Below, one piece after another: positions 1-64,000 of a DNA stretch of 64,000 nt. The position numbers and the translations under genes were made by a program. The notes beneath the pieces are model-generated. The model made no database searches. It was given only the letters and a program-made list of their open reading frames with translations, and had not been told where the DNA came from. The stretch is from positions 4,278,001 through 4,342,000 of the forward strand of contig NZ_CP041198.1 in assembly GCF_006517815.1 (NCBI RefSeq), in the 5' to 3' direction. Position 1 is the first letter of the stretch. Each line of letters begins with the position of its first letter. The stretch comes from Pseudarthrobacter sp. NIBRBAC000502770 (GTDB lineage: Bacteria; Actinomycetota; Actinomycetes; Actinomycetales; Micrococcaceae).

Positions 1-305
1 ATGAGCCGCCAGGCTGGACCTCACCCACAGGGCGCCACTACAACCCCGAACAGCAGGACTCAGAACCAGCCCGCTGGCCGCAATGGCTCCCGGCTTCGTT
101 CCGCGGCGCCTCGGAACGCGAAACCTCAATAGGAGCAACCGAGGCGGCGGACGTGTGCGCGCTTGAAGACATCGGCTTTGTTGAGGAGCTTGGTGTCCCC
201 GACGACCCCGGCCCACTGGAAGGTCAGCTTCCTGCCGACCCTTTTCCGGAGTGGAACCTGTTTTTGGACTTCGTAGAGCTGGAAGCGCCCGTTCTCTCGT
301 GCTGA
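1..305 (+). CDS. C-terminal fragment of a DUF222/HNH endonuclease-type protein (5' end outside window)
   Basis: An open frame enters from the left edge (first complete codon at 3) and stops at 303-305. The translation begins with the motif PPGWTSPTGRHYNPEQ and continues with a Glu/Pro/Trp-rich tail (EPARWPQW) and PFPEWNLFL near the end. This resembles the C-terminus of the DUF222 plus HNH nuclease proteins that occur in many copies in Arthrobacter and relatives, where the HNH core is followed by W-T-P-G-R-H-Y and a DPFPEW-like tail. The catalytic part lies outside the window, so activity cannot be judged. The family call is recognition by eye; a degenerate copy is possible. Confidence 0.5.
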   Translation, partial: EPPGWTSPTGRHYNPEQQDSEPARWPQWLPASFRGASERETSIGATEAADVCALEDIGFVEELGVPDDPGPLEGQLPADPFPEWNLFLDFVELEAPVLSC

Positions 306-489
306 AGCGCGGAGGCGGGCTAGGGGACGACGCCTGGTGCCGGTGTTCAACATTGCCGGCTCGCTGGGACGCGCCATGTCTGGTATCCGAGACACAACGA
401 AGGGCAATGGATAGCAAACGGCGCCACCCAGGGCGCAAGCTTAAGTACGGGATACCGGACACAGCTATCGAGAAGGACCGTTCCTGCTT

Positions 490-1317
490 ATGAGCACTGC
501 ACTAAGCACCGATTCGTCGGAACCCCGCGCCGCGGCCAAGGTGCCTTCAAAGGTTCCTGCAGCGGAAAACACCCTGCGCATCCTCAAGTTGCTGGCTTCC
601 AGGCGCGGACCGATGGCGGCGTCGCAGATTGCCTCCAGCCTGGACCTGCCCCGCTCCAGTGTGTACCACCTGCTGGGGGTCATGGAGGCGAATGGCTTTG
701 TCCTTCACCTCCACGAGGAGCAGCGCTACGGCCTGGGCATCAGCGCCTTCGAACTCAGTTCCGCCTACTCCCGCCAGGAACCGCTGTCCCGGCTGGGCCG
801 ACCCCTGCTCGCGAGCCTGGTGGACGCCATCGGCGAAAGCGCGCACCTTGCCGTGCTCCATGGAAGGGACGTGTTGTACATCGTGGAGGAGCGGGCCAAG
901 AACCGCCCCTCCCTGGTGACCGACGTCGGCGTCCGGCTTCCCAGCCATCTCACGGCCAGCGGCAGGGCCATCCTTGCAGCGCTGCCCAAGTCGCAGGTCC
1001 GTGCGCTCTACCCGAACGCCGCCGCCTTCAGTGCCCGGCATGAGGTGGAGGGCGCCATCATGAAGTACTCGTCGCTCTCCTCGCACCTGGACCGGGTGCG
1101 GCAGCGTGGATACGCTACCGAACACGGTGAGGTCACCCCCGGCTTCGGATCCATCGCCGCCGCCGTCACCGACCACACGGGCTGGCCCACCGCCGCTGTC
1201 GCGGTCACCTTCCTGGAAGACAAGCTGGCCCCGGAGGAATGGCCGGCGCTGGCAGCCCGGGTCCAGAAGGCGGCGGACGAACTTTCGGTCCGGATCCACG
1301 GACGCCCCACCAAGTAA
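490..1317 (+). CDS. IclR-family transcriptional regulator, likely regulator of the hut genes
   Basis: Protein of 275 aa, the usual IclR length. Residues about 20-85 form the winged helix-turn-helix ([17 protein letters not shown], then [16 protein letters not shown]). The rest is the IclR effector-binding domain, with typical elements such as [16 protein letters not shown] and [17 protein letters not shown]. The ATG at 490 is preceded by GAGAAGGA at 471-478. It lies 151 bp upstream of hutU on the same strand, so control of histidine degradation, with urocanate or a related compound as effector, is a reasonable inference. A 12-bp hairpin directly after the stop suggests it can also be a separate transcription unit. 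Confidence 0.88.
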
Positions 1318-1327
1318 CGCCGTGAAC

Positions 1328-1356
1328 CGCGATCCGGGCAACAGGCCCGGATCGCG
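1328..1356 (+). terminator. Hairpin after the IclR gene
   Basis: CGCGATCCGGGC pairs perfectly with GCCCGGATCGCG around a 5-base AACAG loop, 10 bases after the IclR stop codon. There is no clear T-tract, so it may terminate weakly or act as a 3' stabiliser between the regulator and hutU. Confidence 0.4.
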
Positions 1357-1468
1357 TCTGGCATCCCGGACAGCTCCCCGCCAAAAGCCCTGTGAAGGGC
1401 GTTTCCAAAGGGCTTTAGTGGATACAGAACTTCTTTCCTCCAACAGACAACACAAGAAGGAGCCCACC

Positions 1469-3166
1469 ATGGCACCCGCCGATTTCACCACCGGTGCCCG
1501 CCCGGTCAAAGCAGCCCGCGGCACCGAGCTCACCGCCAAGTCCTGGCAGACCGAAGCGCCCCTGCGCATGCTGATGAACAACCTGGACCCCGAGGTCGCC
1601 GAGCGTCCGGATGACCTGGTGGTCTACGGCGGCACGGGCCGGGCCGTCCGCTCCTGGGCCGCGTTCGACGCCATCACCCGCACGCTGGAATCCATGGACA
1701 AGGACGAAACCCTGCTGGTCCAGTCCGGCAAGCCCGTGGGTGTTTTCCGGACCAACGAGTGGGCGCCCCGCGTGCTGCTGGCGAACTCCAACCTGGTGGG
1801 CGACTGGGCCACCTGGCCGGAATTCCGCCGGCTCGAGGCCGAGGGCTTGATGATGTACGGCCAGATGACCGCCGGTTCCTGGATCTACATCGGCACCCAG
1901 GGCATCCTGCAGGGCACGTTCGAAACCTTCGCCGCGATAGCCCGCAAACTCACCGGCGACGAGAACGGCACCCTCGCCGGCACCCTGACCCTGACCGGCG
2001 GCTGTGGCGGCATGGGCGGCGCGCAGCCGCTCGCCGTCACCCTCAACGACGGCGCCTGCCTGATCGTCGACGTCGACGAGTCCCGCCTGCGCCGCCGCGC
2101 CGGCAAGCGCTACCTGGACGAGGTGGAAACCGACCTCGACGCCGCCATCGCCAAGGTGCTCAAGGCCAAGGAGGAGCGCCGCGGCTGGTCCGTGGGCTAC
2201 GTGGGCAACGCGGCTGAGGTCTTCCCTGAGATCCTGCGCCGCCACAACGCAGGCGAGCTCACCGTGGACATCGTCACCGACCAGACCTCGGCACATGATC
2301 CGCTGTCCTACCTTCCCGAGGGCATCACGGTGGACGAGTGGCACCGCGAGGCTGAGGCGGACCCGGAAGGCTTCACCAAGAAGGCCCAGGCCTCCATGGC
2401 CCGCCATGTCCAGGCCATGGTCGAATTCCAGGATGCCGGCGCCGAGGTCTTCGACTACGGCAACTCCATCCGCGACGAAGCCCGCAAGGGCGGCTACACC
2501 CGGGCCTTCGAGTTCCCCGGCTTCGTCCCGGCCTACATCCGGCCGCTGTTCTGCGAGGGCCTGGGCCCGTTCCGCTGGGTGGCCCTCTCCGGCGACCCGG
2601 AGGATATCCGGGTCACGGACCAGGCAATCAAGGAACTCTTCCCCGAGAACAAGCACCTGCACCGCTGGATCGACGCCGCCCAGGAGCGGGTGGAATTCGA
2701 GGGCCTACCGGCCCGCATCTGCTGGCTCGGTTACGGCGAACGCGCCAAGGCCGGCCTGCTGTTCAACCAGCTGGTCAAGGAGGGCAAGGTCAAGGCGCCC
2801 ATCGTGATCGGCCGCGACCACCTGGACTCCGGCTCCGTCGCCTCCCCGTACCGCGAGACCGAGGCCATGGCTGACGGCTCGGACGCGATCGCCGACTGGC
2901 CGCTGCTGAACGCGCTGCTCAACACCGCGTCCGGCGCCACCTGGGTCTCCCTCCACCACGGCGGCGGCGTCGGCATCGGCCGCTCCATCCACGCCGGCCA
3001 GGTCTCGGTCGCCGACGGCACAGACCTCGCCGCGCAGAAGCTCGAGCGCCTCCTCACCAACGACCCCGGCATGGGCGTCATCCGCCACGCCGACGCCGGC
3101 TACGACCGCGCCGTCGAAGTCGCCAAGGAACGCGGCGTCCGCATCCCCATGAACGAAGGCAACTAA
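1469..3166 (+). CDS. hutU: Urocanate hydratase (urocanase)
   Basis: Second step of histidine degradation: NAD+-dependent hydration of urocanate to imidazolone propionate in the cytosol. The protein has 565 aa, close to the usual 555-565. The Gly-rich NAD-binding segment GGCGGMGG is at residues 177-184. The conserved [13 protein letters not shown] is near 352-364, and [11 protein letters not shown] holds Cys418, which corresponds to the conserved active-site cysteine of Pseudomonas urocanase (from memory). The frame is open far upstream, but the ATG at 1469 is chosen because AGAAGGAG precedes it and the family N-terminus starts here. hutH follows 2 bp after the stop codon, so the two are co-transcribed. 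Confidence 0.97.
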
Positions 3167-3168
3167 TC

Positions 3169-4761
3169 ATGACCACGATTACCCACGAACCGCTCACTGT
3201 CACCCTCGGGTCGGCCGGCGTCACGCCCCAGGATGTTCTCGCCGTCGCGCGCCACGACGCAAAGGTCACCATCGCCCCGGATGCACTCGAAACCGTGGCC
3301 AAAGTCCGTGCCCACATCGACAGCCTGGCCTCCAGCGACACGCCTGCCTACGGCATCTCCACCGGCTTCGGCGCTTTGGCCAACCGCCACATCCCGGGCG
3401 GGCTGCGCACCCAGCTGCAGAAATCGCTGATCCGCAGCCACGCGGCAGGCATGGGCCCGGCAGTTGAACGGGAAGTGGTCCGCGGCATCATGTTCCTGCG
3501 CGCCAAGACCCTCGCCTCCGGCCGCACCGGCGTCCGCCCCGTGGTCCTGCAGACCATGGTGGACGTCCTCAACGCCGGCATCACCCCGGTGGTCCGCGAA
3601 TTCGGCTCGCTCGGCTGCTCGGGCGACCTCGCGCCTCTGTCGCACTGCGCCCTGGTCCTCATGGGTGAGGGTGAAGCGGCAGGGCCCGACGGCGTCACGT
3701 ACGGCGGGCGCCGCGAGCGGCCCGTCGCCGAGCTGCTTGCAGAGCATGGCATCGAACCGGTCACCCTGGCTGAGAAGGAAGGGCTGGCGCTGGTGAACGG
3801 CACCGAGGGCATGCTGGGGATGCTCCTCATGGCCATCGCGGACCTGCGCCAGCTGCTGGCGACGGCGGACATCACCGCCGCGCTGAGCGTGGAGGCACTG
3901 CTCGGCACCGACCAGGTGTTCCTGCCCGAGCTGCACGCCGCGCTGCGGCCGCACCCGGGCCAGGCGGCCAGTGCGGACAACATGCTGCGTGTGCTCTCGG
4001 ATTCGCCCATTGTGGCCTCCCACAAAGTGGGGGATTCAAGGGTCCAGGACGCCTACTCCCTGCGCTGCGCCCCCCAGGTGGCCGGCGCCGTCCGCGACAC
4101 CGTGGACCATGCCGAGCTGGTGGCCACCCGGGAACTGGCGGCAGCCATCGACAACCCGGTGGTGCTCCCGGACGGCCGCGTCAGCTCCAACGGCAACTTC
4201 CACGGCGCACCCGTGGCATACGTCCTGGATTACCTGGCCATCGCCGTCGCGGACCTCAGCTCCATGGCCGAACGCCGCACCGACCGGATGCTGGATCCTG
4301 CCCGCTCGCACGGCTTGCCGGCGTTCCTGGCCGCGGATCCCGGCGTGGACTCGGGCCTGATGATCGCCCAGTACACCCAGGCCGGGCTGGTCTCGGACAA
4401 CAAGCGGCTGGCCGTTCCGGCATCCGTGGACTCCATTCCGAGCTCGGCCATGCAGGAGGACCACGTGTCCATGGGCTGGCACGCGGCGCGGAAGCTGCGC
4501 AAAGCCGTGGAGAACCTCCGGCGCGTCCTGGCCATCGAACTGGTGACCTCGGCCCGGGCCCTGGACATCCGCACCCAGCTCTCCGGCGGCGTGCTGACCC
4601 CAGGGCCAGCCGGAACCGCCGTGGTGGCAGCGCTCCGCGAGGTGGTGGAAGGGCCGGGCACGGACCGTTTCCTGTCCCCGGAACTGGAGGCGGCTGACCG
4701 GCTGGTCGCCTCAGGTGACGTTCGTGCGGCGGCCGAATCCGCCGTCGGGCCGCTTGCCTGA
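3169..4761 (+). CDS. hutH: Histidine ammonia-lyase (histidase)
   Basis: First step of histidine degradation: non-oxidative deamination of L-histidine to trans-urocanate. It has 530 aa. The catalytic MIO cofactor should form from residues 150-152 within FGSLGCSGDLAPLSHC, so the tripeptide is Cys-Ser-Gly rather than the Ala-Ser-Gly of Pseudomonas and Bacillus enzymes; I believe this variant is also found in Streptomyces histidases. Other family signatures are YGISTGFGALANR near residue 63, and the SIPSSAMQEDHVSMG region near 423. It follows hutU by 2 bp. The imidazolonepropionase gene hutI is not in the window; hutG is 8 kb downstream on the other strand. Confidence 0.97.
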   Translation: MTTITHEPLTVTLGSAGVTPQDVLAVARHDAKVTIAPDALETVAKVRAHIDSLASSDTPAYGISTGFGALANRHIPGGLRTQLQKSLIRSHAAGMGPAVEREVVRGIMFLRAKTLASGRTGVRPVVLQTMVDVLNAGITPVVREFGSLGCSGDLAPLSHCALVLMGEGEAAGPDGVTYGGRRERPVAELLAEHGIEPVTLAEKEGLALVNGTEGMLGMLLMAIADLRQLLATADITAALSVEALLGTDQVFLPELHAALRPHPGQAASADNMLRVLSDSPIVASHKVGDSRVQDAYSLRCAPQVAGAVRDTVDHAELVATRELAAAIDNPVVLPDGRVSSNGNFHGAPVAYVLDYLAIAVADLSSMAERRTDRMLDPARSHGLPAFLAADPGVDSGLMIAQYTQAGLVSDNKRLAVPASVDSIPSSAMQEDHVSMGWHAARKLRKAVENLRRVLAIELVTSARALDIRTQLSGGVLTPGPAGTAVVAALREVVEGPGTDRFLSPELEAADRLVASGDVRAAAESAVGPLA

Positions 4762-4923
4762 AACCGAAGGATCTTCAGGGCCTGCTGCGCCCGCGTCCGC
4801 AGTGCGGAATATCCGGCGCCACGGCACGCCTTGGCTCCGGGAGTGTAGTAGAACTGAAGATGTAGTGAAAGTCACATCAACGAGGCTGTGGCGGCAGAAC
4901 GATACAAAGGGGTAGAAGTTCAA

Positions 4924-5169
4924 ATGAAAGCACGTGGGGCAGTCCTGTCGAGGCGCAATGCCCATTCCGCCGCGGTTTCCAACTGGAGGGCCCTCCAGGC
5001 CGGGGACCGTGTCGAGATCATCAAGCATGCGCATGTGGTGGCTGCGGGGGAGGTGGAAGAGGTGTCGCAGAGCGGCAACGTCCTCTGGCTGGTGCCGGCG
5101 GGCCCGTCAGGTCCGGCGGAGAAGCAGCTTTTCCTGAAATCCGACGGCGTGCAGGTCCGCCGCGGCTGA
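4924..5169 (+). CDS. Small conserved hypothetical protein
   Basis: An 81-aa basic protein starting MKARGAVLSRRNAHS. The ATG at 4924 has AAGGGG a few bases upstream. The same frame can start further upstream at 4888, but without such a ribosome site. The central segment (GDRVEIIKHAHVVAAGEVEEV, with SGNVLWLV after it) looks like a small all-beta fold. No signal peptide or membrane segment is visible. It stands alone after hutH, with about 160 bp of leader, and ends before a bidirectional terminator. Function unknown. Confidence 0.6.
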   Translation: MKARGAVLSRRNAHSAAVSNWRALQAGDRVEIIKHAHVVAAGEVEEVSQSGNVLWLVPAGPSGPAEKQLFLKSDGVQVRRG

Positions 5170-5198
5170 CGGTCCGGCCGGGCAGAACCCAAGGCAAC

Positions 5199-5240
5199 AA
5201 AAAATCCCCGCACTCCCAATGGGAGGGCGGGGATTCTTTT
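5199..5240. terminator. Bidirectional rho-independent terminator
   Basis: AATCCCCGC and CTCCC pair with GGGAG and GCGGGGATT around an AAT loop. There is an A-run before the hairpin and TTCTTTT after it. It sits between the convergent small genes ending at 5169 and 5249 and can serve both. Confidence 0.8.
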
Positions 5241-5248
5241 GGCCTTGG

Positions 5249-5506
5249 TCAGGCGGCGATGGACTCGTAGGTTTCGCCGAAGGGGACCGATTCGTCCAGG
5301 GCCACCGTGTAGCGTCCCGGGTGCAGCCTGGTGACCAGGATTCCGCAGGCAGCGTCCTTGGCTGCAACTTCGATCAGTTCTGCCACCGCCTCTTCGAGTC
5401 CGGCGTGGACCTCGCCGGCGGTGGAAAACTCCAGGCTGATGGACCGGGGGGCAGGTCCTTCGGCGGTCTGGGCGGCGGGAACGCGCTCCAAGAGGGCTGT
5501 AGTCAT
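5249..5506 (-). CDS. Small conserved hypothetical protein
   Basis: An 85-aa acidic protein beginning MTTALLERVPAAQ, with the ATG at 5506 and AGAAAG about 10 bases upstream. The frame extends to 5548, but that longer start has no ribosome site. The middle is rich in Ala and Glu (EVHAGLEEAVAELIEVAAKD), probably helical, and the end (CGILVTRLHPGRYTVALDES) is probably beta. There is no signal peptide or recognised domain. It is monocistronic, divergent from the FAH-family gene and convergent with the hypothetical at 4924. Function unknown. Confidence 0.6.
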   Translation of the reverse strand: MTTALLERVPAAQTAEGPAPRSISLEFSTAGEVHAGLEEAVAELIEVAAKDAACGILVTRLHPGRYTVALDESVPFGETYESIAA

Positions 5507-5710
5507 GTACCGAACTTTCTGTGTTTCGTGCCGGTGTGGCTTCACCATTCTACCGACTGAGGACGCTATATGTCAGATGACTGCTCTTTGGCCGGCCGCT
5601 GAAACGGTCACAAAAGGTTCCGTTCCGGACGCGGGTCCTTATCGAGGACCATGGAAGTGGGTGTCCGGAGGGCCCGGAGATCCCATCGACACAGCTGAGG
5701 AGAACACGGT

Positions 5711-6592
5711 ATGAAGATCATGCGCCTGGGTGAAAGCGGCCACGAGCAGCCCGCCGTGCTGGTAACCTCCCCGGAAGGCCCTGACCGGTACTTCAGCCTG
5801 CTGCCCCTCACTGCCGACGTGGACGGCGCCTTCCTTGCTGACGGCGGCCTGGAAAAGGCCCGGAAGGCGCTCGAAGCAGGGGAGCTGCCGGTCCTGGACG
5901 CTGCTGCTGCGCTGCGGGTTGGTTCCCCCGTGGCCCGGCCCGGCTCAGTGGTCGGCATCGGGATGAACTACGCCGCCCACGCCGCGGAATCGGGAGCGGA
6001 GCCGCCCACCATTCCCGTGGTCTTCCTCAAGCCGAGCAACACCGTCACGGGCCCGTTCGACCCGGCCCCGCTTCCGCCCCGCTCCACGCAATACGACTGG
6101 GAGGTGGAACTGGGGATCGTGATCGGCAAGGAGGCAAGCTACCTTGGCTCGCCGGACGAAGCTGCCGGCTGCGTAGCCGGCTACGTCACTGCCAATGACT
6201 TTTCCGAAAGGGAGTACCAGCTGCCGGGCGCTGCCGGCCAGTGGACCAAAGGCAAATCGCTGCCCGGATCCACGCCCCTGGGTCCGTGGCTGGTACCGGC
6301 GGACCGGATCGACGGCGGCAACCTGAGGCTGCGCAGTTGGGTGAACGGTGAGCCGCGGCAGGACTCAACGTCGGCGGAGCTCATTTTCGATGTGCCCACC
6401 CTGATCCACCACTGCAGCCAGTACATGCGGCTCGAACCGGGCGACGTGATCCTCACCGGAACTCCGCAGGGGGTGGCCTTAAGCGGCCGTTTCCCCTATC
6501 TCCAGCCCGGCGACGTGGTGGAGGTAGAGGTGGAGGGCCTGGGCCGCCAGCGCCAGGAGCTGTTCCGGACGCGGGCGGCCTTCACGGCTTAG
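5711..6592 (+). CDS. Fumarylacetoacetate hydrolase family protein
   Basis: Protein of 293 aa with the FAH C-terminal fold from about residue 75. Seen are VVGIGMNYAAHAAESG, the YDWEVELGIVIGKEAS strand that supplies metal-binding acids, GYVTANDFSERE, and the C-terminal ILTGTPQGVAL. Members act on 2-keto or acylpyruvate substrates with a divalent metal (2-hydroxyhepta-2,4-diene-dioate isomerase, acylpyruvase, oxaloacetate decarboxylase, lactone-sugar pathways). The substrate cannot be read from the sequence and no pathway partner is adjacent. GAGGAGAAC precedes the ATG. Its stop codon interlocks with that of the convergent stress gene (shared TTAG at 6589-6592). Confidence 0.88.
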   Translation: MKIMRLGESGHEQPAVLVTSPEGPDRYFSLLPLTADVDGAFLADGGLEKARKALEAGELPVLDAAAALRVGSPVARPGSVVGIGMNYAAHAAESGAEPPTIPVVFLKPSNTVTGPFDPAPLPPRSTQYDWEVELGIVIGKEASYLGSPDEAAGCVAGYVTANDFSEREYQLPGAAGQWTKGKSLPGSTPLGPWLVPADRIDGGNLRLRSWVNGEPRQDSTSAELIFDVPTLIHHCSQYMRLEPGDVILTGTPQGVALSGRFPYLQPGDVVEVEVEGLGRQRQELFRTRAAFTA

Positions 6593-6981
6593 TCCGCCTT
6601 TACGGCCAGGACAGGGCAGTCCGCTTCCAGCAGGATGCGCTGGGACGTGCTGCCCATGATCAGCTTGCCTACCGGGGTGCGGCGGCGCAGGCCGATCACA
6701 ATCAGGTCGGCGTTGTGTTCCTCGGCGGCATCCAGCACCTCAGCTGCGGCGTCGTGGCCGCGGACCGGACGTTTGACCAGGTACTGGATCCCCTGGCTGG
6801 CCAGCCGCTGCTCGATGTCCTGGATGTCCCGGTCCTGGGCGAAGCGGGTGTCCACCGTAGTCTCGCCCTTGGAGGAGTTGATCAGCACCAGGGTGCTGTT
6901 GCTCTTCCGGGCTTCGGTGATGGCCTGGGTCAGGGCAGCTTCGCCCTCGGGGGTCGGGACGTATCCCACAACGACCGTCAT
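6589..6981 (-). CDS. Universal stress protein (UspA family, single domain)
   Basis: A 130-aa cytosolic protein starting MTVVVGYVPTPEGEAAL. The C-terminal half carries DLIVIGLRRRTPVGKLIMG followed by STSQRILLEADCPVLAV, which fits the G-2X-G-9X-G-S/T ATP-binding signature of nucleotide-binding Usp proteins. A strong site (AAGGAGACACC) precedes the ATG. It follows tctA by 51 bp on the same strand, so it is probably the last gene of the tctC-tctB-tctA operon. A stress protein at the end of TctABC operons is, from memory, common in actinobacteria and may tune the transporter. Confidence 0.92.
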   Translation of the reverse strand: MTVVVGYVPTPEGEAALTQAITEARKSNSTLVLINSSKGETTVDTRFAQDRDIQDIEQRLASQGIQYLVKRPVRGHDAAAEVLDAAEEHNADLIVIGLRRRTPVGKLIMGSTSQRILLEADCPVLAVKAD

Positions 6982-7032
6982 GGTGTCTCCTTGCTTCTGC
7001 TCGATGTGCGTGGATGGCTTTGGTGCGGCTGC

Positions 7033-8571
7033 TTAGTCACTGTAATCCGCTGCACCCGAGTTGGCCGGGAGCAGCGGCCTGCGCTCCGGACGGTTGCGGC
7101 GGTACACCTTGTAGGCAAAGGGCCAGAGCAGGATGAGGCCAATAATGACATAGATGCCGACGGCGATCGGCTCACCCATGAGCCCTGCCGGGTCGCCTGC
7201 GCTCAGCTGCAGGGTCTTGCGGAGCTGCCCTTCGATCCGCGGACCCAGGATCACGCCCAGGATCAGCGGCAGCACGGGAAGCCCGAAGCGCCGCATCATG
7301 AAGCCGAGTGCGCCCAGGACCAGCAGGATCACCAGGTCGAACGCCTGCAGGTTGACCGAGTAGGCGCCCAGCGTGGCGAAGAACAGGATGCCCGCGTACA
7401 GGTACGGGCGTGGCAGCTGCAGCAGCTTGGCCCACAGCGGTGCCAGCGGCAGGTTGATGATCAGGAGCAGCAGGTTGCCGATGAACAGGCTGGCGATCAA
7501 GGCCCACACCAGGGGCCCCTGGCTTTCGAAGAGCTGTGGACCCGGCTGGATCCCGTAGCTGGTGAAGGCGGCCAGCATCACGGCTGCGGTGGCATTCGTG
7601 GGCAGTCCCAGCGCCAGCATGGGGGTCAGCGTCCCGGCGGCCGCAGCGTTGTTGGCTGCTTCCGGACCGGCCACGCCTTCAATGGCGCCCTTGCCGAACT
7701 CTTCCGGGTGCTTGCTGAGGCGCTTTTCCGTCACGTAGGACAGGAACGTGGGGATCTCTGCGCCACCGGCTGGCAGGGCGCCGAACGGGAAGCCGAAGGC
7801 GGTGCCGCGCAGCCACGGCTTCCAGGACCGCTTCCAGTCGGACTTGCCCATCCAGGGCTGGCCCACCGGGATGGCGTGCAGGGGAGTGCGGCGCAGGTGT
7901 GCCGCCACCCAGAGGGCCTCGCCCACGGCGAAGATGGCCACGGCCACCACCACGATGTCCAGGCCGTCCGCAAGGAGCGGCTGGCCGAACGTCAGGCGGC
8001 GCTGGCCGGTGACGGAATCCATCCCTACCAGGCCGATGGCCAGGCCGAGGCCCAGGGAGGCGAATCCGCGCAGCCGGGACGAGCCGAGCACGGCGGTGAC
8101 GGCCAGGAGGGCCAGGACCATGATGGCGAAGTAGCTGGGGGCGCCCAGGCTGACGGCGAACTTCACCACGACCGGTGCGCAGACGGCCAGCAGGGCCGTG
8201 CCAATGGTGCCGGCCACGAACGAGCCGATTGCCGCCGTCGCCAGTGCCTGCGCCGCCCGGCCCGCCTTGGCCATCTTGTTGCCTTCGATGGCCGTGACCA
8301 CCGACGACGATTCACCAGGGGTGTTGAGCAGGATCGAGGTGGTGGAGCCGCCGTACATGCCGCCGTAGTAGATGCCGGCGAACATGATGAAGGCGCTGGT
8401 GGGTTCCAGGGCGTAGGTGACGGGGAGCAGCAGGGCCACGGTCATGGCCGGGCCCAGGCCCGGGAGGACGCCGACGGCGGTACCCAGGATGACGCCGATG
8501 ACGGCGTACAGGAAGTTCATGGGGGTGAGGGCGGTGCCGAAACCGTCCATCAGGGAGGACCAGACGTCCAT
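7033..8571 (-). CDS. tctA: Tripartite tricarboxylate transporter, large membrane subunit TctA
   Basis: Protein of 512 aa with about 11-12 membrane segments. The N-terminal half contains the family signature [17 protein letters not shown] near residue 40 and the [20 protein letters not shown] stretch near 65-85. The middle holds the second conserved loop [20 protein letters not shown], followed by [21 protein letters not shown]. It forms the channel for secondary uptake of carboxylates delivered by the TctC binding protein, with TctB as the small membrane subunit. The ATG directly abuts the tctB stop codon. The substrate (citrate or another di/tricarboxylate) is not decided by sequence. Confidence 0.95.
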
Positions 8572-9075
8572 TTAGAGGATTCCTTCCAGGAGGCCGGCCG
8601 GCAGCGCGATGCCCAGGCCGAGGTAGAAGCCGTAGAAGGTCAACAGGGACAGGGCAACGGAGATCAACCCGTCCCGGACAAAGTGGCGGCTGCCCAAGGC
8701 AAGGACGCTGCCCCAGAACAGGACCGTTCCGGAGACCACCCACCCGGCCCAGTCGATGAGCAGGATGTTCAGGATGAAGGCTCCGGCCAGCGGCAGGACG
8801 GTCTTCCAGTCGGCGGGGTGCGCCAGGTCGACGTCCTCGCCGCCCTCGGCCTCACCCTTGCCGCCGCGCAGGACGTTGATGGCCAGCAGGACGGCGCAGA
8901 CTACCAGCATCCCGGCCACGATGAACGGGACGGTTTTGGGCCCAACCGGATCAGACTTCGAATACGGGGTTGCCAGGCCGTTGGCGTCAAGGAAGACCAG
9001 GACGCCGGCCGCCCCGAGCAGGAGTGCGACCCCCAGCTCGGAGCGGCCTTTAAGGCCTGTGGTCAGCGACGTCAC
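8572..9075 (-). CDS. tctB: Tripartite tricarboxylate transporter, small membrane subunit TctB
   Basis: The GTG at 9075 overlaps the tctC stop by 4 bp (GTGA) and gives a 167-aa protein; the longer frame would run into tctC. Four membrane segments are visible: near residues 15-33, 50-70, 95-115, and the two closely spaced C-terminal helices around 120-160 (ALSLLTFYGFYLGLGIALPAG). A charged Lys/Glu-rich loop lies between segments 2 and 3. Length and topology match TctB. The gene is translationally coupled on both sides, which supports equal production of the subunits. Confidence 0.9.
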   Translation of the reverse strand: MTSLTTGLKGRSELGVALLLGAAGVLVFLDANGLATPYSKSDPVGPKTVPFIVAGMLVVCAVLLAINVLRGGKGEAEGGEDVDLAHPADWKTVLPLAGAFILNILLIDWAGWVVSGTVLFWGSVLALGSRHFVRDGLISVALSLLTFYGFYLGLGIALPAGLLEGIL

Positions 9076-10082
9076 GCCAACCCAAGCTTGGTCAGGACAT
9101 CCGCCACCCGCTTGTCCTGCTCGCTGAGGAAGGTTTTGAACTGGTCGCCGGTGATGAAGGCGTCGGTCCAGCTGTGGGTCTTCAGCGCTTCCTTCCAACC
9201 CGCAGTGCCGTGCATCTTCTCCAGGGCTGCGATCAGTGCCGCCTTGTCCTTGTCACTGATTCCCGGAGGGGCCACCACGCCGCGCCAGTTGGTGAACACC
9301 AGGTCGATGTTGGATTCCTTGAGCGTGGGTGCGTCCACGCCGTCAAGGCGCTTCTCGCCACTGGTGGCCAGGACACGGACCTCGCCGGATTCGATCTGCT
9401 TCAGGTACTCGCCGGCGCCGGAGGCGGCGAAGCCGAGCTTGTTGCCAAGGATCGCGGGGAGAAGGTCGCCGCCGCCGTCGTAGGAGACGAAGTTGACTTT
9501 CGTGGCGTCGATGCCCACGGCGCCCGCCAGCTGCATGGGCAGCAGGTGGTCCGGACCGCCGGGGGAGGAGCCGCCGCCTACAGCGATGGAACCGGGATCG
9601 GCCTTCCAGGCCTTCACCAGGTCGTCGATGGTCTTGTAGGGCGAATCCTTGCCCACCATGATGGCGCCGGGCTCTTCGATGAGCCGGGCCAGCGGGGTGG
9701 TGTCCGTCAGCTTGGACTCGGACTTGTTGGTGTAGCTGGCGCCCACAACGCCCAGGCCCATGAGCATGGCAAGGTCGCCGTTGCCCTTCTCGTTGACAAT
9801 GCGGGCAAGGCCAACGGTGCCGCCGGCACCGGCGAGGTTGAAGACCTCGGTGTTGGTGGAGATCTTCTCGTCGTCGAGGACCTTGGCGGCGGCGCGGGCG
9901 GTGGTGTCGTAACCGCCGCCGGGGGTGTTGGGGACCATGATCTGCAGGCCGGTGATGGGTCCTGCGGCGGCGCCGGAGCTTTCCGGGCCCGTGGAGCTCT
10001 TGCTGGTGGCACCGCAACCGGTGGCCAGCAGGGCGATGCCGGCAGCAACGGCGGCAACTCGCAATGCGCGGATCTGGCGCAT
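9072..10082 (-). CDS. tctC: Tripartite tricarboxylate transporter substrate-binding protein TctC
   Basis: The start is ATG 10082 (MRQIRALRVAAVAAG), preceded by AGAAGAGGAA; the open frame runs much further upstream but into the divergent promoter. The product is 336 aa. A lipobox LLATGC places a lipidated Cys near residue 24, so it is a membrane-anchored extracytoplasmic lipoprotein. After a Ser/Gly linker the Bug/TctC fold begins with ITGLQIMVPNTPGGGYD, the usual carboxylate-binding start, and VGLARIVNEKGNGDLAML follows. It delivers carboxylates to TctAB. It is the first gene of the operon, divergent from the two-component genes. Confidence 0.93.
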   Translation of the reverse strand: MRQIRALRVAAVAAGIALLATGCGATSKSSTGPESSGAAAGPITGLQIMVPNTPGGGYDTTARAAAKVLDDEKISTNTEVFNLAGAGGTVGLARIVNEKGNGDLAMLMGLGVVGASYTNKSESKLTDTTPLARLIEEPGAIMVGKDSPYKTIDDLVKAWKADPGSIAVGGGSSPGGPDHLLPMQLAGAVGIDATKVNFVSYDGGGDLLPAILGNKLGFAASGAGEYLKQIESGEVRVLATSGEKRLDGVDAPTLKESNIDLVFTNWRGVVAPPGISDKDKAALIAALEKMHGTAGWKEALKTHSWTDAFITGDQFKTFLSEQDKRVADVLTKLGLA

Positions 10083-10127
10083 GTGTTCCTCTTCTCTCGA
10101 ACAAATCTGACCGGCATCGGCTGACTC

Positions 10128-10156
10128 GTGGTTCCGATGCCTTGTGGTTCCGATGC
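10128..10156. repeat. 13-bp direct repeat in the tctC/sensor-kinase divergent promoter
   Basis: GTGGTTCCGATGC occurs at 10128-10140 and 10144-10156, a 16-bp period, within the 292-bp divergent region. GGCATCGG at 10112-10119 is an inverted copy of part of the unit. The tandem arrangement upstream of tctC, next to a CitB-type regulator gene, suggests a response-regulator binding site. This is inference. Confidence 0.5.
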
Positions 10157-10374
10157 TAGGGGCGGCAGTGACGCCGATCACTCTTGTGTACGCAGAGAAA
10201 GTTGTGTTCATTGCGTTCACGTTTCCGGCATCCCACAGCCGCCCTGCCGCTGGCTTTGGGATATAGTTCCCGGTACACCACCCCAGGCCCTGCGCCCACA
10301 TCCTGTGTGGCGCTGCGGCCTGCCACTGGCCCCGGGCCTCCGGTTCCCTGCCCGCACATACCAGGAAGACCATT

Positions 10375-11973
10375 GTGACTCGACGACGAGGAATGTCCCT
10401 TGCGGGGCAGTACCTGCTGCTGCAGTTGCTCATCGTCCTGGCCGTACTGGTGGGCGTCGTGGCCATCTCCCTGGCGCAGTCCGCGGCGGCCTTTGAACGG
10501 ATTGAGGGCCGGCGCGCCCTGTCCGCAGCGGAAGCCTTGGGCGGCAACCCCGTGGTGCGTGAGCTCCTGCCGGAGACGGAACCGCGCGGCGGGGCAGTAC
10601 TGCCGGCGGTGGCGGAGTCCGTCAGGATCGTTTCCGGCTCATCCCGGGTGGCGCTGGCACGCATCGACCGCACGGTGGTGGCGTCCTCGGATCCCAGCCT
10701 GCTGGGCCTGCCGCTGGAGCTTGGTGCCAGCAGGGTCATGGAGGGCCGTGCCTGGACGGGAGTGGTGGGCGGGACCCCTGCGCCGTTGCTGTCCGCGCAC
10801 GTCCCCGTCCTGGATGACACTGGGCGCATGATCGGGATTGCCTCCATCAGCCGCAACTATCCAACGGTGCTCGAACGCCTGGGCGACGCCGTGCCCAACC
10901 TCCTGACCTACCTGGGCGTGGCGAGTGTCCTGGGCATCGCCGGGTCCTTTTTGCTGTCGCGCCGGGTAAAGCGGCAAACCCTTGGCATGGAGCCCAGTGA
11001 GATCACCAGCCTGGTGGAAAACCGCGAGGCCATGCTGCACGGCCTCAAGGAGGGCGTCGTGGCGCTGGACCTGCATGAGCGGATCACCGTGGCCAACCAC
11101 AGCGCGCGTGCCCTGCTGGGCCTCCCGCCTGACTGCGTGGGCAAGCGCGTGGCGGCGCTCGCCGTCGAACCCGCCCTCAAGGAAGTCCTCACCCGCGAGC
11201 AGCCCGGGCCCGACCAGTTGGTGCTGGTGGGGGACCGGCTGGTGGTGATGAACCGGGTACCGTTCCAGTCCCGCGGCCGGGTGATCGGCTCGGTGACAAC
11301 CCTGCGCGACCGGACCGAGCTCTCCGAACTGGAGCATGAGCTTGGCACCACCCGCACCGCCACGGACACCCTCCGCGCCCAGGCGCACGAGTTCGCCAAC
11401 CAGCTCCACGTCATCTCCGGCCTGATCCAGATCGGCGAGTACGATTCCGTGGTCCAGTTCGTCAACGGCGCCACCGTGGACCGGACCCGGCTCAACGACG
11501 AAGTGTCGGCCCGCATCAAGGACCCCGCGCTCGCCGCCCTGCTGATCGCTAAGTCGAGCCTCGCCACCGAACGGGGCGCGGCCCTGCAGCTGGACCCGGA
11601 CTCCGTGCTGGACAGCGTCGATGACGGGCTGTCCCGGGACCTCACCACCGTGGTGGGGAACCTGGTGGACAATGCGTTCGACGCCGTCACCGGGCTTCCG
11701 CAGGCAGCCGTCAGGGTGCTGGTGGAGGGCAACGGGGCGGGAGACGTGGTGGTGACTGTCCGCGATAACGGTCCCGGTGTCCCCGGGGGTGCCACTGACC
11801 GGATCTTCCGCCAGGGCTTCACCACGAAGGACCCCGGCCCGGCCGGCAGCCGCGGCTTCGGATTGGCGTTGTCGCGGGCCGTGTGCCGCCGCAGCGGCGG
11901 GAACCTGACGGTGGCGAACGATAATGGTGCAGTCTTTACCGCTGTGCTGAAACGAGGGAGTAGCCGGCCGTGA
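10375..11973 (+). CDS. CitA/DcuS-type sensor histidine kinase
   Basis: Protein of 532 aa that senses an extracellular carboxylate. TM1 is about residues 10-33. The extracytoplasmic sensor domain (about 35-175) contains RIVSGSSRVALARIDRTVVA and TGRMIGIASISRNYP, as in CitA/DctS sensors. TM2 is near 178-200. A cytoplasmic PAS domain follows (EGVVALDLHERITVANH). The phosphoacceptor is His338 in LRAQAHEFANQLHVISGLIQ, the SpoOB-like dimerisation motif of this family. The ATPase domain has NLVDNAFDAV, DNGPGVPGG and GFGLALSRAV. The GTG start at 10375 is preceded by AGGAAGACC. It overlaps the response-regulator gene by 4 bp and faces tctC, so control of tctCBA is likely. Confidence 0.93.
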   Translation: MTRRRGMSLAGQYLLLQLLIVLAVLVGVVAISLAQSAAAFERIEGRRALSAAEALGGNPVVRELLPETEPRGGAVLPAVAESVRIVSGSSRVALARIDRTVVASSDPSLLGLPLELGASRVMEGRAWTGVVGGTPAPLLSAHVPVLDDTGRMIGIASISRNYPTVLERLGDAVPNLLTYLGVASVLGIAGSFLLSRRVKRQTLGMEPSEITSLVENREAMLHGLKEGVVALDLHERITVANHSARALLGLPPDCVGKRVAALAVEPALKEVLTREQPGPDQLVLVGDRLVVMNRVPFQSRGRVIGSVTTLRDRTELSELEHELGTTRTATDTLRAQAHEFANQLHVISGLIQIGEYDSVVQFVNGATVDRTRLNDEVSARIKDPALAALLIAKSSLATERGAALQLDPDSVLDSVDDGLSRDLTTVVGNLVDNAFDAVTGLPQAAVRVLVEGNGAGDVVVTVRDNGPGVPGGATDRIFRQGFTTKDPGPAGSRGFGLALSRAVCRRSGGNLTVANDNGAVFTAVLKRGSSRP

Positions 11974-12635
11974 TCAAGGTTTTGATCGTCGATGACGATT
12001 TCATGGTTGCCAAGGTGCATGCCGGCTTCATCCAGCGCACGCCTGGCTTCACCGTGGTGGGGGCCGCCCATACCGGGGCGCAGGCCGTCGCGGAAACCGG
12101 GCGGCTCCAGCCGGACCTGGTGCTGCTGGACATCCACCTGCCGGACATCAACGGCCTGGACCTGATGCAACGCCTCCGCGCTGTCGCTCCGGAGCTGGAC
12201 GTGCTGGTCATCAGTGCCGCGCGCGAGGTTGAGACCGTCCGTAAAGCGCTGCGCGGCGGCATTGTCCATTACCTGATCAAACCCTTTTCGCAAACGGACC
12301 TGCAGGAGCGGCTGGAGCACTACCGGAATGCGTACCAGGGCCTGGATGCGTCCAAGGACGTGGCCGAACAGTCGGATGTGAATCGGGTTTTCGGCCTGGA
12401 CCGCGCCGAACGGCCGCTGCCAAAGGGCTGCAGCATAGAGACGCTGAAGCTGGTGGAGGCAGCGTTGAACGCCGCCACCGGCGACGTGTCGGCGGCCGAA
12501 GTGGCCGAGGAACTTGGAACCTCCCGTGTCAGCGCCCGCCGCTACCTTGAGTACCTGCACGATGAAGGAACGCTGGACGTGCGGCTCAAATACGGGGTGG
12601 GACGGCCCGAACGGCGGTACGTCCTGAAGGCCTGA
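11970..12635 (+). CDS. CitB/DpiA-type response regulator
   Basis: Protein of 221 aa with a GTG start in a 4-bp overlap with the kinase gene. The receiver domain (1-120) begins MIKVLIVDDDFMVAKVH. The acidic pocket is Asp8-Asp10, the phosphoacceptor is Asp54 in DLVLLDIHLPDIN, and the conserved Lys is in HYLIKPFS. The C-terminal helix-turn-helix (SAAEVAEELGTSRVSARRYL) is the DNA-binding type seen in CitB/DcuR regulators. It should activate the divergent tctCBA operon when the kinase senses substrate; the 13-bp repeat at 10128-10156 is a candidate target. Confidence 0.93.
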   Translation: MIKVLIVDDDFMVAKVHAGFIQRTPGFTVVGAAHTGAQAVAETGRLQPDLVLLDIHLPDINGLDLMQRLRAVAPELDVLVISAAREVETVRKALRGGIVHYLIKPFSQTDLQERLEHYRNAYQGLDASKDVAEQSDVNRVFGLDRAERPLPKGCSIETLKLVEAALNAATGDVSAAEVAEELGTSRVSARRYLEYLHDEGTLDVRLKYGVGRPERRYVLKA

Positions 12636-12671
12636 CGGGACCCCGCCGGAACGCCACCGGGGGACCAGCCC

Positions 12672-13664
12672 TCAGCGCAGCAGCGTGTCAATCAGCCGGG
12701 CGGCGGTCCTGGCCGTCCGGCCGTCAATGTCGAACGCGGGATTCAGCTCCGCCACGTCCAGGTGCAGCAGCTTCCCGCTCCGGGCCACCTGCCGGCAGAC
12801 GGCCGAAATGACGGGTAGCTCGACACCGTAGGCTGCCGGCGCACTGACCCCGGGTGCCACCGCGGCGGGCAGCACGTCAAGGTCGATGGTCAGGTACAGC
12901 ACGTCAATGTCGGCCAGGAAGCCCGCCACGAAGTCCCGGGTCCGGTCCGCGTCGCAGTCCTCGTCCAGCAGGTAGCGGACCCCCAGTTTGTCCGCGGTGT
13001 CGAACAGGACCCGGGTGTTGTTCGGCTCCGAGATGCCGGCGACGGCGTAGCGGAATTCGCGTCCGGCGTCCGCTTCCGCGCGGGCCATCTGCAGGAACGG
13101 CGTGCCGGAGCTGGCCACCGGCTCCTCGCGGAGATCGAAGTGCGCATCCAGGTTCAGGACCCCGAGGCGCTGCCCGCTGTGGACCGCGGCTGATGCGCTG
13201 ACGCCGAGGTAGCTGGCATAGGCGGTTTCGTGTCCGCCGCCCAGCACCACGGTTTGGTGGCCGGCATCCAGCAGTTCCGCCAGAACCTGGCCAAGCCGTT
13301 CCTGGCCCGCCTCGAGGTCTTCCCCGGACACCACCACATCGCCTGCGTCGGCCACGGTACGGTCCAGGTGGAAGGCCAGCGGACCCAGTGCTTTCCGCAG
13401 CGCCGCCGGCGCCGCCGCCGCGCCGGTCCTGCCCTTGTTGCGGCGCACCCCCTCATCGCTGGAAAAGCCCAGCAGGGCCACCGGCTGCCGGCTGGATGAT
13501 GCCACCAGCGGTTCTCCATCCCGTTCCAACGCAGCCCCACCGGCCGCCGACGGACTCTCATGGTTCACCGCCTGCCACCAGCGGCGGTGGGCCGGCCCGT
13601 CGCCGTCGAACCTGCCGGTCCAGGGCTGGGGCGGGACGTCAACGGAGGGAAGCTGGAGGGACAT
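12672..13664 (-). CDS. hutG: Formimidoylglutamase (arginase-family, HutG-type)
   Basis: Protein of 330 aa of the ureohydrolase family. Binuclear manganese ligands are visible in order: LGGGHETAYASYLG (His), NLDAHFDLRE (Asp-His-Asp), and LTIDLDVLPAAVAPGVSAPA (two Asp). In the histidine pathway it converts N-formimidoyl-L-glutamate to glutamate and formamide. The AAYG/VAPGVSAPA tail and the presence of hutUH in the same neighbourhood favour HutG over arginase or agmatinase. The gene lies alone, convergent with the response regulator and divergent from the antiporter, so it is not part of the hutUH transcript. Confidence 0.88.
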   Translation of the reverse strand: MSLQLPSVDVPPQPWTGRFDGDGPAHRRWWQAVNHESPSAAGGAALERDGEPLVASSSRQPVALLGFSSDEGVRRNKGRTGAAAAPAALRKALGPLAFHLDRTVADAGDVVVSGEDLEAGQERLGQVLAELLDAGHQTVVLGGGHETAYASYLGVSASAAVHSGQRLGVLNLDAHFDLREEPVASSGTPFLQMARAEADAGREFRYAVAGISEPNNTRVLFDTADKLGVRYLLDEDCDADRTRDFVAGFLADIDVLYLTIDLDVLPAAVAPGVSAPAAYGVELPVISAVCRQVARSGKLLHLDVAELNPAFDIDGRTARTAARLIDTLLR

Positions 13665-13861
13665 GCTCCAAGCTCACCGCACGCTTGGCGCGAAAGCCAG
13701 CACGCCCGCCGTCGTCCTGTCCGGAATCCGAGAATCAGGAGGCGCCGGGCATTCGTGGAACGTCCCGCCGTGGTACGGGGGATAGGGTGGGACCGGGCCG
13801 CTCCGCAGGCGCAGGCAATGGCTGCGGGCCGGCAACGAAACACTTCCAGGCTGGAGAGCCC

Positions 13862-15166
13862 ATGTTTGAAGCCCCCGACATCCTTTTTGCCGCGGCCGGC
13901 GTGGCCGTCTTCGTCGCGGCGGTCCTGCCCAAGCTGCTGCGCAACATGCCGCTGTCCATGCCCATGGTCTTCCTGGGCGCCGGGATGGCAGCCTTCGCGC
14001 TGATCCCCTCGCTGCCAAGTCCCAACCCGGTGGAGCACAGCGACTTTGTCATGCACCTTGCCGAGGTGTGCGTGATCATCTCGCTGATGGGCGCCGGGCT
14101 TGCCCTGGACCGCCCCGTTGGACGCCGGCGGTGGTCCACAACGTGGCGCCTCCTGGGTATTGCCATGCCGCTGTGCATCCTCGGGCTGACCCTGCTGGGG
14201 ATGTGGCTCCTGGGCCTGGGGCTCGGCGCAGCGCTGCTGGTGGCCGCCAGCCTGGCCCCCACGGACCCTGTCCTGGCATCCGAGGTCCAGGTGGGAGAAC
14301 CCGCGGACCAGGACGACCACACCGACAAAGAGGACGAGGTCCGGTTCGGCTTGACGTCGGAGGCCGGACTCAATGACGGGCTGGCGTTTCCGTTCGTCTA
14401 CCTTGCCATTGCCATCAGCGTTGCCGGGGCGGACCCCGCAGGCTGGTTCGGCGAATGGTTCGGACTGGACGTGGTGTGGCGGCTGGCTGTCGGGCTGGTG
14501 GTGGGGTTCCTCACCGGAAAGCTGCTCGCCAGGCTGTTCTTCTCCGCCCGCGCGGAGAGCTTCAGGCTGTCCAACCACTCGGAGGGCTTTGTGGCCCTGG
14601 CCGCGACGTTCCTGGCCTACGGGCTGACGCAGATGGTGGAGGGCTACGGGTTCATTGCGGTGTTTGTGTGTGCCGTGACCATCCGCGCCGCAGAACGCAC
14701 CAACGGCTACCACCGGGTGCTGCACTCCTACGTGGAGCAGCTGGAGCGGCTCCTGACGGTGGTGATCCTGGTCCTGCTCGGCGGTGCCATCGCCCGGGGG
14801 CTGCTGGCAGGGATCGGGCTGCCGGAACTGCTGGTGGCCCTTGCCTTCCTGCTGGTGGTCCGGCCGCTGGCAGGCTGGCTGGGCCTGCTGGGAGGCAAGA
14901 CCGGTCCGCGGGAACGCGTGGCACTGTCATTCTTCGGCATCCGCGGAATCGGCTCCCTGTACTACCTGGCCTTTGCGTTGGGGGAAGGACACTTCACCGG
15001 CCAGGGACGCTGGCTCTGGTCTTTTATCGGGCTGGTGGTGGCCCTGTCCATCGTGATCCACGGAGCCACCACCTCGCCCCTGATGAACCGGCTGGACCGG
15101 CTGCGGCAACGGAAGGCGCTGGCCGTGTCCGGCGACGAGGGGCTCGCCCCCAACACCCCGGTGTAG
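13862..15166 (+). CDS. CPA1-type sodium(cation):proton antiporter
   Basis: The protein is 434 aa when started at ATG 13862 (MFEAPDILFAAAG). The open frame extends 470 bp upstream but only over the divergent hutG gene and its promoter. About 11-12 hydrophobic segments span the protein. Conserved features are SLAPTDPVLASEVQVGEP near 135-152 and Asn171-Asp172 in EAGLNDGLAFPFVYLA, the Asn-Asp ion-binding pair of electroneutral CPA1 exchangers. An acidic insert (DQDDHTDKEDEVR) lies in a cytoplasmic loop. The protein lacks a long C-terminal regulatory tail. Likely role: pH and sodium homeostasis. It ends at a strong hairpin. Confidence 0.9.
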   Translation: MFEAPDILFAAAGVAVFVAAVLPKLLRNMPLSMPMVFLGAGMAAFALIPSLPSPNPVEHSDFVMHLAEVCVIISLMGAGLALDRPVGRRRWSTTWRLLGIAMPLCILGLTLLGMWLLGLGLGAALLVAASLAPTDPVLASEVQVGEPADQDDHTDKEDEVRFGLTSEAGLNDGLAFPFVYLAIAISVAGADPAGWFGEWFGLDVVWRLAVGLVVGFLTGKLLARLFFSARAESFRLSNHSEGFVALAATFLAYGLTQMVEGYGFIAVFVCAVTIRAAERTNGYHRVLHSYVEQLERLLTVVILVLLGGAIARGLLAGIGLPELLVALAFLLVVRPLAGWLGLLGGKTGPRERVALSFFGIRGIGSLYYLAFALGEGHFTGQGRWLWSFIGLVVALSIVIHGATTSPLMNRLDRLRQRKALAVSGDEGLAPNTPV

Positions 15167-15196
15167 GCGCACCGCCAGGGAAACCCGGGCAAAGTA

Positions 15197-15232
15197 AAAG
15201 GGCTGGTGCGGCGGACGCCGCACCAGCCCTTT
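15197..15232. terminator. Strong bidirectional terminator hairpin
   Basis: AAAGGGCTGGTGCGGCG is followed after two bases by its exact complement CGCCGCACCAGCCCTTT, 17 bp per arm. An A-run on one side and a T-run on the other make it usable from both strands. It separates the antiporter gene from the convergent NCS2 permease gene. Confidence 0.85.
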
Positions 15233-15245
15233 CCCGGGACAGGGG

Positions 15246-16688
15246 TTACTTCATCCCCAGGGCCGCCTCGATGGGGCCGATGGCGAAGAACAGCGCGAAC
15301 GCTGCGGCCACGGCCCACATCAGCGGATGGATGTCCTTGATCCTGCCCTGGACGGTGCGGATCAGGACGTAGGCAATGAAACCTGCGCCCAGGCCGTTGG
15401 CGATGGAGTAGGTGAAGGGCATCAGGGTGAAGGTGAGGAACGCGGGGATGGCGATGCCCCAGTCCTGCCAGTCGATCTTGCCCACCTGGGAGACCATCAT
15501 GAAGCCCACCACCACCAGTGCGGGGGCTACGGCCTCGAACGGGACCAGGTTGATCAGCGGAGTGAAGAACATGGCCACCAGGAACAGCAGGCCGGTGACG
15601 ATGGACGCCACGCCCGTGCGGGCGCCCTCGCCGATGCCGGCGCCGGCTTCCACGTAGATCTGGTTGGAGGAGACGGAGGCGCCGCCGCCGATGATGGCGC
15701 CGAGGGCGTCCACCTGGAGCACGCGGTCGACGTCGGGAATGTTGCCGTTCTCGTCCACCGTGCCGGCTTCGTTGGCCAGGCCCACCATGGTGCCCATGGC
15801 GTCGAAGAAGATGCTGAGCAGGATGACGAAGGCCAGCAGGGTGGCTGCCACGAAGCCAAGGTGCTCGAAGGCGCCGAACGGGTTGGCCTTGCCGATCAGC
15901 GACAGGTCCGGGGCAGCCCAGCCGGAAAATGCCGGGGCAACCAGGGACCAGCCCTGCGGGTTGAAGTTCTTGCCGTCGAAGCTGGGGCCGATGTGCAGGG
16001 TCATCTCAAGGATGACGGACAGCACGGTGGAGGTGATGATGCCGATCAGGATGGCGCCCTTGACCTTGCGCACCACCAGGGCGATGGTCAGGATCAGGCC
16101 GAACACGAACACGGCGGTAGGCCAGCCCAGGAGTTTGCCTTCGAAGCCCAGGCCCACCGGTACGGTGGTTCCCGCAACGTCCGGGATGCGCCGCACAAAC
16201 CCGGCGTTGACCAGGCCGATCAGGGCGATGAACAGGCCGATGCCCACCACGATGGCCGTTTTGAGTCCGTCCGGAACGGCTTTGAAAACGGCGGTGCGGA
16301 AGCCGGTCAGGACCAGGATCAGCATGGTGACGCCGGACAGGACCACCAGGCCCATCATGTCCGGCCAGGTGAGGCCGGGGTTGGTGGCCACGGTGACAGC
16401 CACGAAGGCGTTGACGCCAAGGCCGGTGGCCAGGGCGAAGGGATGCCGTCCCCAGGCCCCCATGAGGATGGTGAGGACGCCGGCCACCAGTGCGGTTACG
16501 GCGGCGACGGCGGTGAAGCCCAGGGTGGTGCCGTTGGAGTCCGCGCCGGACAGGATGAGGGGGTTCAGCACCACGATGTAGCTCATGGCGAAGAACGTGG
16601 CGAACCCGCCGCGGATCTCGCGGGAAAGGTTGGAGCCGCGCTCGGTGACCCTGAAATACCGGTCCAGGGCAGAGCCTTGCTTAAGCAT
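15246..16688 (-). CDS. NCS2-family purine permease (AzgA/PbuG-type)
   Basis: Protein of 480 aa with about 12-14 membrane segments. It begins MLKQGSALDRYFRVTERGS, then GFATFFAMSYIVVLNPLIL, the signature N-terminus of the guanine/hypoxanthine/adenine:proton symporters. Also present are LATGLGVNAFVAVTVA and FFDAMGTMVGLANEAG; in this family an Asp and Glu in the two half-helices bind substrate. ALGAIIGGGASVSSNQIYVE follows. The length fits the AzgA subgroup rather than uracil permeases (about 430 aa). The gene is divergent from the CopC gene and separate from purine catabolic genes, so a salvage role is likely. Confidence 0.92.
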   Translation of the reverse strand: MLKQGSALDRYFRVTERGSNLSREIRGGFATFFAMSYIVVLNPLILSGADSNGTTLGFTAVAAVTALVAGVLTILMGAWGRHPFALATGLGVNAFVAVTVATNPGLTWPDMMGLVVLSGVTMLILVLTGFRTAVFKAVPDGLKTAIVVGIGLFIALIGLVNAGFVRRIPDVAGTTVPVGLGFEGKLLGWPTAVFVFGLILTIALVVRKVKGAILIGIITSTVLSVILEMTLHIGPSFDGKNFNPQGWSLVAPAFSGWAAPDLSLIGKANPFGAFEHLGFVAATLLAFVILLSIFFDAMGTMVGLANEAGTVDENGNIPDVDRVLQVDALGAIIGGGASVSSNQIYVEAGAGIGEGARTGVASIVTGLLFLVAMFFTPLINLVPFEAVAPALVVVGFMMVSQVGKIDWQDWGIAIPAFLTFTLMPFTYSIANGLGAGFIAYVLIRTVQGRIKDIHPLMWAVAAAFALFFAIGPIEAALGMK

Positions 16689-16799
16689 TAGTCCTCCGGG
16701 GAAGTGTGTGGGGATACCTGCATCCTAAGGGAGCGGCGGGGAGGGGGCAGGCAATTTCGCCTAGTCTGTAAGGAAGCCAACACGAGGAGCAGCCCCACC

Positions 16800-17411
16800 A
16801 TGCGCCAAGTCCCCCGCCAGTTGCTGAGCCTGGTGCTCGGTGTGTTTGTCCTGGCAGCCGCTGCACTGGGCCTGGCCGCCCCGGCCTCCGCCCATGATGC
16901 CGCTGAATCCACCAGCCCGGCGCAGGGGGCGGCACTGGCTGCTCCGCCCGCCGAGGTTTCGGTGACGTTCAGCAACAAGCCGCTGGGCATCGGGTCGTCC
17001 TTCTCCGTCAAGGATGCCGGCGGAACCGAATGGTCTGACGGCTCCGTGCAGATCGTGGACAACGTGGCCACCCAAAAGCTGCGCCCCGGCGGCCCGGCGG
17101 GAACGTACACGGTGGCGTGGCGCGTGGTCAGCTCGGACTCACACCCCATCGAGGGAACCTTCACTTTTTCTGCGGCGTCCGGCGCCGCAGCGCCAGGCGC
17201 GTCCACCGGTGGAAGTTCGACGGCGGCCGGTACGGTCCCCGGCATGGGCACCGCACAGCCGGGAACCACGGAAGAGCCGTCGGAGCCTGCGGCCGCGGGC
17301 GAGCCGTTCCAGTGGAGCATCGTGATTTTTGCGGTGGTAGCCGTCGGCCTGCTGGTAGCGCTCGGCGTCATGGCCAGGCGCAGGCTCACCGGTGACGGAG
17401 ACGCCGAGTAG
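16800..17411 (+). CDS. CopC-domain copper-binding protein, secreted and C-terminally membrane anchored
   Basis: The start is ATG 16800, after AGGAGCAGCCCC; the frame is open a little further upstream without a better site. The product has 203 aa. A Sec signal peptide (residues 1-31, ending APASA) would leave His32 as the mature N-terminus, the first Cu(II) ligand of CopC proteins. The second family His lies in VVSSDSHPIEGTFTF. After the beta-barrel comes a Gly/Ser/Thr/Pro linker and one membrane helix (about 172-194, WSIVIFAVVAVGLLVALGVM), followed by a basic tail. It probably binds copper at the outer face of the membrane. No CopD gene is adjacent; the domain order matches actinobacterial CopC/YcnJ-like proteins. 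Confidence 0.88.
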   Translation: MRQVPRQLLSLVLGVFVLAAAALGLAAPASAHDAAESTSPAQGAALAAPPAEVSVTFSNKPLGIGSSFSVKDAGGTEWSDGSVQIVDNVATQKLRPGGPAGTYTVAWRVVSSDSHPIEGTFTFSAASGAAAPGASTGGSSTAAGTVPGMGTAQPGTTEEPSEPAAAGEPFQWSIVIFAVVAVGLLVALGVMARRRLTGDGDAE

Positions 17412-17474
17412 GACGGGAGCAGTCCCACCCGCCCCGGGCCGTTGGTTCCTGCCGCGCACCCGGCCGGCGGACCC

Positions 17475-18134
17475 TCAGCAGGTGAGTACCGCAAAGCCGC
17501 CGGCGGCCGGCAGGGCACCCCGGGAGGGCTGCCCGCCGCCCGCCAGTCCGCCGTCCGGGTTGACCTTGGCGGAGATGGCCTGGCCCACGGTTTTAGCCTG
17601 GCGCAGCACTTCCTTGGGTGATGGCGTGATGAGTTCGCCCACCCCCACCAGGTAGATGCCAATGGCCCGCATGGCGGCCGCCACGTTGCGGCCCACGGCA
17701 ATGCCGAAATCGCTGAGCATGCGCCGCAACTGGCTGTGCGCGCAGCGGGTGAGCACAATATGGTCAGCCACCAGGATGCCCGTGGGGGTGTGTACCTGCC
17801 ACTGGGGCGCCACCTGGTCCGCAGTTTCCAGCATGGTCAGCTGGACCGCCCGCGTGGTGTTCCGGACATCCACACTGTGGCTCGCGGCGTAGTTGCGCAG
17901 GTGGCGCAGGATCTCGTTGCGTTCCCGGAGGGTATCGCTGTCCGCCGCGTCGCACCGTTGCAGTGAAGTAGTGTTCGCAGGCTGCGCCTGGCCCAGGATA
18001 TCGAGGCCGTCCACCACGATGGAGTCCACCCCATGGCGGCGCAGTTCGGCGGCCACGGCCAGCCCGGACAGGCCAGTGCCAATGACGACAGTGGTGGTCT
18101 GTTCGGTCCCGGCGTTCCCAGGCGTGCTTGACAC
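17475..18134 (-). CDS. Minimal Rossmann-type FAD/NAD(P)-binding protein
   Basis: Protein of 219 aa. The N-terminus has the dinucleotide fold TTVVIGTGLSGLAVAAELRR (Gly-X-Gly-X-X-Gly), followed by SIVVDG. The end (IGIYLVGVGELITPSPKEV) resembles the late FAD-binding part of CzcO-like or thioredoxin-reductase-like flavoproteins. Full-length relatives have 300-400 aa, so the NADPH-binding and catalytic middle is largely absent, and no active-site cysteines or Baeyer-Villiger motif are seen. The frame has no internal stops and codon use is normal, so it may be a functional reduced protein. It is convergent with copC. Function unknown. Confidence 0.6.
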   Translation of the reverse strand: MSSTPGNAGTEQTTTVVIGTGLSGLAVAAELRRHGVDSIVVDGLDILGQAQPANTTSLQRCDAADSDTLRERNEILRHLRNYAASHSVDVRNTTRAVQLTMLETADQVAPQWQVHTPTGILVADHIVLTRCAHSQLRRMLSDFGIAVGRNVAAAMRAIGIYLVGVGELITPSPKEVLRQAKTVGQAISAKVNPDGGLAGGGQPSRGALPAAGGFAVLTC

Positions 18135-18551
18135 TACAGTTTCCCTCCTTTGGAGCTTCGGCAGGTGCCGGCGTCCTCGCCGGCCCGCGTTCCGTTACCC
18201 CCAAGTACGGCCGCAGCGCATGGCCCGGGACCGTCCTGGCAGGAAAATGCGGTTGGCGTCCCGGACCAACAATGTCCTGAAGACTACAGACAAAACGCGG
18301 CCGTGGATAGCCCAGTGGAGAAAACATTTCCGCCCTGTGAAGGCGCTTTCCGGAAGCCATCCGAAACCCTGTGGATAACTTCGCCCACATGCCCCTGAAC
18401 AGGCTTGCTAAGCACTGGGGGACGGAGAATAGTGGGGAGCAGGAGCGGTCCTGTTCCTGCCCGCGCCGGTGTTGTGCCGGGTGCACAGGAAGCGGCCCGT
18501 TTTCTGGCAGAATAGCCGCAACATCAGGCGTATCGCGAGGAGGCGGCCCCC
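18135..18551. other. 417-bp divergent intergenic region
   Basis: No convincing coding frame was found. It holds the promoters of the divergent flavoprotein gene and the tandem stress-protein gene, whose ribosome site CGAGGAGGCGG is at 18535-18545. A single perfect DnaA-box-like nonamer (TGTGGATAA, 18370-18378) is present, with a poorer copy at 18302-18310. No cluster of such boxes is seen, so this is not an origin. Confidence 0.5.
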
Positions 18552-19592
18552 ATGGGCTCACGAGAGTTGCATCCGGACCCGGCCCGGGACGGTGGCGGTA
18601 CACCTTCCGCCCCGCGGGGCATCGTGGTCGGCGTCGACGGATCGGACCATGGCCAGTGCGCCCTGGTGTGGGCCGCTCGCGAAGCCCAGCGCCGCCGGCG
18701 CCCCCTCCATATCGTCACCGCCTACTCCGTACCGATCTTCGCCGCATCGGGCCTGGACGGGGGTTACGCAACCGTGGACGACTCCGTGATCCGCGAGGGT
18801 GCCGAGGCGATTCTCCGGCAGGCACTGGAAAAGGTTGCCGCGTACGACGTCGATGTCACGTCCTCGGTGGAGAACGGCGACGCCGCAGGCGTCCTGCTGG
18901 AGATCTCCGAAACCGCTGAACTCCTGGTGGTGGGAACCCGCGGCCGCGGCGGCTTCGTAGGGCGGCTCCTTGGTTCCGTCAGCAGTGCCCTGCCCGCCCA
19001 CGCGAAGTGCCCTACCGTGACGGTCCCTTTGTTCTGCTCGGACCGGCTGGGGGAGTCCACGGAGGACCGCCGCGTCAAGGCTGAACAGGCCAAGTCCGGC
19101 CACCGCACGGTTGAGAATGTGGTGGTGGTTGGTGTGGACGGCTCCGAGCAGGCCCGCGTCGCCGTCCTTGAAGCAGCCGACCAGGCCGAGCGGCTCGGGG
19201 CCTCCCTCCGCGTGGTCTGCGCCGTTCCCCAGTACAGCGGCTCGCTGGCCTGGGTTCCCGCACCCATGGACCGCAAGGCCCTCTTCGACGATATCCGCGT
19301 CACCCTGGAAGCCGGCATGGCGTGGCTCCGCAGCCACTACCCCAGGCTGCAGGCAGAGTACGAATTGAAGGACGGCTCGCCGGTGGACGTGCTCGTTGAG
19401 GAAAGCCGGCACGTTGAGCTGGTGGTGGTGGGTACGCGCGGCCACGGCGGCTTCACCGGAATGCTGCTGGGCTCGACGTCGGACGGCGTGCTCCACCATG
19501 CGAAGGGCCCAGTCATGGCTGTCCCGGACCGGGAGGACCCGCGCCTGGCGGACCGTGGACGGTTCGGCCCCATCCTGGGCGACGCCGCGTAG
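18552..19592 (+). CDS. Tandem-domain universal stress protein
   Basis: Protein of 346 aa with two Usp domains. Domain 1 (about 25-160) starts GIVVGVDGSDHGQCALVWAA and ends with VGTRGRGGFVGRLLGSVS. Domain 2 (about 190-330) starts VVVVGVDGSEQARVAVLEAA and ends with VGTRGHGGFTGMLLGSTS. Both keep the G-2X-G-9X-G-S ATP-binding motif, so ATP binding is expected. Tandem Usp proteins are typical of actinobacteria and are linked to dormancy and redox stress. AGGAGG precedes the ATG. The next gene starts only 39 bp downstream, which suggests one transcript with the PEP-synthase/Rph-like enzyme. Confidence 0.93.
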   Translation: MGSRELHPDPARDGGGTPSAPRGIVVGVDGSDHGQCALVWAAREAQRRRRPLHIVTAYSVPIFAASGLDGGYATVDDSVIREGAEAILRQALEKVAAYDVDVTSSVENGDAAGVLLEISETAELLVVGTRGRGGFVGRLLGSVSSALPAHAKCPTVTVPLFCSDRLGESTEDRRVKAEQAKSGHRTVENVVVVGVDGSEQARVAVLEAADQAERLGASLRVVCAVPQYSGSLAWVPAPMDRKALFDDIRVTLEAGMAWLRSHYPRLQAEYELKDGSPVDVLVEESRHVELVVVGTRGHGGFTGMLLGSTSDGVLHHAKGPVMAVPDREDPRLADRGRFGPILGDAA

Positions 19593-19631
19593 ACCGCGAC
19601 TTTACCGGGCAGCCAGCGGAAGACCACGGAT

Positions 19632-22496
19632 ATGACGCAGCGCACCCCAACCGATGACGGGTCCGGCGGGCTGGTGCTTGACCTGGCCCAGCTCAACGCC
19701 GGAATGCTGGCGCTGGTGGGTGGCAAGGCTGCGAACCTTGGAGAGCTGTTGTCTGCCGGGCTGCCGGTTCCGGAGGGGTTCTGCCTCACCACCGCTGCAT
19801 ACCGGCAGGCTATAGGCGCCACCGATGCATTGCTTCCGCCGCTGGCCGGGGTGTACGCCGCGCTTGGGGATGGGGATGGGGATGGGGATGGGGATGGGGC
19901 CGGCGGGGCGTCACCCGACGTGGCAGAACTCGCCGGAACCGCCCGCGCAGCAATCCTGGCGGCTCCCATTCCCGCAGGAGTTGCCCAGGCGGTGGAGCAG
20001 GCCTACACCGCCTTGGGTCCCGATGTCCCGGTGGCAGTAAGGTCTTCCGCCACGGCGGAAGACCTGCCTTTCGCCAGCTTTGCCGGCCAGCAGGACACCT
20101 ACCTGAACGTGGTGGGCACCGCGGCGGTGCTGGATGCCGTCCGGCGGTGCTGGGCATCGCTGTGGACCGACCGTGCAACTGCCTACCGGGCAAGCCTCGG
20201 GATCGACCCGGCCACCGTGGCGCTCGCGGTGGTGGTCCAGCGGATGGTGGACGCGGAGACTGCGGGCGTGATGTTTACGGCGAATCCGGTCACCGGCAGC
20301 CGCCGGCAGGTGGTGATCGACGCCAGCCCGGGCCTCGGCGAGGCCGTGGTCTCCGGCGCGGTCAACCCGGACCACTTCGTGGTGGACGCCCTGACCGGGA
20401 GGGTGCTGGAAAGCAAACCCGGCGACAAGACCGTTGAGATACGTCCGGCCGCCGGCGGCGGGACTGAGCTGCGAGAGGTGCGGGGCCGCCGGGGTGCCGC
20501 CTGCCTGACGGACCGGGAAGTGGCCGGCCTGGTGCGGCTGGGGTTGCGGGCCGGGGAACATTTTGGTGCCCCGCAGGACACCGAATGGGCCGTGGACGGT
20601 GGGGGCGCCCAATGGCTGACCCAATCGAGGCCCATCACCACGCTCTATCCCGTCCCCCGGAGTAATGGTGCCGCCGGCCGGGTTCCGCCGGGTTCCACCG
20701 CCGGCGGGACCAGGGCGTACCTCTGCTTCAGCCTCGCGCAGGGACTCACCCGGCCTCTTACTCCGATGGGCCTTGCGGCCGTCCGGCTGATCGCCTCATC
20801 GGTGGCCACCGTTGCCGGGTTCCCCGTTCCCGACCCCCGGGGAGGACCGTCCCCGTACGCCGAGGCGGGGCAGCGGATCTACATCGACTTCACCACGCCC
20901 ATCCGCAGCAGCGTGGGCCGCCGCCTCGTTCCCCGCGTCTTCGACATCATGGAAGCCCGGACGGCAACGGTCATGCGGCAACTGTTCGCAGACCCCGCCT
21001 TTTCGGTGACCACCAGGACGCCTTTCGGGCTGCTGCGGCACGTCGTGCCCGCGGCCGTCCGGGCAGAGGTTCCCGCCAACTTCCTCGGTGCGTTGTTCCG
21101 TCCCAGCGCGGCCTTCCGCCGGTTGGACCGTTTTATCCAGGAGTTCGACGCTTCCCTGGCTCCCGCTGAGGACGCGGCCGCACTGGCACGCCTTGACCAT
21201 GCCGAGGAGCTGGTGGGCTCACGCCTGTTCCGGATCGTTCCGGCGATCCTTCCCCTTCCCGCCCTTGGCTTTGCCATGCTGGGTGTTGCCGGCAAGCTGC
21301 TGGGCGGCGATGCCTGGGCCGAGCTGCAGCCCGTGATCCGCGGCCTGCCCAACAACGTCACCACGGAAATGGACCTGGAGCTGTGGCACCTGGCACAGTC
21401 AATCCAGGAGGACGCCGAATCACGCACCGCCCTGATGGACGGCGACCCCGCAGCCCTGGCTGCAGCCTTCCAGGCCGGCCGACTGCCGGCGCGCCTGGAC
21501 ACCGGCCTGGCAAGGTTCCTGGACAGGTACGGCCACCGGGCAGTGGGCGAAATCGACGTCGGACTCCCGCGGTGGTCGGAGGAGCCGGCACACATCCTGG
21601 GAATCCTTGCCAACTACCTGCGGCTGGACAACCCGGCCCTGGCGCCAGACGCCCAGTTCAGCAAGGCCGCCGAGGCCGCCGAGGCGCAGGTGGCCCGGCT
21701 TGTGGCCAGGGCATCCGCACGCGGCAAGATCCGGGGACGGCTGGTGCGTGCCGCGCTCCGCAGGGCACGGCTGTTCGCCGGCCTGCGCGAGCTGCCAAAG
21801 TACCAGCTGGTGCTGGCCCTCGGGGAAGTCCGCCGCCAACTGCTCCTGGTGGGCAACGAACTGGCGCAGGCGGGAACGGTGGAAAGGCCCGACGACGTAT
21901 TCTTCCTGGACTTCGCCGAGACCCGGCAGGCCTTGGCCGGAACAGCCGGGAACAGCGGAGCTGCCGTCCGGGACATGCAGACCCTCGTGGCGGCGCGGCG
22001 CCAGGACTATGCCGTGGAGCTCAGGCGCCGGCACATCCCCCGGGTCCTGCTCTCGGACGGCACGGAACCCGAAGCGGTTCGTACCGCCGTCGGACCCGCA
22101 GGAAACGGAGCCGTGCCAAACGGGACCCTGGCCGGCAGCCCGGCCTCGGCCGGGACGGTGACCGCTGCGGCACGGGTCATCCTGGATCCTGTCGGGGCGC
22201 GCCTGGAACCCGGCGAGATCCTGGTTGCCCCATCCACGGACCCGGGCTGGACACCGCTGTTCCTGACGGCGGGAGGACTGGTGATGGAGATGGGCGGGGC
22301 CAACTCCCACGGCGCCGTCGTTGCGAGGGAATACGGTATTCCCGCAGTGGTCGGAGTGCCGGACGCCACCGGCCTGATCAGTACGGGCCAAAGAATAACG
22401 GTCGACGGCGCCGCAGGAACCATCGTGCCGGAACACCCCGGCAACCCCCGGAATGGACCCGTCCCCAGGGGCACAGACCCCCCTGCGCGGGCGTAG
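19632..22496 (+). CDS. Rifampin phosphotransferase/PEP synthase-like dikinase-fold enzyme
   Basis: Protein of 954 aa. The N-terminal PEP/pyruvate dikinase ATP-grasp domain covers about 1-340: LVGGKAANLGELL, then VAVRSSATAEDLPFASFAGQ, AETAGVMFTANPVTG, and WLTQSRPITTLYP at its end. The central domain (about 360-800) has no motif I can assign and is where rifampin phosphotransferases bind drug. The swivelling phosphohistidine domain is last, with His893 in MGGANSHGAVVAREYGIPA. The PEP synthase pyruvate-binding TIM barrel is missing, so the architecture fits Rph (ATP + rifamycin) better than true PEP synthase. It is longer than the 867-aa Listeria enzyme. A GGGGAT repeat encodes (Gly-Asp)5 at residues 79-88. 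No rifamycin-associated element was seen in the 39-bp gap upstream. Confidence 0.8.
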   Translation: MTQRTPTDDGSGGLVLDLAQLNAGMLALVGGKAANLGELLSAGLPVPEGFCLTTAAYRQAIGATDALLPPLAGVYAALGDGDGDGDGDGAGGASPDVAELAGTARAAILAAPIPAGVAQAVEQAYTALGPDVPVAVRSSATAEDLPFASFAGQQDTYLNVVGTAAVLDAVRRCWASLWTDRATAYRASLGIDPATVALAVVVQRMVDAETAGVMFTANPVTGSRRQVVIDASPGLGEAVVSGAVNPDHFVVDALTGRVLESKPGDKTVEIRPAAGGGTELREVRGRRGAACLTDREVAGLVRLGLRAGEHFGAPQDTEWAVDGGGAQWLTQSRPITTLYPVPRSNGAAGRVPPGSTAGGTRAYLCFSLAQGLTRPLTPMGLAAVRLIASSVATVAGFPVPDPRGGPSPYAEAGQRIYIDFTTPIRSSVGRRLVPRVFDIMEARTATVMRQLFADPAFSVTTRTPFGLLRHVVPAAVRAEVPANFLGALFRPSAAFRRLDRFIQEFDASLAPAEDAAALARLDHAEELVGSRLFRIVPAILPLPALGFAMLGVAGKLLGGDAWAELQPVIRGLPNNVTTEMDLELWHLAQSIQEDAESRTALMDGDPAALAAAFQAGRLPARLDTGLARFLDRYGHRAVGEIDVGLPRWSEEPAHILGILANYLRLDNPALAPDAQFSKAAEAAEAQVARLVARASARGKIRGRLVRAALRRARLFAGLRELPKYQLVLALGEVRRQLLLVGNELAQAGTVERPDDVFFLDFAETRQALAGTAGNSGAAVRDMQTLVAARRQDYAVELRRRHIPRVLLSDGTEPEAVRTAVGPAGNGAVPNGTLAGSPASAGTVTAAARVILDPVGARLEPGEILVAPSTDPGWTPLFLTAGGLVMEMGGANSHGAVVAREYGIPAVVGVPDATGLISTGQRITVDGAAGTIVPEHPGNPRNGPVPRGTDPPARA
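19866..19899 (+). repeat. In-frame GGGGAT hexanucleotide repeat (five units plus GGGG)
   Basis: Five perfect GGGGAT units followed by GGGG lie inside the Rph/PEP-synthase-like gene and encode alternating Gly-Asp. Six G4 runs separated by AT give a strong G-quadruplex pattern on the coding strand. Slippage by one unit would add or remove one Gly-Asp pair without a frameshift. Confidence 0.95.
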
Positions 22497-22505
22497 TCTT
22501 GGTTT

Positions 22506-23732
22506 ATGGGCTCCAACAGGCTGGATTCCAGCGGACAGTCTCAACACATCAACGCGCAACGAAGCAGCACCAGGGGCCGCAAGGCGTGGCTGCGATGGCT
22601 TCCGGCCGTCGTGGCTCCGGCGGCCATCGCCTCCGCAGCCCTGGTCGGGTCCCTTCCGGCCGGTGCCAGCAACCCTCTCCCCGCCAAGACGCCCGCCCAG
22701 GTCCTCGAGCTGGCCGCCAGCCACCGCGGGGGCACATTCTCGGGCACGGTGGAACAGTCGGCCGACCTGGGGCTGCCGGAACTTCCGGCCGCCGGGAAAC
22801 CATCCGGGTCCGCGTCAGGTCCTGCGTCCGCCGGCAGTGTCGCTTCGGTGATTGAGCTCCTGACGGGCAACCACACCGCGCATATCTACGTGGACGGCAA
22901 AGACAACGCCCGTGTACAGGTGATGGACCAACTGGCCGAACGGGACGTGGTTCGCCACGGAAACGATGTCTGGTTCTACTCCTCAAAGGACAACACGGCA
23001 GCCCATCTGGCCCTGCCCCAGCGCGCCCAGGGCCCTGCCCCCACAACGGACCCCGCGCCTCCAAACGACCCGCACGGGTCACCCGGCATGCACACTCCCG
23101 CTGAACTGGCCCAACAGTTCCTGTCAAAGGTGGACCCGAGTACTGCCGTTTCCGTTGGCCCCGATGTATCCGTTGCGGGGCGTGCCGCCTACAACCTGCT
23201 GCTCGAGCCCCGCACGGACGGGACCTTGGTGGGCAAGGTGGCCATCGCCGTCGACGGTGAGAGCGGGATGCCTTTGTCCGTCCAGGTGACCGCTCGCGGC
23301 GCCGACAAGCCTGCGTTCGCTTCCGGGTTCACCAGCCTCTCGCTCGACGCGCCGGACCCGTCAGTCTTCAGCTTCAGCCCGCCCCCGGGCAGCACGGTGA
23401 AGGAGATCCCGGTCCCGGAGAATCCCCATGATCCCGCAAAGTCCCATGATCCTGCCGATGCCCATGGCCCGGGTGCCATGCACGGCGGCGCCAAGGGGAA
23501 TGTTGCCGTCACCGGTACCGGCTGGGAGACGGTGGTGGGTACGGCGGCTGGCTCGGCTGCGGCGGCCGAACCACTGCTCCAGGACCCGTTGCTGTCCCAG
23601 GCCACCATCGCCGTACCCGGCGGCCGGCTGCTCTCCACCGCGCTGCTGAACGTTCTGGTGACCGACGACGGCCGGATATTCGCTGGAATGGTGCCGCCCG
23701 AGGGGCTGCAGGCCGCAGCGGCAGCGCGGTAG
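22506..23732 (+). CDS. LolA-like/DUF2092-type membrane-anchored exported protein
   Basis: Protein of 408 aa. A basic N-terminus is followed by a hydrophobic segment at about 29-52 (WLPAVVAPAAIASAALVGSL, ending PAGAS), a signal peptide or anchor. The next 100 residues resemble the LolA/RseB half-barrel (SHRGGTFSGTVEQSADLGLP, TAHIYVDGKDNARVQV, GNDVWFYSSKDNTAAHL). A second part is Pro/His rich (NPHDPAKSHDPADAHGPG). Such proteins precede an ABC exporter pair in many actinobacteria. The start ATG lies 10 bp after the previous stop and the ABC genes follow closely, so an operon is likely. No defined substrate; a lipid or envelope role is inference. Confidence 0.65.
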   Translation: MGSNRLDSSGQSQHINAQRSSTRGRKAWLRWLPAVVAPAAIASAALVGSLPAGASNPLPAKTPAQVLELAASHRGGTFSGTVEQSADLGLPELPAAGKPSGSASGPASAGSVASVIELLTGNHTAHIYVDGKDNARVQVMDQLAERDVVRHGNDVWFYSSKDNTAAHLALPQRAQGPAPTTDPAPPNDPHGSPGMHTPAELAQQFLSKVDPSTAVSVGPDVSVAGRAAYNLLLEPRTDGTLVGKVAIAVDGESGMPLSVQVTARGADKPAFASGFTSLSLDAPDPSVFSFSPPPGSTVKEIPVPENPHDPAKSHDPADAHGPGAMHGGAKGNVAVTGTGWETVVGTAAGSAAAAEPLLQDPLLSQATIAVPGGRLLSTALLNVLVTDDGRIFAGMVPPEGLQAAAAAR

Positions 23733-23777
23733 GCATTGGACGGACGGGGGAGTGGCGGCCGGGCCGGAGCAGGCCAG

Positions 23778-24800
23778 GTGACTTCGGGGCTGGCGATTGA
23801 GACCCGGGGCCTCAGCAAGCACTTTGGCCAGCAGGCCGCCGTCGACCACGTGGACCTGGCCGTCCCGCACGGGACGGTCTTCGGATTCCTCGGGCCCAAC
23901 GGTTCCGGGAAGACCACCACCATCCGGATGCTGCTGGGGCTGGCTGCCGCGTCTGCAGGCACCGTGACGCTGCTGGGCCAGGAGATGCCGGACAAACTCC
24001 ATGAGGTGTTGCCGCGCGTCGGCGCCCTGGTGGAGGGCCCCGCGTTCTACCCCTTTTTGTCCGGCGCCGCCAACCTCCACCGGCTCGATTCCGCCAGCCC
24101 GCACACTGTGCCTGCCACGCGCAGGGCCCGCGTGCAGCAGGCCCTGCAGCGTGTAGGCCTGGAACACGCCGCAGGGAAGCGCGTGCACGCGTACTCCCTG
24201 GGCATGAAGCAGCGGCTGGGCATCGCCAACGCACTGCTCTCGCCCCGGGACCTCCTGGTCCTGGACGAGCCCACCAACGGCCTGGATCCGCAGGGGACCC
24301 GCGAAGTCCGCAACCTGGTGCGCTCGCTGGCGCACCAGGGCACCACTGTCTTTGTCTCCAGCCATCTTCTGGCCGAGGTGGACCAGATGTGCACCCACGC
24401 TGCGGTCATGAGCGCCGGCAAGCTCGTGGCGCAGGGGCCGCTGGCCGAGCTGCGCCAGGCCGGAAGCACGCGCCTGCGGCTGGTAACACCCGACGGCGGT
24501 GCGGCGCGGCAGATCCTGGCGGGGCTGGGGCTGGTGCCCGGGCTGGGGGACGCCGAGGCGGAGCCTGCACGTTCGGGCCGTCCAAGCCCGCAGGGGCCGG
24601 AACCACGGCGCCCCCAGCCGGAGGGGGAGACCATCGTTGCGGCGTTGGATGCGAGCCTGCAACCGGCCGTGCTGCCGGAGGACGTCGTGGCGCGCCTGGT
24701 CCAGTCGGGGGTCCGTGTCCGGGGCTTCGCCGTCGAACGTGAAAGTCTCGAGGACCGCTTTGTTGCCCTGACCGGGGAAGGATTCGACGTTGCCCAGTAG
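23778..24800 (+). CDS. ABC transporter ATP-binding protein
   Basis: The GTG at 23778 (GGAG eight bases upstream) gives 340 aa; a TTG at 23736 in the same frame is possible but less likely. Motifs: Walker A GPNGSGKTTT near residue 42, signature YSLGMKQRLGIA near 138, Walker B LLVLDEPTNGLD near 160, and the H-loop FVSSHLLAEV. The C-terminal 100 residues contain a low-complexity Pro/Arg/Glu insert (about 255-285) before a final beta segment. The arrangement is that of CcmA/BcrA-type exporters. It overlaps the permease gene by 11 bp. Confidence 0.93.
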   Translation: MTSGLAIETRGLSKHFGQQAAVDHVDLAVPHGTVFGFLGPNGSGKTTTIRMLLGLAAASAGTVTLLGQEMPDKLHEVLPRVGALVEGPAFYPFLSGAANLHRLDSASPHTVPATRRARVQQALQRVGLEHAAGKRVHAYSLGMKQRLGIANALLSPRDLLVLDEPTNGLDPQGTREVRNLVRSLAHQGTTVFVSSHLLAEVDQMCTHAAVMSAGKLVAQGPLAELRQAGSTRLRLVTPDGGAARQILAGLGLVPGLGDAEAEPARSGRPSPQGPEPRRPQPEGETIVAALDASLQPAVLPEDVVARLVQSGVRVRGFAVERESLEDRFVALTGEGFDVAQ

Positions 24801-25674
24801 TGTTCCCGCGGATCTTCCGGAGGCTGCCGGAACAGCCCGGCCGGCCGCAGTGCCGCGCAGTTCCGGGCTGTCCCTGTTGGGGTCGGAGTTCAAGGTCCTT
24901 TTCGGTCGGCGGCGGACCTGGGCCCTGCTCCTGGCGCTCGCCGCCATCCCCGTACTCATTGCCGTGGCCGTGAAGGTTTCTTCCAGGGTCCCGCCGGGGC
25001 GGGGCCCTGCATTCCTCGACCGGATCACCCAGAACGGCCTGTTTGTGGCTTTCACCGCCATGCTGGTCTCGGTCCCGCTGTTCATGCCGCTAGCGGTGGG
25101 GGTGGTGGCCGGCGATACGATCGCCGGAGAGGCCAACCTGGGCACCCTCCGGTACCTGCTGGTGGCGCCGGCCGGGCGGGTGAGGCTCCTCCTGGTGAAG
25201 TACGCGGGGGCACTCGCCTTCTGCATCGCGGCTCCGTTGACCGTTGGCCTGGCAGGTGCGGCCATTGGGGCTGCGTTGTTCCCCGTAGGCCCGGTGACAC
25301 TGCTCTCCGGAGGGGTAGTCCAGCCTGGCGAAGCTTTCCTGCGGATACTGCTGATCGCCGCCTACCTTGCCCTGTCCCTCGCCGGGCTCTCGGCAATCGG
25401 GCTGTTCCTGTCCACGCTGACCGTTGTTCCGGTGGGGGCGATGGCCGCCACCGTGGTGGTGTCTGTGGTGTCCGAGGTCCTGGACCAGCTTCCCCAGCTG
25501 GAGTGGCTGCACCCGTGGCTCTTCAGCCATTACTGGCTGGGTTTCGCCGACATGCTGCGCCAGCCACTGGTGTGGGACTCGTTCGGCAGCAACGCCCTGC
25601 TCCAGGCCGGCTACGTGGCGGTGTTCGGGGCGCTCGCGTATGGCAGGTTCGTCACCAAGGACATTCTGAGCTGA
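24790..25674 (+). CDS. ABC transporter permease (ABC-2 type)
   Basis: Protein of 294 aa from a TTG at 24790, inside the end of the ATPase gene. Six membrane segments are visible: WALLLALAAIPVLIAVAV near 46, a second near 85-110, GALAFCIAAPLTVGLAGAA, YLALSLAGLSAIGLFLS, VGAMAATVVVSVVSEV, and the last near 270. This is the BcrB/NatB-like ABC-2 fold. With the ATPase it makes a half-size exporter working as a dimer, probably together with the exported LolA-like protein. It ends 45 bp from the convergent P60 gene. Confidence 0.88.
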   Translation: MPSSVPADLPEAAGTARPAAVPRSSGLSLLGSEFKVLFGRRRTWALLLALAAIPVLIAVAVKVSSRVPPGRGPAFLDRITQNGLFVAFTAMLVSVPLFMPLAVGVVAGDTIAGEANLGTLRYLLVAPAGRVRLLLVKYAGALAFCIAAPLTVGLAGAAIGAALFPVGPVTLLSGGVVQPGEAFLRILLIAAYLALSLAGLSAIGLFLSTLTVVPVGAMAATVVVSVVSEVLDQLPQLEWLHPWLFSHYWLGFADMLRQPLVWDSFGSNALLQAGYVAVFGALAYGRFVTKDILS

Positions 25675-25719
25675 CGACGGCGGCCGGCGCCTTCAGGACC
25701 TGCAGCCCCAGGTGGCGGC

Positions 25720-27210
25720 TCAGTAGCGGGCCGCGTACGGATACAGGTCCATGCCCACCATCGAACTGATGGTGGAAACGGTGATGCCCTCCTGCGGGTT
25801 CAGCGCCTGGACCACTTGGCCGTTCCCCAGGTAGATGGCCACGTGGTAGAAGTTCGGGGCGGAACCCCAGACGAGCAGGTCACCCCGGCGGGCCTGCGAA
25901 ATCGGAACGTGGACGGGGGCTGCCGCGTACTGCTGGGACGCGGTGCGCGGAAGGTACGTACCGGCCGCGGCGAAGGCATTCTGCACCAGGCCCGAGCAGT
26001 CGAAACCATACGGCCCCGTGCCACCCCATTGATAGAAGTACGGTGCGCCCACCTTGCCCAAGGCGACGGAGATCGCTGCCTCGTACGTGCCCGAGCCGGC
26101 GGGAGGCGCAGGCGCCGGGGCAGGGGCCGGTGCGGCGGGGGCCGGTGCGGGTGCCGGGGCAACCGGAGCAGGGGCCGGAGCGGGTACCGGGGCGGCAGGG
26201 GCCGGTGCGGGTGCCGGGGCGGCGGGGGCAGGTGCTGCTGCAACGGGGGCCGGTGCCGCCTGCGCGGGGGCTGCCGGGGCTGACGCGGCGGGAGCCGCAG
26301 GGGCAGCCACCTGTCCGCCGCCGTTCTGTCCTGCACCGTCCTGGCGGCCGGCTTGGTCGTTGGCTGCCTTGTCCTGTGCTGCTTTATCGGCCACTGCTTT
26401 GTCGGCGGCAGCGGACAAAGCAGCAAGGCGTGCCTCTTCGCGCTGCCGGTCAAGGGCATCCACCCGCGCGGATTCGAGCGCCACGGTGGTGTTGCGGAGC
26501 TGGGCCAGCTGGTCCACCAGGACGGTCCGCTGTGCCTTGGCATCGGCGACTGCCTTTGCCTGCGCGGCGTTGGCCTGCTCCGCCTGGGACTTCCGTTGCT
26601 CGGCGGTCTTGGCGGCGTCGTCAGCAGCCTTGGTGGCATCATCCGCGGCTGCGGTCAGGGACTGGTAGGCGGTGGCTGCGCTGTCCGCGGCTTCGAACGC
26701 GCGGCTGCGGCTGGCGGATAGGGCCTCAAGGGTGGCGGCCTGCTGGAGGCTGTCGCTGCCGCTGGCCAGGGTTCCGAGGGTGGGATTCAAGCCGCCGTTG
26801 CGGTACAGGTCGCCGGCGAGCTGCCCCACCTGCTTCCGGGTCCTGTCCTGCTGGTCGCGGGCGGACGATGCTTTGGCGGCGGCAACGGAAGCCGCTTCAG
26901 TCCGCTGCTGCAGTTCCACGAGCGCTTCACTGTAGGAATTGTTGGCCTGCATGGCCACCGCGAACGCCGCCTGCTGGGCAGTGGACGCATCCGCCAGAAT
27001 CCGCTCGATCGCCGCGACCTGGTCTGCCGTCGCGGACTCACTTGCCTTCGCGGCGGCGATGTCCTCCGGGGACGGGATCTCCGGTGATGCGGGACGGACC
27101 GTGGGTGCGGATGGTGCCGGCGCCGCCAGCGCGGGCGGGGCCACAGAGGCAAAGAGTACGACGGCGGCGCACAGCGCAGCGGTCCTGCGGCCGGATCCGG
27201 GTATAGCCAT
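25720..27210 (-). CDS. Secreted NlpC/P60 peptidoglycan endopeptidase with coiled coil
   Basis: Protein of 496 aa. The Sec signal peptide is residues 1-30 (AAVVLFASVAPPALA). Residues about 45-280 are Ala/Gln/Lys/Asp rich with heptads, a long coiled coil as in RipA and FtsX-dependent hydrolases. Residues about 285-370 are an Ala-Pro-rich linker made of many PAPA units. The P60 domain follows (about 375-496) with nucleophile Cys405 in GFDCSGLVQNAF and the His in NFYHVAIYLGNGQVV. It should cleave D-Glu-meso-DAP or equivalent stem-peptide bonds during cell division. The linker DNA is repetitive (26097-26300) and may vary in length between strains. Confidence 0.93.
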   Translation of the reverse strand: MAIPGSGRRTAALCAAVVLFASVAPPALAAPAPSAPTVRPASPEIPSPEDIAAAKASESATADQVAAIERILADASTAQQAAFAVAMQANNSYSEALVELQQRTEAASVAAAKASSARDQQDRTRKQVGQLAGDLYRNGGLNPTLGTLASGSDSLQQAATLEALSASRSRAFEAADSAATAYQSLTAAADDATKAADDAAKTAEQRKSQAEQANAAQAKAVADAKAQRTVLVDQLAQLRNTTVALESARVDALDRQREEARLAALSAAADKAVADKAAQDKAANDQAGRQDGAGQNGGGQVAAPAAPAASAPAAPAQAAPAPVAAAPAPAAPAPAPAPAAPVPAPAPAPVAPAPAPAPAAPAPAPAPAPPAGSGTYEAAISVALGKVGAPYFYQWGGTGPYGFDCSGLVQNAFAAAGTYLPRTASQQYAAAPVHVPISQARRGDLLVWGSAPNFYHVAIYLGNGQVVQALNPQEGITVSTISSMVGMDLYPYAARY

Positions 27211-27394
27211 CTGCAGAGACCTCGCAACGGTAAGGCTGGGAGTGAGGTTCTGGATGCGGCACGACGGTGCCCCTCAGCTGCTCGCCAGCAGTCCGAGGTT
27301 ACGTGACGATATGCACATTGGCAACAGCAGTCACATGAATAACATAAACCACAAAGATGTCATTCTCCACGGAATTCACCACGGTGTGTCGGGG

Positions 27395-28315
27395 TCAGGC
27401 GTGCTGGTGTTCCTCGTGTTCTGAGTGGCTGGCAGGCTCCAGTTGGAAGGTGCAGTGGTCGGTATCGAAGTGGGAGCCCAGACAGGTGATGAGCTTGTCC
27501 AGCAACTGGTCGGCGCCCCGGGCGTTCAGCACCCCATCCTCCACCACCACGTGCGCTGAGAAGACGGGGACGCCGGAGGTGATGGTCCAGATGTGGATGT
27601 CGTGGACGTCGGTCACACCGGCTACCGACAGGATGTGCTCGCGGATCATCTGGACTTCCACTCCCTTCGGGCTGGCCTCCAGCAGGACGTCCACCACGTC
27701 GCGCAGCAGGCTCCAGGCGCGGGGGAGGATCATCAGCGCGATAAGGACGGATGCGATGGTGTCTGCTGCCTGGAAGCCGGTGGCCAGGATCACTATGGCG
27801 GCGATGATGACGGCCACCGAGCCCAGGAGGTCGCCCAGCACCTCCAAGTAGGCGCCGCGGATGTTCAGGCTCTCCTCCTGCCCACCACGCAGGACCAGCA
27901 GCGATACCAGGTTTGCCACGGCGCCGAGGATTGCGGCGAACAGCATGATGTCCGTCTGCACCTCGGGGGGTGCGCCAAACCGGCGAATGGCCTCCGTGAA
28001 AATCACCACGGAGATCACGATCAGGATCAGCGCATTCGCCAACGCCGCGAGCACCTCTGCCCGCTGGTAGCCGTAAGTCCGCTGGTCGCTCGCCGGGCGG
28101 CCGGCGATCCAGGCGGCAAGCAGGGCGATGGTGACACCGGCCGCGTCGGAGAGCATATGCCCTGCGTCCGCCAGCAGGGACAGCGACCCGGACAGGGCCG
28201 CGCCGACGATCTGGATGACCACAACGCCGAGCGTGATCCCCAGGACCGCCACCAGCCGTTTCCGGTGCCGCCCGGTGGCAGTGATCCCGTGGCCGTGGTT
28301 GTGGTCGTGTCCCAT
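27395..28315 (-). CDS. Cation diffusion facilitator metal exporter (CzcD/ZitB type)
   Basis: Protein of 306 aa starting MGHDHNHGHGITATGRHRK; the His-rich N-terminus and family alignment favour ATG 28315 over the longer frame. There are six membrane segments. The metal site is visible in SLLADAGHMLSDAAGV (helix 2) and in the helix 5 region (LEVLGDLLGSVAVIIAAIV). The C-terminal cytoplasmic domain (about 215-295) ends in a His/Glu tail (SHSEHEEHQHA). It should export Zn2+ or a similar ion in exchange for protons. It stands alone with no metal-sensor gene beside it. Confidence 0.93.
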   Translation of the reverse strand: MGHDHNHGHGITATGRHRKRLVAVLGITLGVVVIQIVGAALSGSLSLLADAGHMLSDAAGVTIALLAAWIAGRPASDQRTYGYQRAEVLAALANALILIVISVVIFTEAIRRFGAPPEVQTDIMLFAAILGAVANLVSLLVLRGGQEESLNIRGAYLEVLGDLLGSVAVIIAAIVILATGFQAADTIASVLIALMILPRAWSLLRDVVDVLLEASPKGVEVQMIREHILSVAGVTDVHDIHIWTITSGVPVFSAHVVVEDGVLNARGADQLLDKLITCLGSHFDTDHCTFQLEPASHSEHEEHQHA

Positions 28316-28325
28316 GCTTACAAGG

Positions 28326-28754
28326 CTAGCCCCAGCCCAGCTCGTGCAGCCGGTCGTCGGAAATCCCGAAATGGTGGGCGATCTCATGGACCACGGTGAC
28401 GGCCACTTCGTGGATCACCTCGTCCCGGGAGGCGCAGATTTCCAGGATGGGTTCGCGGAAGATGGTAATCCGGTCCGGGAGCGAGCCGGCGTCCCACCAT
28501 GAATCGCGTTCGGTCAGGGGGACGCCTTCGTACAGCCCCAGCAGCACGGTGTCCGGGTCTTCCCCTGGGCCCGGCACGTAATCGTCGTCGATGAAGACTG
28601 CCACGTTATCCATGGCGCGGGCCAGCCGGTCCGGGATACTGTCCAGGGCATCCTGGACGGCTGCTTCGAATTCGTCAGGAGACATGGTGAAACCTGACGG
28701 TTCATGCGGCCCTTCGGGAATGATGGGCAGTCCCGGCGGAAGGCTGGCTGGCAT
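28326..28754 (-). CDS. Zincin-like metallopeptidase family protein
   Basis: Protein of 142 aa with the zinc motif VVHEIAHHFGI (HExxH) near the C-terminus, followed by SDDRLHELGWG. Before it come the conserved stretches AMDNVAVFIDDDY and DRITIFREPILEIC. This fits the small possible metallopeptidase family (PF06262, from memory) that is widespread in actinobacteria, about 120-140 aa. No signal peptide; the N-terminal 23 residues are variable, and the Met at MSPDEFEAAV (28685) is an alternative start. It ends 11 bp before the CDF gene start and probably shares a transcript with it. Substrate unknown. Confidence 0.83.
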   Translation of the reverse strand: MPASLPPGLPIIPEGPHEPSGFTMSPDEFEAAVQDALDSIPDRLARAMDNVAVFIDDDYVPGPGEDPDTVLLGLYEGVPLTERDSWWDAGSLPDRITIFREPILEICASRDEVIHEVAVTVVHEIAHHFGISDDRLHELGWG

Positions 28755-28763
28755 ACCCCGACT

Positions 28764-29744
28764 CTAGCCCGCCGCCCGGCCCGTCCCGATGCGGGAGGGG
28801 CGCGTCCTGCGCCGGGTCAGTCCCACTCCCACCAGGCAGACCAGCCCGCCCACCAGTCCCCAGGCTGTGGGGATCTCCCCGAGCAGCAGCCAGGAGATGA
28901 GCACCGTGGTCCCGGGCACCAGGTAGGTCGTGGCAGCCAGTTTCCCGGCTTCCACCAGCGAGAGCGCGTATGCCCAGGTTGTGAAGGCGATTGCAGTGGG
29001 AAACACACCAAGGTACACCAGCGCCCAGGTGGCCTCCGGAGGGGCGGCCCGGACTTCGGACGCCAGTTGCCCGGCGAAAGGCAGGCAGCACACCGCGCCA
29101 ACGATGATGCCGAACCAGGTTGCCTGCGCCGCCGGGAACTTCCGCACCACCGGCTTCTGGATGATGACGCTGACTGCGGCGAGCACCGCCGCAAGGAGGC
29201 AAAGCGCCACGCCCGCCAGGTCCGTCGTCGAACTTTCCCCGGCGCCGCGCGGCTGTCCGGAACCCAGGGCGATCAGTGCAACTCCCGTGAACGCCACCGT
29301 GCTGCCGATGAGCAGCCAGCGGGGAAAACCCTCTTTGAGGAAGATGCCGGCCAGGATGGCCACCAGGATCGGGTTGACGTTGATCAGCAGGGCGCTGGTG
29401 CCGGCGTCAAGGATGTGTTCGGCGGCGTTCAGGGCTACGTTGTAGCCGCCGAACCACATCACGCCATAGGCGAGGATGGGCAGCCATTCGCGCCCCCTGG
29501 GCAGCATCCGGCTCCTGAGCAGTTGGGGTACCACCAGGAAAGCGAGGACGACGGCGGCGACCGCCAGCCTGCCGAGCGTAAGGGATCCGGGGGAGAAGTG
29601 CGGCCCGATGGCGCGGATGCCAACGAACGCGGAGGCCCACAGCACCACGGTAACCACCATGGCCGCCACGCCGAGAGCCTTCACTGGCGTGGGCGCTGCA
29701 GCGGGGGAAACCAGGGGCTGGCGGGCGGGACTGGTGGAAGGCAT
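28764..29744 (-). CDS. EamA/DMT-superfamily transporter
   Basis: Protein of 326 aa with ten predicted membrane helices forming two EamA repeats. Repeat 1 begins VVTVVLWASAFVGIRAIGP. Repeat 2 begins LLAAVLAAVSVIIQKPVV and includes TTYLVPGTTVLISWLLLGE. The tail is basic (TRRRTRPSRIGTGRA). These proteins export amino acids, purines or other metabolites; the substrate cannot be read from the sequence. It lies 9 bp upstream of the metallopeptidase gene, so both may be on one transcript. Confidence 0.87.
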   Translation of the reverse strand: MPSTSPARQPLVSPAAAPTPVKALGVAAMVVTVVLWASAFVGIRAIGPHFSPGSLTLGRLAVAAVVLAFLVVPQLLRSRMLPRGREWLPILAYGVMWFGGYNVALNAAEHILDAGTSALLINVNPILVAILAGIFLKEGFPRWLLIGSTVAFTGVALIALGSGQPRGAGESSTTDLAGVALCLLAAVLAAVSVIIQKPVVRKFPAAQATWFGIIVGAVCCLPFAGQLASEVRAAPPEATWALVYLGVFPTAIAFTTWAYALSLVEAGKLAATTYLVPGTTVLISWLLLGEIPTAWGLVGGLVCLVGVGLTRRRTRPSRIGTGRAAG

Positions 29745-29872
29745 GAATCAAATGTACGGCTGCTGCAGGCACCGGACTGGCGGAAATCGGCCGTGTGGGT
29801 GACCCCGGGCCAGGGAGAAGCTGGCAGACGCCGAGTAGCGGGGTTCAGCTTCGCTGACGGTCCGAGGAGGGC

Positions 29873-30888
29873 CTAGCTCCGCGAAGCCCAGGCGAGCAGC
29901 TTGTCCACCGGCCACGTGGTAATGATCCGGTCTGCCGGAACGTTGTTGCGGGCCGCCCGTTCGGCACCGTACTGCAGGAAATCCAGCTGGCCGGGGGCGT
30001 GGGCATCGCTGTCAATCGAGAACAGGCACCCGGCTTCCAGGGCCAGCTGGATCAGGGCATCCGGCGGGTCCTGCCGCTCGGGGCGGGAATTGATCTCCAC
30101 GGCGACGCTGTGCTCTGCGCAGGCGGCAAACACTTCCTTGGCATCGAATTCCGACGGCGGCCTGGTCCCGCGCGAGCCCTCCACCAGCCGGCCGGTGCAG
30201 TGGCCCAGGACGTTGGTCTGCGGGGCCGTAACGCCCCGAGCATCCTGGCCGTCATGGTCTTCCGGTCTGCCCGGAGTTTTGAATGGACGCTGGCCACCAC
30301 GATGTCCAGCCTGTCCAGCAGTTCCGGTTCCTGGTCCAGCTCGCCGGATTCCAGGATGTCCACCTCGATGCCGGCCAGGAGCCGGGTGGGTCCGCCCTTG
30401 CCGTTGATGCCCGCCACCACGTCCAGCTGGTCGCGCAGGCGTTCGGGCGAGAGGCCGTTGGCGATGGTGAGGTTGGGGGAGTGGTCTGTCAGGGCCACAT
30501 ACTCCCGGCCCAGTACCTCCGCGGCCGCCACCATCAGCTCGATGGGGGAGCCGCCGTCGGACCATTCACTGTGGCTGTGAAGGTCCCCGCGCAGGGCCCC
30601 GCCGATCTCTGCACCGCCGGATGCAAGCGGCTCGGCGCCCTTTTCCCGAAGGTCTGCCAGATACTCGGGGACCTGGCCGTCCACCGCCTGCCGGATCACC
30701 GTGAAGGTCCGGTCCCCGATCCCCTTCATGGATTTGAGCCGCCCGTTCCGGGCCCGCGCGGCCACTTCCTCCGGGCCGAGCGCGCTGATGGCGGCGGCTG
30801 CCTTCCGGAAGGCCTGGACCTTGAACGTGGCCGCGCGTCCGCGCTCCAGCCAAAAAGCGATCTCGTTGAGCGCATCGACGGCATCCAT
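29873..30888 (-). pseudogene. PHP-domain protein (PolX C-terminal type) interrupted by a frameshift
   Basis: Reading from ATG 30888, the first 220 residues hold a helix-hairpin-helix element (LKSMKGIGDRTFTVIRQAVD) and the PHP phosphoesterase core (LRGDLHSHSEWSDGG, LTDHSPNLTIANG, AGIEVDILESGELD, VASVHSKL). After RMLGA near 30232 the frame is lost. The other frame continues without a gap as VTAPQTNVLGHCTGRL, VAVEINSRPERQDPP and SIDSDAHAPGQLDF, which contain the last metal ligands. One base seems to be missing between 30230 and 30236, next to a CCCC run. The repaired protein would be about 338 aa. It may be a natural lesion or a sequencing error. Family role: metal-dependent phosphoesterase, possibly in DNA repair; polymerase domain absent. 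Confidence 0.85.
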
Positions 30889-31052
30889 CCGTCCATCTTG
30901 ACCCGTCCAGGGCCCAATCGGCGGGGTTTTCCGCCGATTTTGGAATATTCCGGGTTAGCCCCTATAGTTTTAGAGTCCAGTTCGGAGAAACGCAGAGGAC
31001 AAAGACGGAAAGCCCCGCTTGACGCCTTTTATTTGGTTCCGAACGGGTTCTG

Positions 31053-31125
31053 GCCCCCATCGTCTAGCGGCCTAGGACACCGCCCTTTCACGGCGGCGGC
31101 ACGGGTTCGAATCCCGTTGGGGGTA
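31053..31125 (+). tRNA. tRNA-Glu (TTC)
   Basis: A 73-nt cloverleaf. The acceptor stem GCCCCCA pairs with TGGGGGT, the anticodon loop CTTTCAC sits in a CCGCC/GGCGG stem, and the T-loop is TTCGAAT. CCA is not encoded. It is the first of three tRNA genes in 360 bp; TATAGT about 90 bp upstream may be a promoter -10. Confidence 0.97.
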
Positions 31126-31215
31126 CGCAAGGAACTGGTCAAGCAGGCTAAAAAAGTCTGGTAGGCTGGAAGCCTTGAAAAAAGCGGTAGAGATACTGCA
31201 AAGCAAGAAACGCAA

Positions 31216-31289
31216 GGCCCTGTAGCGCAGTTGGTTAGCGCGCCGCCCTGTCACGGCGGAGGTCGCGGGTTCAAGTCCCGTCAGGGTCG
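31216..31289 (+). tRNA. tRNA-Asp (GTC)
   Basis: A 74-nt cloverleaf. The acceptor stem GGCCCTG pairs with CAGGGTC, the anticodon loop is CTGTCAC in a CCGCC/GGCGG stem, and the T-loop is TTCAAGT. The encoded 3' end lacks CCA. The spacer to tRNA-Glu is 90 bp. Confidence 0.97.
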
Positions 31290-31337
31290 CTCTGATTGTT
31301 GGAAGAAATTCCGGCTGTCATGGTGACTAGTCACCTA

Positions 31338-31413
31338 GGCTCTGTAGCTCAGTTGGTAGAGCGTTCGACTGAAAATCGAAAGGTCACCGGATCGACGCCG
31401 GTCGGAGCCACCA
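31338..31413 (+). tRNA. tRNA-Phe (GAA), CCA encoded
   Basis: A cloverleaf of 73 nt plus an encoded CCA at 31411-31413. The acceptor stem GGCTCTG pairs with CGGAGCC, the anticodon loop CTGAAAA sits in TTCGA/TCGAA, and the D-arm is GCTCAGTTGGTAGAGC. The T-loop reads ATCGACG, so position 54 is A instead of the nearly universal T. It is the only tRNA of the three with an encoded CCA and is followed by a terminator. Confidence 0.96.
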
Positions 31414-31418
31414 CTGGG

Positions 31419-31449
31419 AAGCATCAGTTCTTCGGAACTGGTGCTTTTC
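31419..31449 (+). terminator. Terminator of the tRNA cluster
   Basis: AGCATCAGTTC pairs with GAACTGGTGCT around a TTCG tetraloop, then TTTTCTGCTTT. It lies 6 bases after the tRNA-Phe CCA end and closes the Glu-Asp-Phe transcript. Confidence 0.88.
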
Positions 31450-31998
31450 TGCTTTAAGGCTCATCCGGTTTCCGGGCCCCATAACCCTCCAGCTTGGTCG
31501 CATACCCCTCTACCTTGTTCGCGGATCGCGACGCTGAGGGTCGTGGTACGCGCACAAGCTTCGGAGCTGGTGCGGGTATATGCGTTGGTCCCGTAAACGG
31601 GACAGCGGCGGGTCCCGCACTGTGTGGCGCAGGCAACATTCCGTCCGGCCTGGGAAAATTATTTGTCTGACTTTTGAAACATTTGACCTGCGCCAAACGG
31701 ATATGGCACGCGCGCGCATTGGTTGATGTAAGCGCTTGCACTCTACTCGCTGGTAACCCGTTTTGGCGTGTGAAACAGGGTTTGAACTGTCCGTTCCACC
31801 CCGTCTACGGTGGAGCGCGGCCGGAGGACAGCATGCTTTCCATCGGCCGGCCAGGCCCTACCCAGGCCTGCCTCCACCCGCAGCACAACGGCGTCCCCGA
31901 TGACGCCTGAGGTGTCGCCGGGGCCGCGGTTTGTTTCGGGATCATGGGCACACGCCCGCCTTCCACGAAATGTCACAACTCCGCGAGAAGAGCAAGAA
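31450..31998 (+). other. Intergenic leader upstream of levansucrase
   Basis: This 549-bp stretch has no convincing gene. The levansucrase frame stays open back to 31810 but lacks a signal-peptide-like start there. The region contains the LacI-type operator at 31727-31740, about 259 bp before the levansucrase ATG, implying either a long 5' untranslated leader or a promoter downstream of an upstream operator. GAGAAGAGCAAGAA at 31985-31998 contains the ribosome site. Confidence 0.6.
31727..31740. promoter_or_regulatory. LacI-family operator, levansucrase copy
   Basis: TGTAAGCGCTTGCA is a 14-bp near-palindrome with a central CG, the typical LacI-family half-site pair. The flanking TTGA makes TTGATGTAAGCGCTTGCA, which differs by one base from the site at 37905-37922 in the glucosidase/importer promoter. 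Confidence 0.75.
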
Positions 31999-33591
31999 AT
32001 GCACAAGCACCCCCAACCCCGGCTGCTGCGGTGGCGCACTGCGGCCGCAGCGCTGGCGGCGACCCTGGCCGCCTCGGCCTTCCTGGCCGTCCCCGCGGCC
32101 CAGGCCAATGAGCCCTCAGATCCGCCCGCCGTCCAGCAGATGCCTGCCCCCACGCCAGGCTTCCCCTTGCCGACGCAGCACACGCAGCAGGCCTTTGACC
32201 CGGCGTCGGACTTCACCTCCAAGTGGACCCGCGCAGACGCCAAGCAGATCATGGCGCAGAGCGACTCCACCGTCTCCCCGGGCGCAAACTCCATGAGCCC
32301 TGACGTCACCATGCCGGAGATCCCGCAGGACTTCCCCACCATGAATGACGACGTCTGGGTCTGGGACACCTGGTCCCTGACAGACGAAAACGCGAACCAG
32401 ATCAGCTACAAGGGGTGGGACGTCATCTTCTCCCTGGTCGCCGACCGGCACGCCGGATACGGCTTTGACCAGCGCCACTGGAACGCCCGGATCGGGTACT
32501 TCTTCCGCAAGACCAACGCTGATCCCGCCAAGGACAAGTGGAACTACGGCGGGCACCTGTTCCTGGACAACACGTCCATCGGAAACACCGAGTGGTCCGG
32601 TTCCACCCGCCTGATGCAGGGCAACCACGTGAACGTCTTCTATACCGCCACCACCTTCTACGATGTGGCGGAGCGGAACGCCGGCGGCGGCGGCATCGCC
32701 CCCGACGCCGTCATCGCCAAGGCGTTGGGAAACATCCACGCCGACCAGAACGGGGTTACCTTTGACGGGTTCGAGCACACCAAGCTGCTGGAACCGGACG
32801 GAAAGATGTACCAGACCAAGGCGCAGAACGCCGGCTTTGCGTTCCGGGACCCGTACACCTTCCAGGACCCGGCCCATCCCGGCAAGACCTACATGGTGTT
32901 CGAAGGCAACACCGCGGAAAACCGCGGCGACTACCAGTGCAAGGCCGAGGACCTGGGCTACCGCCCCGGGGACCCGCACGCAGAAAGCGTCACGGACGTC
33001 CAGAACAGCGGCGCGTTCTACCAGACGGCCAACGTTGGGCTGGCGGTCGCGGACAACAAGGATTTGACCAAGTGGTCCTTCCTCCCGCCCATCCTTTCCG
33101 GGAACTGCGTGAACGACCAGACCGAGCGCCCGCAGATCTTCATCCAGAATGAGAACGGCAAGAACAAGTACTACCTGTTCACCATCAGCCACCAGTTCAC
33201 CTACGCGGCAGGGATGCGCGGTCCCGACGGCGTGTACGGGTTCGTGGGCAACGGCATCCGTTCGGACTACCAGCCCATGAACTACAGCGGCCTGGCCCTC
33301 GGCTCGCCCACGGACCTGAACCTTCCGTCCGAGTCCCCGGAGGCGCCCACGCCGAACCAGAACGGGCGGCAGTTCCAGGCATACTCGCACTACGTGCAGC
33401 CCGGCGGCCTGGTGCAGTCCTTCATAGACAACGTCAACGGAGTCCGTGGCGGTTCCCTCTCGCCGACGGTAAAGATCAACTTCCGCGACGGCGTGTCCCA
33501 GGTGGACAGGACGTTCGGCCGGAACGGGCTGGGTCCGTTCGGCTACCTGCCCACCAACGTCAGGGTCGGCGGCGAAGGCCTTTACAAGTAG
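31999..33591 (+). CDS. Secreted levansucrase (GH68)
   Basis: Protein of 530 aa from ATG 31999. The signal peptide ends at AQA36 before Asn37. Catalytic triad of GH68: nucleophile Asp123 in VWVWDTWSLT, transition-state stabiliser Asp284 in FRDPYTFQD, and acid/base Glu376 in DQTERPQIF. It splits sucrose outside the cell, releasing glucose and building levan or fructo-oligosaccharides. The protein lacks a cell-wall anchor, so it should be free in the medium. LacI-type operator DNA upstream links it to the glucosidase/importer operon 4.5 kb away. An inulosucrase or fructosyltransferase with other linkage specificity cannot be excluded by sequence alone. Confidence 0.95.
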   Translation: MHKHPQPRLLRWRTAAAALAATLAASAFLAVPAAQANEPSDPPAVQQMPAPTPGFPLPTQHTQQAFDPASDFTSKWTRADAKQIMAQSDSTVSPGANSMSPDVTMPEIPQDFPTMNDDVWVWDTWSLTDENANQISYKGWDVIFSLVADRHAGYGFDQRHWNARIGYFFRKTNADPAKDKWNYGGHLFLDNTSIGNTEWSGSTRLMQGNHVNVFYTATTFYDVAERNAGGGGIAPDAVIAKALGNIHADQNGVTFDGFEHTKLLEPDGKMYQTKAQNAGFAFRDPYTFQDPAHPGKTYMVFEGNTAENRGDYQCKAEDLGYRPGDPHAESVTDVQNSGAFYQTANVGLAVADNKDLTKWSFLPPILSGNCVNDQTERPQIFIQNENGKNKYYLFTISHQFTYAAGMRGPDGVYGFVGNGIRSDYQPMNYSGLALGSPTDLNLPSESPEAPTPNQNGRQFQAYSHYVQPGGLVQSFIDNVNGVRGGSLSPTVKINFRDGVSQVDRTFGRNGLGPFGYLPTNVRVGGEGLYK

Positions 33592-33624
33592 GCCTGCCCA
33601 CCGCGGCAGCTTCAAGCAGTACGT

Positions 33625-33666
33625 GAACCAGGCGGGGAGTCCCACGGCTCCCCGCCTGGTTCCTTT
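33625..33666 (+). terminator. Terminator after levansucrase
   Basis: GAACCAGGCGGGGAG pairs perfectly with CTCCCCGCCTGGTTC around an 8-base loop, followed by CTTT, 33 bases after the stop codon. It separates levansucrase from the Asp23 operon. Confidence 0.8.
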
Positions 33667-33782
33667 GACCGCTTTCCTTCAACCACTCCTGGACCCGGTC
33701 CTGTGCGGTGGCGCCGACGGGTTTCCAGCCCATCTGTCGCAGCCTGGGGATAGGGTGGAACCAACAGAAGGGGGAGTGCCTG

Positions 33783-34232
33783 ATGGAATACCAGAACCCA
33801 CAACCCGTGGTGCCCAACCGTCCTGCCGCCAGCCCGGCTCCCGGTCCGGGCCGGACAGTTATTTCCGAGACCGCCGTGGCAAAGGTCGCGGGGATCGCTG
33901 CCCGTGCGGTTCCCGGCGTCTACTCACTGGGGTCGGGCCCGTCCCGTGCCCTGGGCGCCATCCGCGACGCCGTGGGAAGCTCCGACCACGCCGCGGGTGT
34001 CCACGCGGAAGTAGGCGAAACGCAGGTAGCCGTCGATATCACCCTGGTGGCCAGCTACGGAACGCCCCTGCATGCGCTGGCCAACAGCGTCCGTGCCGCC
34101 GTTTACCGGGCGGTCGAAGAACTGGTGGGTCTGCAGGTGATCGAGGTGAACGTCGAGATCACCGACGTCTATGTCCCACCCCCGGTCAAGACCGCAGCCC
34201 CGGCCGCTTCCGAACGGGAGGCGTTGCTGTGA
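33783..34232 (+). CDS. Asp23/Gls24-family envelope stress protein (first copy)
   Basis: Protein of 149 aa from ATG 33783 with AAGGGGGAG before it; upstream in-frame Met codons have no such site. After a Pro-rich N-terminus (about 25 residues) the Asp23 domain starts RTVISETAVAKVAGIAARAV, continues AVDITLVASYGTPLHAL and ends VIEVNVEITDVYVPP. Asp23 proteins form membrane-associated assemblies anchored by AmaP and respond to alkaline or cell-wall stress in Firmicutes. This is the first gene of a five-gene operon with each neighbour overlapping by 4 bp. Confidence 0.9.
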   Translation: MEYQNPQPVVPNRPAASPAPGPGRTVISETAVAKVAGIAARAVPGVYSLGSGPSRALGAIRDAVGSSDHAAGVHAEVGETQVAVDITLVASYGTPLHALANSVRAAVYRAVEELVGLQVIEVNVEITDVYVPPPVKTAAPAASEREALL

Positions 34233-34420
34233 ACCTCACCGTGGCAGGCACGGCCATAGGCGCATTCGTGGCGTTCATGTCGCTGCAGTTCGGTCTTTGG
34301 GGCTTCCTGGTTTCCCTTCTCTTCATGGCCATTGGGGCCCTCCTGGGCCGCGCCGCCGAAGGAAAGCTGGACCTGCGCGGCATTTTCGATGCCATCATCG
34401 GCCGGCGCTCGTCCTCATGA
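34229..34420 (+). CDS. Small membrane protein, DUF2273 type
   Basis: Protein of 63 aa from GTG 34229, overlapping the previous stop (GTGA). Two membrane segments are visible: VAGTAIGAFVAFMSLQFGLW with FLVSLLFMAIGALLG, then a short basic tail RAAEGKLDLRG. Size and position in an Asp23/AmaP operon match the DUF2273 small membrane proteins found there. Role unknown, probably a membrane partner of the Asp23 assembly. Confidence 0.8.
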   Translation: MNLTVAGTAIGAFVAFMSLQFGLWGFLVSLLFMAIGALLGRAAEGKLDLRGIFDAIIGRRSSS

Positions 34421-34797
34421 GTTCGCCCGCGCCCGTTGTGCGTGCGCAGGCGCTCAGCGGCCATAACCGGATTAGTACCCAGGCTTTGACCAGCCTTGCC
34501 AAAGCGGCGGCTGCGCAGGCGCTGGGCGTCGACGCCCAGGACATCCGTGCGGACTGGACGGACGACGACGGCCTGCTGGCTTTGTCCCTCGTCGCCCCCA
34601 TCAGCATCCCGCCGTTACAGGCGGTGGCAGCGGACCGGGCGCGAATCGGCATCGTTGGAGGTTCCATCTGGGACCGCACCGTGAAGGCCAAGGAAAGCAT
34701 CCTGGCGAAGGTGTCGGAACTCAGCGGTTCACAGGTGAGCCGGGTGGACATCCGCATCAGCGGGGCAAGGATCAGTACAGAAGGGCGGGTACGGTGA
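34417..34797 (+). CDS. Asp23/Gls24-related protein (second copy)
   Basis: Protein of 126 aa, ATG in a 4-bp overlap with the DUF2273 gene. It begins MSSPAPVVRAQALSGHNRIS and includes ALTSLAKAAAAQALGVDAQD and SQVSRVDIRISGARIS, a weaker match to the Asp23 fold than the first copy. In related actinobacterial operons a divergent second Asp23-like protein sits here. It may form mixed assemblies with the first protein. Cytosolic, no membrane segment. Confidence 0.78.
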   Translation: MSSPAPVVRAQALSGHNRISTQALTSLAKAAAAQALGVDAQDIRADWTDDDGLLALSLVAPISIPPLQAVAADRARIGIVGGSIWDRTVKAKESILAKVSELSGSQVSRVDIRISGARISTEGRVR

Positions 34798-35432
34798 GCA
34801 GCAGCGTGGAGAGCCGCCGGGCCGGCAGCGGGACCCGGAGAGGCAACGGCCCGGACATGGGCAGGGTGGTCTACCGCGAGACACATTCCGGCAGGGCCGT
34901 GGTGTCGGTTGTGGCCGCCATCCTGGTGTTGGTGCTGGCCGGTTATGGCGTCCTCGAATCCGGGGTTCACGCAGTGGGGCAGCCGGCGTGGCTGGTGGAG
35001 CCGCAAGTCGCTGCCCAGCGCATCGTGGACCTTCCCGCCGGGATACCCCCGCTGCTGTTGGCGGCAATCGGCGCCGTGCTCGCGATGCTGGGATTGATCT
35101 TCCTGCTTAGTGGGATCCTCCCAGGGAAACGCGCGCGCCACGTGCTGGCCGGCGCATCCGGGGAAGGGCTCCCTGCCGTGGTGGTGGACGACGAGGTCAT
35201 CGCATCCTCATTGGCCCGCCGCGCGCGCCTCGCCGCCAATGTCACCCCGGACCAGGTCATGGTGGTCGTCTCCCAGCGGCAGGTGCTGGTGAATGTCCGC
35301 CCTACCTCCGGCGTCCCGGTAAACCCGGAAAGGGTACTTGAGGCCGTCCGGGATGAGCTGGACCGGATGTTGCTGGAACCGGCACCCATCCCTCGCGTCA
35401 ACGTGGCGCCATCGGGGGTGATCGGGGCATGA
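34794..35432 (+). CDS. Membrane protein, DUF6286-like, of the Asp23 operon
   Basis: Protein of 212 aa from GTG 34794. Two membrane helices: about 37-56 (AVVSVVAAILVLVLAGYGVL) and about 82-105 (LLLAAIGAVLAMLGLIFLLS). They are separated by an extracytoplasmic loop. The C-terminal cytosolic part (about 115-210) has EVIASSLARRARLAANVTPD and VLVNVRPTSGVPVNPERV, resembling an Asp23-like or AmaP-like alpha/beta domain. The DUF number is from memory. Overlaps by 4 bp on both sides point to tight co-translation. Confidence 0.75.
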   Translation: MSSSVESRRAGSGTRRGNGPDMGRVVYRETHSGRAVVSVVAAILVLVLAGYGVLESGVHAVGQPAWLVEPQVAAQRIVDLPAGIPPLLLAAIGAVLAMLGLIFLLSGILPGKRARHVLAGASGEGLPAVVVDDEVIASSLARRARLAANVTPDQVMVVVSQRQVLVNVRPTSGVPVNPERVLEAVRDELDRMLLEPAPIPRVNVAPSGVIGA

Positions 35433-36040
35433 ACGGCACCCCGGCACTGCTCAACCGCATTTTGCTTACCGTGCTGGGCCTGCTCCTGCTGGGGGCCGGA
35501 CTCCTCCTGGTGCTGCTGGCCACCGTTCCCTCCTTGGGCGCCTGGTGGCACTCTTGGTCTTCCGGTGCCTGGGGCAGCATCAACCAGTTGTTCGATTCCA
35601 CCCGGTTCCCGGGCCGCCCGGAAAGCTGGTTGTGGATTGTGGTGGCGCTGGCGCTGCTGGCACTGATGGGGCTCATGGTGGCGTGGATCGCGCAGCAGGG
35701 AAAGGGCAAGTCAAACCTCCTGGCACTTGACTACGATCCCGGCGAGACTCCCGGCGACGTACGCATCGGTGGCGGGGTGGCAGAACAGGCCCTCCGGCAT
35801 GCCCTTGAAGGGCGCCCCGACCTCGCCGGTGCAACCGTCACCACCTACGAGGTCCAGGGAACGCCGGCCTTGAAGGTCCGGCTCCTGCCGCGCCAGGGCG
35901 TGGCCCCGCACCTGCTGGCCGCCGAGGTCACCGGCCTCGTGGACGCCCTGGAGGCCGTGGTGGGCAAGGAGTTTCCCGTCCTCATCCACATCGGCGCCGG
36001 GGCGCGGACACGCTTCAGCAGGGCTGAACGCGTCCGCTGA
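35429..36040 (+). CDS. amaP: AmaP-like membrane anchor of the Asp23 assembly
   Basis: Protein of 203 aa, ATG overlapping the preceding stop by 4 bp. N-terminal topology: TM1 about 10-31 (ILLTVLGLLLLGAGLLLVLL), an outside loop (WWHSWSSGAWG...), TM2 about 70-90 (WIVVALALLALMGLMVAWI), and then a cytosolic domain (about 105-200) ending in VLIHIGAGARTRFSRAERVR. Alkaline shock response membrane anchor proteins of this layout tether Asp23 to the membrane. Last gene of the operon; the convergent glucosidase gene ends 33 bp downstream. Confidence 0.83.
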   Translation: MNGTPALLNRILLTVLGLLLLGAGLLLVLLATVPSLGAWWHSWSSGAWGSINQLFDSTRFPGRPESWLWIVVALALLALMGLMVAWIAQQGKGKSNLLALDYDPGETPGDVRIGGGVAEQALRHALEGRPDLAGATVTTYEVQGTPALKVRLLPRQGVAPHLLAAEVTGLVDALEAVVGKEFPVLIHIGAGARTRFSRAERVR

Positions 36041-36073
36041 CATGCCGCCGGCGGGCGTCCAGGCGCGCTGCGG

Positions 36074-37882
36074 TTACCTGCCGCCCATGAGGTACACGGT
36101 GGTGTCCACGGGAACCTCCCGCATGCCGGTCCATTCTTCGGCCGGCTCGGGACCGCTGGACAGCACCACGGCCAACCCCTCGGGTAAGGGGGCGGAAGCG
36201 AATCCCATGTTGGACAGGACCGTGACGCCTCCATTCCGGAACGCCAGCAGGCCGCTGTCCGGCGCGTGTTCATCCGTCCACTCCACACTGCCGCGGCCCA
36301 GCTGTTGTGCCGCACGAAGGGACAGGGCTGCCCGGTACAGCTCAAGGGTTGAGCCTTCCTCGCCGTCTTGAAGGTCGGCGGCCAGGGGCCCGAAGCTTTC
36401 CGGTTGGGGGAGCCATGGCTCGCGTGCCTCGCCGGACAACTCACCGGAGAACCCGTACCCGGGTTGGTCCGCAGTCCATGGCAGCGGGACCCGGCAGCCG
36501 TCGCGCCCGATTTCGGCACCATGGGTCCGGAAGAATGTGGGGTCCTGCCTCGCCTCATCGGGAAGGGTGGTGTGCTCAGGCAGGCCCAGCTCCTCGCCCT
36601 GGTAAAGGTAGGCGGAGCCCGGCAGCGCCAGCGCAACCAGCGTGGCCGCGCGGGCCCGCGCCAGGCCCAGCGCCGGGTCGGGCTGCTCGTCGGCGGCCCC
36701 GATGCCCTTTGGGAACGTGGTGGGATCCTTGAGGCCGAACCGGGTGGTGTGCCGCACCGTGTCGTGGTTGCTGAGCACCCAGGTGGACGGAGCCCCCACG
36801 GATTCTGCCGCCGCCAGGGAGGCGTCGATGGCGTCAGCCATGCGTTCGGCATCCCAGCCTGCCAGGAGGAAGTCGAAGTTGAACGCCTGCTGCATTTCAT
36901 CCGGCCGGACATAGCGTGCCAGTCGCTCGGCCGGCTCCACCCATGCTTCAGCCACCATCATGCGGTCCCCGCCGTACTCCGCCAGGACTCGGTGCCAGTC
37001 CCGGTAGATGGCGTGGACGCCGTCCTGGTCGAAGAAAGGAGATGGCGGATACATGGGGGACACGGACCGGTGGGGTTCTTCGGCGTCGGTGTGGGCGTGG
37101 GGAGCGTCCCCGGGCAGATGGCTCTCCAGGCGGGGAGTGGAGGTTCCCTTCACCATGGCGGCAACACCGTCCCAGTCCGGAAGTCCTGCTTCCTTTACCA
37201 GGCCGTGGGCAACGTCCACCCGGAAGCCGTCGGCCCCGCGGTCCAGCCAGAAGCGCAGTACCGAACGCATCTCCTCCTGGACCTCCGGGTTGTCCCAGTT
37301 CAGGTCCGGTTGCTTGGTATCGAACAGATGGAGGTACCACTGGCCCGGCGAGCCGTCGGCCTCCTGCACCCGGCTCCAGGCCGGCCCGCCGAACACGGAT
37401 TTCCAGTTGTTGGGGGCCCGGCCACCGTCGCCGGATCCCGGGACCTCGTCCTTGCCGTCCCTGAACATGTACCGGTCCCGCGCAGGGCTTCCCGGGGGTG
37501 CCGCCAACGCCTCCCGGAACCAGGCATGCTCGTCAGAGGTGTGGTTCGGAACCAGGTCCACGATGACTTTCAGGCCGCGCCGGTGAGCTTCCTGCAACAT
37601 GGCGTCGAAATCTTCGAGGGAGCCGAAGAGCGGGTCGACCTGGCGGTAGTCGGCCACGTCGTATCCGCCGTCTGCCTGCGGCGACTTGTAGAACGGAGAG
37701 AGCCAGATGGCATCCACTCCAAGGGACTCCAGGTAGGAAAGACGGCCCGTGACGCCGCGGAGATCGCCCATGCCATCACCGTTACCATCCGCAAACGACC
37801 GGGGATAAATCTGGTAAACCACGGCGTCCGCCCACCATGCAGAAGGGGTTGGGCCCGGCACCGGAACGGCTGGATCGGTCAT
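36074..37882 (-). CDS. GH13 alpha-glucosidase (sucrose/oligosaccharide hydrolase)
   Basis: Protein of 602 aa, cytosolic (no signal peptide), starting MTDPAVPVPGPTPSAWWADA at ATG 37882 with AGAGGGGAACC before it. The GH13 barrel starts VVYQIYPRSFADGNGDGMGD. Catalytic residues: nucleophile Asp223 in GFRVDVAHG, acid Glu312 in MVAEAWVEP, and Asp374 in LSNHDTVRH. VDLVPNHTSDEH gives the first conserved region. It should split imported alpha-glucosides (sucrose, isomaltose or maltose type). It is divergent from the sugar-binding lipoprotein gene, with a LacI operator 27 bp before its ATG. The exact substrate is inference from the levansucrase link. Confidence 0.92.
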   Translation of the reverse strand: MTDPAVPVPGPTPSAWWADAVVYQIYPRSFADGNGDGMGDLRGVTGRLSYLESLGVDAIWLSPFYKSPQADGGYDVADYRQVDPLFGSLEDFDAMLQEAHRRGLKVIVDLVPNHTSDEHAWFREALAAPPGSPARDRYMFRDGKDEVPGSGDGGRAPNNWKSVFGGPAWSRVQEADGSPGQWYLHLFDTKQPDLNWDNPEVQEEMRSVLRFWLDRGADGFRVDVAHGLVKEAGLPDWDGVAAMVKGTSTPRLESHLPGDAPHAHTDAEEPHRSVSPMYPPSPFFDQDGVHAIYRDWHRVLAEYGGDRMMVAEAWVEPAERLARYVRPDEMQQAFNFDFLLAGWDAERMADAIDASLAAAESVGAPSTWVLSNHDTVRHTTRFGLKDPTTFPKGIGAADEQPDPALGLARARAATLVALALPGSAYLYQGEELGLPEHTTLPDEARQDPTFFRTHGAEIGRDGCRVPLPWTADQPGYGFSGELSGEAREPWLPQPESFGPLAADLQDGEEGSTLELYRAALSLRAAQQLGRGSVEWTDEHAPDSGLLAFRNGGVTVLSNMGFASAPLPEGLAVVLSSGPEPAEEWTGMREVPVDTTVYLMGGR

Positions 37883-37908
37883 TTGGTTCCCCTCTGATAA
37901 CTTTTTGA

Positions 37909-37922
37909 TGTAAACGCTTGCA
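37909..37922. promoter_or_regulatory. LacI-family operator in the divergent glucosidase/importer promoter
   Basis: TGTAAACGCTTGCA, with TTGA before it, matches the levansucrase operator in 17 of 18 bases (TTGATGTAARCGCTTGCA). It lies 27 bp upstream of the glucosidase start and 100 bp upstream of the binding-protein gene, well placed to repress both directions. Confidence 0.8.
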
Positions 37923-38021
37923 TTACCGACAGTCACCTTACTAGTGTGATGGTCACCACAACAACCTCACCTATAAGCGTTCTGTCGACTTACTTGTCAC
38001 TCAGCGAGGAGCTTCAAGCTA

Positions 38022-39317
38022 ATGAAAACCCCGAGATTCCTGCTTCCGGCTGCCACTGCCGGCATTCTGGCCCTGACGTTGTCCGCCTGTGGCGGTGGAG
38101 GTGGAGGGGGCACCACCGGGGGCGGCGGTGGAGGCGGTGACGCCAGCGCCAACCTCGACGGCCGCGGCCCCATCACTTACGTCCAGGGCAAAGACAACAG
38201 CAACGTGGTGCGCCCCCTGGTGGACAAGTGGAACGCGGCCCACCCGAACGAAAAAGTCACTTTCAAGGAACAGACCGACCAGGCCGACCAGCAGCATGAC
38301 GACCTTGTCCAGCACTTCCAGGCAAAGCAGTCGGATTACGACGTCGTGGATGTGGACGTCGTCTGGACCGCTGAATTCGCAGCCAAGGGCTGGCTGCAGC
38401 CGCTGAAGGACAAGATGGCGATCGACACGAGCGCCATGCTCAAGCCGACTGTGGACAGCGCAACCTACAAGGGCACCCTGTATGCGGCCCCGCAAACCTC
38501 GGACGGCGGCATCCTTTACTACCGGAAAGACCTGGTACCCACCCCTCCCAAGACCTGGGACGAGATGATGGGCATGTGCTCCATCGCCAAGCAGAACAAC
38601 ATCGGATGCTACGCGGGCCAGTTCAGCAAGTATGAGGGCCTCACGGTCAATGCGTCCGAGGCCATTAACTCCGCCGGCGGTTCCGTCCTGGACAAGGACG
38701 GCAAGCCCAACTTGAACACTGCCGAGGCCAAGGCCGGCCTGGGGAACCTGGCCAAGGCATACGCTGACGGCAACATTCCCAAGGAAGCCATAACGTACAA
38801 GGAAGAGGACAGCCGACAGGCGTTCCAGAGCGGTAAGCTCCTGTTCCTGCGCAACTGGCCCTACGCCTTCAACCTGATCACTACTGAAGGTTCGTCGGCC
38901 GTCAAGGACAAGACGGGGCTGGCTGCACTCCCGGGCAAGGATGGACCTGGGGCATCCTCACTCGGCGGCCACAACCTTGCCACCAGCGTGTACTCCAAGA
39001 ACAAGGCAACTGCCCTTGACTTCATGAAGTTCATGACCTCGGCGGAGACCGAGAAGTTCTACGCTACCCAGGGCTCGTTGGCTCCGGTTCTCGGATCGCT
39101 GTATGACGACCAGGAACTCGTTGCCAAGCTGCCCTACCTGCCGGTGCTGAAGACGTCCATCCAGAATGCCGTACCGCGTCCTGTGACGCCTTTCTACCCG
39201 GCTGTTACCAAGGCAATCCAAGACAACGCCTACTCCGCTATCAAGGGAGAAAAGACAGTGGACTCCGCACTCTCTGACATGCAGAAATCCATCGAATCCG
39301 CCGGTGCGGGATCGTAG
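38022..39317 (+). CDS. Sugar ABC transporter substrate-binding lipoprotein
   Basis: Protein of 431 aa. The lipobox LTLSAC places the lipidated Cys at residue 23, followed by two Gly runs separated by TT as a flexible tether. The mature part has family-1 (MalE-like) features: ITYVQGKDNSNVVRPLVDKW, QSDYDVVDVDVVWTAEFAA, and GGILYYRKDLVPTPPKTWDE. Four conserved elements fit trehalose/maltose/sucrose-type binding proteins. GAGGAGC precedes the ATG. It is the first gene of the importer operon, divergent from the glucosidase. Confidence 0.93.
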   Translation: MKTPRFLLPAATAGILALTLSACGGGGGGGTTGGGGGGGDASANLDGRGPITYVQGKDNSNVVRPLVDKWNAAHPNEKVTFKEQTDQADQQHDDLVQHFQAKQSDYDVVDVDVVWTAEFAAKGWLQPLKDKMAIDTSAMLKPTVDSATYKGTLYAAPQTSDGGILYYRKDLVPTPPKTWDEMMGMCSIAKQNNIGCYAGQFSKYEGLTVNASEAINSAGGSVLDKDGKPNLNTAEAKAGLGNLAKAYADGNIPKEAITYKEEDSRQAFQSGKLLFLRNWPYAFNLITTEGSSAVKDKTGLAALPGKDGPGASSLGGHNLATSVYSKNKATALDFMKFMTSAETEKFYATQGSLAPVLGSLYDDQELVAKLPYLPVLKTSIQNAVPRPVTPFYPAVTKAIQDNAYSAIKGEKTVDSALSDMQKSIESAGAGS

Positions 39318-39324
39318 TTCTGCC

Positions 39325-40362
39325 ATGGCAACCGAACTAGGCCCGACGCCGGTAAAGTCACCGGCGTCGGGCGGGACCCCCGTCCATCACGCGCCCAAGG
39401 GCGTAGGCGAGGACAACAGGATCGCCAGCCAGGGACGCTGGGCTTCCTGGCTGCTCGCCCCCACCATCATCGCCCTGGGCATCGTGATCGTCTACCCGAT
39501 CATCAGCGCCATCGTCATGTCGTTCCAGAAGGATGCCGGCCTTGATCCCGCCACCGGTCTGTTCACCGCAGGCGGCTCGGCAGGCATCCAGAACTACGTG
39601 AACTGGCTCGCGCAGCAATGCTCGTCACCGGACGGCGGAACTGTTGCCTGCCCGCCCGGCACCCTGGGCGGCCAGTTCTGGTCCGCCACCGCTACGACAT
39701 TCTTCTTCACCGTCGTCACGGTGGCATTCGAAACCGTTCTGGGTTTCTGGATGGCCATGATCATGGCCCGTGAATTCCGCGGCCGCAGCCTGGTCCGTGC
39801 AGCTGTCCTGGTGCCGTGGGCCATCCCCACCGCCGTGACGGCCAAGCTCTGGTTCTTCATCTTCGCCTTCGAGGGCATTGCCAACAAGCTGTTCAACACC
39901 ACCATCCTGTGGACGGGCAGCGAATGGCCGGCCAAGTGGGCCGTTGTCATCGCGGACGTTTGGAAGACCACGCCCTTCATGGCTCTGCTGATCCTGGCGG
40001 GCCTGCAGATGATTCCGGCGGAAGTATATGAAGCCGCCAAGGTGGACGGCGCCACTGCCTGGCAGCGGTTCCGCCTGATTACCCTGCCCTTGGTCAAGCC
40101 CGCGCTGATGGTGGCAGTCCTGTTCCGTACCCTGGATGCGCTTCGCATGTTCGACCTGCCGTACATCCTCACCGGCGGTGCCAACAACACCACCACCTTG
40201 TCCATCCTGGTGATCAACCAGATCAGGCAAGGCTTCAACGCGGCAGCTGCCCTGTCCACCATCACGTTCATCATCATCTTCCTGGTCGCCTTCATCTTTG
40301 TCCGCTTCCTTGGGGCAAACGTGGTTGAGCAGAGCGGCGCCACAGGAAAGGGGAAGAAATGA
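39325..40362 (+). CDS. Carbohydrate ABC transporter permease (MalF type)
   Basis: Protein of 345 aa from ATG 39325, 7 bp after the previous stop. After a 45-residue cytosolic N-terminus come six membrane segments, starting ASWLLAPTIIALGIVIVYPI. An extracytoplasmic loop with two Cys (QQCSSPDGGTVACPPGT) lies between TM1 and TM2. The EAA loop is EVYEAAKVDGATAWQRFRLI, where the importer ATPase docks. Weak ribosome site; translational coupling with the binding-protein gene is likely. Confidence 0.93.
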   Translation: MATELGPTPVKSPASGGTPVHHAPKGVGEDNRIASQGRWASWLLAPTIIALGIVIVYPIISAIVMSFQKDAGLDPATGLFTAGGSAGIQNYVNWLAQQCSSPDGGTVACPPGTLGGQFWSATATTFFFTVVTVAFETVLGFWMAMIMAREFRGRSLVRAAVLVPWAIPTAVTAKLWFFIFAFEGIANKLFNTTILWTGSEWPAKWAVVIADVWKTTPFMALLILAGLQMIPAEVYEAAKVDGATAWQRFRLITLPLVKPALMVAVLFRTLDALRMFDLPYILTGGANNTTTLSILVINQIRQGFNAAAALSTITFIIIFLVAFIFVRFLGANVVEQSGATGKGKK

Positions 40363-41258
40363 CCACGGCAACAGCAGACGCCTCGGCGTTGCGGGCCCGG
40401 CAGGACAAGGGCCGCAAGGCAGCCCAGAACCGGGAAAAGTGGGCACAGGGCAGGACCTACATCAGTGCGGTCATCGTGCTGCTTTGGTGCCTTGCCCCGG
40501 CCTACTGGATGGTGGTCACGGCGTTCCGTGAGGTGGGCTTCACCTACGACACCTCGATCCTCCCCACCCATGTCACCCTGGACAACTTCAAGACTGCCTT
40601 CGATACGTCCTTTGGCAACAGGTTCGGGCAGGCGCTGCTGAACAGTGTGTTCATCGGCGGCGTCGTGACGGTGGTGTCCCTGCTGATTGGTGTCTTCGCC
40701 GCGTACGCCCTGGCCCGCCTGAACTTCAAGGGCAAGTTCCTGGTCCTCGGCTTCATCCTGGGTGCCTCCATGTTCCCCGGCGTTGCCCTGATCACCCCGC
40801 TGTTCCAGCTGTTCACCAACATCGGCTGGATGGGTACGTACCAGGCGCTGATTATCCCGAACATCTCCTTCGTGCTCCCGTTGACGGTCTACACCATGAC
40901 CTCGTTCTTCCGGGAAATGCCGTGGGAGCTCGAGGAATCAGCCCGCGTGGACGGCTGCACCCAGGGGCAGGCGTTCCGCAAGGTCATCATGCCGCTCGCT
41001 GCTCCGGCAATCTTCACCACCGCAATCCTGGCCTTCATTTCCTCGTGGAATGAGTTCCTGATTGCCAGCCAGCTGTCCAGCGACGCAACGCAGCCGGTGA
41101 CGGTGGCCATCGCCAACTTCGCCGGTGCACAGCCCAACCAGATCCCGTACACGGCCATCATGGCCGCGGGCACCATCGTCACCATCCCGCTGGTGATCCT
41201 GGTGCTGGTCTTCCAGCGCAAGATCGTGGCCGGCCTGACGGCAGGTGCTGTTAAGTGA
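40359..41258 (+). CDS. Carbohydrate ABC transporter permease (MalG type)
   Basis: Protein of 299 aa, ATG overlapping the MalF-type stop by 4 bp. Six membrane segments start with TYISAVIVLLWCLAPAYWMV. The EAA loop ELEESARVDGCTQGQAFRKV is intact. WNEFLIASQLSSDATQPVTV near residue 230 is the usual MalG helix region. It pairs with the previous permease. No ATP-binding subunit is present in the operon. Confidence 0.94.
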   Translation: MTTATADASALRARQDKGRKAAQNREKWAQGRTYISAVIVLLWCLAPAYWMVVTAFREVGFTYDTSILPTHVTLDNFKTAFDTSFGNRFGQALLNSVFIGGVVTVVSLLIGVFAAYALARLNFKGKFLVLGFILGASMFPGVALITPLFQLFTNIGWMGTYQALIIPNISFVLPLTVYTMTSFFREMPWELEESARVDGCTQGQAFRKVIMPLAAPAIFTTAILAFISSWNEFLIASQLSSDATQPVTVAIANFAGAQPNQIPYTAIMAAGTIVTIPLVILVLVFQRKIVAGLTAGAVK

Positions 41259-41503
41259 TGGGCGCCAGTTCCCGCCCCCGGACCCCGGGGGCGGGAACCC
41301 GCAGCCGGTTGGTCCGCTCGGGTGAGGACTTCGACATCATCATCGGCTTCCTCGCATTCTGGGCGCTGGTCCTCCTGGTAGTCACTGTGTGGATGGAAGT
41401 TACAGCCCAACCCGCCCTTGGATGGGCGCTGGGCCTCCTGGCCAGCCTGCTGGCCCTGTACGGGATGGTGCGGCTGCGCCGGAAACTTCCAGCCCGACGA
41501 TAG
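41255..41503 (+). CDS. Small membrane protein in the sugar-importer operon
   Basis: An 82-aa protein starting at GTG 41255 (or ATG 41258, directly at the permease stop codon). Two membrane segments: IIIGFLAFWALVLLVVTVWM and GWALGLLASLLALYGMVRL, with a basic, Arg-rich N-terminus and C-terminus. No family recognised. Its overlap with the permease gene suggests it is translated with the transporter and could be an accessory membrane peptide; this is inference only. Confidence 0.65.
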   Translation: MMGASSRPRTPGAGTRSRLVRSGEDFDIIIGFLAFWALVLLVVTVWMEVTAQPALGWALGLLASLLALYGMVRLRRKLPARR

Positions 41504-41512
41504 TGAAGAAGG

Positions 41513-41527
41513 CACCGGTTACCGGTG
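41513..41527. promoter_or_regulatory. Perfect inverted repeat between importer operon and regulator gene
   Basis: CACCGGT-T-ACCGGTG is a 7-1-7 perfect palindrome 9 bp after the small membrane gene and about 130 bp before the LacI-type gene. It has no T-tract, so it is either an operator for a regulator or a weak processing/termination hairpin. It differs from the TGTAARCGCTTGCA operator. Confidence 0.35.
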
Positions 41528-41655
41528 GCTGTGACTTTGCACGCAGCCGCCGGTCCGGTTATCACTGCCCGTCCCCGGAATGGAAAAATACAAGGCCGGG
41601 GGTAAACGCAGGGCCAGCCGGCCCTACGCCGAAAAGGAGTTAAAAGGGGGACGCG

Positions 41656-42708
41656 GTGGCACGGACAACGGAAAGGTCCCAGCGGGGCGGCCATAACGGC
41701 GTCAGCATCGAAGACGTGGCCGCGGCCGCCGGAGTCTCCACAGCGACCGTCTCCCGCGCGGTCCGCGGACTGCCCCGGGTTTCCCCAGCCACCAGGGAGA
41801 AGATCCTGGAAGTGGCCGGAAACCTGGGCTACGTGGCCTCGTCCTCCGCTTCCGGACTGGCCACGGGTCGCACCAAAACCATTGGCGTCCTGGCCCCGTT
41901 CGTCAGCCGATGGTTCTTTTCAAAAGCAATCGAGGGCGCGGACCGCGAACTGCACGCCCGGCACTACAACCTCTCGCTCTTCAACCTTGGGGGCCACGGA
42001 AGCAACCGCGAGCGGCTCTTCAGCAAGACCATGGTGTACAAGCAGATCGATGCCCTGCTGGTGCTCTGCATGGCCCTCAGCCATGACGAGATCGAACACC
42101 TCCAGAAGATCGACATTCCCCTGGTAGTGGTGGGAGGGCACGTCGAGGAGTGCCCCTACATTGGCATCGACGATTACGCCGCCGCGTCCACCGCGGTCCG
42201 GCACCTGATCGACCTGGGGCACCGCGACATCGCCTTGCTGCACGGCGACGACGAGACAGACCTGAACTTCGACGTTCCCCGGGTCCGCATCCTGGCATTC
42301 AAGGACGTCATGGCCGCAGCCGGTCTGCCCACCCGGCCGGAATGGGACGAATGGGGCGATTTCACCGTGCGCAGTGGCCAGGAGGCCTTCCGCCGGCTGT
42401 GGTCGGGTCCGGGACAGAAGCCGACGGCTATCTTTTGCGCCTCGGACGAAATGGCCATGGGCGTCATTTTCGAAGCCAACCGCATAGGTGTCAGTGTGCC
42501 CGGCGACCTGTCCGTGGTGGGCATCGACAACCACGACTTCGCTGCCGCCATGGGCTTGACCACTGTGGGGCAGCGCCCGGACGAACAAGCCGAACTGGCG
42601 ACGAAGATGCTGCTGGATGAACTGGACGGCGAGGTCGGGGCTGTCCGCTCCGCAGTGGCGCCCCATGAACTCATCATCCGGCGCACCACAGCGCCTCCCA
42701 AGGGCTGA
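41656..42708 (+). CDS. LacI-family transcriptional regulator of the sugar regulon
   Basis: Protein of 350 aa from GTG 41656, with AAAAGGGGG before it. The LacI helix-turn-helix is near 18-40 (VSIEDVAAAAGVSTATVSRA), with the hinge region VSPATREKILEVAGNLGYV and the ASGLATGRTKTIGVLAP linker. The periplasmic-binding-protein-like sensor domain contains YIGIDDYAAASTAVRHLIDL and ICASDEMAMGVIFEANRIGV (with F before I). It ends VAPHELIIRRTTAPP. It follows the importer operon and is the natural candidate to bind the TGTAARCGCTTGCA sites at 31727 and 37909. Likely effector: sucrose or a derived sugar, by inference. Confidence 0.92.
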   Translation: MARTTERSQRGGHNGVSIEDVAAAAGVSTATVSRAVRGLPRVSPATREKILEVAGNLGYVASSSASGLATGRTKTIGVLAPFVSRWFFSKAIEGADRELHARHYNLSLFNLGGHGSNRERLFSKTMVYKQIDALLVLCMALSHDEIEHLQKIDIPLVVVGGHVEECPYIGIDDYAAASTAVRHLIDLGHRDIALLHGDDETDLNFDVPRVRILAFKDVMAAAGLPTRPEWDEWGDFTVRSGQEAFRRLWSGPGQKPTAIFCASDEMAMGVIFEANRIGVSVPGDLSVVGIDNHDFAAAMGLTTVGQRPDEQAELATKMLLDELDGEVGAVRSAVAPHELIIRRTTAPPKG

Positions 42709-42715
42709 AACCGCC

Positions 42716-43600
42716 TCAGGAAGCGCGGGCCAGCTGGCGGATGGGAATCCAACGCGAGGCCAGCCGGCGGTAGGCTGCCGCGGCACCGGTCATATCTCCC
42801 TCCGCCAGGCATTCGATGCCCAGCCTGATATCCATGGGGGATTCATCCGGGTACACCTTGTCCGCCACGGCCCCGTAGTCCAGTTCCACCATGGAGTTCA
42901 CGTGGAACAGCTCGAGCCATTCCGTCAGCTGGGCCAGGTCATCGAGCATGTCCAGGTCCGGGGCGGCGAGGGCAAGGTTGGCCACGGCATAGCGGGCCCG
43001 CTCCAGGGCATCGGTGATGGGCGCCCAGACGCGGACCGTGAGGATGCGGCCGGCTGCTTCCACCACGTCCTTGCGGTCGGACTCCATGAACAGCGAGAAC
43101 CAGCTGAACGGGATGCCCCAGGTGGATGCACGGGTGTGGACGCGGACGGATCCGTCCCGGGCCTTCACCAGGTCGATCCGCTCCTGGTGCCGGTCGCGCT
43201 GTTCCTCAGGGATCAGCAGTTCGGCCAGCGGGCCGTGAATCCCCTCCATCAGGGCGTTGGCGGCCAGTCCGGCGCGGAGGACCAGTTGGCTGGGGCAATA
43301 CAGGAGGACTGGCTCATTGCCGGCGTCAGCACCGTCGTCGGCCGTTCCACCGCCCGGTGCCGTGGTGACGCGCACCAGGTCGGTGCGTCCGGTGGGGAAA
43401 GGGTCCCCGCCGGAGCGGGTAATCCGTCCCAGCGAGGCGAGCAGTTCAGCGTTTTCGACGGCGGCGCGTGACACGGCCTGTGCGCCCGCCGCCGCGATGG
43501 CCGGACGCTGCTCTTCCGGGAAGGCCTCCAGGGGCTCGTAGACGCGCAGAGTGGAGGAGAAAGGCAGGCCGGCCTGGCCCCGGTAGAGGTTCCCCGTCAC
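42716..43600 (-). CDS. Conserved actinobacterial protein of unknown function
   Basis: Protein of 294 aa from a GTG at 43600 with AAGGAGACC upstream. No membrane segment or signal peptide. Recognisable stretches: LPFSSTLRVYEPLEAFPEEQ near the start, VRVHTRASTWGIPFSWFSLF in the middle, and LTEWLELFHVNSMVELDYGA near residue 230. I recall similar proteins as conserved hypotheticals of actinobacteria but do not know a function. The C-terminal part looks all-helical. It lies 34 bp downstream of the xthA stop codon and is probably co-transcribed with xthA; it is convergent with the LacI-type gene. Confidence 0.7.
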   Translation of the reverse strand: MTGNLYRGQAGLPFSSTLRVYEPLEAFPEEQRPAIAAAGAQAVSRAAVENAELLASLGRITRSGGDPFPTGRTDLVRVTTAPGGGTADDGADAGNEPVLLYCPSQLVLRAGLAANALMEGIHGPLAELLIPEEQRDRHQERIDLVKARDGSVRVHTRASTWGIPFSWFSLFMESDRKDVVEAAGRILTVRVWAPITDALERARYAVANLALAAPDLDMLDDLAQLTEWLELFHVNSMVELDYGAVADKVYPDESPMDIRLGIECLAEGDMTGAAAAYRRLASRWIPIRQLARAS

Positions 43601-43634
43601 GACGGTCTCCTTGCATGGGTCCAGGGCGCGGTCA

Positions 43635-44441
43635 TCAGTCGGCCAATTCCATCAGCACGGGGGCGTGGTCAGAGGCACCCTTGCCCTTGCGTTCCTCGCG
43701 GTCGATCAAGGCGCCGGTGACACGGGCGGCCAGGGCGGGGGAAGCGAGGATGAAGTCGATCCGCATGCCTTCCTTCTTGGGGAACCGCAGCTGGGTGTAG
43801 TCCCAGTAGGTGTAGACGCCGGGGCCGGGGGTGTAGGGGCGCACCACATCGGTGTAGCCGGCCGACTCGAAGGCGTGGAACGCTTCCCGCTCCGGCGGGC
43901 TGACGTGTGTTGCCCGGTTGGCGATGAACAGGTCGATGTCCCAGACGTCATCGTCGAAGGGCGCGATGTTCCAATCGCCCATCAAGGCCACCTGCGCCTG
44001 CGGGTTCTCCGTGACCAGCGCCTGGGCGTGCGTCTTGAGGCTTTCGAGCCACTTGAGCTTGTACGGCATGTGTTCGTCGTCCAGGGAGCGGCCGTTGGGG
44101 ACGTAGAGGCTCCAGACCCGGACGCCGCCGCAGGTGGCAGCCATGGCGCGGGCTTCCTGCACCGGGTCCTTTCCGGCTTTGCCGAACGAGGGCTGGTCCA
44201 GGAACGTCCGTTCCACGTCCTCAAGCCCCACCCGGGAGGCGATGGCAACGCCGTTCCACTGGTTCACCCCGAAGTGGGCCACCTCGTAACCCATCCGTTC
44301 AAAGAGTTCCCACGGAAAGTTCTCGTCCTTGCATTTGGTCTCCTGGATGGCCAGGACGTCGCAGTCGCTGCGCTGGAGCCAGGCTTCAACGCGGTCGGCG
44401 CGGGCACGGAGCGAGTTCACATTCCAGGTAGCTATCTTCAC
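43635..44441 (-). CDS. xthA: Exodeoxyribonuclease III
   Basis: Protein of 268 aa from GTG 44441. All EEP nuclease elements are present: KIATWNVNSLRARADRV at the start, DVLAIQETKCKDENFPW (metal-binding Glu), VRVWSLYVPNGRS, LMGDWNIAPFDDDVWD, and the C-terminal SDHAPVLMEL (catalytic His). It acts as an AP endonuclease and 3'-5' exonuclease in base excision repair. It is the first gene of the pair with the conserved unknown and is divergent from the valine-degradation operon. Confidence 0.95.
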   Translation of the reverse strand: MKIATWNVNSLRARADRVEAWLQRSDCDVLAIQETKCKDENFPWELFERMGYEVAHFGVNQWNGVAIASRVGLEDVERTFLDQPSFGKAGKDPVQEARAMAATCGGVRVWSLYVPNGRSLDDEHMPYKLKWLESLKTHAQALVTENPQAQVALMGDWNIAPFDDDVWDIDLFIANRATHVSPPEREAFHAFESAGYTDVVRPYTPGPGVYTYWDYTQLRFPKKEGMRIDFILASPALAARVTGALIDREERKGKGASDHAPVLMELAD

Positions 44442-44600
44442 GGTTCCTAACTTACCTTGGCGGCCGCGCGCCCGGTAAAGCCCTCGTGGGCCTGGTCCCG
44501 CCGTGCGGCCGCGGTTGGTCCCGGGCAGCAGGCGGCGGGTATATTCGCACCAGAATGGCCTGGATCACAGGCCGGCCACCACGCGAAGGAGCACCAGCCG

Positions 44601-45725
44601 ATGACCGCAGCCACGGGCACCACAACGGACAGCACTGCAGGAAACGGCGGCGCGGAGGTGCTTTTTGGCCACCGCGGCCGGCTCGGTGTGGTCACCCTCA
44701 ACCGGCCCCGGGCGGTCAATGCGCTCACCGAGGGGATGGTGGACCTGCTCCTGCGGCAGCTCACCGCGTGGGTCAAGGACGACGACGTAGCCGCCGTCCT
44801 GGTACAGGGCGCCGGGGAGCGTGGCCTGTGCGCGGGCGGTGACATCGTGGCCATCTACCGGGACATCCTTCACGGCGGAACCCGGACTGCTGACTTCTGG
44901 CAGACCGAGTACCGGGTGAACTCGCTCATCGCCCGGTACCCCAAGCCGTACGTCGCCCTTATGGACGGGTTGGTCCTTGGCGGTGGGGTGGGTATCTCGG
45001 CGCACGGGAACGTCCGCGTGGTCACCGAACGGACCAGGATGGGGATGCCTGAAACCACCATCGGGTTCGCGCCGGACGTCGGCGGCACCTTCCTGCTGTC
45101 CCGCGCACCGGGCGAGACGGGAACCCATGCGGCCCTGACCGGGGCCCACCTGGCAGCGGGGGACGCCTTGTTCCTGGGCCTTGCCGACCACTACGTCCCG
45201 TCCCAGTCGCTGCCCCGCCTGGTGGCGGAACTGGAATCTGAAACCCCGGAAGCCGTCCTCGCCCGTTATGCTGGGCAGTCCCCGCCTTCTGCCCTGGCCG
45301 GGCAGCGGGACTGGATCGATGCCTGCTACGCCACCGACGATGCCGGGGACATCGTTGCCCGGCTCCGGGCATGGACCGGCCCCGGCCGGGAAGACGCCAC
45401 GGCGGCGGCGGACACCATCGAAGCCAAGTCACCCACGTCGGTCAAAGTCACCCTGGCATCACTGCGCCGGGCCGCGAAGCTGACCCTTGACGAGGCCCTT
45501 GCCCAGGAGTACCGGGCCGGGCTGCGGTTCCTTGCCGGCCCTGATTTCCGCGAAGGTATCCGTGCCCAGGTGGTGGACAAGGACAGGAACCCGCAGTGGA
45601 AGCCGGCCACGCTGGCAGAGGTGCTGCCGGGCCAGGTGGACAGGTTCTTCCAGCCGCTGGACGGCCGGGAACTGGACCTGCAACCCGGAACGGACCTGGA
45701 AGTGACGGAGGCGGACCATGCCTGA
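44601..45725 (+). CDS. 3-hydroxyisobutyryl-CoA hydrolase (crotonase superfamily)
   Basis: Protein of 374 aa from ATG 44601, preceded by GAAGGAG; the frame is open upstream to 44457 but with no start site. Crotonase oxyanion-hole motifs are GGDIVAIYRDI near 90 and LVLGGGVGISAHG near 125, and the hydrolase-specific PETTIGFAPDVGGTFLLSR near 155 carries the Glu and Asp catalytic positions. The extra 100 residues at the C-terminus also match this hydrolase rather than plain enoyl-CoA hydratases. In valine degradation it frees 3-hydroxyisobutyrate for MmsB, the next gene, which overlaps by 8 bp. Confidence 0.92.
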   Translation: MTAATGTTTDSTAGNGGAEVLFGHRGRLGVVTLNRPRAVNALTEGMVDLLLRQLTAWVKDDDVAAVLVQGAGERGLCAGGDIVAIYRDILHGGTRTADFWQTEYRVNSLIARYPKPYVALMDGLVLGGGVGISAHGNVRVVTERTRMGMPETTIGFAPDVGGTFLLSRAPGETGTHAALTGAHLAAGDALFLGLADHYVPSQSLPRLVAELESETPEAVLARYAGQSPPSALAGQRDWIDACYATDDAGDIVARLRAWTGPGREDATAAADTIEAKSPTSVKVTLASLRRAAKLTLDEALAQEYRAGLRFLAGPDFREGIRAQVVDKDRNPQWKPATLAEVLPGQVDRFFQPLDGRELDLQPGTDLEVTEADHA

Positions 45726-46740
45726 GAACGGCAGCGTGGCGTTCCTTGGCCTTGGGCACATGGGCGGTCCCATGGCCTTGAACCTGGTCCGCGCCGGTTA
45801 CCGGGTGACCGGGTTCGACGTGGTGCCCGCAGCCATGGAAGCGGCACGGGTGCAGGGTGTGCCAGTGGCGGCCACCGCCGTCGAAGCACTTGCCGGCGCC
45901 GACGTGGTACTGACCATGTTCCCCAGCGGCCGGCATGTCCTGGACGCTTACCGGGGCAACCCCGGACATCCCGGGCAGCCGGGGGAGCCCGGACTCCTGG
46001 CCGCCGCGCCACCGGGAACCATGTTCCTTGACTGCTCCACCATCAACGTCGACGAAGCACGGGAAGCTGCCCGGCTGGCCATTGAAGCGGGCCACCGTTC
46101 CGTTGACGCCCCCGTTTCCGGCGGCGTGGTGGGAGCCGAGGCAGGCACTCTGACCTTCATGGCCGGCGGCGACGCGGCGGGCTTCGAGGAAGTGCTGCCG
46201 CTCCTGGAGGTGATGGGCAGGCGGGTGGTGCACTGCGGCGCCCACGGAGCCGGACAAGCCGCCAAAATCTGCAACAACATGATCCTGGGCGTCTCGATGA
46301 TCGCGGTCAGCGAAGCGTTCGTGCTGGGGGAGAAGCTGGGGCTGACGCACCAGGCCCTGTTCCACGTCGCTTCCGCCGCGTCAGGCCAGTGCTGGGCGCT
46401 GACCACCAATTGCCCCGTGCCCGGACCGGTGCCCTCCAGCCCGGCCAACAGGGACTACCAGCCGGGTTTTGCCTCCGCCCTCATGGCCAAGGACCTCAAC
46501 CTTGCCGTCAACGCCCTGGACAGCACCGGGGTGGCGGGACAGATGGGAGCGCTCGCTGCGCGTATTTACGATAGGTTTGCCGCGGAGGGCGGAGCGGGCC
46601 GGGACTTCTCCGCCATCATCACGGACATCCGCGGCGCATCGGAGCCGCAGGCCGGGGACGGGCCCGCAGGGGCCGGTGGCACGGAGGTGCCGGGCCGGCG
46701 TCCGGCCATAACAGCATACGACGACGGGAGTCCGGAATGA
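45718..46740 (+). CDS. mmsB: 3-hydroxyisobutyrate dehydrogenase
   Basis: Protein of 340 aa. NAD(P)-binding signature: [20 protein letters not shown] at residues 7-26. Substrate motif: [20 protein letters not shown]. Catalytic Lys region: [15 protein letters not shown]. It oxidises 3-hydroxyisobutyrate to methylmalonate semialdehyde. The protein is about 40 residues longer than usual; the extra part is a C-terminal, Gly/Ala/Pro-rich tail ([16 protein letters not shown]) overlapping the next gene by 4 bp, and an internal [10 protein letters not shown] insert near residue 84. Both insertions look like loops. Confidence 0.95.
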
Positions 46741-47513
46741 CGGAGTACGCCAACATCCTGGTGGAGCAGCAGGGCAGGGTCGGACTGGTGACGCTGAACA
46801 GGCCCGCGGCACTGAATGCGCTGAACAAGGCCACCATGGAGGAGGTGGTGGCCGCCGTGACGGCGATGGATTCCGATCCCGGCGTGGGCGCGGTGGTGAT
46901 CACGGGCTCCGGAAAGGCCTTCGCCGCGGGAGCCGACATCAAAGAGATGGCGGACCAAGGCTACATGGACATGTACGTCGCGGACTGGTTCCGGGGCTGG
47001 GAGGAGCTCACCCGGCTGCGGATCCCCACCATCGCGGCGGTGTCCGGCTTCGCCCTGGGCGGCGGCTGCGAACTGGCCATGATGTGCGACCTGATCATCG
47101 CCGGGGACAACGCAAAGTTCGGGCAGCCGGAAATCAACCTTGCCGTACTCCCTGGCATGGGCGGCTCGCAGCGCCTGACCAGGGCTGTGGGCAAGGCCAA
47201 GGCCATGGACATGATCCTCACCGGACGGTTCATCGACGCGGAGGAAGCGGACCGGTGCGGGCTGGTGTCCCGGGTGGTTCCGGCGGCAGAGGTGGTGTCC
47301 GAAGCACTCAAGGTGGCCGGCGTCATCGCCGAAAAGTCAAAGCCCGCGGCGATGGCGGCAAAGGAAGCCGTGAACGCCGCTTTCGAAACCGGGCTGGCCC
47401 AGGGAGTGGTGTTCGAACGGCGCCTCTTCCACTCCCTGTTCGCCACGGAGGACCAGAAGGAAGGCATGGCGGCGTTCACCGAAAAGCGCCAGCCGGAATT
47501 CAAGCACCGGTAG
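46737..47513 (+). CDS. Enoyl-CoA hydratase
   Basis: Protein of 258 aa, standard length. Start region [20 protein letters not shown]. Oxyanion-hole motif [19 protein letters not shown]. The two catalytic Glu lie in [15 protein letters not shown] and [18 protein letters not shown], as in rat mitochondrial hydratase Glu144/Glu164. It hydrates methacrylyl-CoA or other short enoyl-CoAs, fitting the step before the hydrolase in valine degradation. Last gene of the operon, 4-bp overlap with mmsB. The acyl-CoA dehydrogenase and mmsA genes are not in the window. Confidence 0.95.
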
Positions 47514-47549
47514 ACCCGGCAGCTGATTCGCCCTGCCCGCAGGCGCCGC

Positions 47550-48335
47550 CTAGAGGTACTGTGCGGCGAAGCTGTGCAGGGCCTCCCGGACGAAGCGGGC
47601 CCCCTCAGCCCCGCCGTAATTGGCGGCGAAACGGGGGTCCTCCACGTACATGTCGGCCAGCCCGGTGACGTACCCCCGGACATCGCCGCCGCTCCCAGCG
47701 GCAGGTGTTCCCGGGATGGACTTCAGCCACGCAACATGCCGCCCTGCCAGTTCGCGCGCTTCCGGGCCGTCCGCAGGGACGCCCGCAGCCGCAGCAGCCT
47801 TCCAGTCCCGGCCAAGCTCCTCCGCGTGGGACTTCCACTCCTGTTTCTGGGCAGCCCCCATGCCGCGCCACCACTTATCGGATGCCGCGTAGGCGTCCTT
47901 GCCCCACCGTTCTTCAACTTCATCCTTGTACTGCGTGTGGTCGAAGCCCTTGAACATGTCCTGAGCCATCAGCTGGCCTCCTGCCTTTACTGTTTCGATT
48001 GTTTGCCGCACGGACTCCGCCTGCCGGGCCAGCCGCTGTTGCTCTTGGCCCAGCCATTCCAGATGCCGGCCCAGCGCTGCCACCGGATCCGCCTCGCGGT
48101 GGAAGACTTCCGCGATGGCCGGCAAACCCAGGCCCAGTTCGCGCAGCAACAGGATCCGCTGCAACTGGAGGAGGGTGGCGCCGTCGTAATAGCGGTAGCC
48201 GTTGTGGCCTACCCGGCTGGGCTTCAGCAGGCCGATGTCGTCATAGTGACGGAGCGTGCGGCTGGTGGTGCCGGCGATCCTGGCTACGTCCTGGATGGAC
48301 CAGTCACTGCCGCCGGTGGTGGAAGAATCCTGCAT
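47550..48335 (-). CDS. MerR-family regulator with TipAS ligand-binding domain
   Basis: Protein of 261 aa. MerR winged HTH at about 12-80: WSIQDVARIAGTTSRTLRHY, then DDIGLLKPSRVGHNGYRYY. A dimerisation helix runs about 85-130. The TipAS domain follows (about 135-261): FDHTQYKDEVEERWGKDAYA, WWRGMGAAQKQEW, and a Trp/Tyr-rich C-terminus. TipAS domains capture thiopeptides or other large hydrophobic antibiotics and activate the regulator. A matching dyad TTGACGCTGCGTCAA lies 17 bp upstream of its start codon, so it is probably autoregulated. No drug exporter is adjacent. Confidence 0.93.
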   Translation of the reverse strand: MQDSSTTGGSDWSIQDVARIAGTTSRTLRHYDDIGLLKPSRVGHNGYRYYDGATLLQLQRILLLRELGLGLPAIAEVFHREADPVAALGRHLEWLGQEQQRLARQAESVRQTIETVKAGGQLMAQDMFKGFDHTQYKDEVEERWGKDAYAASDKWWRGMGAAQKQEWKSHAEELGRDWKAAAAAGVPADGPEARELAGRHVAWLKSIPGTPAAGSGGDVRGYVTGLADMYVEDPRFAANYGGAEGARFVREALHSFAAQYL

Positions 48336-48351
48336 GCTGCGAGCCTAAGGG

Positions 48352-48366
48352 TTGACGCTGCGTCAA
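48352..48366. promoter_or_regulatory. MerR-type operator upstream of the TipAS regulator
   Basis: TTGACG-CTG-CGTCAA is a 6-3-6 perfect inverted repeat, with AGGTCAA directly after it. Its position and form fit the dyads found in the spacers of MerR-family promoters; TTGACG may double as a -35. Probable autoregulatory site. Confidence 0.65.
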
Positions 48367-48399
48367 GGTCAACAACAATGTCAAAACGGCGCCTGGTGT

Positions 48400-48735
48400 T
48401 CAGCCGGTCCGGCGGTCCCGTGGGGCCCGGTGCCTGGCCTGGGCCACAAGCCGGGTGAACGCAAAAACAAAGATGGCCTCAAAGAGCACCATGAGGCCCA
48501 GCAGGAGCCACTGCTGGCGGCTGATGAAGACGATGCATCCCGTCAGGGCCAGGACGGTTCCCAGGGCAAGCGCATAGATGGCGAAGCCTACGGCCACGCG
48601 GGCGCTGCGGACCCCGGTCCGGAACCCAAAGCCGTGCGGCTCCCCGCCGGGCTGCCCGGGGATGAGGTCCGGCGCTGCTGGGCCGAGGGAGTCGAACTCC
48701 TCCCACGGGTCCCTGTCCTGGTCCTGTCGAGTCAT
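48400..48735 (-). CDS. Small integral membrane protein, unknown function
   Basis: Protein of 111 aa, ATG 48735. An acidic, Pro-rich cytosolic N-terminus (DPWEEFDSLGPAAPDLIPG, about 40 residues) precedes two membrane helices: ARVAVGFAIYALALGTVLAL and LLLGLMVLFEAIFVFAFTRL. The tail is short and basic (RHRAPRDRRTG). No known domain recognised. It lies between cspA and the MerR gene on the same strand, separated from cspA by a terminator. Confidence 0.65.
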   Translation of the reverse strand: MTRQDQDRDPWEEFDSLGPAAPDLIPGQPGGEPHGFGFRTGVRSARVAVGFAIYALALGTVLALTGCIVFISRQQWLLLGLMVLFEAIFVFAFTRLVAQARHRAPRDRRTG

Positions 48736-48783
48736 GAGTCAATTATCCCAAATGTGGAAAGCCGAAGAGAGGCGGCACAAGAA

Positions 48784-48817
48784 AGCGGCTCCCCCAACTA
48801 ACGTTGGGGGAGCCGCT
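48784..48817 (-). terminator. Terminator of cspA
   Basis: On the minus strand, AGCGGCTCCCCCAAC pairs with GTTGGGGGAGCCGCT around a 4-base GTTA loop, then TTTCTTG. It is 39 bases after the cspA stop codon. The hairpin is perfect over 15 bp. Confidence 0.9.
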
Positions 48818-48855
48818 GAACGGGGTCCCGGCCTGTGCCGGTGGCCGCCGAAGAC

Positions 48856-49059
48856 TTAGAGCGGGCGGATGTTCTCTGCCTGCGGGCCCTTGGGGCCCTG
48901 GGTCACATCGAATTCGACCTTCTGGTTCTCGTCCAGTGAGCGGTAGCCGCTGGTGGCGATTGCCGAGTAGTGGGCGAATACGTCAGCGGACCCGTCATCG
49001 GGGGCAATGAAGCCAAAACCCTTTTCGGCGTTGAACCATTTAACTGTGCCTGTTGCCAT
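48856..49059 (-). CDS. cspA: Cold-shock protein (CspA family)
   Basis: Protein of 67 aa, a single cold-shock domain. It begins [20 protein letters not shown]; the RNA-binding motifs are [10 protein letters not shown] (RNP1) and DVFAHYSAI (RNP2). It ends [16 protein letters not shown] as usual. Acts as an RNA chaperone. The ATG is preceded by GAAGGAATG. About 146 bp separate it from the thiolase gene; part of this is a 5' leader, as expected for cold-shock mRNAs, though no cold-box sequence was recognised. Confidence 0.97.
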
Positions 49060-49205
49060 GGCTGCATTCCTTCATGTGACTCTGATTCTCTCCCCGGAAT
49101 CGTCCCGGGGTGCGCGGGAGTTAGTCCCCCACAGTCCCCAACGTACGGGGCGCAGGCCCCGGGTGCAAGGGTAGGCGCGATAAAAAGCGCCATTAGCCTG
49201 CGCGT

Positions 49206-50390
49206 TTACACCGATTCCAGGACGCTGACGTAGTTGGCAATGCCCACTCCGCCCATGTTCTGCACGGCCGCCCGGCGCGGCTCCGCGAGCTGCATGTCCC
49301 CGGCTGTACCGGTGAGCTGCATGGCCGCAATGACGTGCTGGGAGACTCCAGTTGCCCCCACGGGGTGGCCCTTGGCCTTCAGGCCGCCGGAGACGTTGAT
49401 GGGAAGCTTGCCGTCCTTGAATACCCAGCCTTCCTCGATAGCGCGGGCGCCCTGGCCGGGCTCTGCCAGGCCGATGGCCTCGTACATGAGCAGTTCGGCG
49501 ATGGTGAAGCAGTCGTGCACCTCGGCAAAATCGAGGTCCGCCAGGCCCACGCCGGCCATCGCCATCGCCCGCTGCCAGGAGGTGCGGGTTGCGGCGAACG
49601 CGGTGGGGTCCCTGCGCTCGGCGGGGAAAAAGTCATTGGCCTGGCCGAATCCCGCGAGCCGGACCGGGGCGGTGGCGCCCCCGGTGGGGGAAACGGACAG
49701 CACGACGGCGGCCGCACCGTCGGAGACGGGCGAACAGTCGGTGCGGCGCAGGGGATCGGCCACCATGGGGTTCTTGTCCGAGACGGTCCGGCAGAACTCC
49801 TCGCCGAGGTCCTTGCGGAGCTGGGCGTAGGGGTTGTCCACGCCGTTGCGGTGGTTCTTGGCCGCGATGGTGCCCAGGACGTCGGAGACCGGCCCGTACC
49901 GCTTCTCGTAGTGCTTCGCGACCTCGGCGAAGAGCCCGGTGAAACCGGTGGTGGAGGGCTTGCCGGCCATGTCATAGTCAGCGCCGAGCAGCGCCGCGCC
50001 CACCACGTCCGCACCGGCGTGGGTCATCTTCTCGGCGCCGATCACCAGGACGGTCCGGGCAGTGCCGGCCAGCAGCGACTTGGTGCCCTGCTGGAAGGCG
50101 GCAGAGCCGGAGGCGCAGGCGTTTTCGACCCGGGTGGAGGGTACGTTGGCCAGGGCCGGAGAGACCTGCAGGGCCAGCGACGACGGGAACGCCAGCGGCA
50201 TCATGCCCGAATTGAACTGGCCGATGTAGATCTCGTCGATCTGCCCGGGTTCGATTCCGGCGTTGCCGATCGCTTCGGTGGCAACCTGGACGATCAGGGA
50301 CTCGAGGGTCTCCTCCGCCAGCTTGCCAAACCGGCTGTGTCCCCAGCCGGTGAGCAGGACGTCCTTGCCAAACTGTTCCTTCAGGCTCAT
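49206..50390 (-). CDS. Thiolase (acetyl-CoA C-acetyltransferase, SCP2-type)
   Basis: Protein of 394 aa. Acylation nucleophile Cys92 in [15 protein letters not shown]. Conserved [17 protein letters not shown] (His and Cys) and [19 protein letters not shown] near the C-terminus. The HDCFT and KGHPVGATG forms are those of SCP2-type/lipid-transfer thiolases. It should cleave acetoacetyl-CoA (made by ScoAB) to two acetyl-CoA, completing ketone-body use. ATG overlaps the scoB stop by 4 bp. No DUF35 partner gene is adjacent. Confidence 0.92.
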
Positions 50391-51058
50391 GCTGCCACGT
50401 CCTCGTTATCAAGGCGGACCTCGAAGTCCGCTTCCGTCTTCGTACGGATCTCCTCTTCGGTGACCCCCGGTGCCAGGCGCGTCAGCGTCAGCTGCCGCCC
50501 GCCGTCGTCCGTTTTGTACAGGTCGAACACGGCGAGGTCGCTCACGATCCGGTCCACGCAGCTGAGCCCGGTCAGCGGCAGCGTGCACTCGCGGACGATC
50601 TTCGCGGTGCCGTCCTTGGCGTTGTGCTCGGTGAGGACCACCACCCGCGGGGTTCCTGCCACCAGGTCCATGGCACCGCCCATGCCCTTGACCATCTTGC
50701 CGGGGATGGTCCAGTTGGCCAGGTCCCCGTTGCCGGAGACCTGCATGGCGCCGAGGATGGCTACCTTCACGTGCCCGCCGCGGATCATGCCGAACGAGGT
50801 GGCCGAGTCGAAGATGCTGCCGCCCGGCAACACCGTGACAGTCTGCTTGCCGGCATTGATCAGGTCCGCGTCCTCTTCGCCCTCGTAGGGGAACGGGCCC
50901 ATGCCCAGCAGGCCGTTCTCGCTCTGCAGGACCACCCGCACCCCCTCGGGCAGGTTGTTGGCCACCAGCGTGGGAATGCCGATCCCCAGGTTCACATAGT
51001 CGCCGTCGTTCAGTTCCGCGGCCGCGATTGCAGCCATTTCATCCCTGGTCCATCCCAT
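50387..51058 (-). CDS. scoB: 3-oxoacid CoA-transferase subunit B
   Basis: Protein of 223 aa. Begins [37 protein letters not shown] follows. The catalytic Glu47, which forms the CoA thioester, is in [34 protein letters not shown] is another family block. Works with ScoA to move CoA from succinyl-CoA (or acetyl-CoA) to acetoacetate. AAGGAGAAACC precedes the ATG. The partner subunit gene scoA is not adjacent: atoE lies between them. Confidence 0.95.
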
Positions 51059-51095
51059 GGGGTTTCTCCTTGGTCTTCTAGCTGTTCTCGTTGGA

Positions 51096-52535
51096 TTAGT
51101 TGGGTATTACCGGCGGCACGAACTCGAACGTCATGCCCAGCAGCCACGCAAGCAGCAGCACCACCGGCAGGTGGAACAGGAATTGCTGGAACGTGAAGCC
51201 CACCAGGTCCCGGGCGCGCAGGCCCAGCACGGCAAGCAGCGGGAGCATGAAGAACGGGTTGACCAGGTTGGGCAGGGCCTCGGCCATGTTGTAGATCTGC
51301 ACGGTCCAGCCAAGATTCATGTTCACGTCCGTGGCGGACTGCATGACGTACGGTGCCTCCACCAGCCACTTTCCACCGCCGGACGGGACGAACATGCCCA
51401 GGATGGCCGTGTAGATGGCGATGATGACGGCGAACGCCCCGTTGCCGCCGATGCTGGTGAAGAAGTGGGCCAGGTGCTCGGATACCGACAGGCCCCCGGC
51501 GCCGGTGGCTTTGGTCAGGATGGCGGCCATCGCGGCATACAGCGGAAACTGCACCAGGATTCCCGCCGTGGCCGGGACCGCCTTGGTGACAGACTGCAGG
51601 AATTTGCGCGGGGTTCCGTGCAGGACCAGCCCCAGCATCAGGAAGACCAGGAGGTAGCCGTTGAGTGAGCTGACCACGCTGAGGATGGGCAGGGTCAGCA
51701 GCTGGGACACCAGCCAGCCCAGGGTGAGCACGCCGGCCAGGATGGGCAGGACCCTGCTGTATTCCAGCCATTCGCCGGGCCGGGACTTTTCGGCCGGCGG
51801 TTCGGGCTGGTCATCGAGGTCCACGCCGAGATCGGCCGCCGTCTTCACGGCGCTTCCCGTCGGTGCGGAAAAGTGCGCGATCACCGTGGTGAGGACCATG
51901 AGGATGAGCAGGGTCAGCAGGGACTGCCAGGTGAATATGGTGGTGCCGAAATCCAGGACGCCGGTGACCTTGAGCAGCGCCGGGGGAATAGAGGCCTTGG
52001 TGGCCTGCAGCTGTGCGGCGGAGGAGGACATGCCCAGGGCCCAGACGGCGCCCAAACCCATGAAGGCTGCGGCGCCGAGGGCCCGGTAGTCCACGTGCAG
52101 GTCTGCCCGCCGGGCCACCGCCCGCGCCAGGAGGCCGCCGAAGATCAGGCTCAGGCCCCAGTTCACGAATGACACGGACATGGACAGGACAGCCACGAAG
52201 CTGACGGCGGTGCGCGCGGAGTTGGGCACCTGCGCCAGCCGGTCAATCAGCCTGGCCACGGGCGGCGACGTGGCCACCACATAGCCGGTCAATACCACCA
52301 TGGCCATTTGGAGGGTGAACGCCGTCAGGTCCCAAAACCCGTTGCCGAAGGAATCAACGACGGCCTTGGGCGAGGCGCCGATGGCCAGCGCCGCGATGGC
52401 CACCAGCACGACGCCGGCGAGGGCGAAGATGTACGCGTCAGGGAACCACTTCTGCGTCCAGCCGGCCAGCGTTTCAGCCATCCGGGCCAAACCCTTCCGG
52501 CGGACGTCCGGGTGGTCGGTTTGCGTGGTGGTCAT
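51096..52535 (-). CDS. atoE: Short-chain fatty acid/acetoacetate transporter (AtoE family)
   Basis: Protein of 479 aa with about 12 membrane segments. The start [20 protein letters not shown] leads to [40 protein letters not shown] and the C-terminal [20 protein letters not shown] are typical of AtoE. An acidic/basic cytosolic loop ([20 protein letters not shown]) lies in the centre. It should import acetoacetate or butyrate for the ScoAB-thiolase pathway. It sits between scoA and scoB, 68 bp and 37 bp away. Confidence 0.92.
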
Positions 52536-52603
52536 GAGGGTTATTTCTCCATTGAGTGCTGTGGATCAGGGGCAGGCGTGGGCCCGGTCGGGCGTGGGCC
52601 CGG

Positions 52604-53320
52604 TCAGGCGGAGACGAGGCCGGTTCGCTGCCGGACCGTGCGCTGCTCGATGTCCTTGATCCGTTCCGTGGCCTGCACCAGCCGCTGGACAAAGACGCCG
52701 GGCGTGGCGATGTGGTTCGGGTCCAGTTCGCCGGGCGCCACGATCACCTCGGCCTCGGCGACGGTCAGGATCCCGGCCGTGGCCACTACCGGATTGAAGT
52801 TCCGGGCCGTGAAGCGGTAGGTCAGGTTGCCGTCCGTGTCCGCGGTGTGGGCGTGGACCAGGGCGACGTCGGCAACGATGGCGCGCTCGCGGACGTACGT
52901 TTCGCCGTCGAACACCTCGTGCGGCTTGCCCTCGGCCACCAGGGTGCCGACACCTGTCTTGGTGTAGAAGGCCGGGATTCCGGCGCCGCCGGCGCGGAGG
53001 CGCTCGGCCAGGGTGCCCTGCGGGGTGAACTCGACCTCCAGCTTGCCTGCGAGGTACTGCTCGGCGAACAGCTTGTTCTCGCCCACGTAGGAGGCGACCA
53101 CCTTGCGGACCTGGCCCGCTTCGATAAGGATGCCGAGTCCTTTGCCGTCCACGCCCATGTTGTTGGAGACCACCGTGAGGTCACGGACGCCGGAGTCGCG
53201 GACGGCCTCGATCAGGTCGGCCGGGATGCCGCTCAAGCCAAACCCGCCGACGGCGAGGGTGATGCCGTCCTGCAGTGCCCCCTCCAGGGCGGTGGCGGCA
53301 GAAGCCTGGAGTTTCTTCAT
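52604..53320 (-). CDS. scoA: 3-oxoacid CoA-transferase subunit A
   Basis: Protein of 238 aa from ATG 53320 (MKKLQASAATALEGALQDGI) with GAGGAGACGAC in front; the longer frame from 53350 would overlap the operator. TLAVGGFGLSGIPADLIEAV is the glycine-rich CoA-binding block. VVSNNMGVDGKGLGILIEAG and YVGENKLFAEQYLAGKLEVE follow. First gene of the operon, divergent from the IclR regulator. Confidence 0.95.
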   Translation of the reverse strand: MKKLQASAATALEGALQDGITLAVGGFGLSGIPADLIEAVRDSGVRDLTVVSNNMGVDGKGLGILIEAGQVRKVVASYVGENKLFAEQYLAGKLEVEFTPQGTLAERLRAGGAGIPAFYTKTGVGTLVAEGKPHEVFDGETYVRERAIVADVALVHAHTADTDGNLTYRFTARNFNPVVATAGILTVAEAEVIVAPGELDPNHIATPGVFVQRLVQATERIKDIEQRTVRQRTGLVSA

Positions 53321-53344
53321 GTCGTCTCCTCGTTGAGCGCAGTA

Positions 53345-53359
53345 GTCCACTTTGTGGAC
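53345..53359. promoter_or_regulatory. IclR-type operator proximal to scoA
   Basis: GTCCAC-TTT-GTGGAC is a perfect 6-3-6 inverted repeat, 25 bp upstream of the scoA start. The same motif recurs, with two changes in the left arm, at 53455-53469 near the regulator start. Confidence 0.72.
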
Positions 53360-53454
53360 GGTTGGGATCTGAGTTTGGAGACTACGGCCGTCGGGGAGAA
53401 CGTGTCAAGAATCACTGGAAAATGCCCTACAGTATGGACAGCAGGGCTAAAACA

Positions 53455-53469
53455 ATCCATATTGTGGAC
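53455..53469. promoter_or_regulatory. IclR-type operator proximal to the regulator gene
   Basis: ATCCAT-ATT-GTGGAC keeps the right arm and most of the left arm of the scoA-proximal operator. It ends 11 bp before the regulator ATG, so binding would block its translation region or promoter (autoregulation). GTATGGAC near 53432 may be a half-site between the two. Confidence 0.62.
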
Positions 53470-53480
53470 AAGGGGACGTG

Positions 53481-54278
53481 ATGGCATCAACGCCGGTGCA
53501 GGGCGCGCAGGTGGTGGCACGGATCGCGGGACTGCTGCGGCTGGTGGGCCGCAGCGCCGAGGGGATGCCGCTCGCGGTCCTCGTCCGGGAATCAGGCCTT
53601 ACCCGGCCAACCGTCCACCGGCTCCTGGCGTCGCTCGCCGCGGAAGGCCTGCTGGACCACGATTCCGTCACTGGCAACTGGGTCCTGGGCCCGGAAATCC
53701 TGCTCATGGGATCGGTGGCATCGGCCCGGTTCCCCATGGAGGACATCGCCCGGCCCAGCCTGCGCAGGCTTGCCCAGGCCACGGGGGAGAGTGCCTTCTT
53801 CTCCATCCGCCGCGGCAATGAGACGGTGTGCCTGTTGCGTGAGGAGGGTACCTTCCCCGTCAGGTCCTTTGTCCTGCACGAAGGAGTTCGTTTCCCGTTG
53901 GGCGTCGCGTCGGCCGGGACAGCCATCCTGGCCTTCCTGCCCACGGATGAGCAGGAGGAGCTGCTGGGCCGGTGGCCGGAGCACGCCGGCGCCTTCGCGG
54001 CGAACCATACGGTCGATCTTGTCCGGAAGAACCTGGCCCGGACCAGGCTGGCCGGCTACTCGGTGAACCCGGGGCTGGTCCTGGAAGGTAGCTGGGGGAT
54101 GGGCGCTGCGGTCTTCGACAGGTCAGGGCGCCCCGCCTGGGCGTTGTCGCTGACGGGCATCGAACCACGGTTCAAGCCTGAACGGCAGGAGGAGCTGGGC
54201 GGACTGCTGATGGCGGAGGCACACCGGATCACGCAGCAGCTGGGCGGGGGAGCGGACGGCGGACGGCGCACCCGCTGA
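53481..54278 (+). CDS. IclR-family regulator of the acetoacetate operon
   Basis: Protein of 265 aa from ATG 53481 (a GTG three bases earlier is possible). Winged HTH at about 12-75: AQVVARIAGLLRLVGRSAEG, then LVRESGLTRPTVHRLLASLA. The effector domain has SAFFSIRRGNETVCLLREEG and FPLGVASAGTAILAFLP. Divergent from scoA-atoE-scoB-thiolase, with two matching dyads in the shared promoter, so control of that operon and of itself is likely. Effector possibly acetoacetate or a related ketone body (inference). Confidence 0.92.
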   Translation: MASTPVQGAQVVARIAGLLRLVGRSAEGMPLAVLVRESGLTRPTVHRLLASLAAEGLLDHDSVTGNWVLGPEILLMGSVASARFPMEDIARPSLRRLAQATGESAFFSIRRGNETVCLLREEGTFPVRSFVLHEGVRFPLGVASAGTAILAFLPTDEQEELLGRWPEHAGAFAANHTVDLVRKNLARTRLAGYSVNPGLVLEGSWGMGAAVFDRSGRPAWALSLTGIEPRFKPERQEELGGLLMAEAHRITQQLGGGADGGRRTR

Positions 54279-54303
54279 GTCTCCCCGGCTTTGTCCGTGC
54301 ACG

Positions 54304-54343
54304 ACGACGGCGGGCTGCGCTTTTTGGCGCGGCCCGCCGTCGT
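54304..54343. terminator. Hairpin between the convergent IclR and nadE genes
   Basis: ACGACGGCGGGC pairs with GCCCGCCGTCGT; an inner GCGC/GCGC pair closes a TTTTT-containing loop. Perfect 12-bp outer stem. It lies 26 bp after the IclR stop and about 40 bp before the nadE end. T-tracts outside the stem are weak. Confidence 0.6.
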
Positions 54344-54381
54344 ACTCTCCGAAGGTGGGGAAAATCAGCAGGGGGCGGGGG

Positions 54382-55236
54382 CTACAGCCCGGCGCGGGGC
54401 TCCACGGGACCTTCGCCCTTCCACCATGTGTCAAAAATGGTCACCGGCACGGTCCGCTTGTGGCGGGTCCGGAGGTACTTCTGCTCGATGGATTCGGCCA
54501 CCGCGTCCGGGACCTGGCGGCCTTCGAGGTAGTCATCAATCTGGTCGTAGCTGATGCCCAGCTCGTCCTCATCCGTGCGGCCCGGCCGGTCATCCAGCAG
54601 GTCTGCGGTGGGCACCTTCTCCCACACGCGTGCCGGTGCACCCAGTTCAGCCAGGAGGGCCCGGTTCTGCCGCTTGTTCAGGCCGAACAGGGGCAGGATG
54701 TCCGCGCCGCCGTCGCCGTACTTGGTGAAGAAGCCCGTGACCGACTCCGCGCCGTGGTCGGTGCCAATCACCAGGTAGTTGAACTCCCCGGCCAGCGCAT
54801 ATTGGGCGATCATCCGGGTGCGTGCCTTGGTGTTTCCCTTGTGGAAGTCGGAGATTTCCGAGCCTACGGTCTTCTCGAACTCGTCCTCAAAGCCGTCCAC
54901 CGCTGCCGAAATGTTGAACGTCCATTCCGTCTTGGCCTTGATGAAGTCCAGGGCTGCCTGGGCGTCCTCCTCGTCGTGCTGCACGCCGTAGGGGAGGCGG
55001 ACCGCAACGAAGTTGGCTTCCACGCCCTCGGCTCCAAGCTCATCAACCGCCAGCTGGGCAAGCCTTCCGGCGAGCGAGGAATCGAGGCCGCCGGAGATGC
55101 CCAGGACAAAGCCCTTGGTGTGGGTGGCCTTCAAGTATTCCTTGAGGAAAGTGACGCGTTTGCGCACCTCCCCTGCGGGATCGATCCGGGGCTGAACGCC
55201 CATTTCTTCAATGATCTTGGCCTGGAGTTCGCGCAT
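54382..55236 (-). CDS. nadE: Ammonia-dependent NAD+ synthetase
   Basis: Protein of 284 aa from ATG 55236 ([20 protein letters not shown]), which aligns in my memory with the E. coli NadE N-terminus (275 aa). ATP pyrophosphatase P-loop: [20 protein letters not shown]. Also [20 protein letters not shown] and [15 protein letters not shown]. It amidates nicotinate adenine dinucleotide with ammonia; no N-terminal glutaminase domain is present, so ammonia is the donor. Divergent from the FAD monooxygenase gene. Confidence 0.95.
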
Positions 55237-55311
55237 GATGTCCAGCCTAGCCAGCGCTGTCAACAACCCTCAACTGTTCCGGCCGGCCCCTGCGCGGCGT
55301 AGCTTTATGGC

Positions 55312-57204
55312 ATGGAGCGCACGGGATGTGCCGTGGTGGGCGGTGGCCCGGCAGGAATGATGCTTGGCCTGCTGCTGGCACGGGCAGGAGTGCACGTGGC
55401 GGTCCTGGAAAAGCACCGGGATTTCCTGCGCGACTTCCGCGGCGACACCGTGCACGCGTCCACCATCCGGCTGATCGACGAACTGGGCCTGGGCGCCGGA
55501 TTCCGGGCACTGCCGCAAAGCCGGCTGAACAATGTCGCCGTCCCGGTTCCCGGTGCCGGGATGGTCACGCTGGCGGCTTTCGACTCCTTGAAACCCCCGT
55601 ACAACTATGTGGCCATGATGCCCCAATGGGACTTCCTGGATTTCCTCGCCTCGGCCGCCGTCGCCGAACCGACGTTCACCCTGCTCATGGAGACTGAAGC
55701 CACCGGCCTGGAGTTCGACGGCGGGCGCGTCACCGGGGTGCGCTATCGCTCCACCGGAGACGCCGCCGATGACGTTGAACGCGTGCTGCCTGCCGACGTT
55801 GTGGTGGCCGCCGACGGCCGGCATTCGGTGTTGCGCCAGGCTGCCGGAATGAGGGCCAAGGAGTACCCGGTGCCCTTCGATACCTGGTGGTTCAAAATTC
55901 CCCGCCACCCCGCGGAGCAGGGCGACGTTGCGGGCGTGGTGCCCTCGCTGGGAAACCGGGACGCCATGATTGCGCTCAACCGCACCGACTACTACCAAAT
56001 GGGCTACCTTGCGCCCAAGGGCTCGGACGCCAGGATCCGGGAAGGCGGCGTGGAACGGTTCCGCCAACGGGTGGCAGCACTCCGTCCCGACCTCGCCGAC
56101 CGTGTCGATTCGATCCGCAGCGTGTCGGACCTGCATTGGCTGGACGTCAGGCTGAACCGGCTGCGGCGCTGGTACAGGGACGGGTTCCTGTGCATTGGCG
56201 ATGCTGCGCACGCGATGTCGCCCGCGGGCGGTGTGGGCATCAACCTGGCGATCCAGGACGCCGTTGCGGCCGCGGAACGCCTGGCCCCGGACCTGCGCCA
56301 GGGGCACGTTCGGACCAGGACCCTTGCTGCGATCCAGCGCCGGCGCCGCATGCCCACGGTGGTGGTCCAAACCGTGCAGCGGATCATGCACCGTGTGGTG
56401 TTCGTTCCACTTTTCGCGGGGACCCTGTCCGGAGACATGCTGGCCGGCAGGGATGCCCGGCCCCTGTTTCCCGTCCATCGCGTCCTCTTGTTCATCCTGC
56501 GCCACAATCCTGTGGTGAAGCGCGTCCTGCCGAGGATGGTTGCCATCGGGCCCCGCCCGGAGCACGCCCCTGGCTTCGCCCGCCCGCTCACCGTCCCGCC
56601 ACCCACTAAACTTGGGGCCATGACTTCGCCCACTGACACTGCGGTAGACACCGCGGCTGCCCGCGCCCGACTGCTCGAACTGATCAAGGAACTCGCCGTG
56701 GTCCGCGGCAAGGTGATCCTCTCCAGCGGAGCCGAGGCCGATTACTACATCGACCTGCGCCGCATCACCCTGCACCATGAAGCGTCCAAGCTGGTGGGGC
56801 AGGTCATGCTGGCCCTGGCAGACGACGCCGGCATCGACTTCGAGTGCGCCGGAGGCCTCACCATGGGCGCCGACCCCGTGGGCACCGCGGTCATGCACGC
56901 GGCCGTCGACGCCGGCCGGACCGTGGACGCGTTCGTGGTCCGGAAGGCCCAGAAGTCCTACGGCATGGGCCGCCAGGTGGAGGGCCCCTCCGTTGAGGGC
57001 CGCAAAGTGCTGGTCCTGGAGGACACGTCCACCACTGGCGGTTCCGCACTGACCGCGGTGGAAGGCGTCCGGAAAGCGGGCGGCAACGTCGTGGCGGTGG
57101 CCGTGATCGTGGACCGCGACACCGGCGCCAAGGAGAAGATCGAAGCCGAAACCGGCGTCCCCTACCTGTTCGCGTTCGGCAAGGACGAACTGGGGCTGGC
57201 TTAG
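55312..57204 (+). CDS. FAD-dependent monooxygenase frame that runs in frame into pyrE
   Basis: One open frame of 630 codons. Residues 1-425 are a PHBH-type flavin monooxygenase: GCAVVGGGPAGMMLGLLLAR (FAD), VVVAADGRHSVLRQAAG (DG motif) and GFLCIGDAAHAMSPAGGVGI (GD motif). From residue 437 (MTSPTDTAVDT) the frame is a complete orotate phosphoribosyltransferase. There is no stop codon between the two modules; the linker is short and Pro-rich (RPLTVPPPTKLGA). Either a fused bifunctional protein is made, or the first stop codon has been lost and pyrE is also started internally at 56620. Substrate of the oxygenase unknown. Confidence 0.75.
   Translation: MERTGCAVVGGGPAGMMLGLLLARAGVHVAVLEKHRDFLRDFRGDTVHASTIRLIDELGLGAGFRALPQSRLNNVAVPVPGAGMVTLAAFDSLKPPYNYVAMMPQWDFLDFLASAAVAEPTFTLLMETEATGLEFDGGRVTGVRYRSTGDAADDVERVLPADVVVAADGRHSVLRQAAGMRAKEYPVPFDTWWFKIPRHPAEQGDVAGVVPSLGNRDAMIALNRTDYYQMGYLAPKGSDARIREGGVERFRQRVAALRPDLADRVDSIRSVSDLHWLDVRLNRLRRWYRDGFLCIGDAAHAMSPAGGVGINLAIQDAVAAAERLAPDLRQGHVRTRTLAAIQRRRRMPTVVVQTVQRIMHRVVFVPLFAGTLSGDMLAGRDARPLFPVHRVLLFILRHNPVVKRVLPRMVAIGPRPEHAPGFARPLTVPPPTKLGAMTSPTDTAVDTAAARARLLELIKELAVVRGKVILSSGAEADYYIDLRRITLHHEASKLVGQVMLALADDAGIDFECAGGLTMGADPVGTAVMHAAVDAGRTVDAFVVRKAQKSYGMGRQVEGPSVEGRKVLVLEDTSTTGGSALTAVEGVRKAGGNVVAVAVIVDRDTGAKEKIEAETGVPYLFAFGKDELGLA
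56620..57204 (+). CDS. pyrE: Orotate phosphoribosyltransferase (internal start or fused domain)
   Basis: From ATG 56620 the product is 194 aa, the normal PyrE length, with TTGGGG just upstream. Motifs: GKVILSSGAEADYYIDLRRI, ECAGGLTMGADPVGTAV, and the PRPP loop VLVLEDTSTTGGSALTAVEG. It makes OMP from orotate and PRPP in pyrimidine synthesis. It shares frame with the monooxygenase upstream, so it may be produced alone, as a C-terminal domain, or both. Its stop interlocks with that of the convergent flavin reductase (TTAG, 57201-57204). Confidence 0.92.
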   Translation: MTSPTDTAVDTAAARARLLELIKELAVVRGKVILSSGAEADYYIDLRRITLHHEASKLVGQVMLALADDAGIDFECAGGLTMGADPVGTAVMHAAVDAGRTVDAFVVRKAQKSYGMGRQVEGPSVEGRKVLVLEDTSTTGGSALTAVEGVRKAGGNVVAVAVIVDRDTGAKEKIEAETGVPYLFAFGKDELGLA

Positions 57205-57830
57205 CCCCGGAGGCCGGACGGGCCGCTGGTTTGGGCAGTGAGCTTCTGCTCCGCCCTCACGTTTTGGCCGAGATGGCTTCCTTTTCCAAAATAGTGGCGG
57301 AACGTATAGAACATGGGCTGCCAGGTTCGCACGTCCACCCGGGATGGATCGAGCGCCAGGTCATCGCGGACATGCACCTGCTGGACGCGCACCTGGACTG
57401 CGTGGAGGTCGTCCTCCAAGCACCACGAGTTGACCAGGGCCGCCTCGATGTGGACCGGGCATTGCGCAATGCGGTTGGGAGCGACCTCCACGCCAGGCAT
57501 CGGGTCCCATCCTGCCAAGGCCCACTTGTCGTGCGCCGTGCGGTAGTCGCCGGCCTTCACTGCCGGGACCGGTTCGCTGCCGGTGGTCATGGAAATCCGT
57601 TCAATTGCGGGTGCCATGGAGTCCTCCGGCAAATTGAGCACCACTTCCTTGGTGCGGATCAGGTTGCGGTAGCCCTGATGATGGGAGCTGAGGCCCAGGA
57701 CGTAGTGGTCCCCCAGCGACCAGGCAGAGGATATGGGCGTGATGTTGGTGGTGCCATCCGGGTTGCCGGTTGTCAGCAGGGCCACCAGGGAGCCGAAGTA
57801 GTGGACGCTGGGGGAGATGGTTGTGAACAT
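57201..57830 (-). CDS. Flavin reductase-like FMN-binding split-barrel protein
   Basis: Protein of 209 aa from ATG 57830 (MFTTISPSVHYFGSLVALLT); earlier Met codons in the frame would overlap the divergent regulator promoter. Family blocks: TNITPISSAWSLGDHYVLGL, SHHQGYRNLIRTKEVVLNLP, and CPVHIEAALVNSWCLEDDL. Such proteins bind FMN and reduce it or act on small substrates. The partner oxygenase could be any flavin enzyme; none is adjacent on this transcript. Divergent from an ArsR regulator. Confidence 0.85.
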   Translation of the reverse strand: MFTTISPSVHYFGSLVALLTTGNPDGTTNITPISSAWSLGDHYVLGLSSHHQGYRNLIRTKEVVLNLPEDSMAPAIERISMTTGSEPVPAVKAGDYRTAHDKWALAGWDPMPGVEVAPNRIAQCPVHIEAALVNSWCLEDDLHAVQVRVQQVHVRDDLALDPSRVDVRTWQPMFYTFRHYFGKGSHLGQNVRAEQKLTAQTSGPSGLRG

Positions 57831-57894
57831 GGGTCCATCGTTCCTGCCGGAAGGTTTGAGGACGGACAAACGATTCCCCGGGCAGGATGGATAC

Positions 57895-58608
57895 ATGACA
57901 GCGTATTGGGCGGAGGACCTTGCCATGATGGCCAAGGCCATGGGGGAACCGTCGCGGGCCCGGATCCTGGTCGCCCTCATGGATGCCCGCGCCTGGACAG
58001 CGACGGAACTTGCGGGCTGCGCGGGGATCAGCAAAGGCACAGCCACCACGCATTTGAACCACCTCGTTGATGTAGGCCTGCTGGACGAAGTGCGCCAGGG
58101 CCGGCACCGGTATGTGCGGCTGAAGAACCAAAGTGTTGCGGATGCAGTGGAAGCACTGGTCCGTCTCAGTCCTTCGTCGGGGCCGGAGTTTCCATCGACG
58201 TACCGCGGGCGCAGGCATCAGCATGAATTGCAGCACGCCCGAACCTGCTACCAGCATCTGGCCGGGGTATTGGGTGTCAACCTGTGTGTCCTGTGGCAGA
58301 GTGAGGGATTCGTCTCCTCCGGCTGGGAACTAACCTCGCAGGGTTTTGCCTGGGCGGAATCGATTGGCTTGCGCCTGCCGACCAAGCCGCCACGCCCGCT
58401 CGTGCGGCCTTGCCTTGACTGGACCGAGCGCTTAGACCATGCGGCCGGCTTGCTGCCGGATCTTTTCACCGGGCACGCACTGTCGTCCGGGTGGCTCAAG
58501 CGCGGATCGCATCCCCGCTCCGTTGTCCTGACCGAACTGGGAGCCGGGCAGCTTGCCGGCTTTGGACTGGCCGATGCGCTTGGAGCGGGCATCGGCGCTG
58601 ATTTATGA
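57895..58608 (+). CDS. ArsR-family winged-helix regulator
   Basis: Protein of 237 aa from ATG 57895 (MTAYWAEDLAMMAKAMGEPS). HTH: RARILVALMDARAWTATELA, then GISKGTATTHLNHLVDVGLL. A longer C-terminal domain (about 105-237), with several Cys, Trp and His, follows; ArsR proteins with such extensions sense ligands other than metals. No Cys pair of the classic ArsR metal site is seen. It is only 64 bp from the divergent flavin reductase gene, its likely target. Confidence 0.88.
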   Translation: MTAYWAEDLAMMAKAMGEPSRARILVALMDARAWTATELAGCAGISKGTATTHLNHLVDVGLLDEVRQGRHRYVRLKNQSVADAVEALVRLSPSSGPEFPSTYRGRRHQHELQHARTCYQHLAGVLGVNLCVLWQSEGFVSSGWELTSQGFAWAESIGLRLPTKPPRPLVRPCLDWTERLDHAAGLLPDLFTGHALSSGWLKRGSHPRSVVLTELGAGQLAGFGLADALGAGIGADL

Positions 58609-58648
58609 TGTGCGTTAACACTTTTCAGTTGCTTGGAGACCATGCATC

Positions 58649-59415
58649 TTGCTCCCCCCACAACAGCCTTTGAGCGCAACCGACCAGGTCCAGAACCTCA
58701 TCCTGGAAAGCGCTGATTTCGAGGACTTCCTTAATGAACTGGCTCGCTTCTCCGCGCACCAGATGGCAGGCGACGGCGACGATGCCCTGTGCGGCATCAC
58801 ACTGCTCCGCGACCGCAAGGCAGCCACCATTGGCTGGAGCAGCGAGACTGCGCGGGAAGTGGATGAAATCCAGTACTCCCTGGCCCAGGGTCCCTGCCTG
58901 ACCGCGGCAAAGGAAGAGCGCGAAGTCCACGTCCCCGACCTTTTGCAGGAGGACCGCTGGGGTCCGGACTACGCGTCTGCGGTTGCCTCCCACGGATTGC
59001 GCTCGGTGCTTTCCCTGCCGTTCAACCTGCAGGGGAGGCCAAGGCCGCACTGAACCTCTACTCCGACGCCCCGCACAAGTTTGACGGCCCCGCCGCGGAC
59101 AGGGCACGGGACTTCACCCGGGAGATCTCCGAAGCCCTGCGGCTCGCTGTCAGGTTCTCGCTGCACGCCGACAGTGCATCCAATCTCCGGGCCACGCTGG
59201 AATCGCGGACCATCATCGACATCGCCATCGGCATCGTCATGGCGCAGAACCGGTGCAGCCAGGAAGCCGCCGTCGAAATCCTTACCGAGGCGTCCAGCAA
59301 CAGCAATACCAAACTTCGGGACATCGCCAAGTCGCTGGTGGATTCGGTGGGCGGCTCCGGTGCGCGTACCCACTACCAGGAGCCCGGCAAAGTCAGCCAG
59401 GGTCCGCGGGCCTGA
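58649..59415 (+). pseudogene. GAF-ANTAR antitermination regulator interrupted by a frameshift
   Basis: A TTG start at 58649 (GGAG at 58635) gives a GAF domain up to about residue 128 (GDDALCGITLLRDRKAATIG, AQGPCLTAAKEEREVHVPDL, LRSVLSLPFNLQG). After the GGGG run at 59032-59035 the frame is lost. The next frame continues EAKAALNLYSDAPHKFDGPA and then the ANTAR domain (LESRTIIDIAIGIVMAQNRC), ending at 59415. One added base would restore a normal protein of about 255 aa. ANTAR proteins bind RNA hairpins to prevent termination. The lesion may be real or a homopolymer sequencing error. Confidence 0.87.
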
Positions 59416-59498
59416 GCGGCAGGTTGTGCCGTGGCCCCGGGGAGGGTTAGGCTTGCGGAGGTTGAGCCGTCGGCCATAGAACCTCTTTTGGAGTACCT

Positions 59499-60119
59499 AT
59501 GGACCGCGCGCTAGACGCACTCGTTAACCTCGATGTCCCGGCGGACATCGTCCGGATTGAAGTCCGGGGAGCCCTTCACCACGAATCCCGTGCTGAACTG
59601 GTCCACATCATCCGCCGTGTCCGGAGGATGGGCATCCGCTGCCGCATCTGCGTCGACCTCTCACAGGCGGAACTTGTCGAATCCTCCGCCCTGGCCGGGC
59701 TGCGCTGTGACCTGAACGCCATGGACACCAAGCTCCTGCTGGGCGTCCCGTCCGCCGGGGTGTCCCTTCAGCTCACGCCGGCGGCCCACGACTGGGCGCC
59801 AGGTGAAGCGTCCAGCCGGCGCCCGCTACTCATGGACGACGACGTCAGGGAGCTTTTTCCCGGCGGCGACTTCGCAGGCGAATTCCCCCAACTGCCGGTG
59901 ATGTGGATCGAAGAGCTGTACGGCCGTCCGCTGACCGAATACACAGACCAGGAACTCCTGCTCGCCAGCGACTCCGCCTTTGCCCTGCTGGACAACCCGG
60001 AGGCACCCGACGGCGCCGACCTGCTGGGCCGCTACAACGACATCGGGCTGGAAATCCTTCGCCGCCAGCAGGAACCGCAGGCACCCTTCCCGGCTACCGA
60101 AGGCCAGGCCGCCAGCTGA
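59499..60119 (+). CDS. STAS-like regulatory protein
   Basis: Protein of 206 aa. Residues about 1-95 look like a STAS/anti-sigma-antagonist fold: DIVRIEVRGALHHESRAELV, RCRICVDLSQAELVESSALA, then LAGLRCDL. The usual phosphorylatable Ser/Thr region would be near SSALAG. The second half is acidic and unrelated to known domains (EFPQLPVMWIEELYGRPLTE, DSAFALLDNPEAPDG). It follows the GAF-ANTAR gene by 83 bp; such pairs suggest a stress-signalling module. No partner kinase is nearby. Confidence 0.65.
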   Translation: MDRALDALVNLDVPADIVRIEVRGALHHESRAELVHIIRRVRRMGIRCRICVDLSQAELVESSALAGLRCDLNAMDTKLLLGVPSAGVSLQLTPAAHDWAPGEASSRRPLLMDDDVRELFPGGDFAGEFPQLPVMWIEELYGRPLTEYTDQELLLASDSAFALLDNPEAPDGADLLGRYNDIGLEILRRQQEPQAPFPATEGQAAS

Positions 60120-60188
60120 CCCCGGCGTCACCGAACGTTTACACGCGTTCATTGCGGTGCCGCGTTTGGCTGGGCTTACGGTAGGACT

Positions 60189-61229
60189 GTGCCGTATGAG
60201 GGGGAGGTCCATCCGCAGAGCCGGCGTGGGGTCTCCGACGCCCGGCTGCTGGCCGAAGCCGCTGCCCTAAAACGCTTCTCACGGCGTTCATTCCTTGCCG
60301 GGGCCGGCGCGTCCGGACTGCTGGCCGCCGACATGCTGGTGACCCGTGAGGTGCAGTCTCAGCGCCGGACCACCCGGATCCTGGCCGTTGCCGATGACTT
60401 CGCCGACGCCTATTACCCGGACGCCTGCTGGTTCCTGTTCCCCGGGTACAAAACCAGCTGGGAAGAGGCGCAATGGATCCTGAACGCGCTCCGGGGGGCC
60501 CTGAACAAGCGTGCCCGGCTCGCCGCCGTCGGATATTCCAACCTGGGCCTCGACGTCACCGAAGTCGTCCGCGCGATTGCTGAGTACGTCGCGGTGGAAA
60601 AGATCACCAAACTGTTCTTCTACGGCCACAGCTTCGGCGGCATGCTGGCCACCCAGGTGGCCGCCCGGCTCCTTGCCGTGGCAGGCATCCAGGTGCAGTT
60701 CATCCTCCTGGACTCCAGCCCGAACAGCGCCCACGACGTCCTGGACCAAAGCTGGTTCGACGGCGTGGTGTTCCTCTACGAGAGCGGCGTCAGGTTTCCC
60801 TCGACCCTCCGCGGCGGGTATGAACTGGGGGAGCGGATCATCCACAAGGACGAACGGAGCTGGCGGCAGATCCTTAACCAGACACTGGAGCAGCTCTCAC
60901 CGATCGCCCCGTCCAACGTGCTGGTCCAGACGGAGTCCGCCTACATCTACCACTTCGAAGGAAGGCAGTTCGCCGGGCAGCTCGGCACCGCCAAAATGGC
61001 CTACCTGGGCAACCCGAAGGACGCCACCGTGGACTACGAGACGGCGTCCGAAACCTGGGCCGTGGTGTACAAGGACAACATGGTCTCAAGCAACCTCCAG
61101 ACCACCGGGGCGGTACCCGCCCACGCCAGCCCGGGCTGGAACCCGCAGGTCTACCGGCCCCTGGTCACGGGACTCCTGGACGAGTACTTCCCGCTGCCCC
61201 GGGGCGGATCCAGGGTCAGCATCTTCTAG
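60189..61229 (+). CDS. Exported alpha/beta hydrolase (Tat-type signal)
   Basis: Protein of 346 aa from GTG 60189. The N-terminus carries RFSRRSFLAGAGASGLLAAD, a twin-arginine motif and hydrophobic core, at about residues 29-48, so export by Tat (or anchoring) is likely. Alpha/beta-hydrolase nucleophile elbow: KLFFYGHSFGGMLATQVAA (Ser of G-H-S-F-G). FILLDSSPNSAHDVL follows. Substrate unknown. It ends 2 bp from the convergent HAD phosphatase gene. Confidence 0.78.
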   Translation: MPYEGEVHPQSRRGVSDARLLAEAAALKRFSRRSFLAGAGASGLLAADMLVTREVQSQRRTTRILAVADDFADAYYPDACWFLFPGYKTSWEEAQWILNALRGALNKRARLAAVGYSNLGLDVTEVVRAIAEYVAVEKITKLFFYGHSFGGMLATQVAARLLAVAGIQVQFILLDSSPNSAHDVLDQSWFDGVVFLYESGVRFPSTLRGGYELGERIIHKDERSWRQILNQTLEQLSPIAPSNVLVQTESAYIYHFEGRQFAGQLGTAKMAYLGNPKDATVDYETASETWAVVYKDNMVSSNLQTTGAVPAHASPGWNPQVYRPLVTGLLDEYFPLPRGGSRVSIF

Positions 61230-61231
61230 TC

Positions 61232-62062
61232 CTAGATCTGGTTCTTCAGGTCCGCCACGGAGTTGAGCACCTGGTTGGGCCGGAACGGGTACGCGGCGAT
61301 GTCGTCCTTGTGCGTGATGCCGCTGAGGACAAGGACGGTGTGCAGGCCGGCCTCCATGCCGGCAATGATGTCCGTGTCCATCCGGTCACCGATCATGGCG
61401 GTGGTCTCTGAGTGTGCGTCGATCTGGTTCATCGCAGACCGGAACATCATGGGGTTCGGCTTGCCCACAATGTACGGTTCGCGGCCGGTGGCCTTGGTAA
61501 TCAGGGCCGCGATGGCACCCGTCGCCGGCATGGGACCGTCCTTGGAAGGGCCGGTTGCGTCCGGGTTGGTGGCAATGAACCGGGCACCGGCGAGGATCAG
61601 GCGGATGGCCATGGTGATGGCCTCGAAGGAGTACGTGCGCGTCTCGCCAAGCACCACGAAGTCCGGGTTCTGGTCGGTGAGGATGAAGCCGGCCTCATGC
61701 AGCGCCGTCGTGAGCCCCGCCTCACCGATCGTGTAGGCGCGGTTGCCGGACTCTGAGCCCCGCACCTGGTCCTTGAGGAACTGCGCCGTGGCCAGCGCCG
61801 AAGTCCAGATGTTTTCCTCCGGAATTTCCAGGCCGGAGGAACGCAGGCGGGCGGCAAGGTCGCGCGGGGTGAAGATGGAGTTGTTGGTCAGCACCAGGAA
61901 CCGCTTGGACGTATCCACCCAGCGCTGGATCAGCTCGGCCGCGCCGGGAATGGGCTGGTTTTCGTGCACCAGGACGCCATCCATGTCCGTCAGCCAGCAC
62001 TCGATCTCCTGGCCGCTGCGGTACACCGAAGGGTTGCCTGTTACCTCGTCTGCTTCTGCCAT
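61232..62062 (-). CDS. HAD-IIA family phosphatase (NagD-like)
   Basis: Protein of 276 aa. Motif I is CWLTDMDGVLVHENQPIPGA (nucleophile Asp and the +2 Asp), motif II is FLVLTNNSIFT, motif III includes EPYIVGKPNPMMF, and motif IV is MIGDRMDTDIIAGMEAGLHT. A C2-type cap lies between motifs II and III. Relatives dephosphorylate nucleotides or sugar phosphates such as UMP (NagD). It is divergent from trmH; the gap is 52 bp. Confidence 0.92.
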   Translation of the reverse strand: MAEADEVTGNPSVYRSGQEIECWLTDMDGVLVHENQPIPGAAELIQRWVDTSKRFLVLTNNSIFTPRDLAARLRSSGLEIPEENIWTSALATAQFLKDQVRGSESGNRAYTIGEAGLTTALHEAGFILTDQNPDFVVLGETRTYSFEAITMAIRLILAGARFIATNPDATGPSKDGPMPATGAIAALITKATGREPYIVGKPNPMMFRSAMNQIDAHSETTAMIGDRMDTDIIAGMEAGLHTVLVLSGITHKDDIAAYPFRPNQVLNSVADLKNQI

Positions 62063-62114
62063 GCCTGCCTCCGCCTGTGATGGTTGCCCGAAGAGTCCAG
62101 TCTAGTGTTGAAGG

Positions 62115-62789
62115 GTGAACCAAATGCCCGGCATGACAGACGAACCCGACCACCAGCCCGGGGAGGCCGAACCCGCAAAGGCGGAGGTCGGCGTCGGGCC
62201 CTGGGAGGGGGAACTGCCCGAAGGCGACCATTGGGACCCCGACCTCCTGGCCGACGGTGACCGGCGCAATGTGCTGGACAAATACCGCTACTGGAAGCAT
62301 GAGGCGATCGTGGCAGAGCTGGATTCGCGGCGGCACAACTTCCACGTGGCCATCGAAAACTGGCAGCACGACCTCAACATCGGAACAGTGGTGCGCACCG
62401 CCAACGCCTTCCTCGCCAAAGAGGTGCACATCATCGGACGACGGCGGTGGAACCGGCGCGGAGCCATGGTCACCGACCGCTACCAGCACGTCCGCCACCA
62501 CCCCACGGTGGAGGATTTTGTCCAGTGGGCGCAGGGGGAGGGGCTCGCGATCATCGGCATCGACATTTTCCCGGACTCTGTGCCCCTGGAGACCTACGAG
62601 CTGCCGCGCGACTGCGTGCTGGTGTTCGGGCAGGAGGGCCCGGGCCTGACCCCGGAAGTCCATCAGGCCGCTGCCGCCACCCTTTCCATCGAGCAGTTCG
62701 GCTCCACCCGTTCGATCAACGCCGCATCCGCCGCGGCCATCGCCATGCACGCCTGGATCCGCCGGCACGTCTTCAACCAGCGCGTGTGA
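62115..62789 (+). CDS. SpoU/TrmH-family RNA 2'-O-methyltransferase
   Basis: Protein of 224 aa from GTG 62115. An acidic N-terminal 50 residues precede the SPOUT knot: HDLNIGTVVRTANAFLAKEV (motif 1, Asn and Arg), CVLVFGQEGPGLTPEV (motif 2), and FGSTRSINAASAAAIAMHAW (motif 3). It methylates a 2'-hydroxyl in tRNA or rRNA with SAM; the target is not defined by sequence. It precedes fba on the same strand, a gene order I recall as common in Micrococcaceae. Confidence 0.93.
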   Translation: MNQMPGMTDEPDHQPGEAEPAKAEVGVGPWEGELPEGDHWDPDLLADGDRRNVLDKYRYWKHEAIVAELDSRRHNFHVAIENWQHDLNIGTVVRTANAFLAKEVHIIGRRRWNRRGAMVTDRYQHVRHHPTVEDFVQWAQGEGLAIIGIDIFPDSVPLETYELPRDCVLVFGQEGPGLTPEVHQAAAATLSIEQFGSTRSINAASAAAIAMHAWIRRHVFNQRV

Positions 62790-62911
62790 GTATTACCAAC
62801 CCGTGACCCGAAACACCCGGGCCGCCGGGGAATGGCTAGGATGGTGCCAAGCCGTAAGCGGTCTACTTGAGGGTCATCCACCCACAGACGAAACTCAGCA
62901 GAGGAGCCAGC

Positions 62912-63931
<1,020 letters not shown>

Positions 63932-64000
63932 ATGTCGGACGAGTTCCGCCGCAACCTGATGGGGCCGGAGCCCACGCTCCTGCCTGCCGAAACCGAGGTG
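63932..64000 (+). CDS. Start of a DUF3151-domain protein (3' end outside window)
   Basis: The ATG directly follows the fba stop codon. The 23 visible residues (MSDEFRRNLMGPEPTLLPAE, then TEV) match the N-terminus of the small actinobacterial DUF3151 proteins (N-L-x-G-P-E-P-T-x-L-P), which are commonly encoded next to fba. Function unknown; the remainder lies outside the window. Confidence 0.7.
   Translation, partial: MSDEFRRNLMGPEPTLLPAETEV

Follow-up and report, generated by a model that had tools for sequence, protein, structure and literature searches.

Levansucrase, whose family, GH68, acts on sucrose, is usually seen as a sucrose-response enzyme; in Bacillus subtilis its gene, sacB, is controlled by SacY antitermination and by DegU. 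MalR-type regulons, such as those of Streptomyces MalR and Actinoplanes AcrC, have a LacI-family regulator that adjoins a maltose-type ABC operon, with amylases among the targets. A Streptomyces lividans report gives CTTGCAG as the core half-site of MalR (PMC5526262), and a report on Arthrobacter globiformis describes a cyclic maltosyl-maltose (cmm) pathway with an intracellular alpha-glucosidase and a sugar ABC importer (PMC7676653). The 64 000-nucleotide stretch of DNA analysed here (the window, to which all coordinates refer), from a soil-dwelling Pseudarthrobacter of the Arthrobacter group, contains a levansucrase gene and an alpha-glucosidase/sugar ABC/lacI locus with a common LacI-type operator. 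As judged from sequence, the levansucrase most likely belongs to a small alpha-glucan (starch/maltose-type) regulon rather than to a sucrose/fructan system. We regard it as reasonably probable that the LacI-family regulator encoded at 41656–42708 governs a four-target alpha-glucan/alpha-glucoside regulon through the operator core TGTAARCGCTTGCA, with the levansucrase leader adding control. Among the matches listed in our literature search, which lay largely outside the subscription literature, no paper dealt with a regulator of an Arthrobacter levansucrase or with a natural riboswitch controlling levansucrase.

The gene identities given in the initial annotation were borne out by profile and structure comparisons. 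The GH68 gene (31999–33591, + strand) matches PF02435 with 456 bits over positions 5–418 of 424, and its start codon is conserved among GH68 loci. The nearest solved chain is the levansucrase 1w18 (601 bits), with the beta-fructofuranosidases 3wpz (523 bits) and 3vsr (522 bits) also near; together with an N-terminus that is signal-like by eye, this predicts a secreted, sucrose-splitting, fructan-making enzyme. The GH13 gene (36074–37882, − strand; PF00128) is closest to the alpha-glucosidase chains 8yif and 8yie (509 bits), which we take to be CmmB-type enzymes. Divergent from it, all on the + strand, are a sugar ABC solute-binding lipoprotein (38022–39317; PF01547), two permeases (39304–40362 and 40359–41258; both PF00528), a small open reading frame that overlaps the end of permease 2 (41258–41503; membrane-protein-like by eye from its translation) and the LacI-family regulator (41656–42708), with the LacI helix–turn–helix PF00356 and the periplasmic-binding-like sensor domain PF13377. 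The nearest solved relative of the solute-binding protein is the trehalose/maltose-binding protein 1eu8 (202 bits). The regulator gene does stand at the end of the importer operon, as had been stated, but it is preceded by the 81-residue reading frame and a gap of ∼150 bp, so that a separate promoter is possible. Between the two arms lie envelope genes of the Asp23/AmaP type (33783–36040, + strand); the Asp23 part of this earlier assignment holds (PF03780), whereas AmaP gives only a weak match of 25 bits (cut-off, 55). This block has no exact core site of its own and was left out of the regulon members.

Near-identical operator copies had been noted upstream of the GH68 gene and in the divergent GH13/ABC promoter region, and both are found: the 18-mer TTGATGTAARCGCTTGCA is exact at 31723–31740 and 37905–37922 (+ strand; putative operator cores at 31727–31740 and 37909–37922), compared with 0.01 matches at up to three mismatches expected from shuffles. 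In a whole-genome search there was no other place within two mismatches, and the single third place at up to three lies within a ribosomal-protein gene (L10-like, from its translation). The 18-mer was rejected as the conserved unit, relatives keeping only its 14 bp core; the TTGA flank common to both window sites is not kept in relatives at the GH68 site. The core is an even palindrome with a central CG and is kept upstream of orthologous genes; its sequence is of a generic LacI type. It is rare in the 4.48 Mb genome, where it occurs exactly at four sites (control, 0), all of them adjoined by carbohydrate genes: levansucrase, alpha-glucosidase/ABC/lacI, a secreted alpha-amylase (whose neighbour is presumably MalQ) and beta-phosphoglucomutase/GH65, the last two sites being 97 and 137 kb away from that of levansucrase. 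The genome-wide search that the initial annotation had proposed thus yielded four exact core sites only, and not many unrelated genes.

Conservation across the genus strongly supports the proposal that levansucrase and the importer operon have a LacI-type operator in common. Of 140 other GH68 loci in the genus, 132 have the core upstream of GH68 with no more than a single mismatch, 131 of them at a near-fixed distance. In half of the 140 fetched loci (70) GH68 and the Asp23 block are linked; the other 70 have neither this block nor the lacI operon in the fetched stretch. A second site is present in every one of the 67 loci that have both Asp23 and the lacI orthologue, including five that lack the GH13 and importer genes, or have others in their place, but retain lacI and the site. 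The amylase and beta-phosphoglucomutase sites are each exact in 19 of 30 loci and missing in 11. At the ABC site, 63 of the 64 aligned loci (a set that includes the window; effective number 7) have TGTAAACGCTTGCA as the core and one has TGTAAGCGCTTGCA. Most GH68 sites read TGTAAGCGCTTGCA, TGTAAGCGCTTGCG or CGTAAGCGCTTGCA, mostly with G at the position that distinguishes them from TGTAAACGCTTGCA, and they tolerate CGTAAG.. and ..TTGCG ends.

The position of the operator relative to the predicted promoter differs between targets. At three of them it lies over the −35 or −10 region, as expected of a repressor site. The promoter of the ABC operon (37918–37947, + strand), placed by conservation in the 64 aligned loci, has a −35 hexamer TTGCAT (37918–37923) that overlaps the operator and, 18 bp further on, a −10 hexamer TAGTGT (37942–37947). 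A palindrome, TGTGATGGTCACCACA (37945–37960, + strand), presumably of the CRP/GlxR type, follows; it is the sole match at up to one mismatch in 64 kb, where 1.08 are expected by chance, and is mostly conserved in the alignment. Unlike these three targets, levansucrase has its operator ∼85 bp upstream of the predicted start. Its promoter is predicted at 31782–31811 (+ strand; −35 TTGAAC at 31782–31787, 18 bp, −10 TACGGT at 31806–31811) from TTTGAA and TAGCGT-type hexamers conserved across aligned GH68 upstream regions, TANNNT being the pattern of a −10 hexamer, and transcription would start near 31818. Further upstream is a second conserved box (31676–31717, + strand) with elements GAAACATTTGAC (31676–31687) and TGGCACGCGCGCGC (31704–31717); its weighted conservation was computed from an alignment of 131 upstream regions of GH68 (effective number, 43), and it is also kept in loci without the Asp23 block (e.g. 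L059, L079 and L092). From this arrangement we infer a mechanism in which the regulator would bind all four sites, namely those of its own operon, the secreted alpha-amylase, beta-phosphoglucomutase with the GH65 glycoside phosphorylase, and levansucrase. The first three would be repressed until an alpha-glucoside, e.g. maltose, appears; at levansucrase the regulator would act from a distance, either activating the promoter or blocking a factor on the second conserved box, and the leader would probably add control of translation or mRNA stability.

The levansucrase mRNA is predicted to begin with a structured non-coding leader of ∼180 nt (31818–31998, + strand), comprising a covarying hairpin (31852–31870) and a modelled core (31876–32001). 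Of 140 loci, 133 have the strongly conserved leader before GH68; the model was built in part from 31 of these 133. In a stricter scan of 198 genomes it was found in 116 of the 137 with GH68 and in none of the 61 without; the other 21 GH68 genomes gave no match. Rfam 15 returned no match to the leader in window positions 31400–38100 at E values up to 1, nor at gathering score in the leaders of nine relatives. The consensus energy is −100, against −62 ± 5 in 60 shuffles. When covariation was assessed on an alignment of 50 whole leaders, only five pairs and −1.15 kcal/mol were obtained; the sequences were then classed by eye, and the structure rests on 32 class 1 representatives (<84% identity) of the 50. 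One hairpin covaries strongly; the core helices vary too little to give more than a weak signal. Several candidate elements were rejected or lacked support. Helix P5, which would hide the ribosome site, is near-invariant in class 1, and in class 2 its 5′ arm changes without compensation; P6 (CGGAGU:ACUCCG) is 87.5% paired with no compensatory change. Covariation in the nested alternative GGCGUC:GACGCC plus CGACAC:GUGUCG is not above that of shuffles, and in the 12 sequences of class 2 the P1 hairpin, 94.8% paired, covaries weakly, with a score reached by 26 of 500 shuffles. At L229, a single locus from outside the genus, CUUUUCA:UGAAAAG can form at the place of P5. A conserved upstream peptide was also discarded. 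Although the window has a 25-codon frame with a favourable ribosome site (31833), just 13 of the 131 regions have an ATG in the corresponding alignment column, and the near relatives that retain it have the end of the frame at other positions. Nor does the leader appear to be an N-terminal coding extension from the ATG at 31900, a triplet that is ATG in 87 of 131 regions: lengths are spread evenly modulo 3, an in-frame stop falls within 33 codons in 56 of 131, and third-position bias is absent (0.165/0.218/0.210, against 0.146/0.102/0.333 in the gene).

A single repressor over all targets, as first proposed, is unproven because the core is generic, the genome encodes 21 LacI helix–turn–helix proteins and the levansucrase site lies upstream of the predicted promoter. 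Since at least two other LacI proteins (L017 and L022) also carry an ATVSR recognition helix, the GH68 site could instead serve another paralogue, the common core then being the family recognition sequence only. The difference between the GH68 and ABC site classes fits this alternative and, with the loss of the amylase and beta-phosphoglucomutase sites in some loci, counts against a single regulon; in two other genera, moreover, the LacI-type palindrome ahead of GH68 is another one, CCAAAACGTTTTGG or a sequence that differs from it by one change. We nevertheless consider a second regulator unlikely, roughly a minority case, since all four sites have the exact core, which recurs nowhere else in the genome, no lacI gene except 41656–42708 lies within 80 kb of any of these sites, and the palindromes found in the 600 bp before other lacI genes are different ones. 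A single close homologue of the regulator (E ≤ 1e-110) is present in 195 of 198 genomes of the genus, with or without GH68, and its co-occurrence with GH68 is therefore uninformative. The sucrose/fructan system of the initial annotation, in which sucrose would be the inducer, levansucrase would make extracellular fructan and the products would be imported, seems improbable. GH68 enzymes do use sucrose, and relatives of the solute-binding protein may bind several alpha-glucosides, sucrose among them, so the importer may take up sucrose alongside others and the GH13 enzyme might still split it. Against it stand the amylase and GH65 genes among the targets, a binding protein nearest to trehalose/maltose binders, a GH13 enzyme nearest to alpha-glucosidases and a regulator that scores 76.6 bits against the 389.55 cut-off of the sucrose/fructose repressor model TIGR02417 (D-fructose-responsive subfamily). 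Genes for a fructokinase, a fructose transporter, or a fructan or intracellular sucrose hydrolase were not seen next to any of the four exact sites, and in genomes without GH68 the site is still at the GH13/importer genes (three loci fetched: L029, L039 and L052). Least probable is a global carbon-control site of the CcpA type. CcpA can act from upstream cre sites, which we take the operator to resemble, and some homologues carry the submitter name catabolite control protein A; the regulator, however, reaches only 169 bits against the NCBIfam ccpA cut-off of 442, and four exact sites are few for such a role.

For the leader, a plainer explanation has close to an even chance: a conserved structured untranslated region that keeps translation or mRNA stability at a constant level, without any switching. 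It agrees with GAGAAGAG, likely the ribosome site, which is invariant immediately before the start codon in 50 of 50 aligned leaders, with the helices near that site, which show no compensatory change, and with the fact that no ligand is known. Near-invariant elements spanning ∼110 nt, and predicted pairings that exclude one another (a long hairpin against CGGAGU:ACUCCG), exceed what a ribosome site needs. More tentatively, the leader could be a new, possibly riboswitch-like class of cis-regulatory RNA that gates translation by means of alternative pairings near the ribosome site, with the starch-sugar LacI acting from about −85, perhaps as an activator, in a two-layer switch. If so, extracellular fructan synthesis would be tied to alpha-glucan feeding across the genus. 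Placing levansucrase in a genus-wide starch/maltose-type LacI regulon makes a testable prediction on the timing of fructan production; the leader itself is a candidate new RNA family, tied to a single gene, for which a covariance model and over 100 natural variants are available, and it may matter for the production of fructan and fructo-oligosaccharides.

Compared with the systems described above, levansucrase here resembles sacB of B. subtilis in its predicted control at both the transcriptional and the leader-RNA level. It has, however, a site of the LacI type, and its leader is longer, of another kind and without a match among Rfam families. As in the cmm pathway, which belongs to the same bacterial group, a sugar ABC importer accompanies an alpha-glucosidase; among solved structures, by contrast, the present binding protein is most closely related to trehalose/maltose binders. 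As in MalR-type regulons, the LacI-family regulator adjoins a maltose-type ABC operon and has an amylase among its putative targets, both assigned by similarity only, and CTTGCA in the core resembles the S. lividans half-site, with T, C or A as the next base at the four sites instead of G. The locus departs from that pattern in its gene order, with lacI behind the importer genes instead of head to head, in having a single even palindrome as operator and in counting levansucrase among the predicted targets.

The 18-mer TTGATGTAARCGCTTGCA is matched exactly at 31723-31740 and 37905-37922; the initial annotation had placed it, with one base of difference, in the levansucrase and GH13/importer promoter regions. 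Allowing up to three mismatches, shuffled sequences gave 0.01 matches, and the sole other place in the 4.48-Mb genome lies within a ribosomal-protein gene. The generalized 14-bp core (31727-31740 and 37909-37922 at these two sites), TGYAANCGNTTRCA, was found at exactly four places in the whole genome and the reversed control pattern at none; one mismatch in TGYAARCGYTTRCA added a single genomic place, with six matches per strand for the control. The expected gene content was also recovered. The GH68 enzyme (31999-33591, plus strand; 456 bits) has a signal-like N-terminus, and an Asp23/AmaP-type block separates it from a minus-strand GH13 α-glucosidase, beyond which the importer operon (38022-42708) runs from a solute-binding protein through two permeases and a small ORF to a LacI-family regulator. 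The best solved relatives of the GH13 protein are α-glucosidases and those of the binding protein are trehalose/maltose binders. The third core site lies upstream of a 1026-residue GH13 α-amylase with a signal-like N-terminus, adjoined by a malQ-like gene (both identified from the translation; amylase models also match the former). The fourth precedes the gene for a β-phosphoglucomutase-family protein; next to this is a GH65 protein, to which kojibiose and maltose phosphorylases come closest among solved structures. Judged by homology, the four putative targets form a small, coherent α-glucan set plus levansucrase.

At the importer operon, the operator overlaps a predicted -35 element (37918-37923), with the -10 element (37942-37947) 18 bp further on; this layout is conserved across an alignment of 64 loci that counts the window (effective number 7). 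At the β-phosphoglucomutase and amylase genes the operator runs into TACACT or TACAGT, which we take as the -10 element. Relative to these predicted promoters, the operators at all three places would occupy repressor positions. The conserved hexamers of the levansucrase gene, TTGAAC (31782-31787) and TACGGT (31806-31811), are also spaced by 18 bp and would place the core of its operator roughly between -91 and -78 relative to the predicted start. A second conserved box (31676-31717; ACATTTGAC...TGGCACGCGCGCGC) lies beside this operator on its upstream side and is retained also in loci that lack the Asp23 block. A LacI-family protein bound at this operator may activate, or may block a factor bound to the box. 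Immediately before the levansucrase promoter region lie genes for tRNA-Glu, tRNA-Asp and tRNA-Phe (31053-31413). CRP/GlxR-like palindromes accompany two of the operators: one at 37945-37960 beside the importer operator, with one mismatch (the sole match at this level in 64 kb, 1.08 expected by chance), and an exact one beside the amylase operator (8442-8457 of the amylase locus L198; the sole match in 20 kb, 0.39 expected). Any significance of these palindromes would derive from position and conservation alone.

GH68 is present in 137 of the 198 genomes of the genus. The site was surveyed at 140 places besides the window, leaving out three loci with GH68 as two matches. When the 700 bp upstream were searched and the best match kept, the core was found in 132 of the 140 loci, without mismatch in 67 and with one in 65. 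The distance to the residue-70 anchor is 459-501 bp for 131 of these sites and 700 bp for that of L093. At GH68, relatives conserve the core and not the four extra bases that extend the likeness of the two window sites to 18 bases. Among the eight loci without a site, L082 and L089 are cut by contig ends, L066 is the second gene of a tandem GH68 pair with the site at the first, and the expected place in L058 holds a three-mismatch version only; in L078, L095, L180 and L197 the GH68 identity is 81, 50, 75 and 38%, respectively. Linkage of GH68 to the Asp23 block is seen in 70 loci. Of these, 67 carry a lacI orthologue, the stretch or contig stopping first in the remaining three, and each of the 67 shows, apart from the GH68 site, another copy of the core with no more than one mismatch. 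The other 70 show no Asp23 block within the fetched stretch, some being cut by contig ends, and most keep the site.

Of the 198 genomes, 195 have one close homologue of lacI (E <= 1e-110), GH68-less genomes among them, and the names of close LacI homologues suggest that the organism belongs to the Arthrobacter group. In the three GH68-less genomes with the site fetched (L029, L039 and L052), GH13 and the binding protein flank the site. In five Asp23-linked loci (L060, L063, L067, L073 and L100), lacI and the site are kept, a search at 60% identity recovered neither GH13 nor the binding protein, and the permeases, with 23-33% identity, are those of a different ABC transporter; the L063 binding protein is distantly AcbH-like. 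In the 500 bp that precede the match, the amylase site is exact in 19 of 30 loci and absent in 11, and the β-phosphoglucomutase site gives the same counts; the loci are the best 30 of 39 and of 61 positive genomes, respectively, so that the samples lean to near relatives.

A near-invariant leader (~31818 to 31998) precedes the levansucrase ATG (31999), which is most likely the start and which, counting the window, all but one of 131 aligned regions retain (130 of 131). The leader is non-coding: its lengths favour no value modulo 3, it lacks codon periodicity, and a stop in frame interrupts it within 33 codons in 56 of 131 regions. Its conservation exceeds the need of a ribosome site. The consensus fold of all 50 representatives has five pairs (-1.15 kcal/mol); that of the 32 assigned by eye to class 1 reaches -100.3 kcal/mol versus -62.5 ± 5.1 (minimum -76.4) in 60 column shuffles, and the window leader alone gives z = -2.8 against 200 shuffles. 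The hairpin at 31852-31870 shows strong covariation (two-sided changes 28 versus 6.5 in shuffles; score 0.431 versus 0.157, reached by 0 of 500 shuffles). The core fold (31876-31998) is a prediction: 93% of cells are paired and six of 500 shuffles reach its covariation score, variation being too low for a strong signal. No covariation support was found for alternative leader pairings, and that for the class-2 hairpin is weak.

A covariance model of the leader core (31876-32001), whose training set was the window plus 31 loci out of the 140 (matches by construction), detects one strong place in its own genome, with a weak opposite-strand match there. The leader lies just before GH68 in 133 of 140 loci (81/83 and 52/57; E <= 0.01), the misses being L078, L082, L089, L095, L180, L186 and L197; 22 of 103 match rows in the 83-locus scan come, with weaker scores, from the strand opposite the leader. 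It also precedes each split GH68 gene of L202, L203 and L204. With E <= 1e-4 and stricter filters, the leader was found in 116 of 198 genomes, all within the 137 with GH68, of which 21 gave no match; none of the 61 GH68-less genomes matched. The rows compared lay solely before GH68, on the opposite strand there or at contig ends. No Rfam family matches the leader. GH68 occurs in 25 of 245 sampled family genomes, 12 of them from this genus, and the model found no match in 12 GH68 loci outside it. Two other genera contribute seven loci (L211-L217) in which the GH68 upstream region bears a different LacI-type palindrome, CCAAAACGTTTTGG; by eye, five copies are exact and two carry one change. At L229 the operator is related, with two mismatches, and the leader has diverged.

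We consider it probable, from these sequence comparisons, that the LacI-family protein of the window governs a four-target α-glucan/α-glucoside regulon that includes levansucrase. The levansucrase site could instead belong to a LacI paralogue, the core being merely common to the family; the genome encodes 21 LacI helix-turn-helix domains, so paralogues could share it. The two site classes differ at one core position, the importer core being TGTAAACGCTTGCA, with A, in 63 of 64 loci and the corresponding base at GH68 mostly G, which weakens the four-target explanation and strengthens the paralogue one, which we nevertheless regard as unlikely. The sucrose/fructan system first envisaged does not fit the α-glucan targets, the trehalose/maltose-type binder or the regulator, which passed no cut-off among the NCBIfam models listed and lies far from those of the sucrose/fructose repressor and CcpA models. 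Sucrose could be one of the α-glucosides of the regulon. Streptomyces MalR is reported to bind CTTGCAG repeats (PMC5526262), which resemble the CTTGCA half-site of this operator. Given this half-site, the relatives of the GH13 and binding proteins and the failed sucrose/fructose and CcpA models, the regulon is read as a putative MalR-like α-glucan/α-glucoside type into which levansucrase has been taken.
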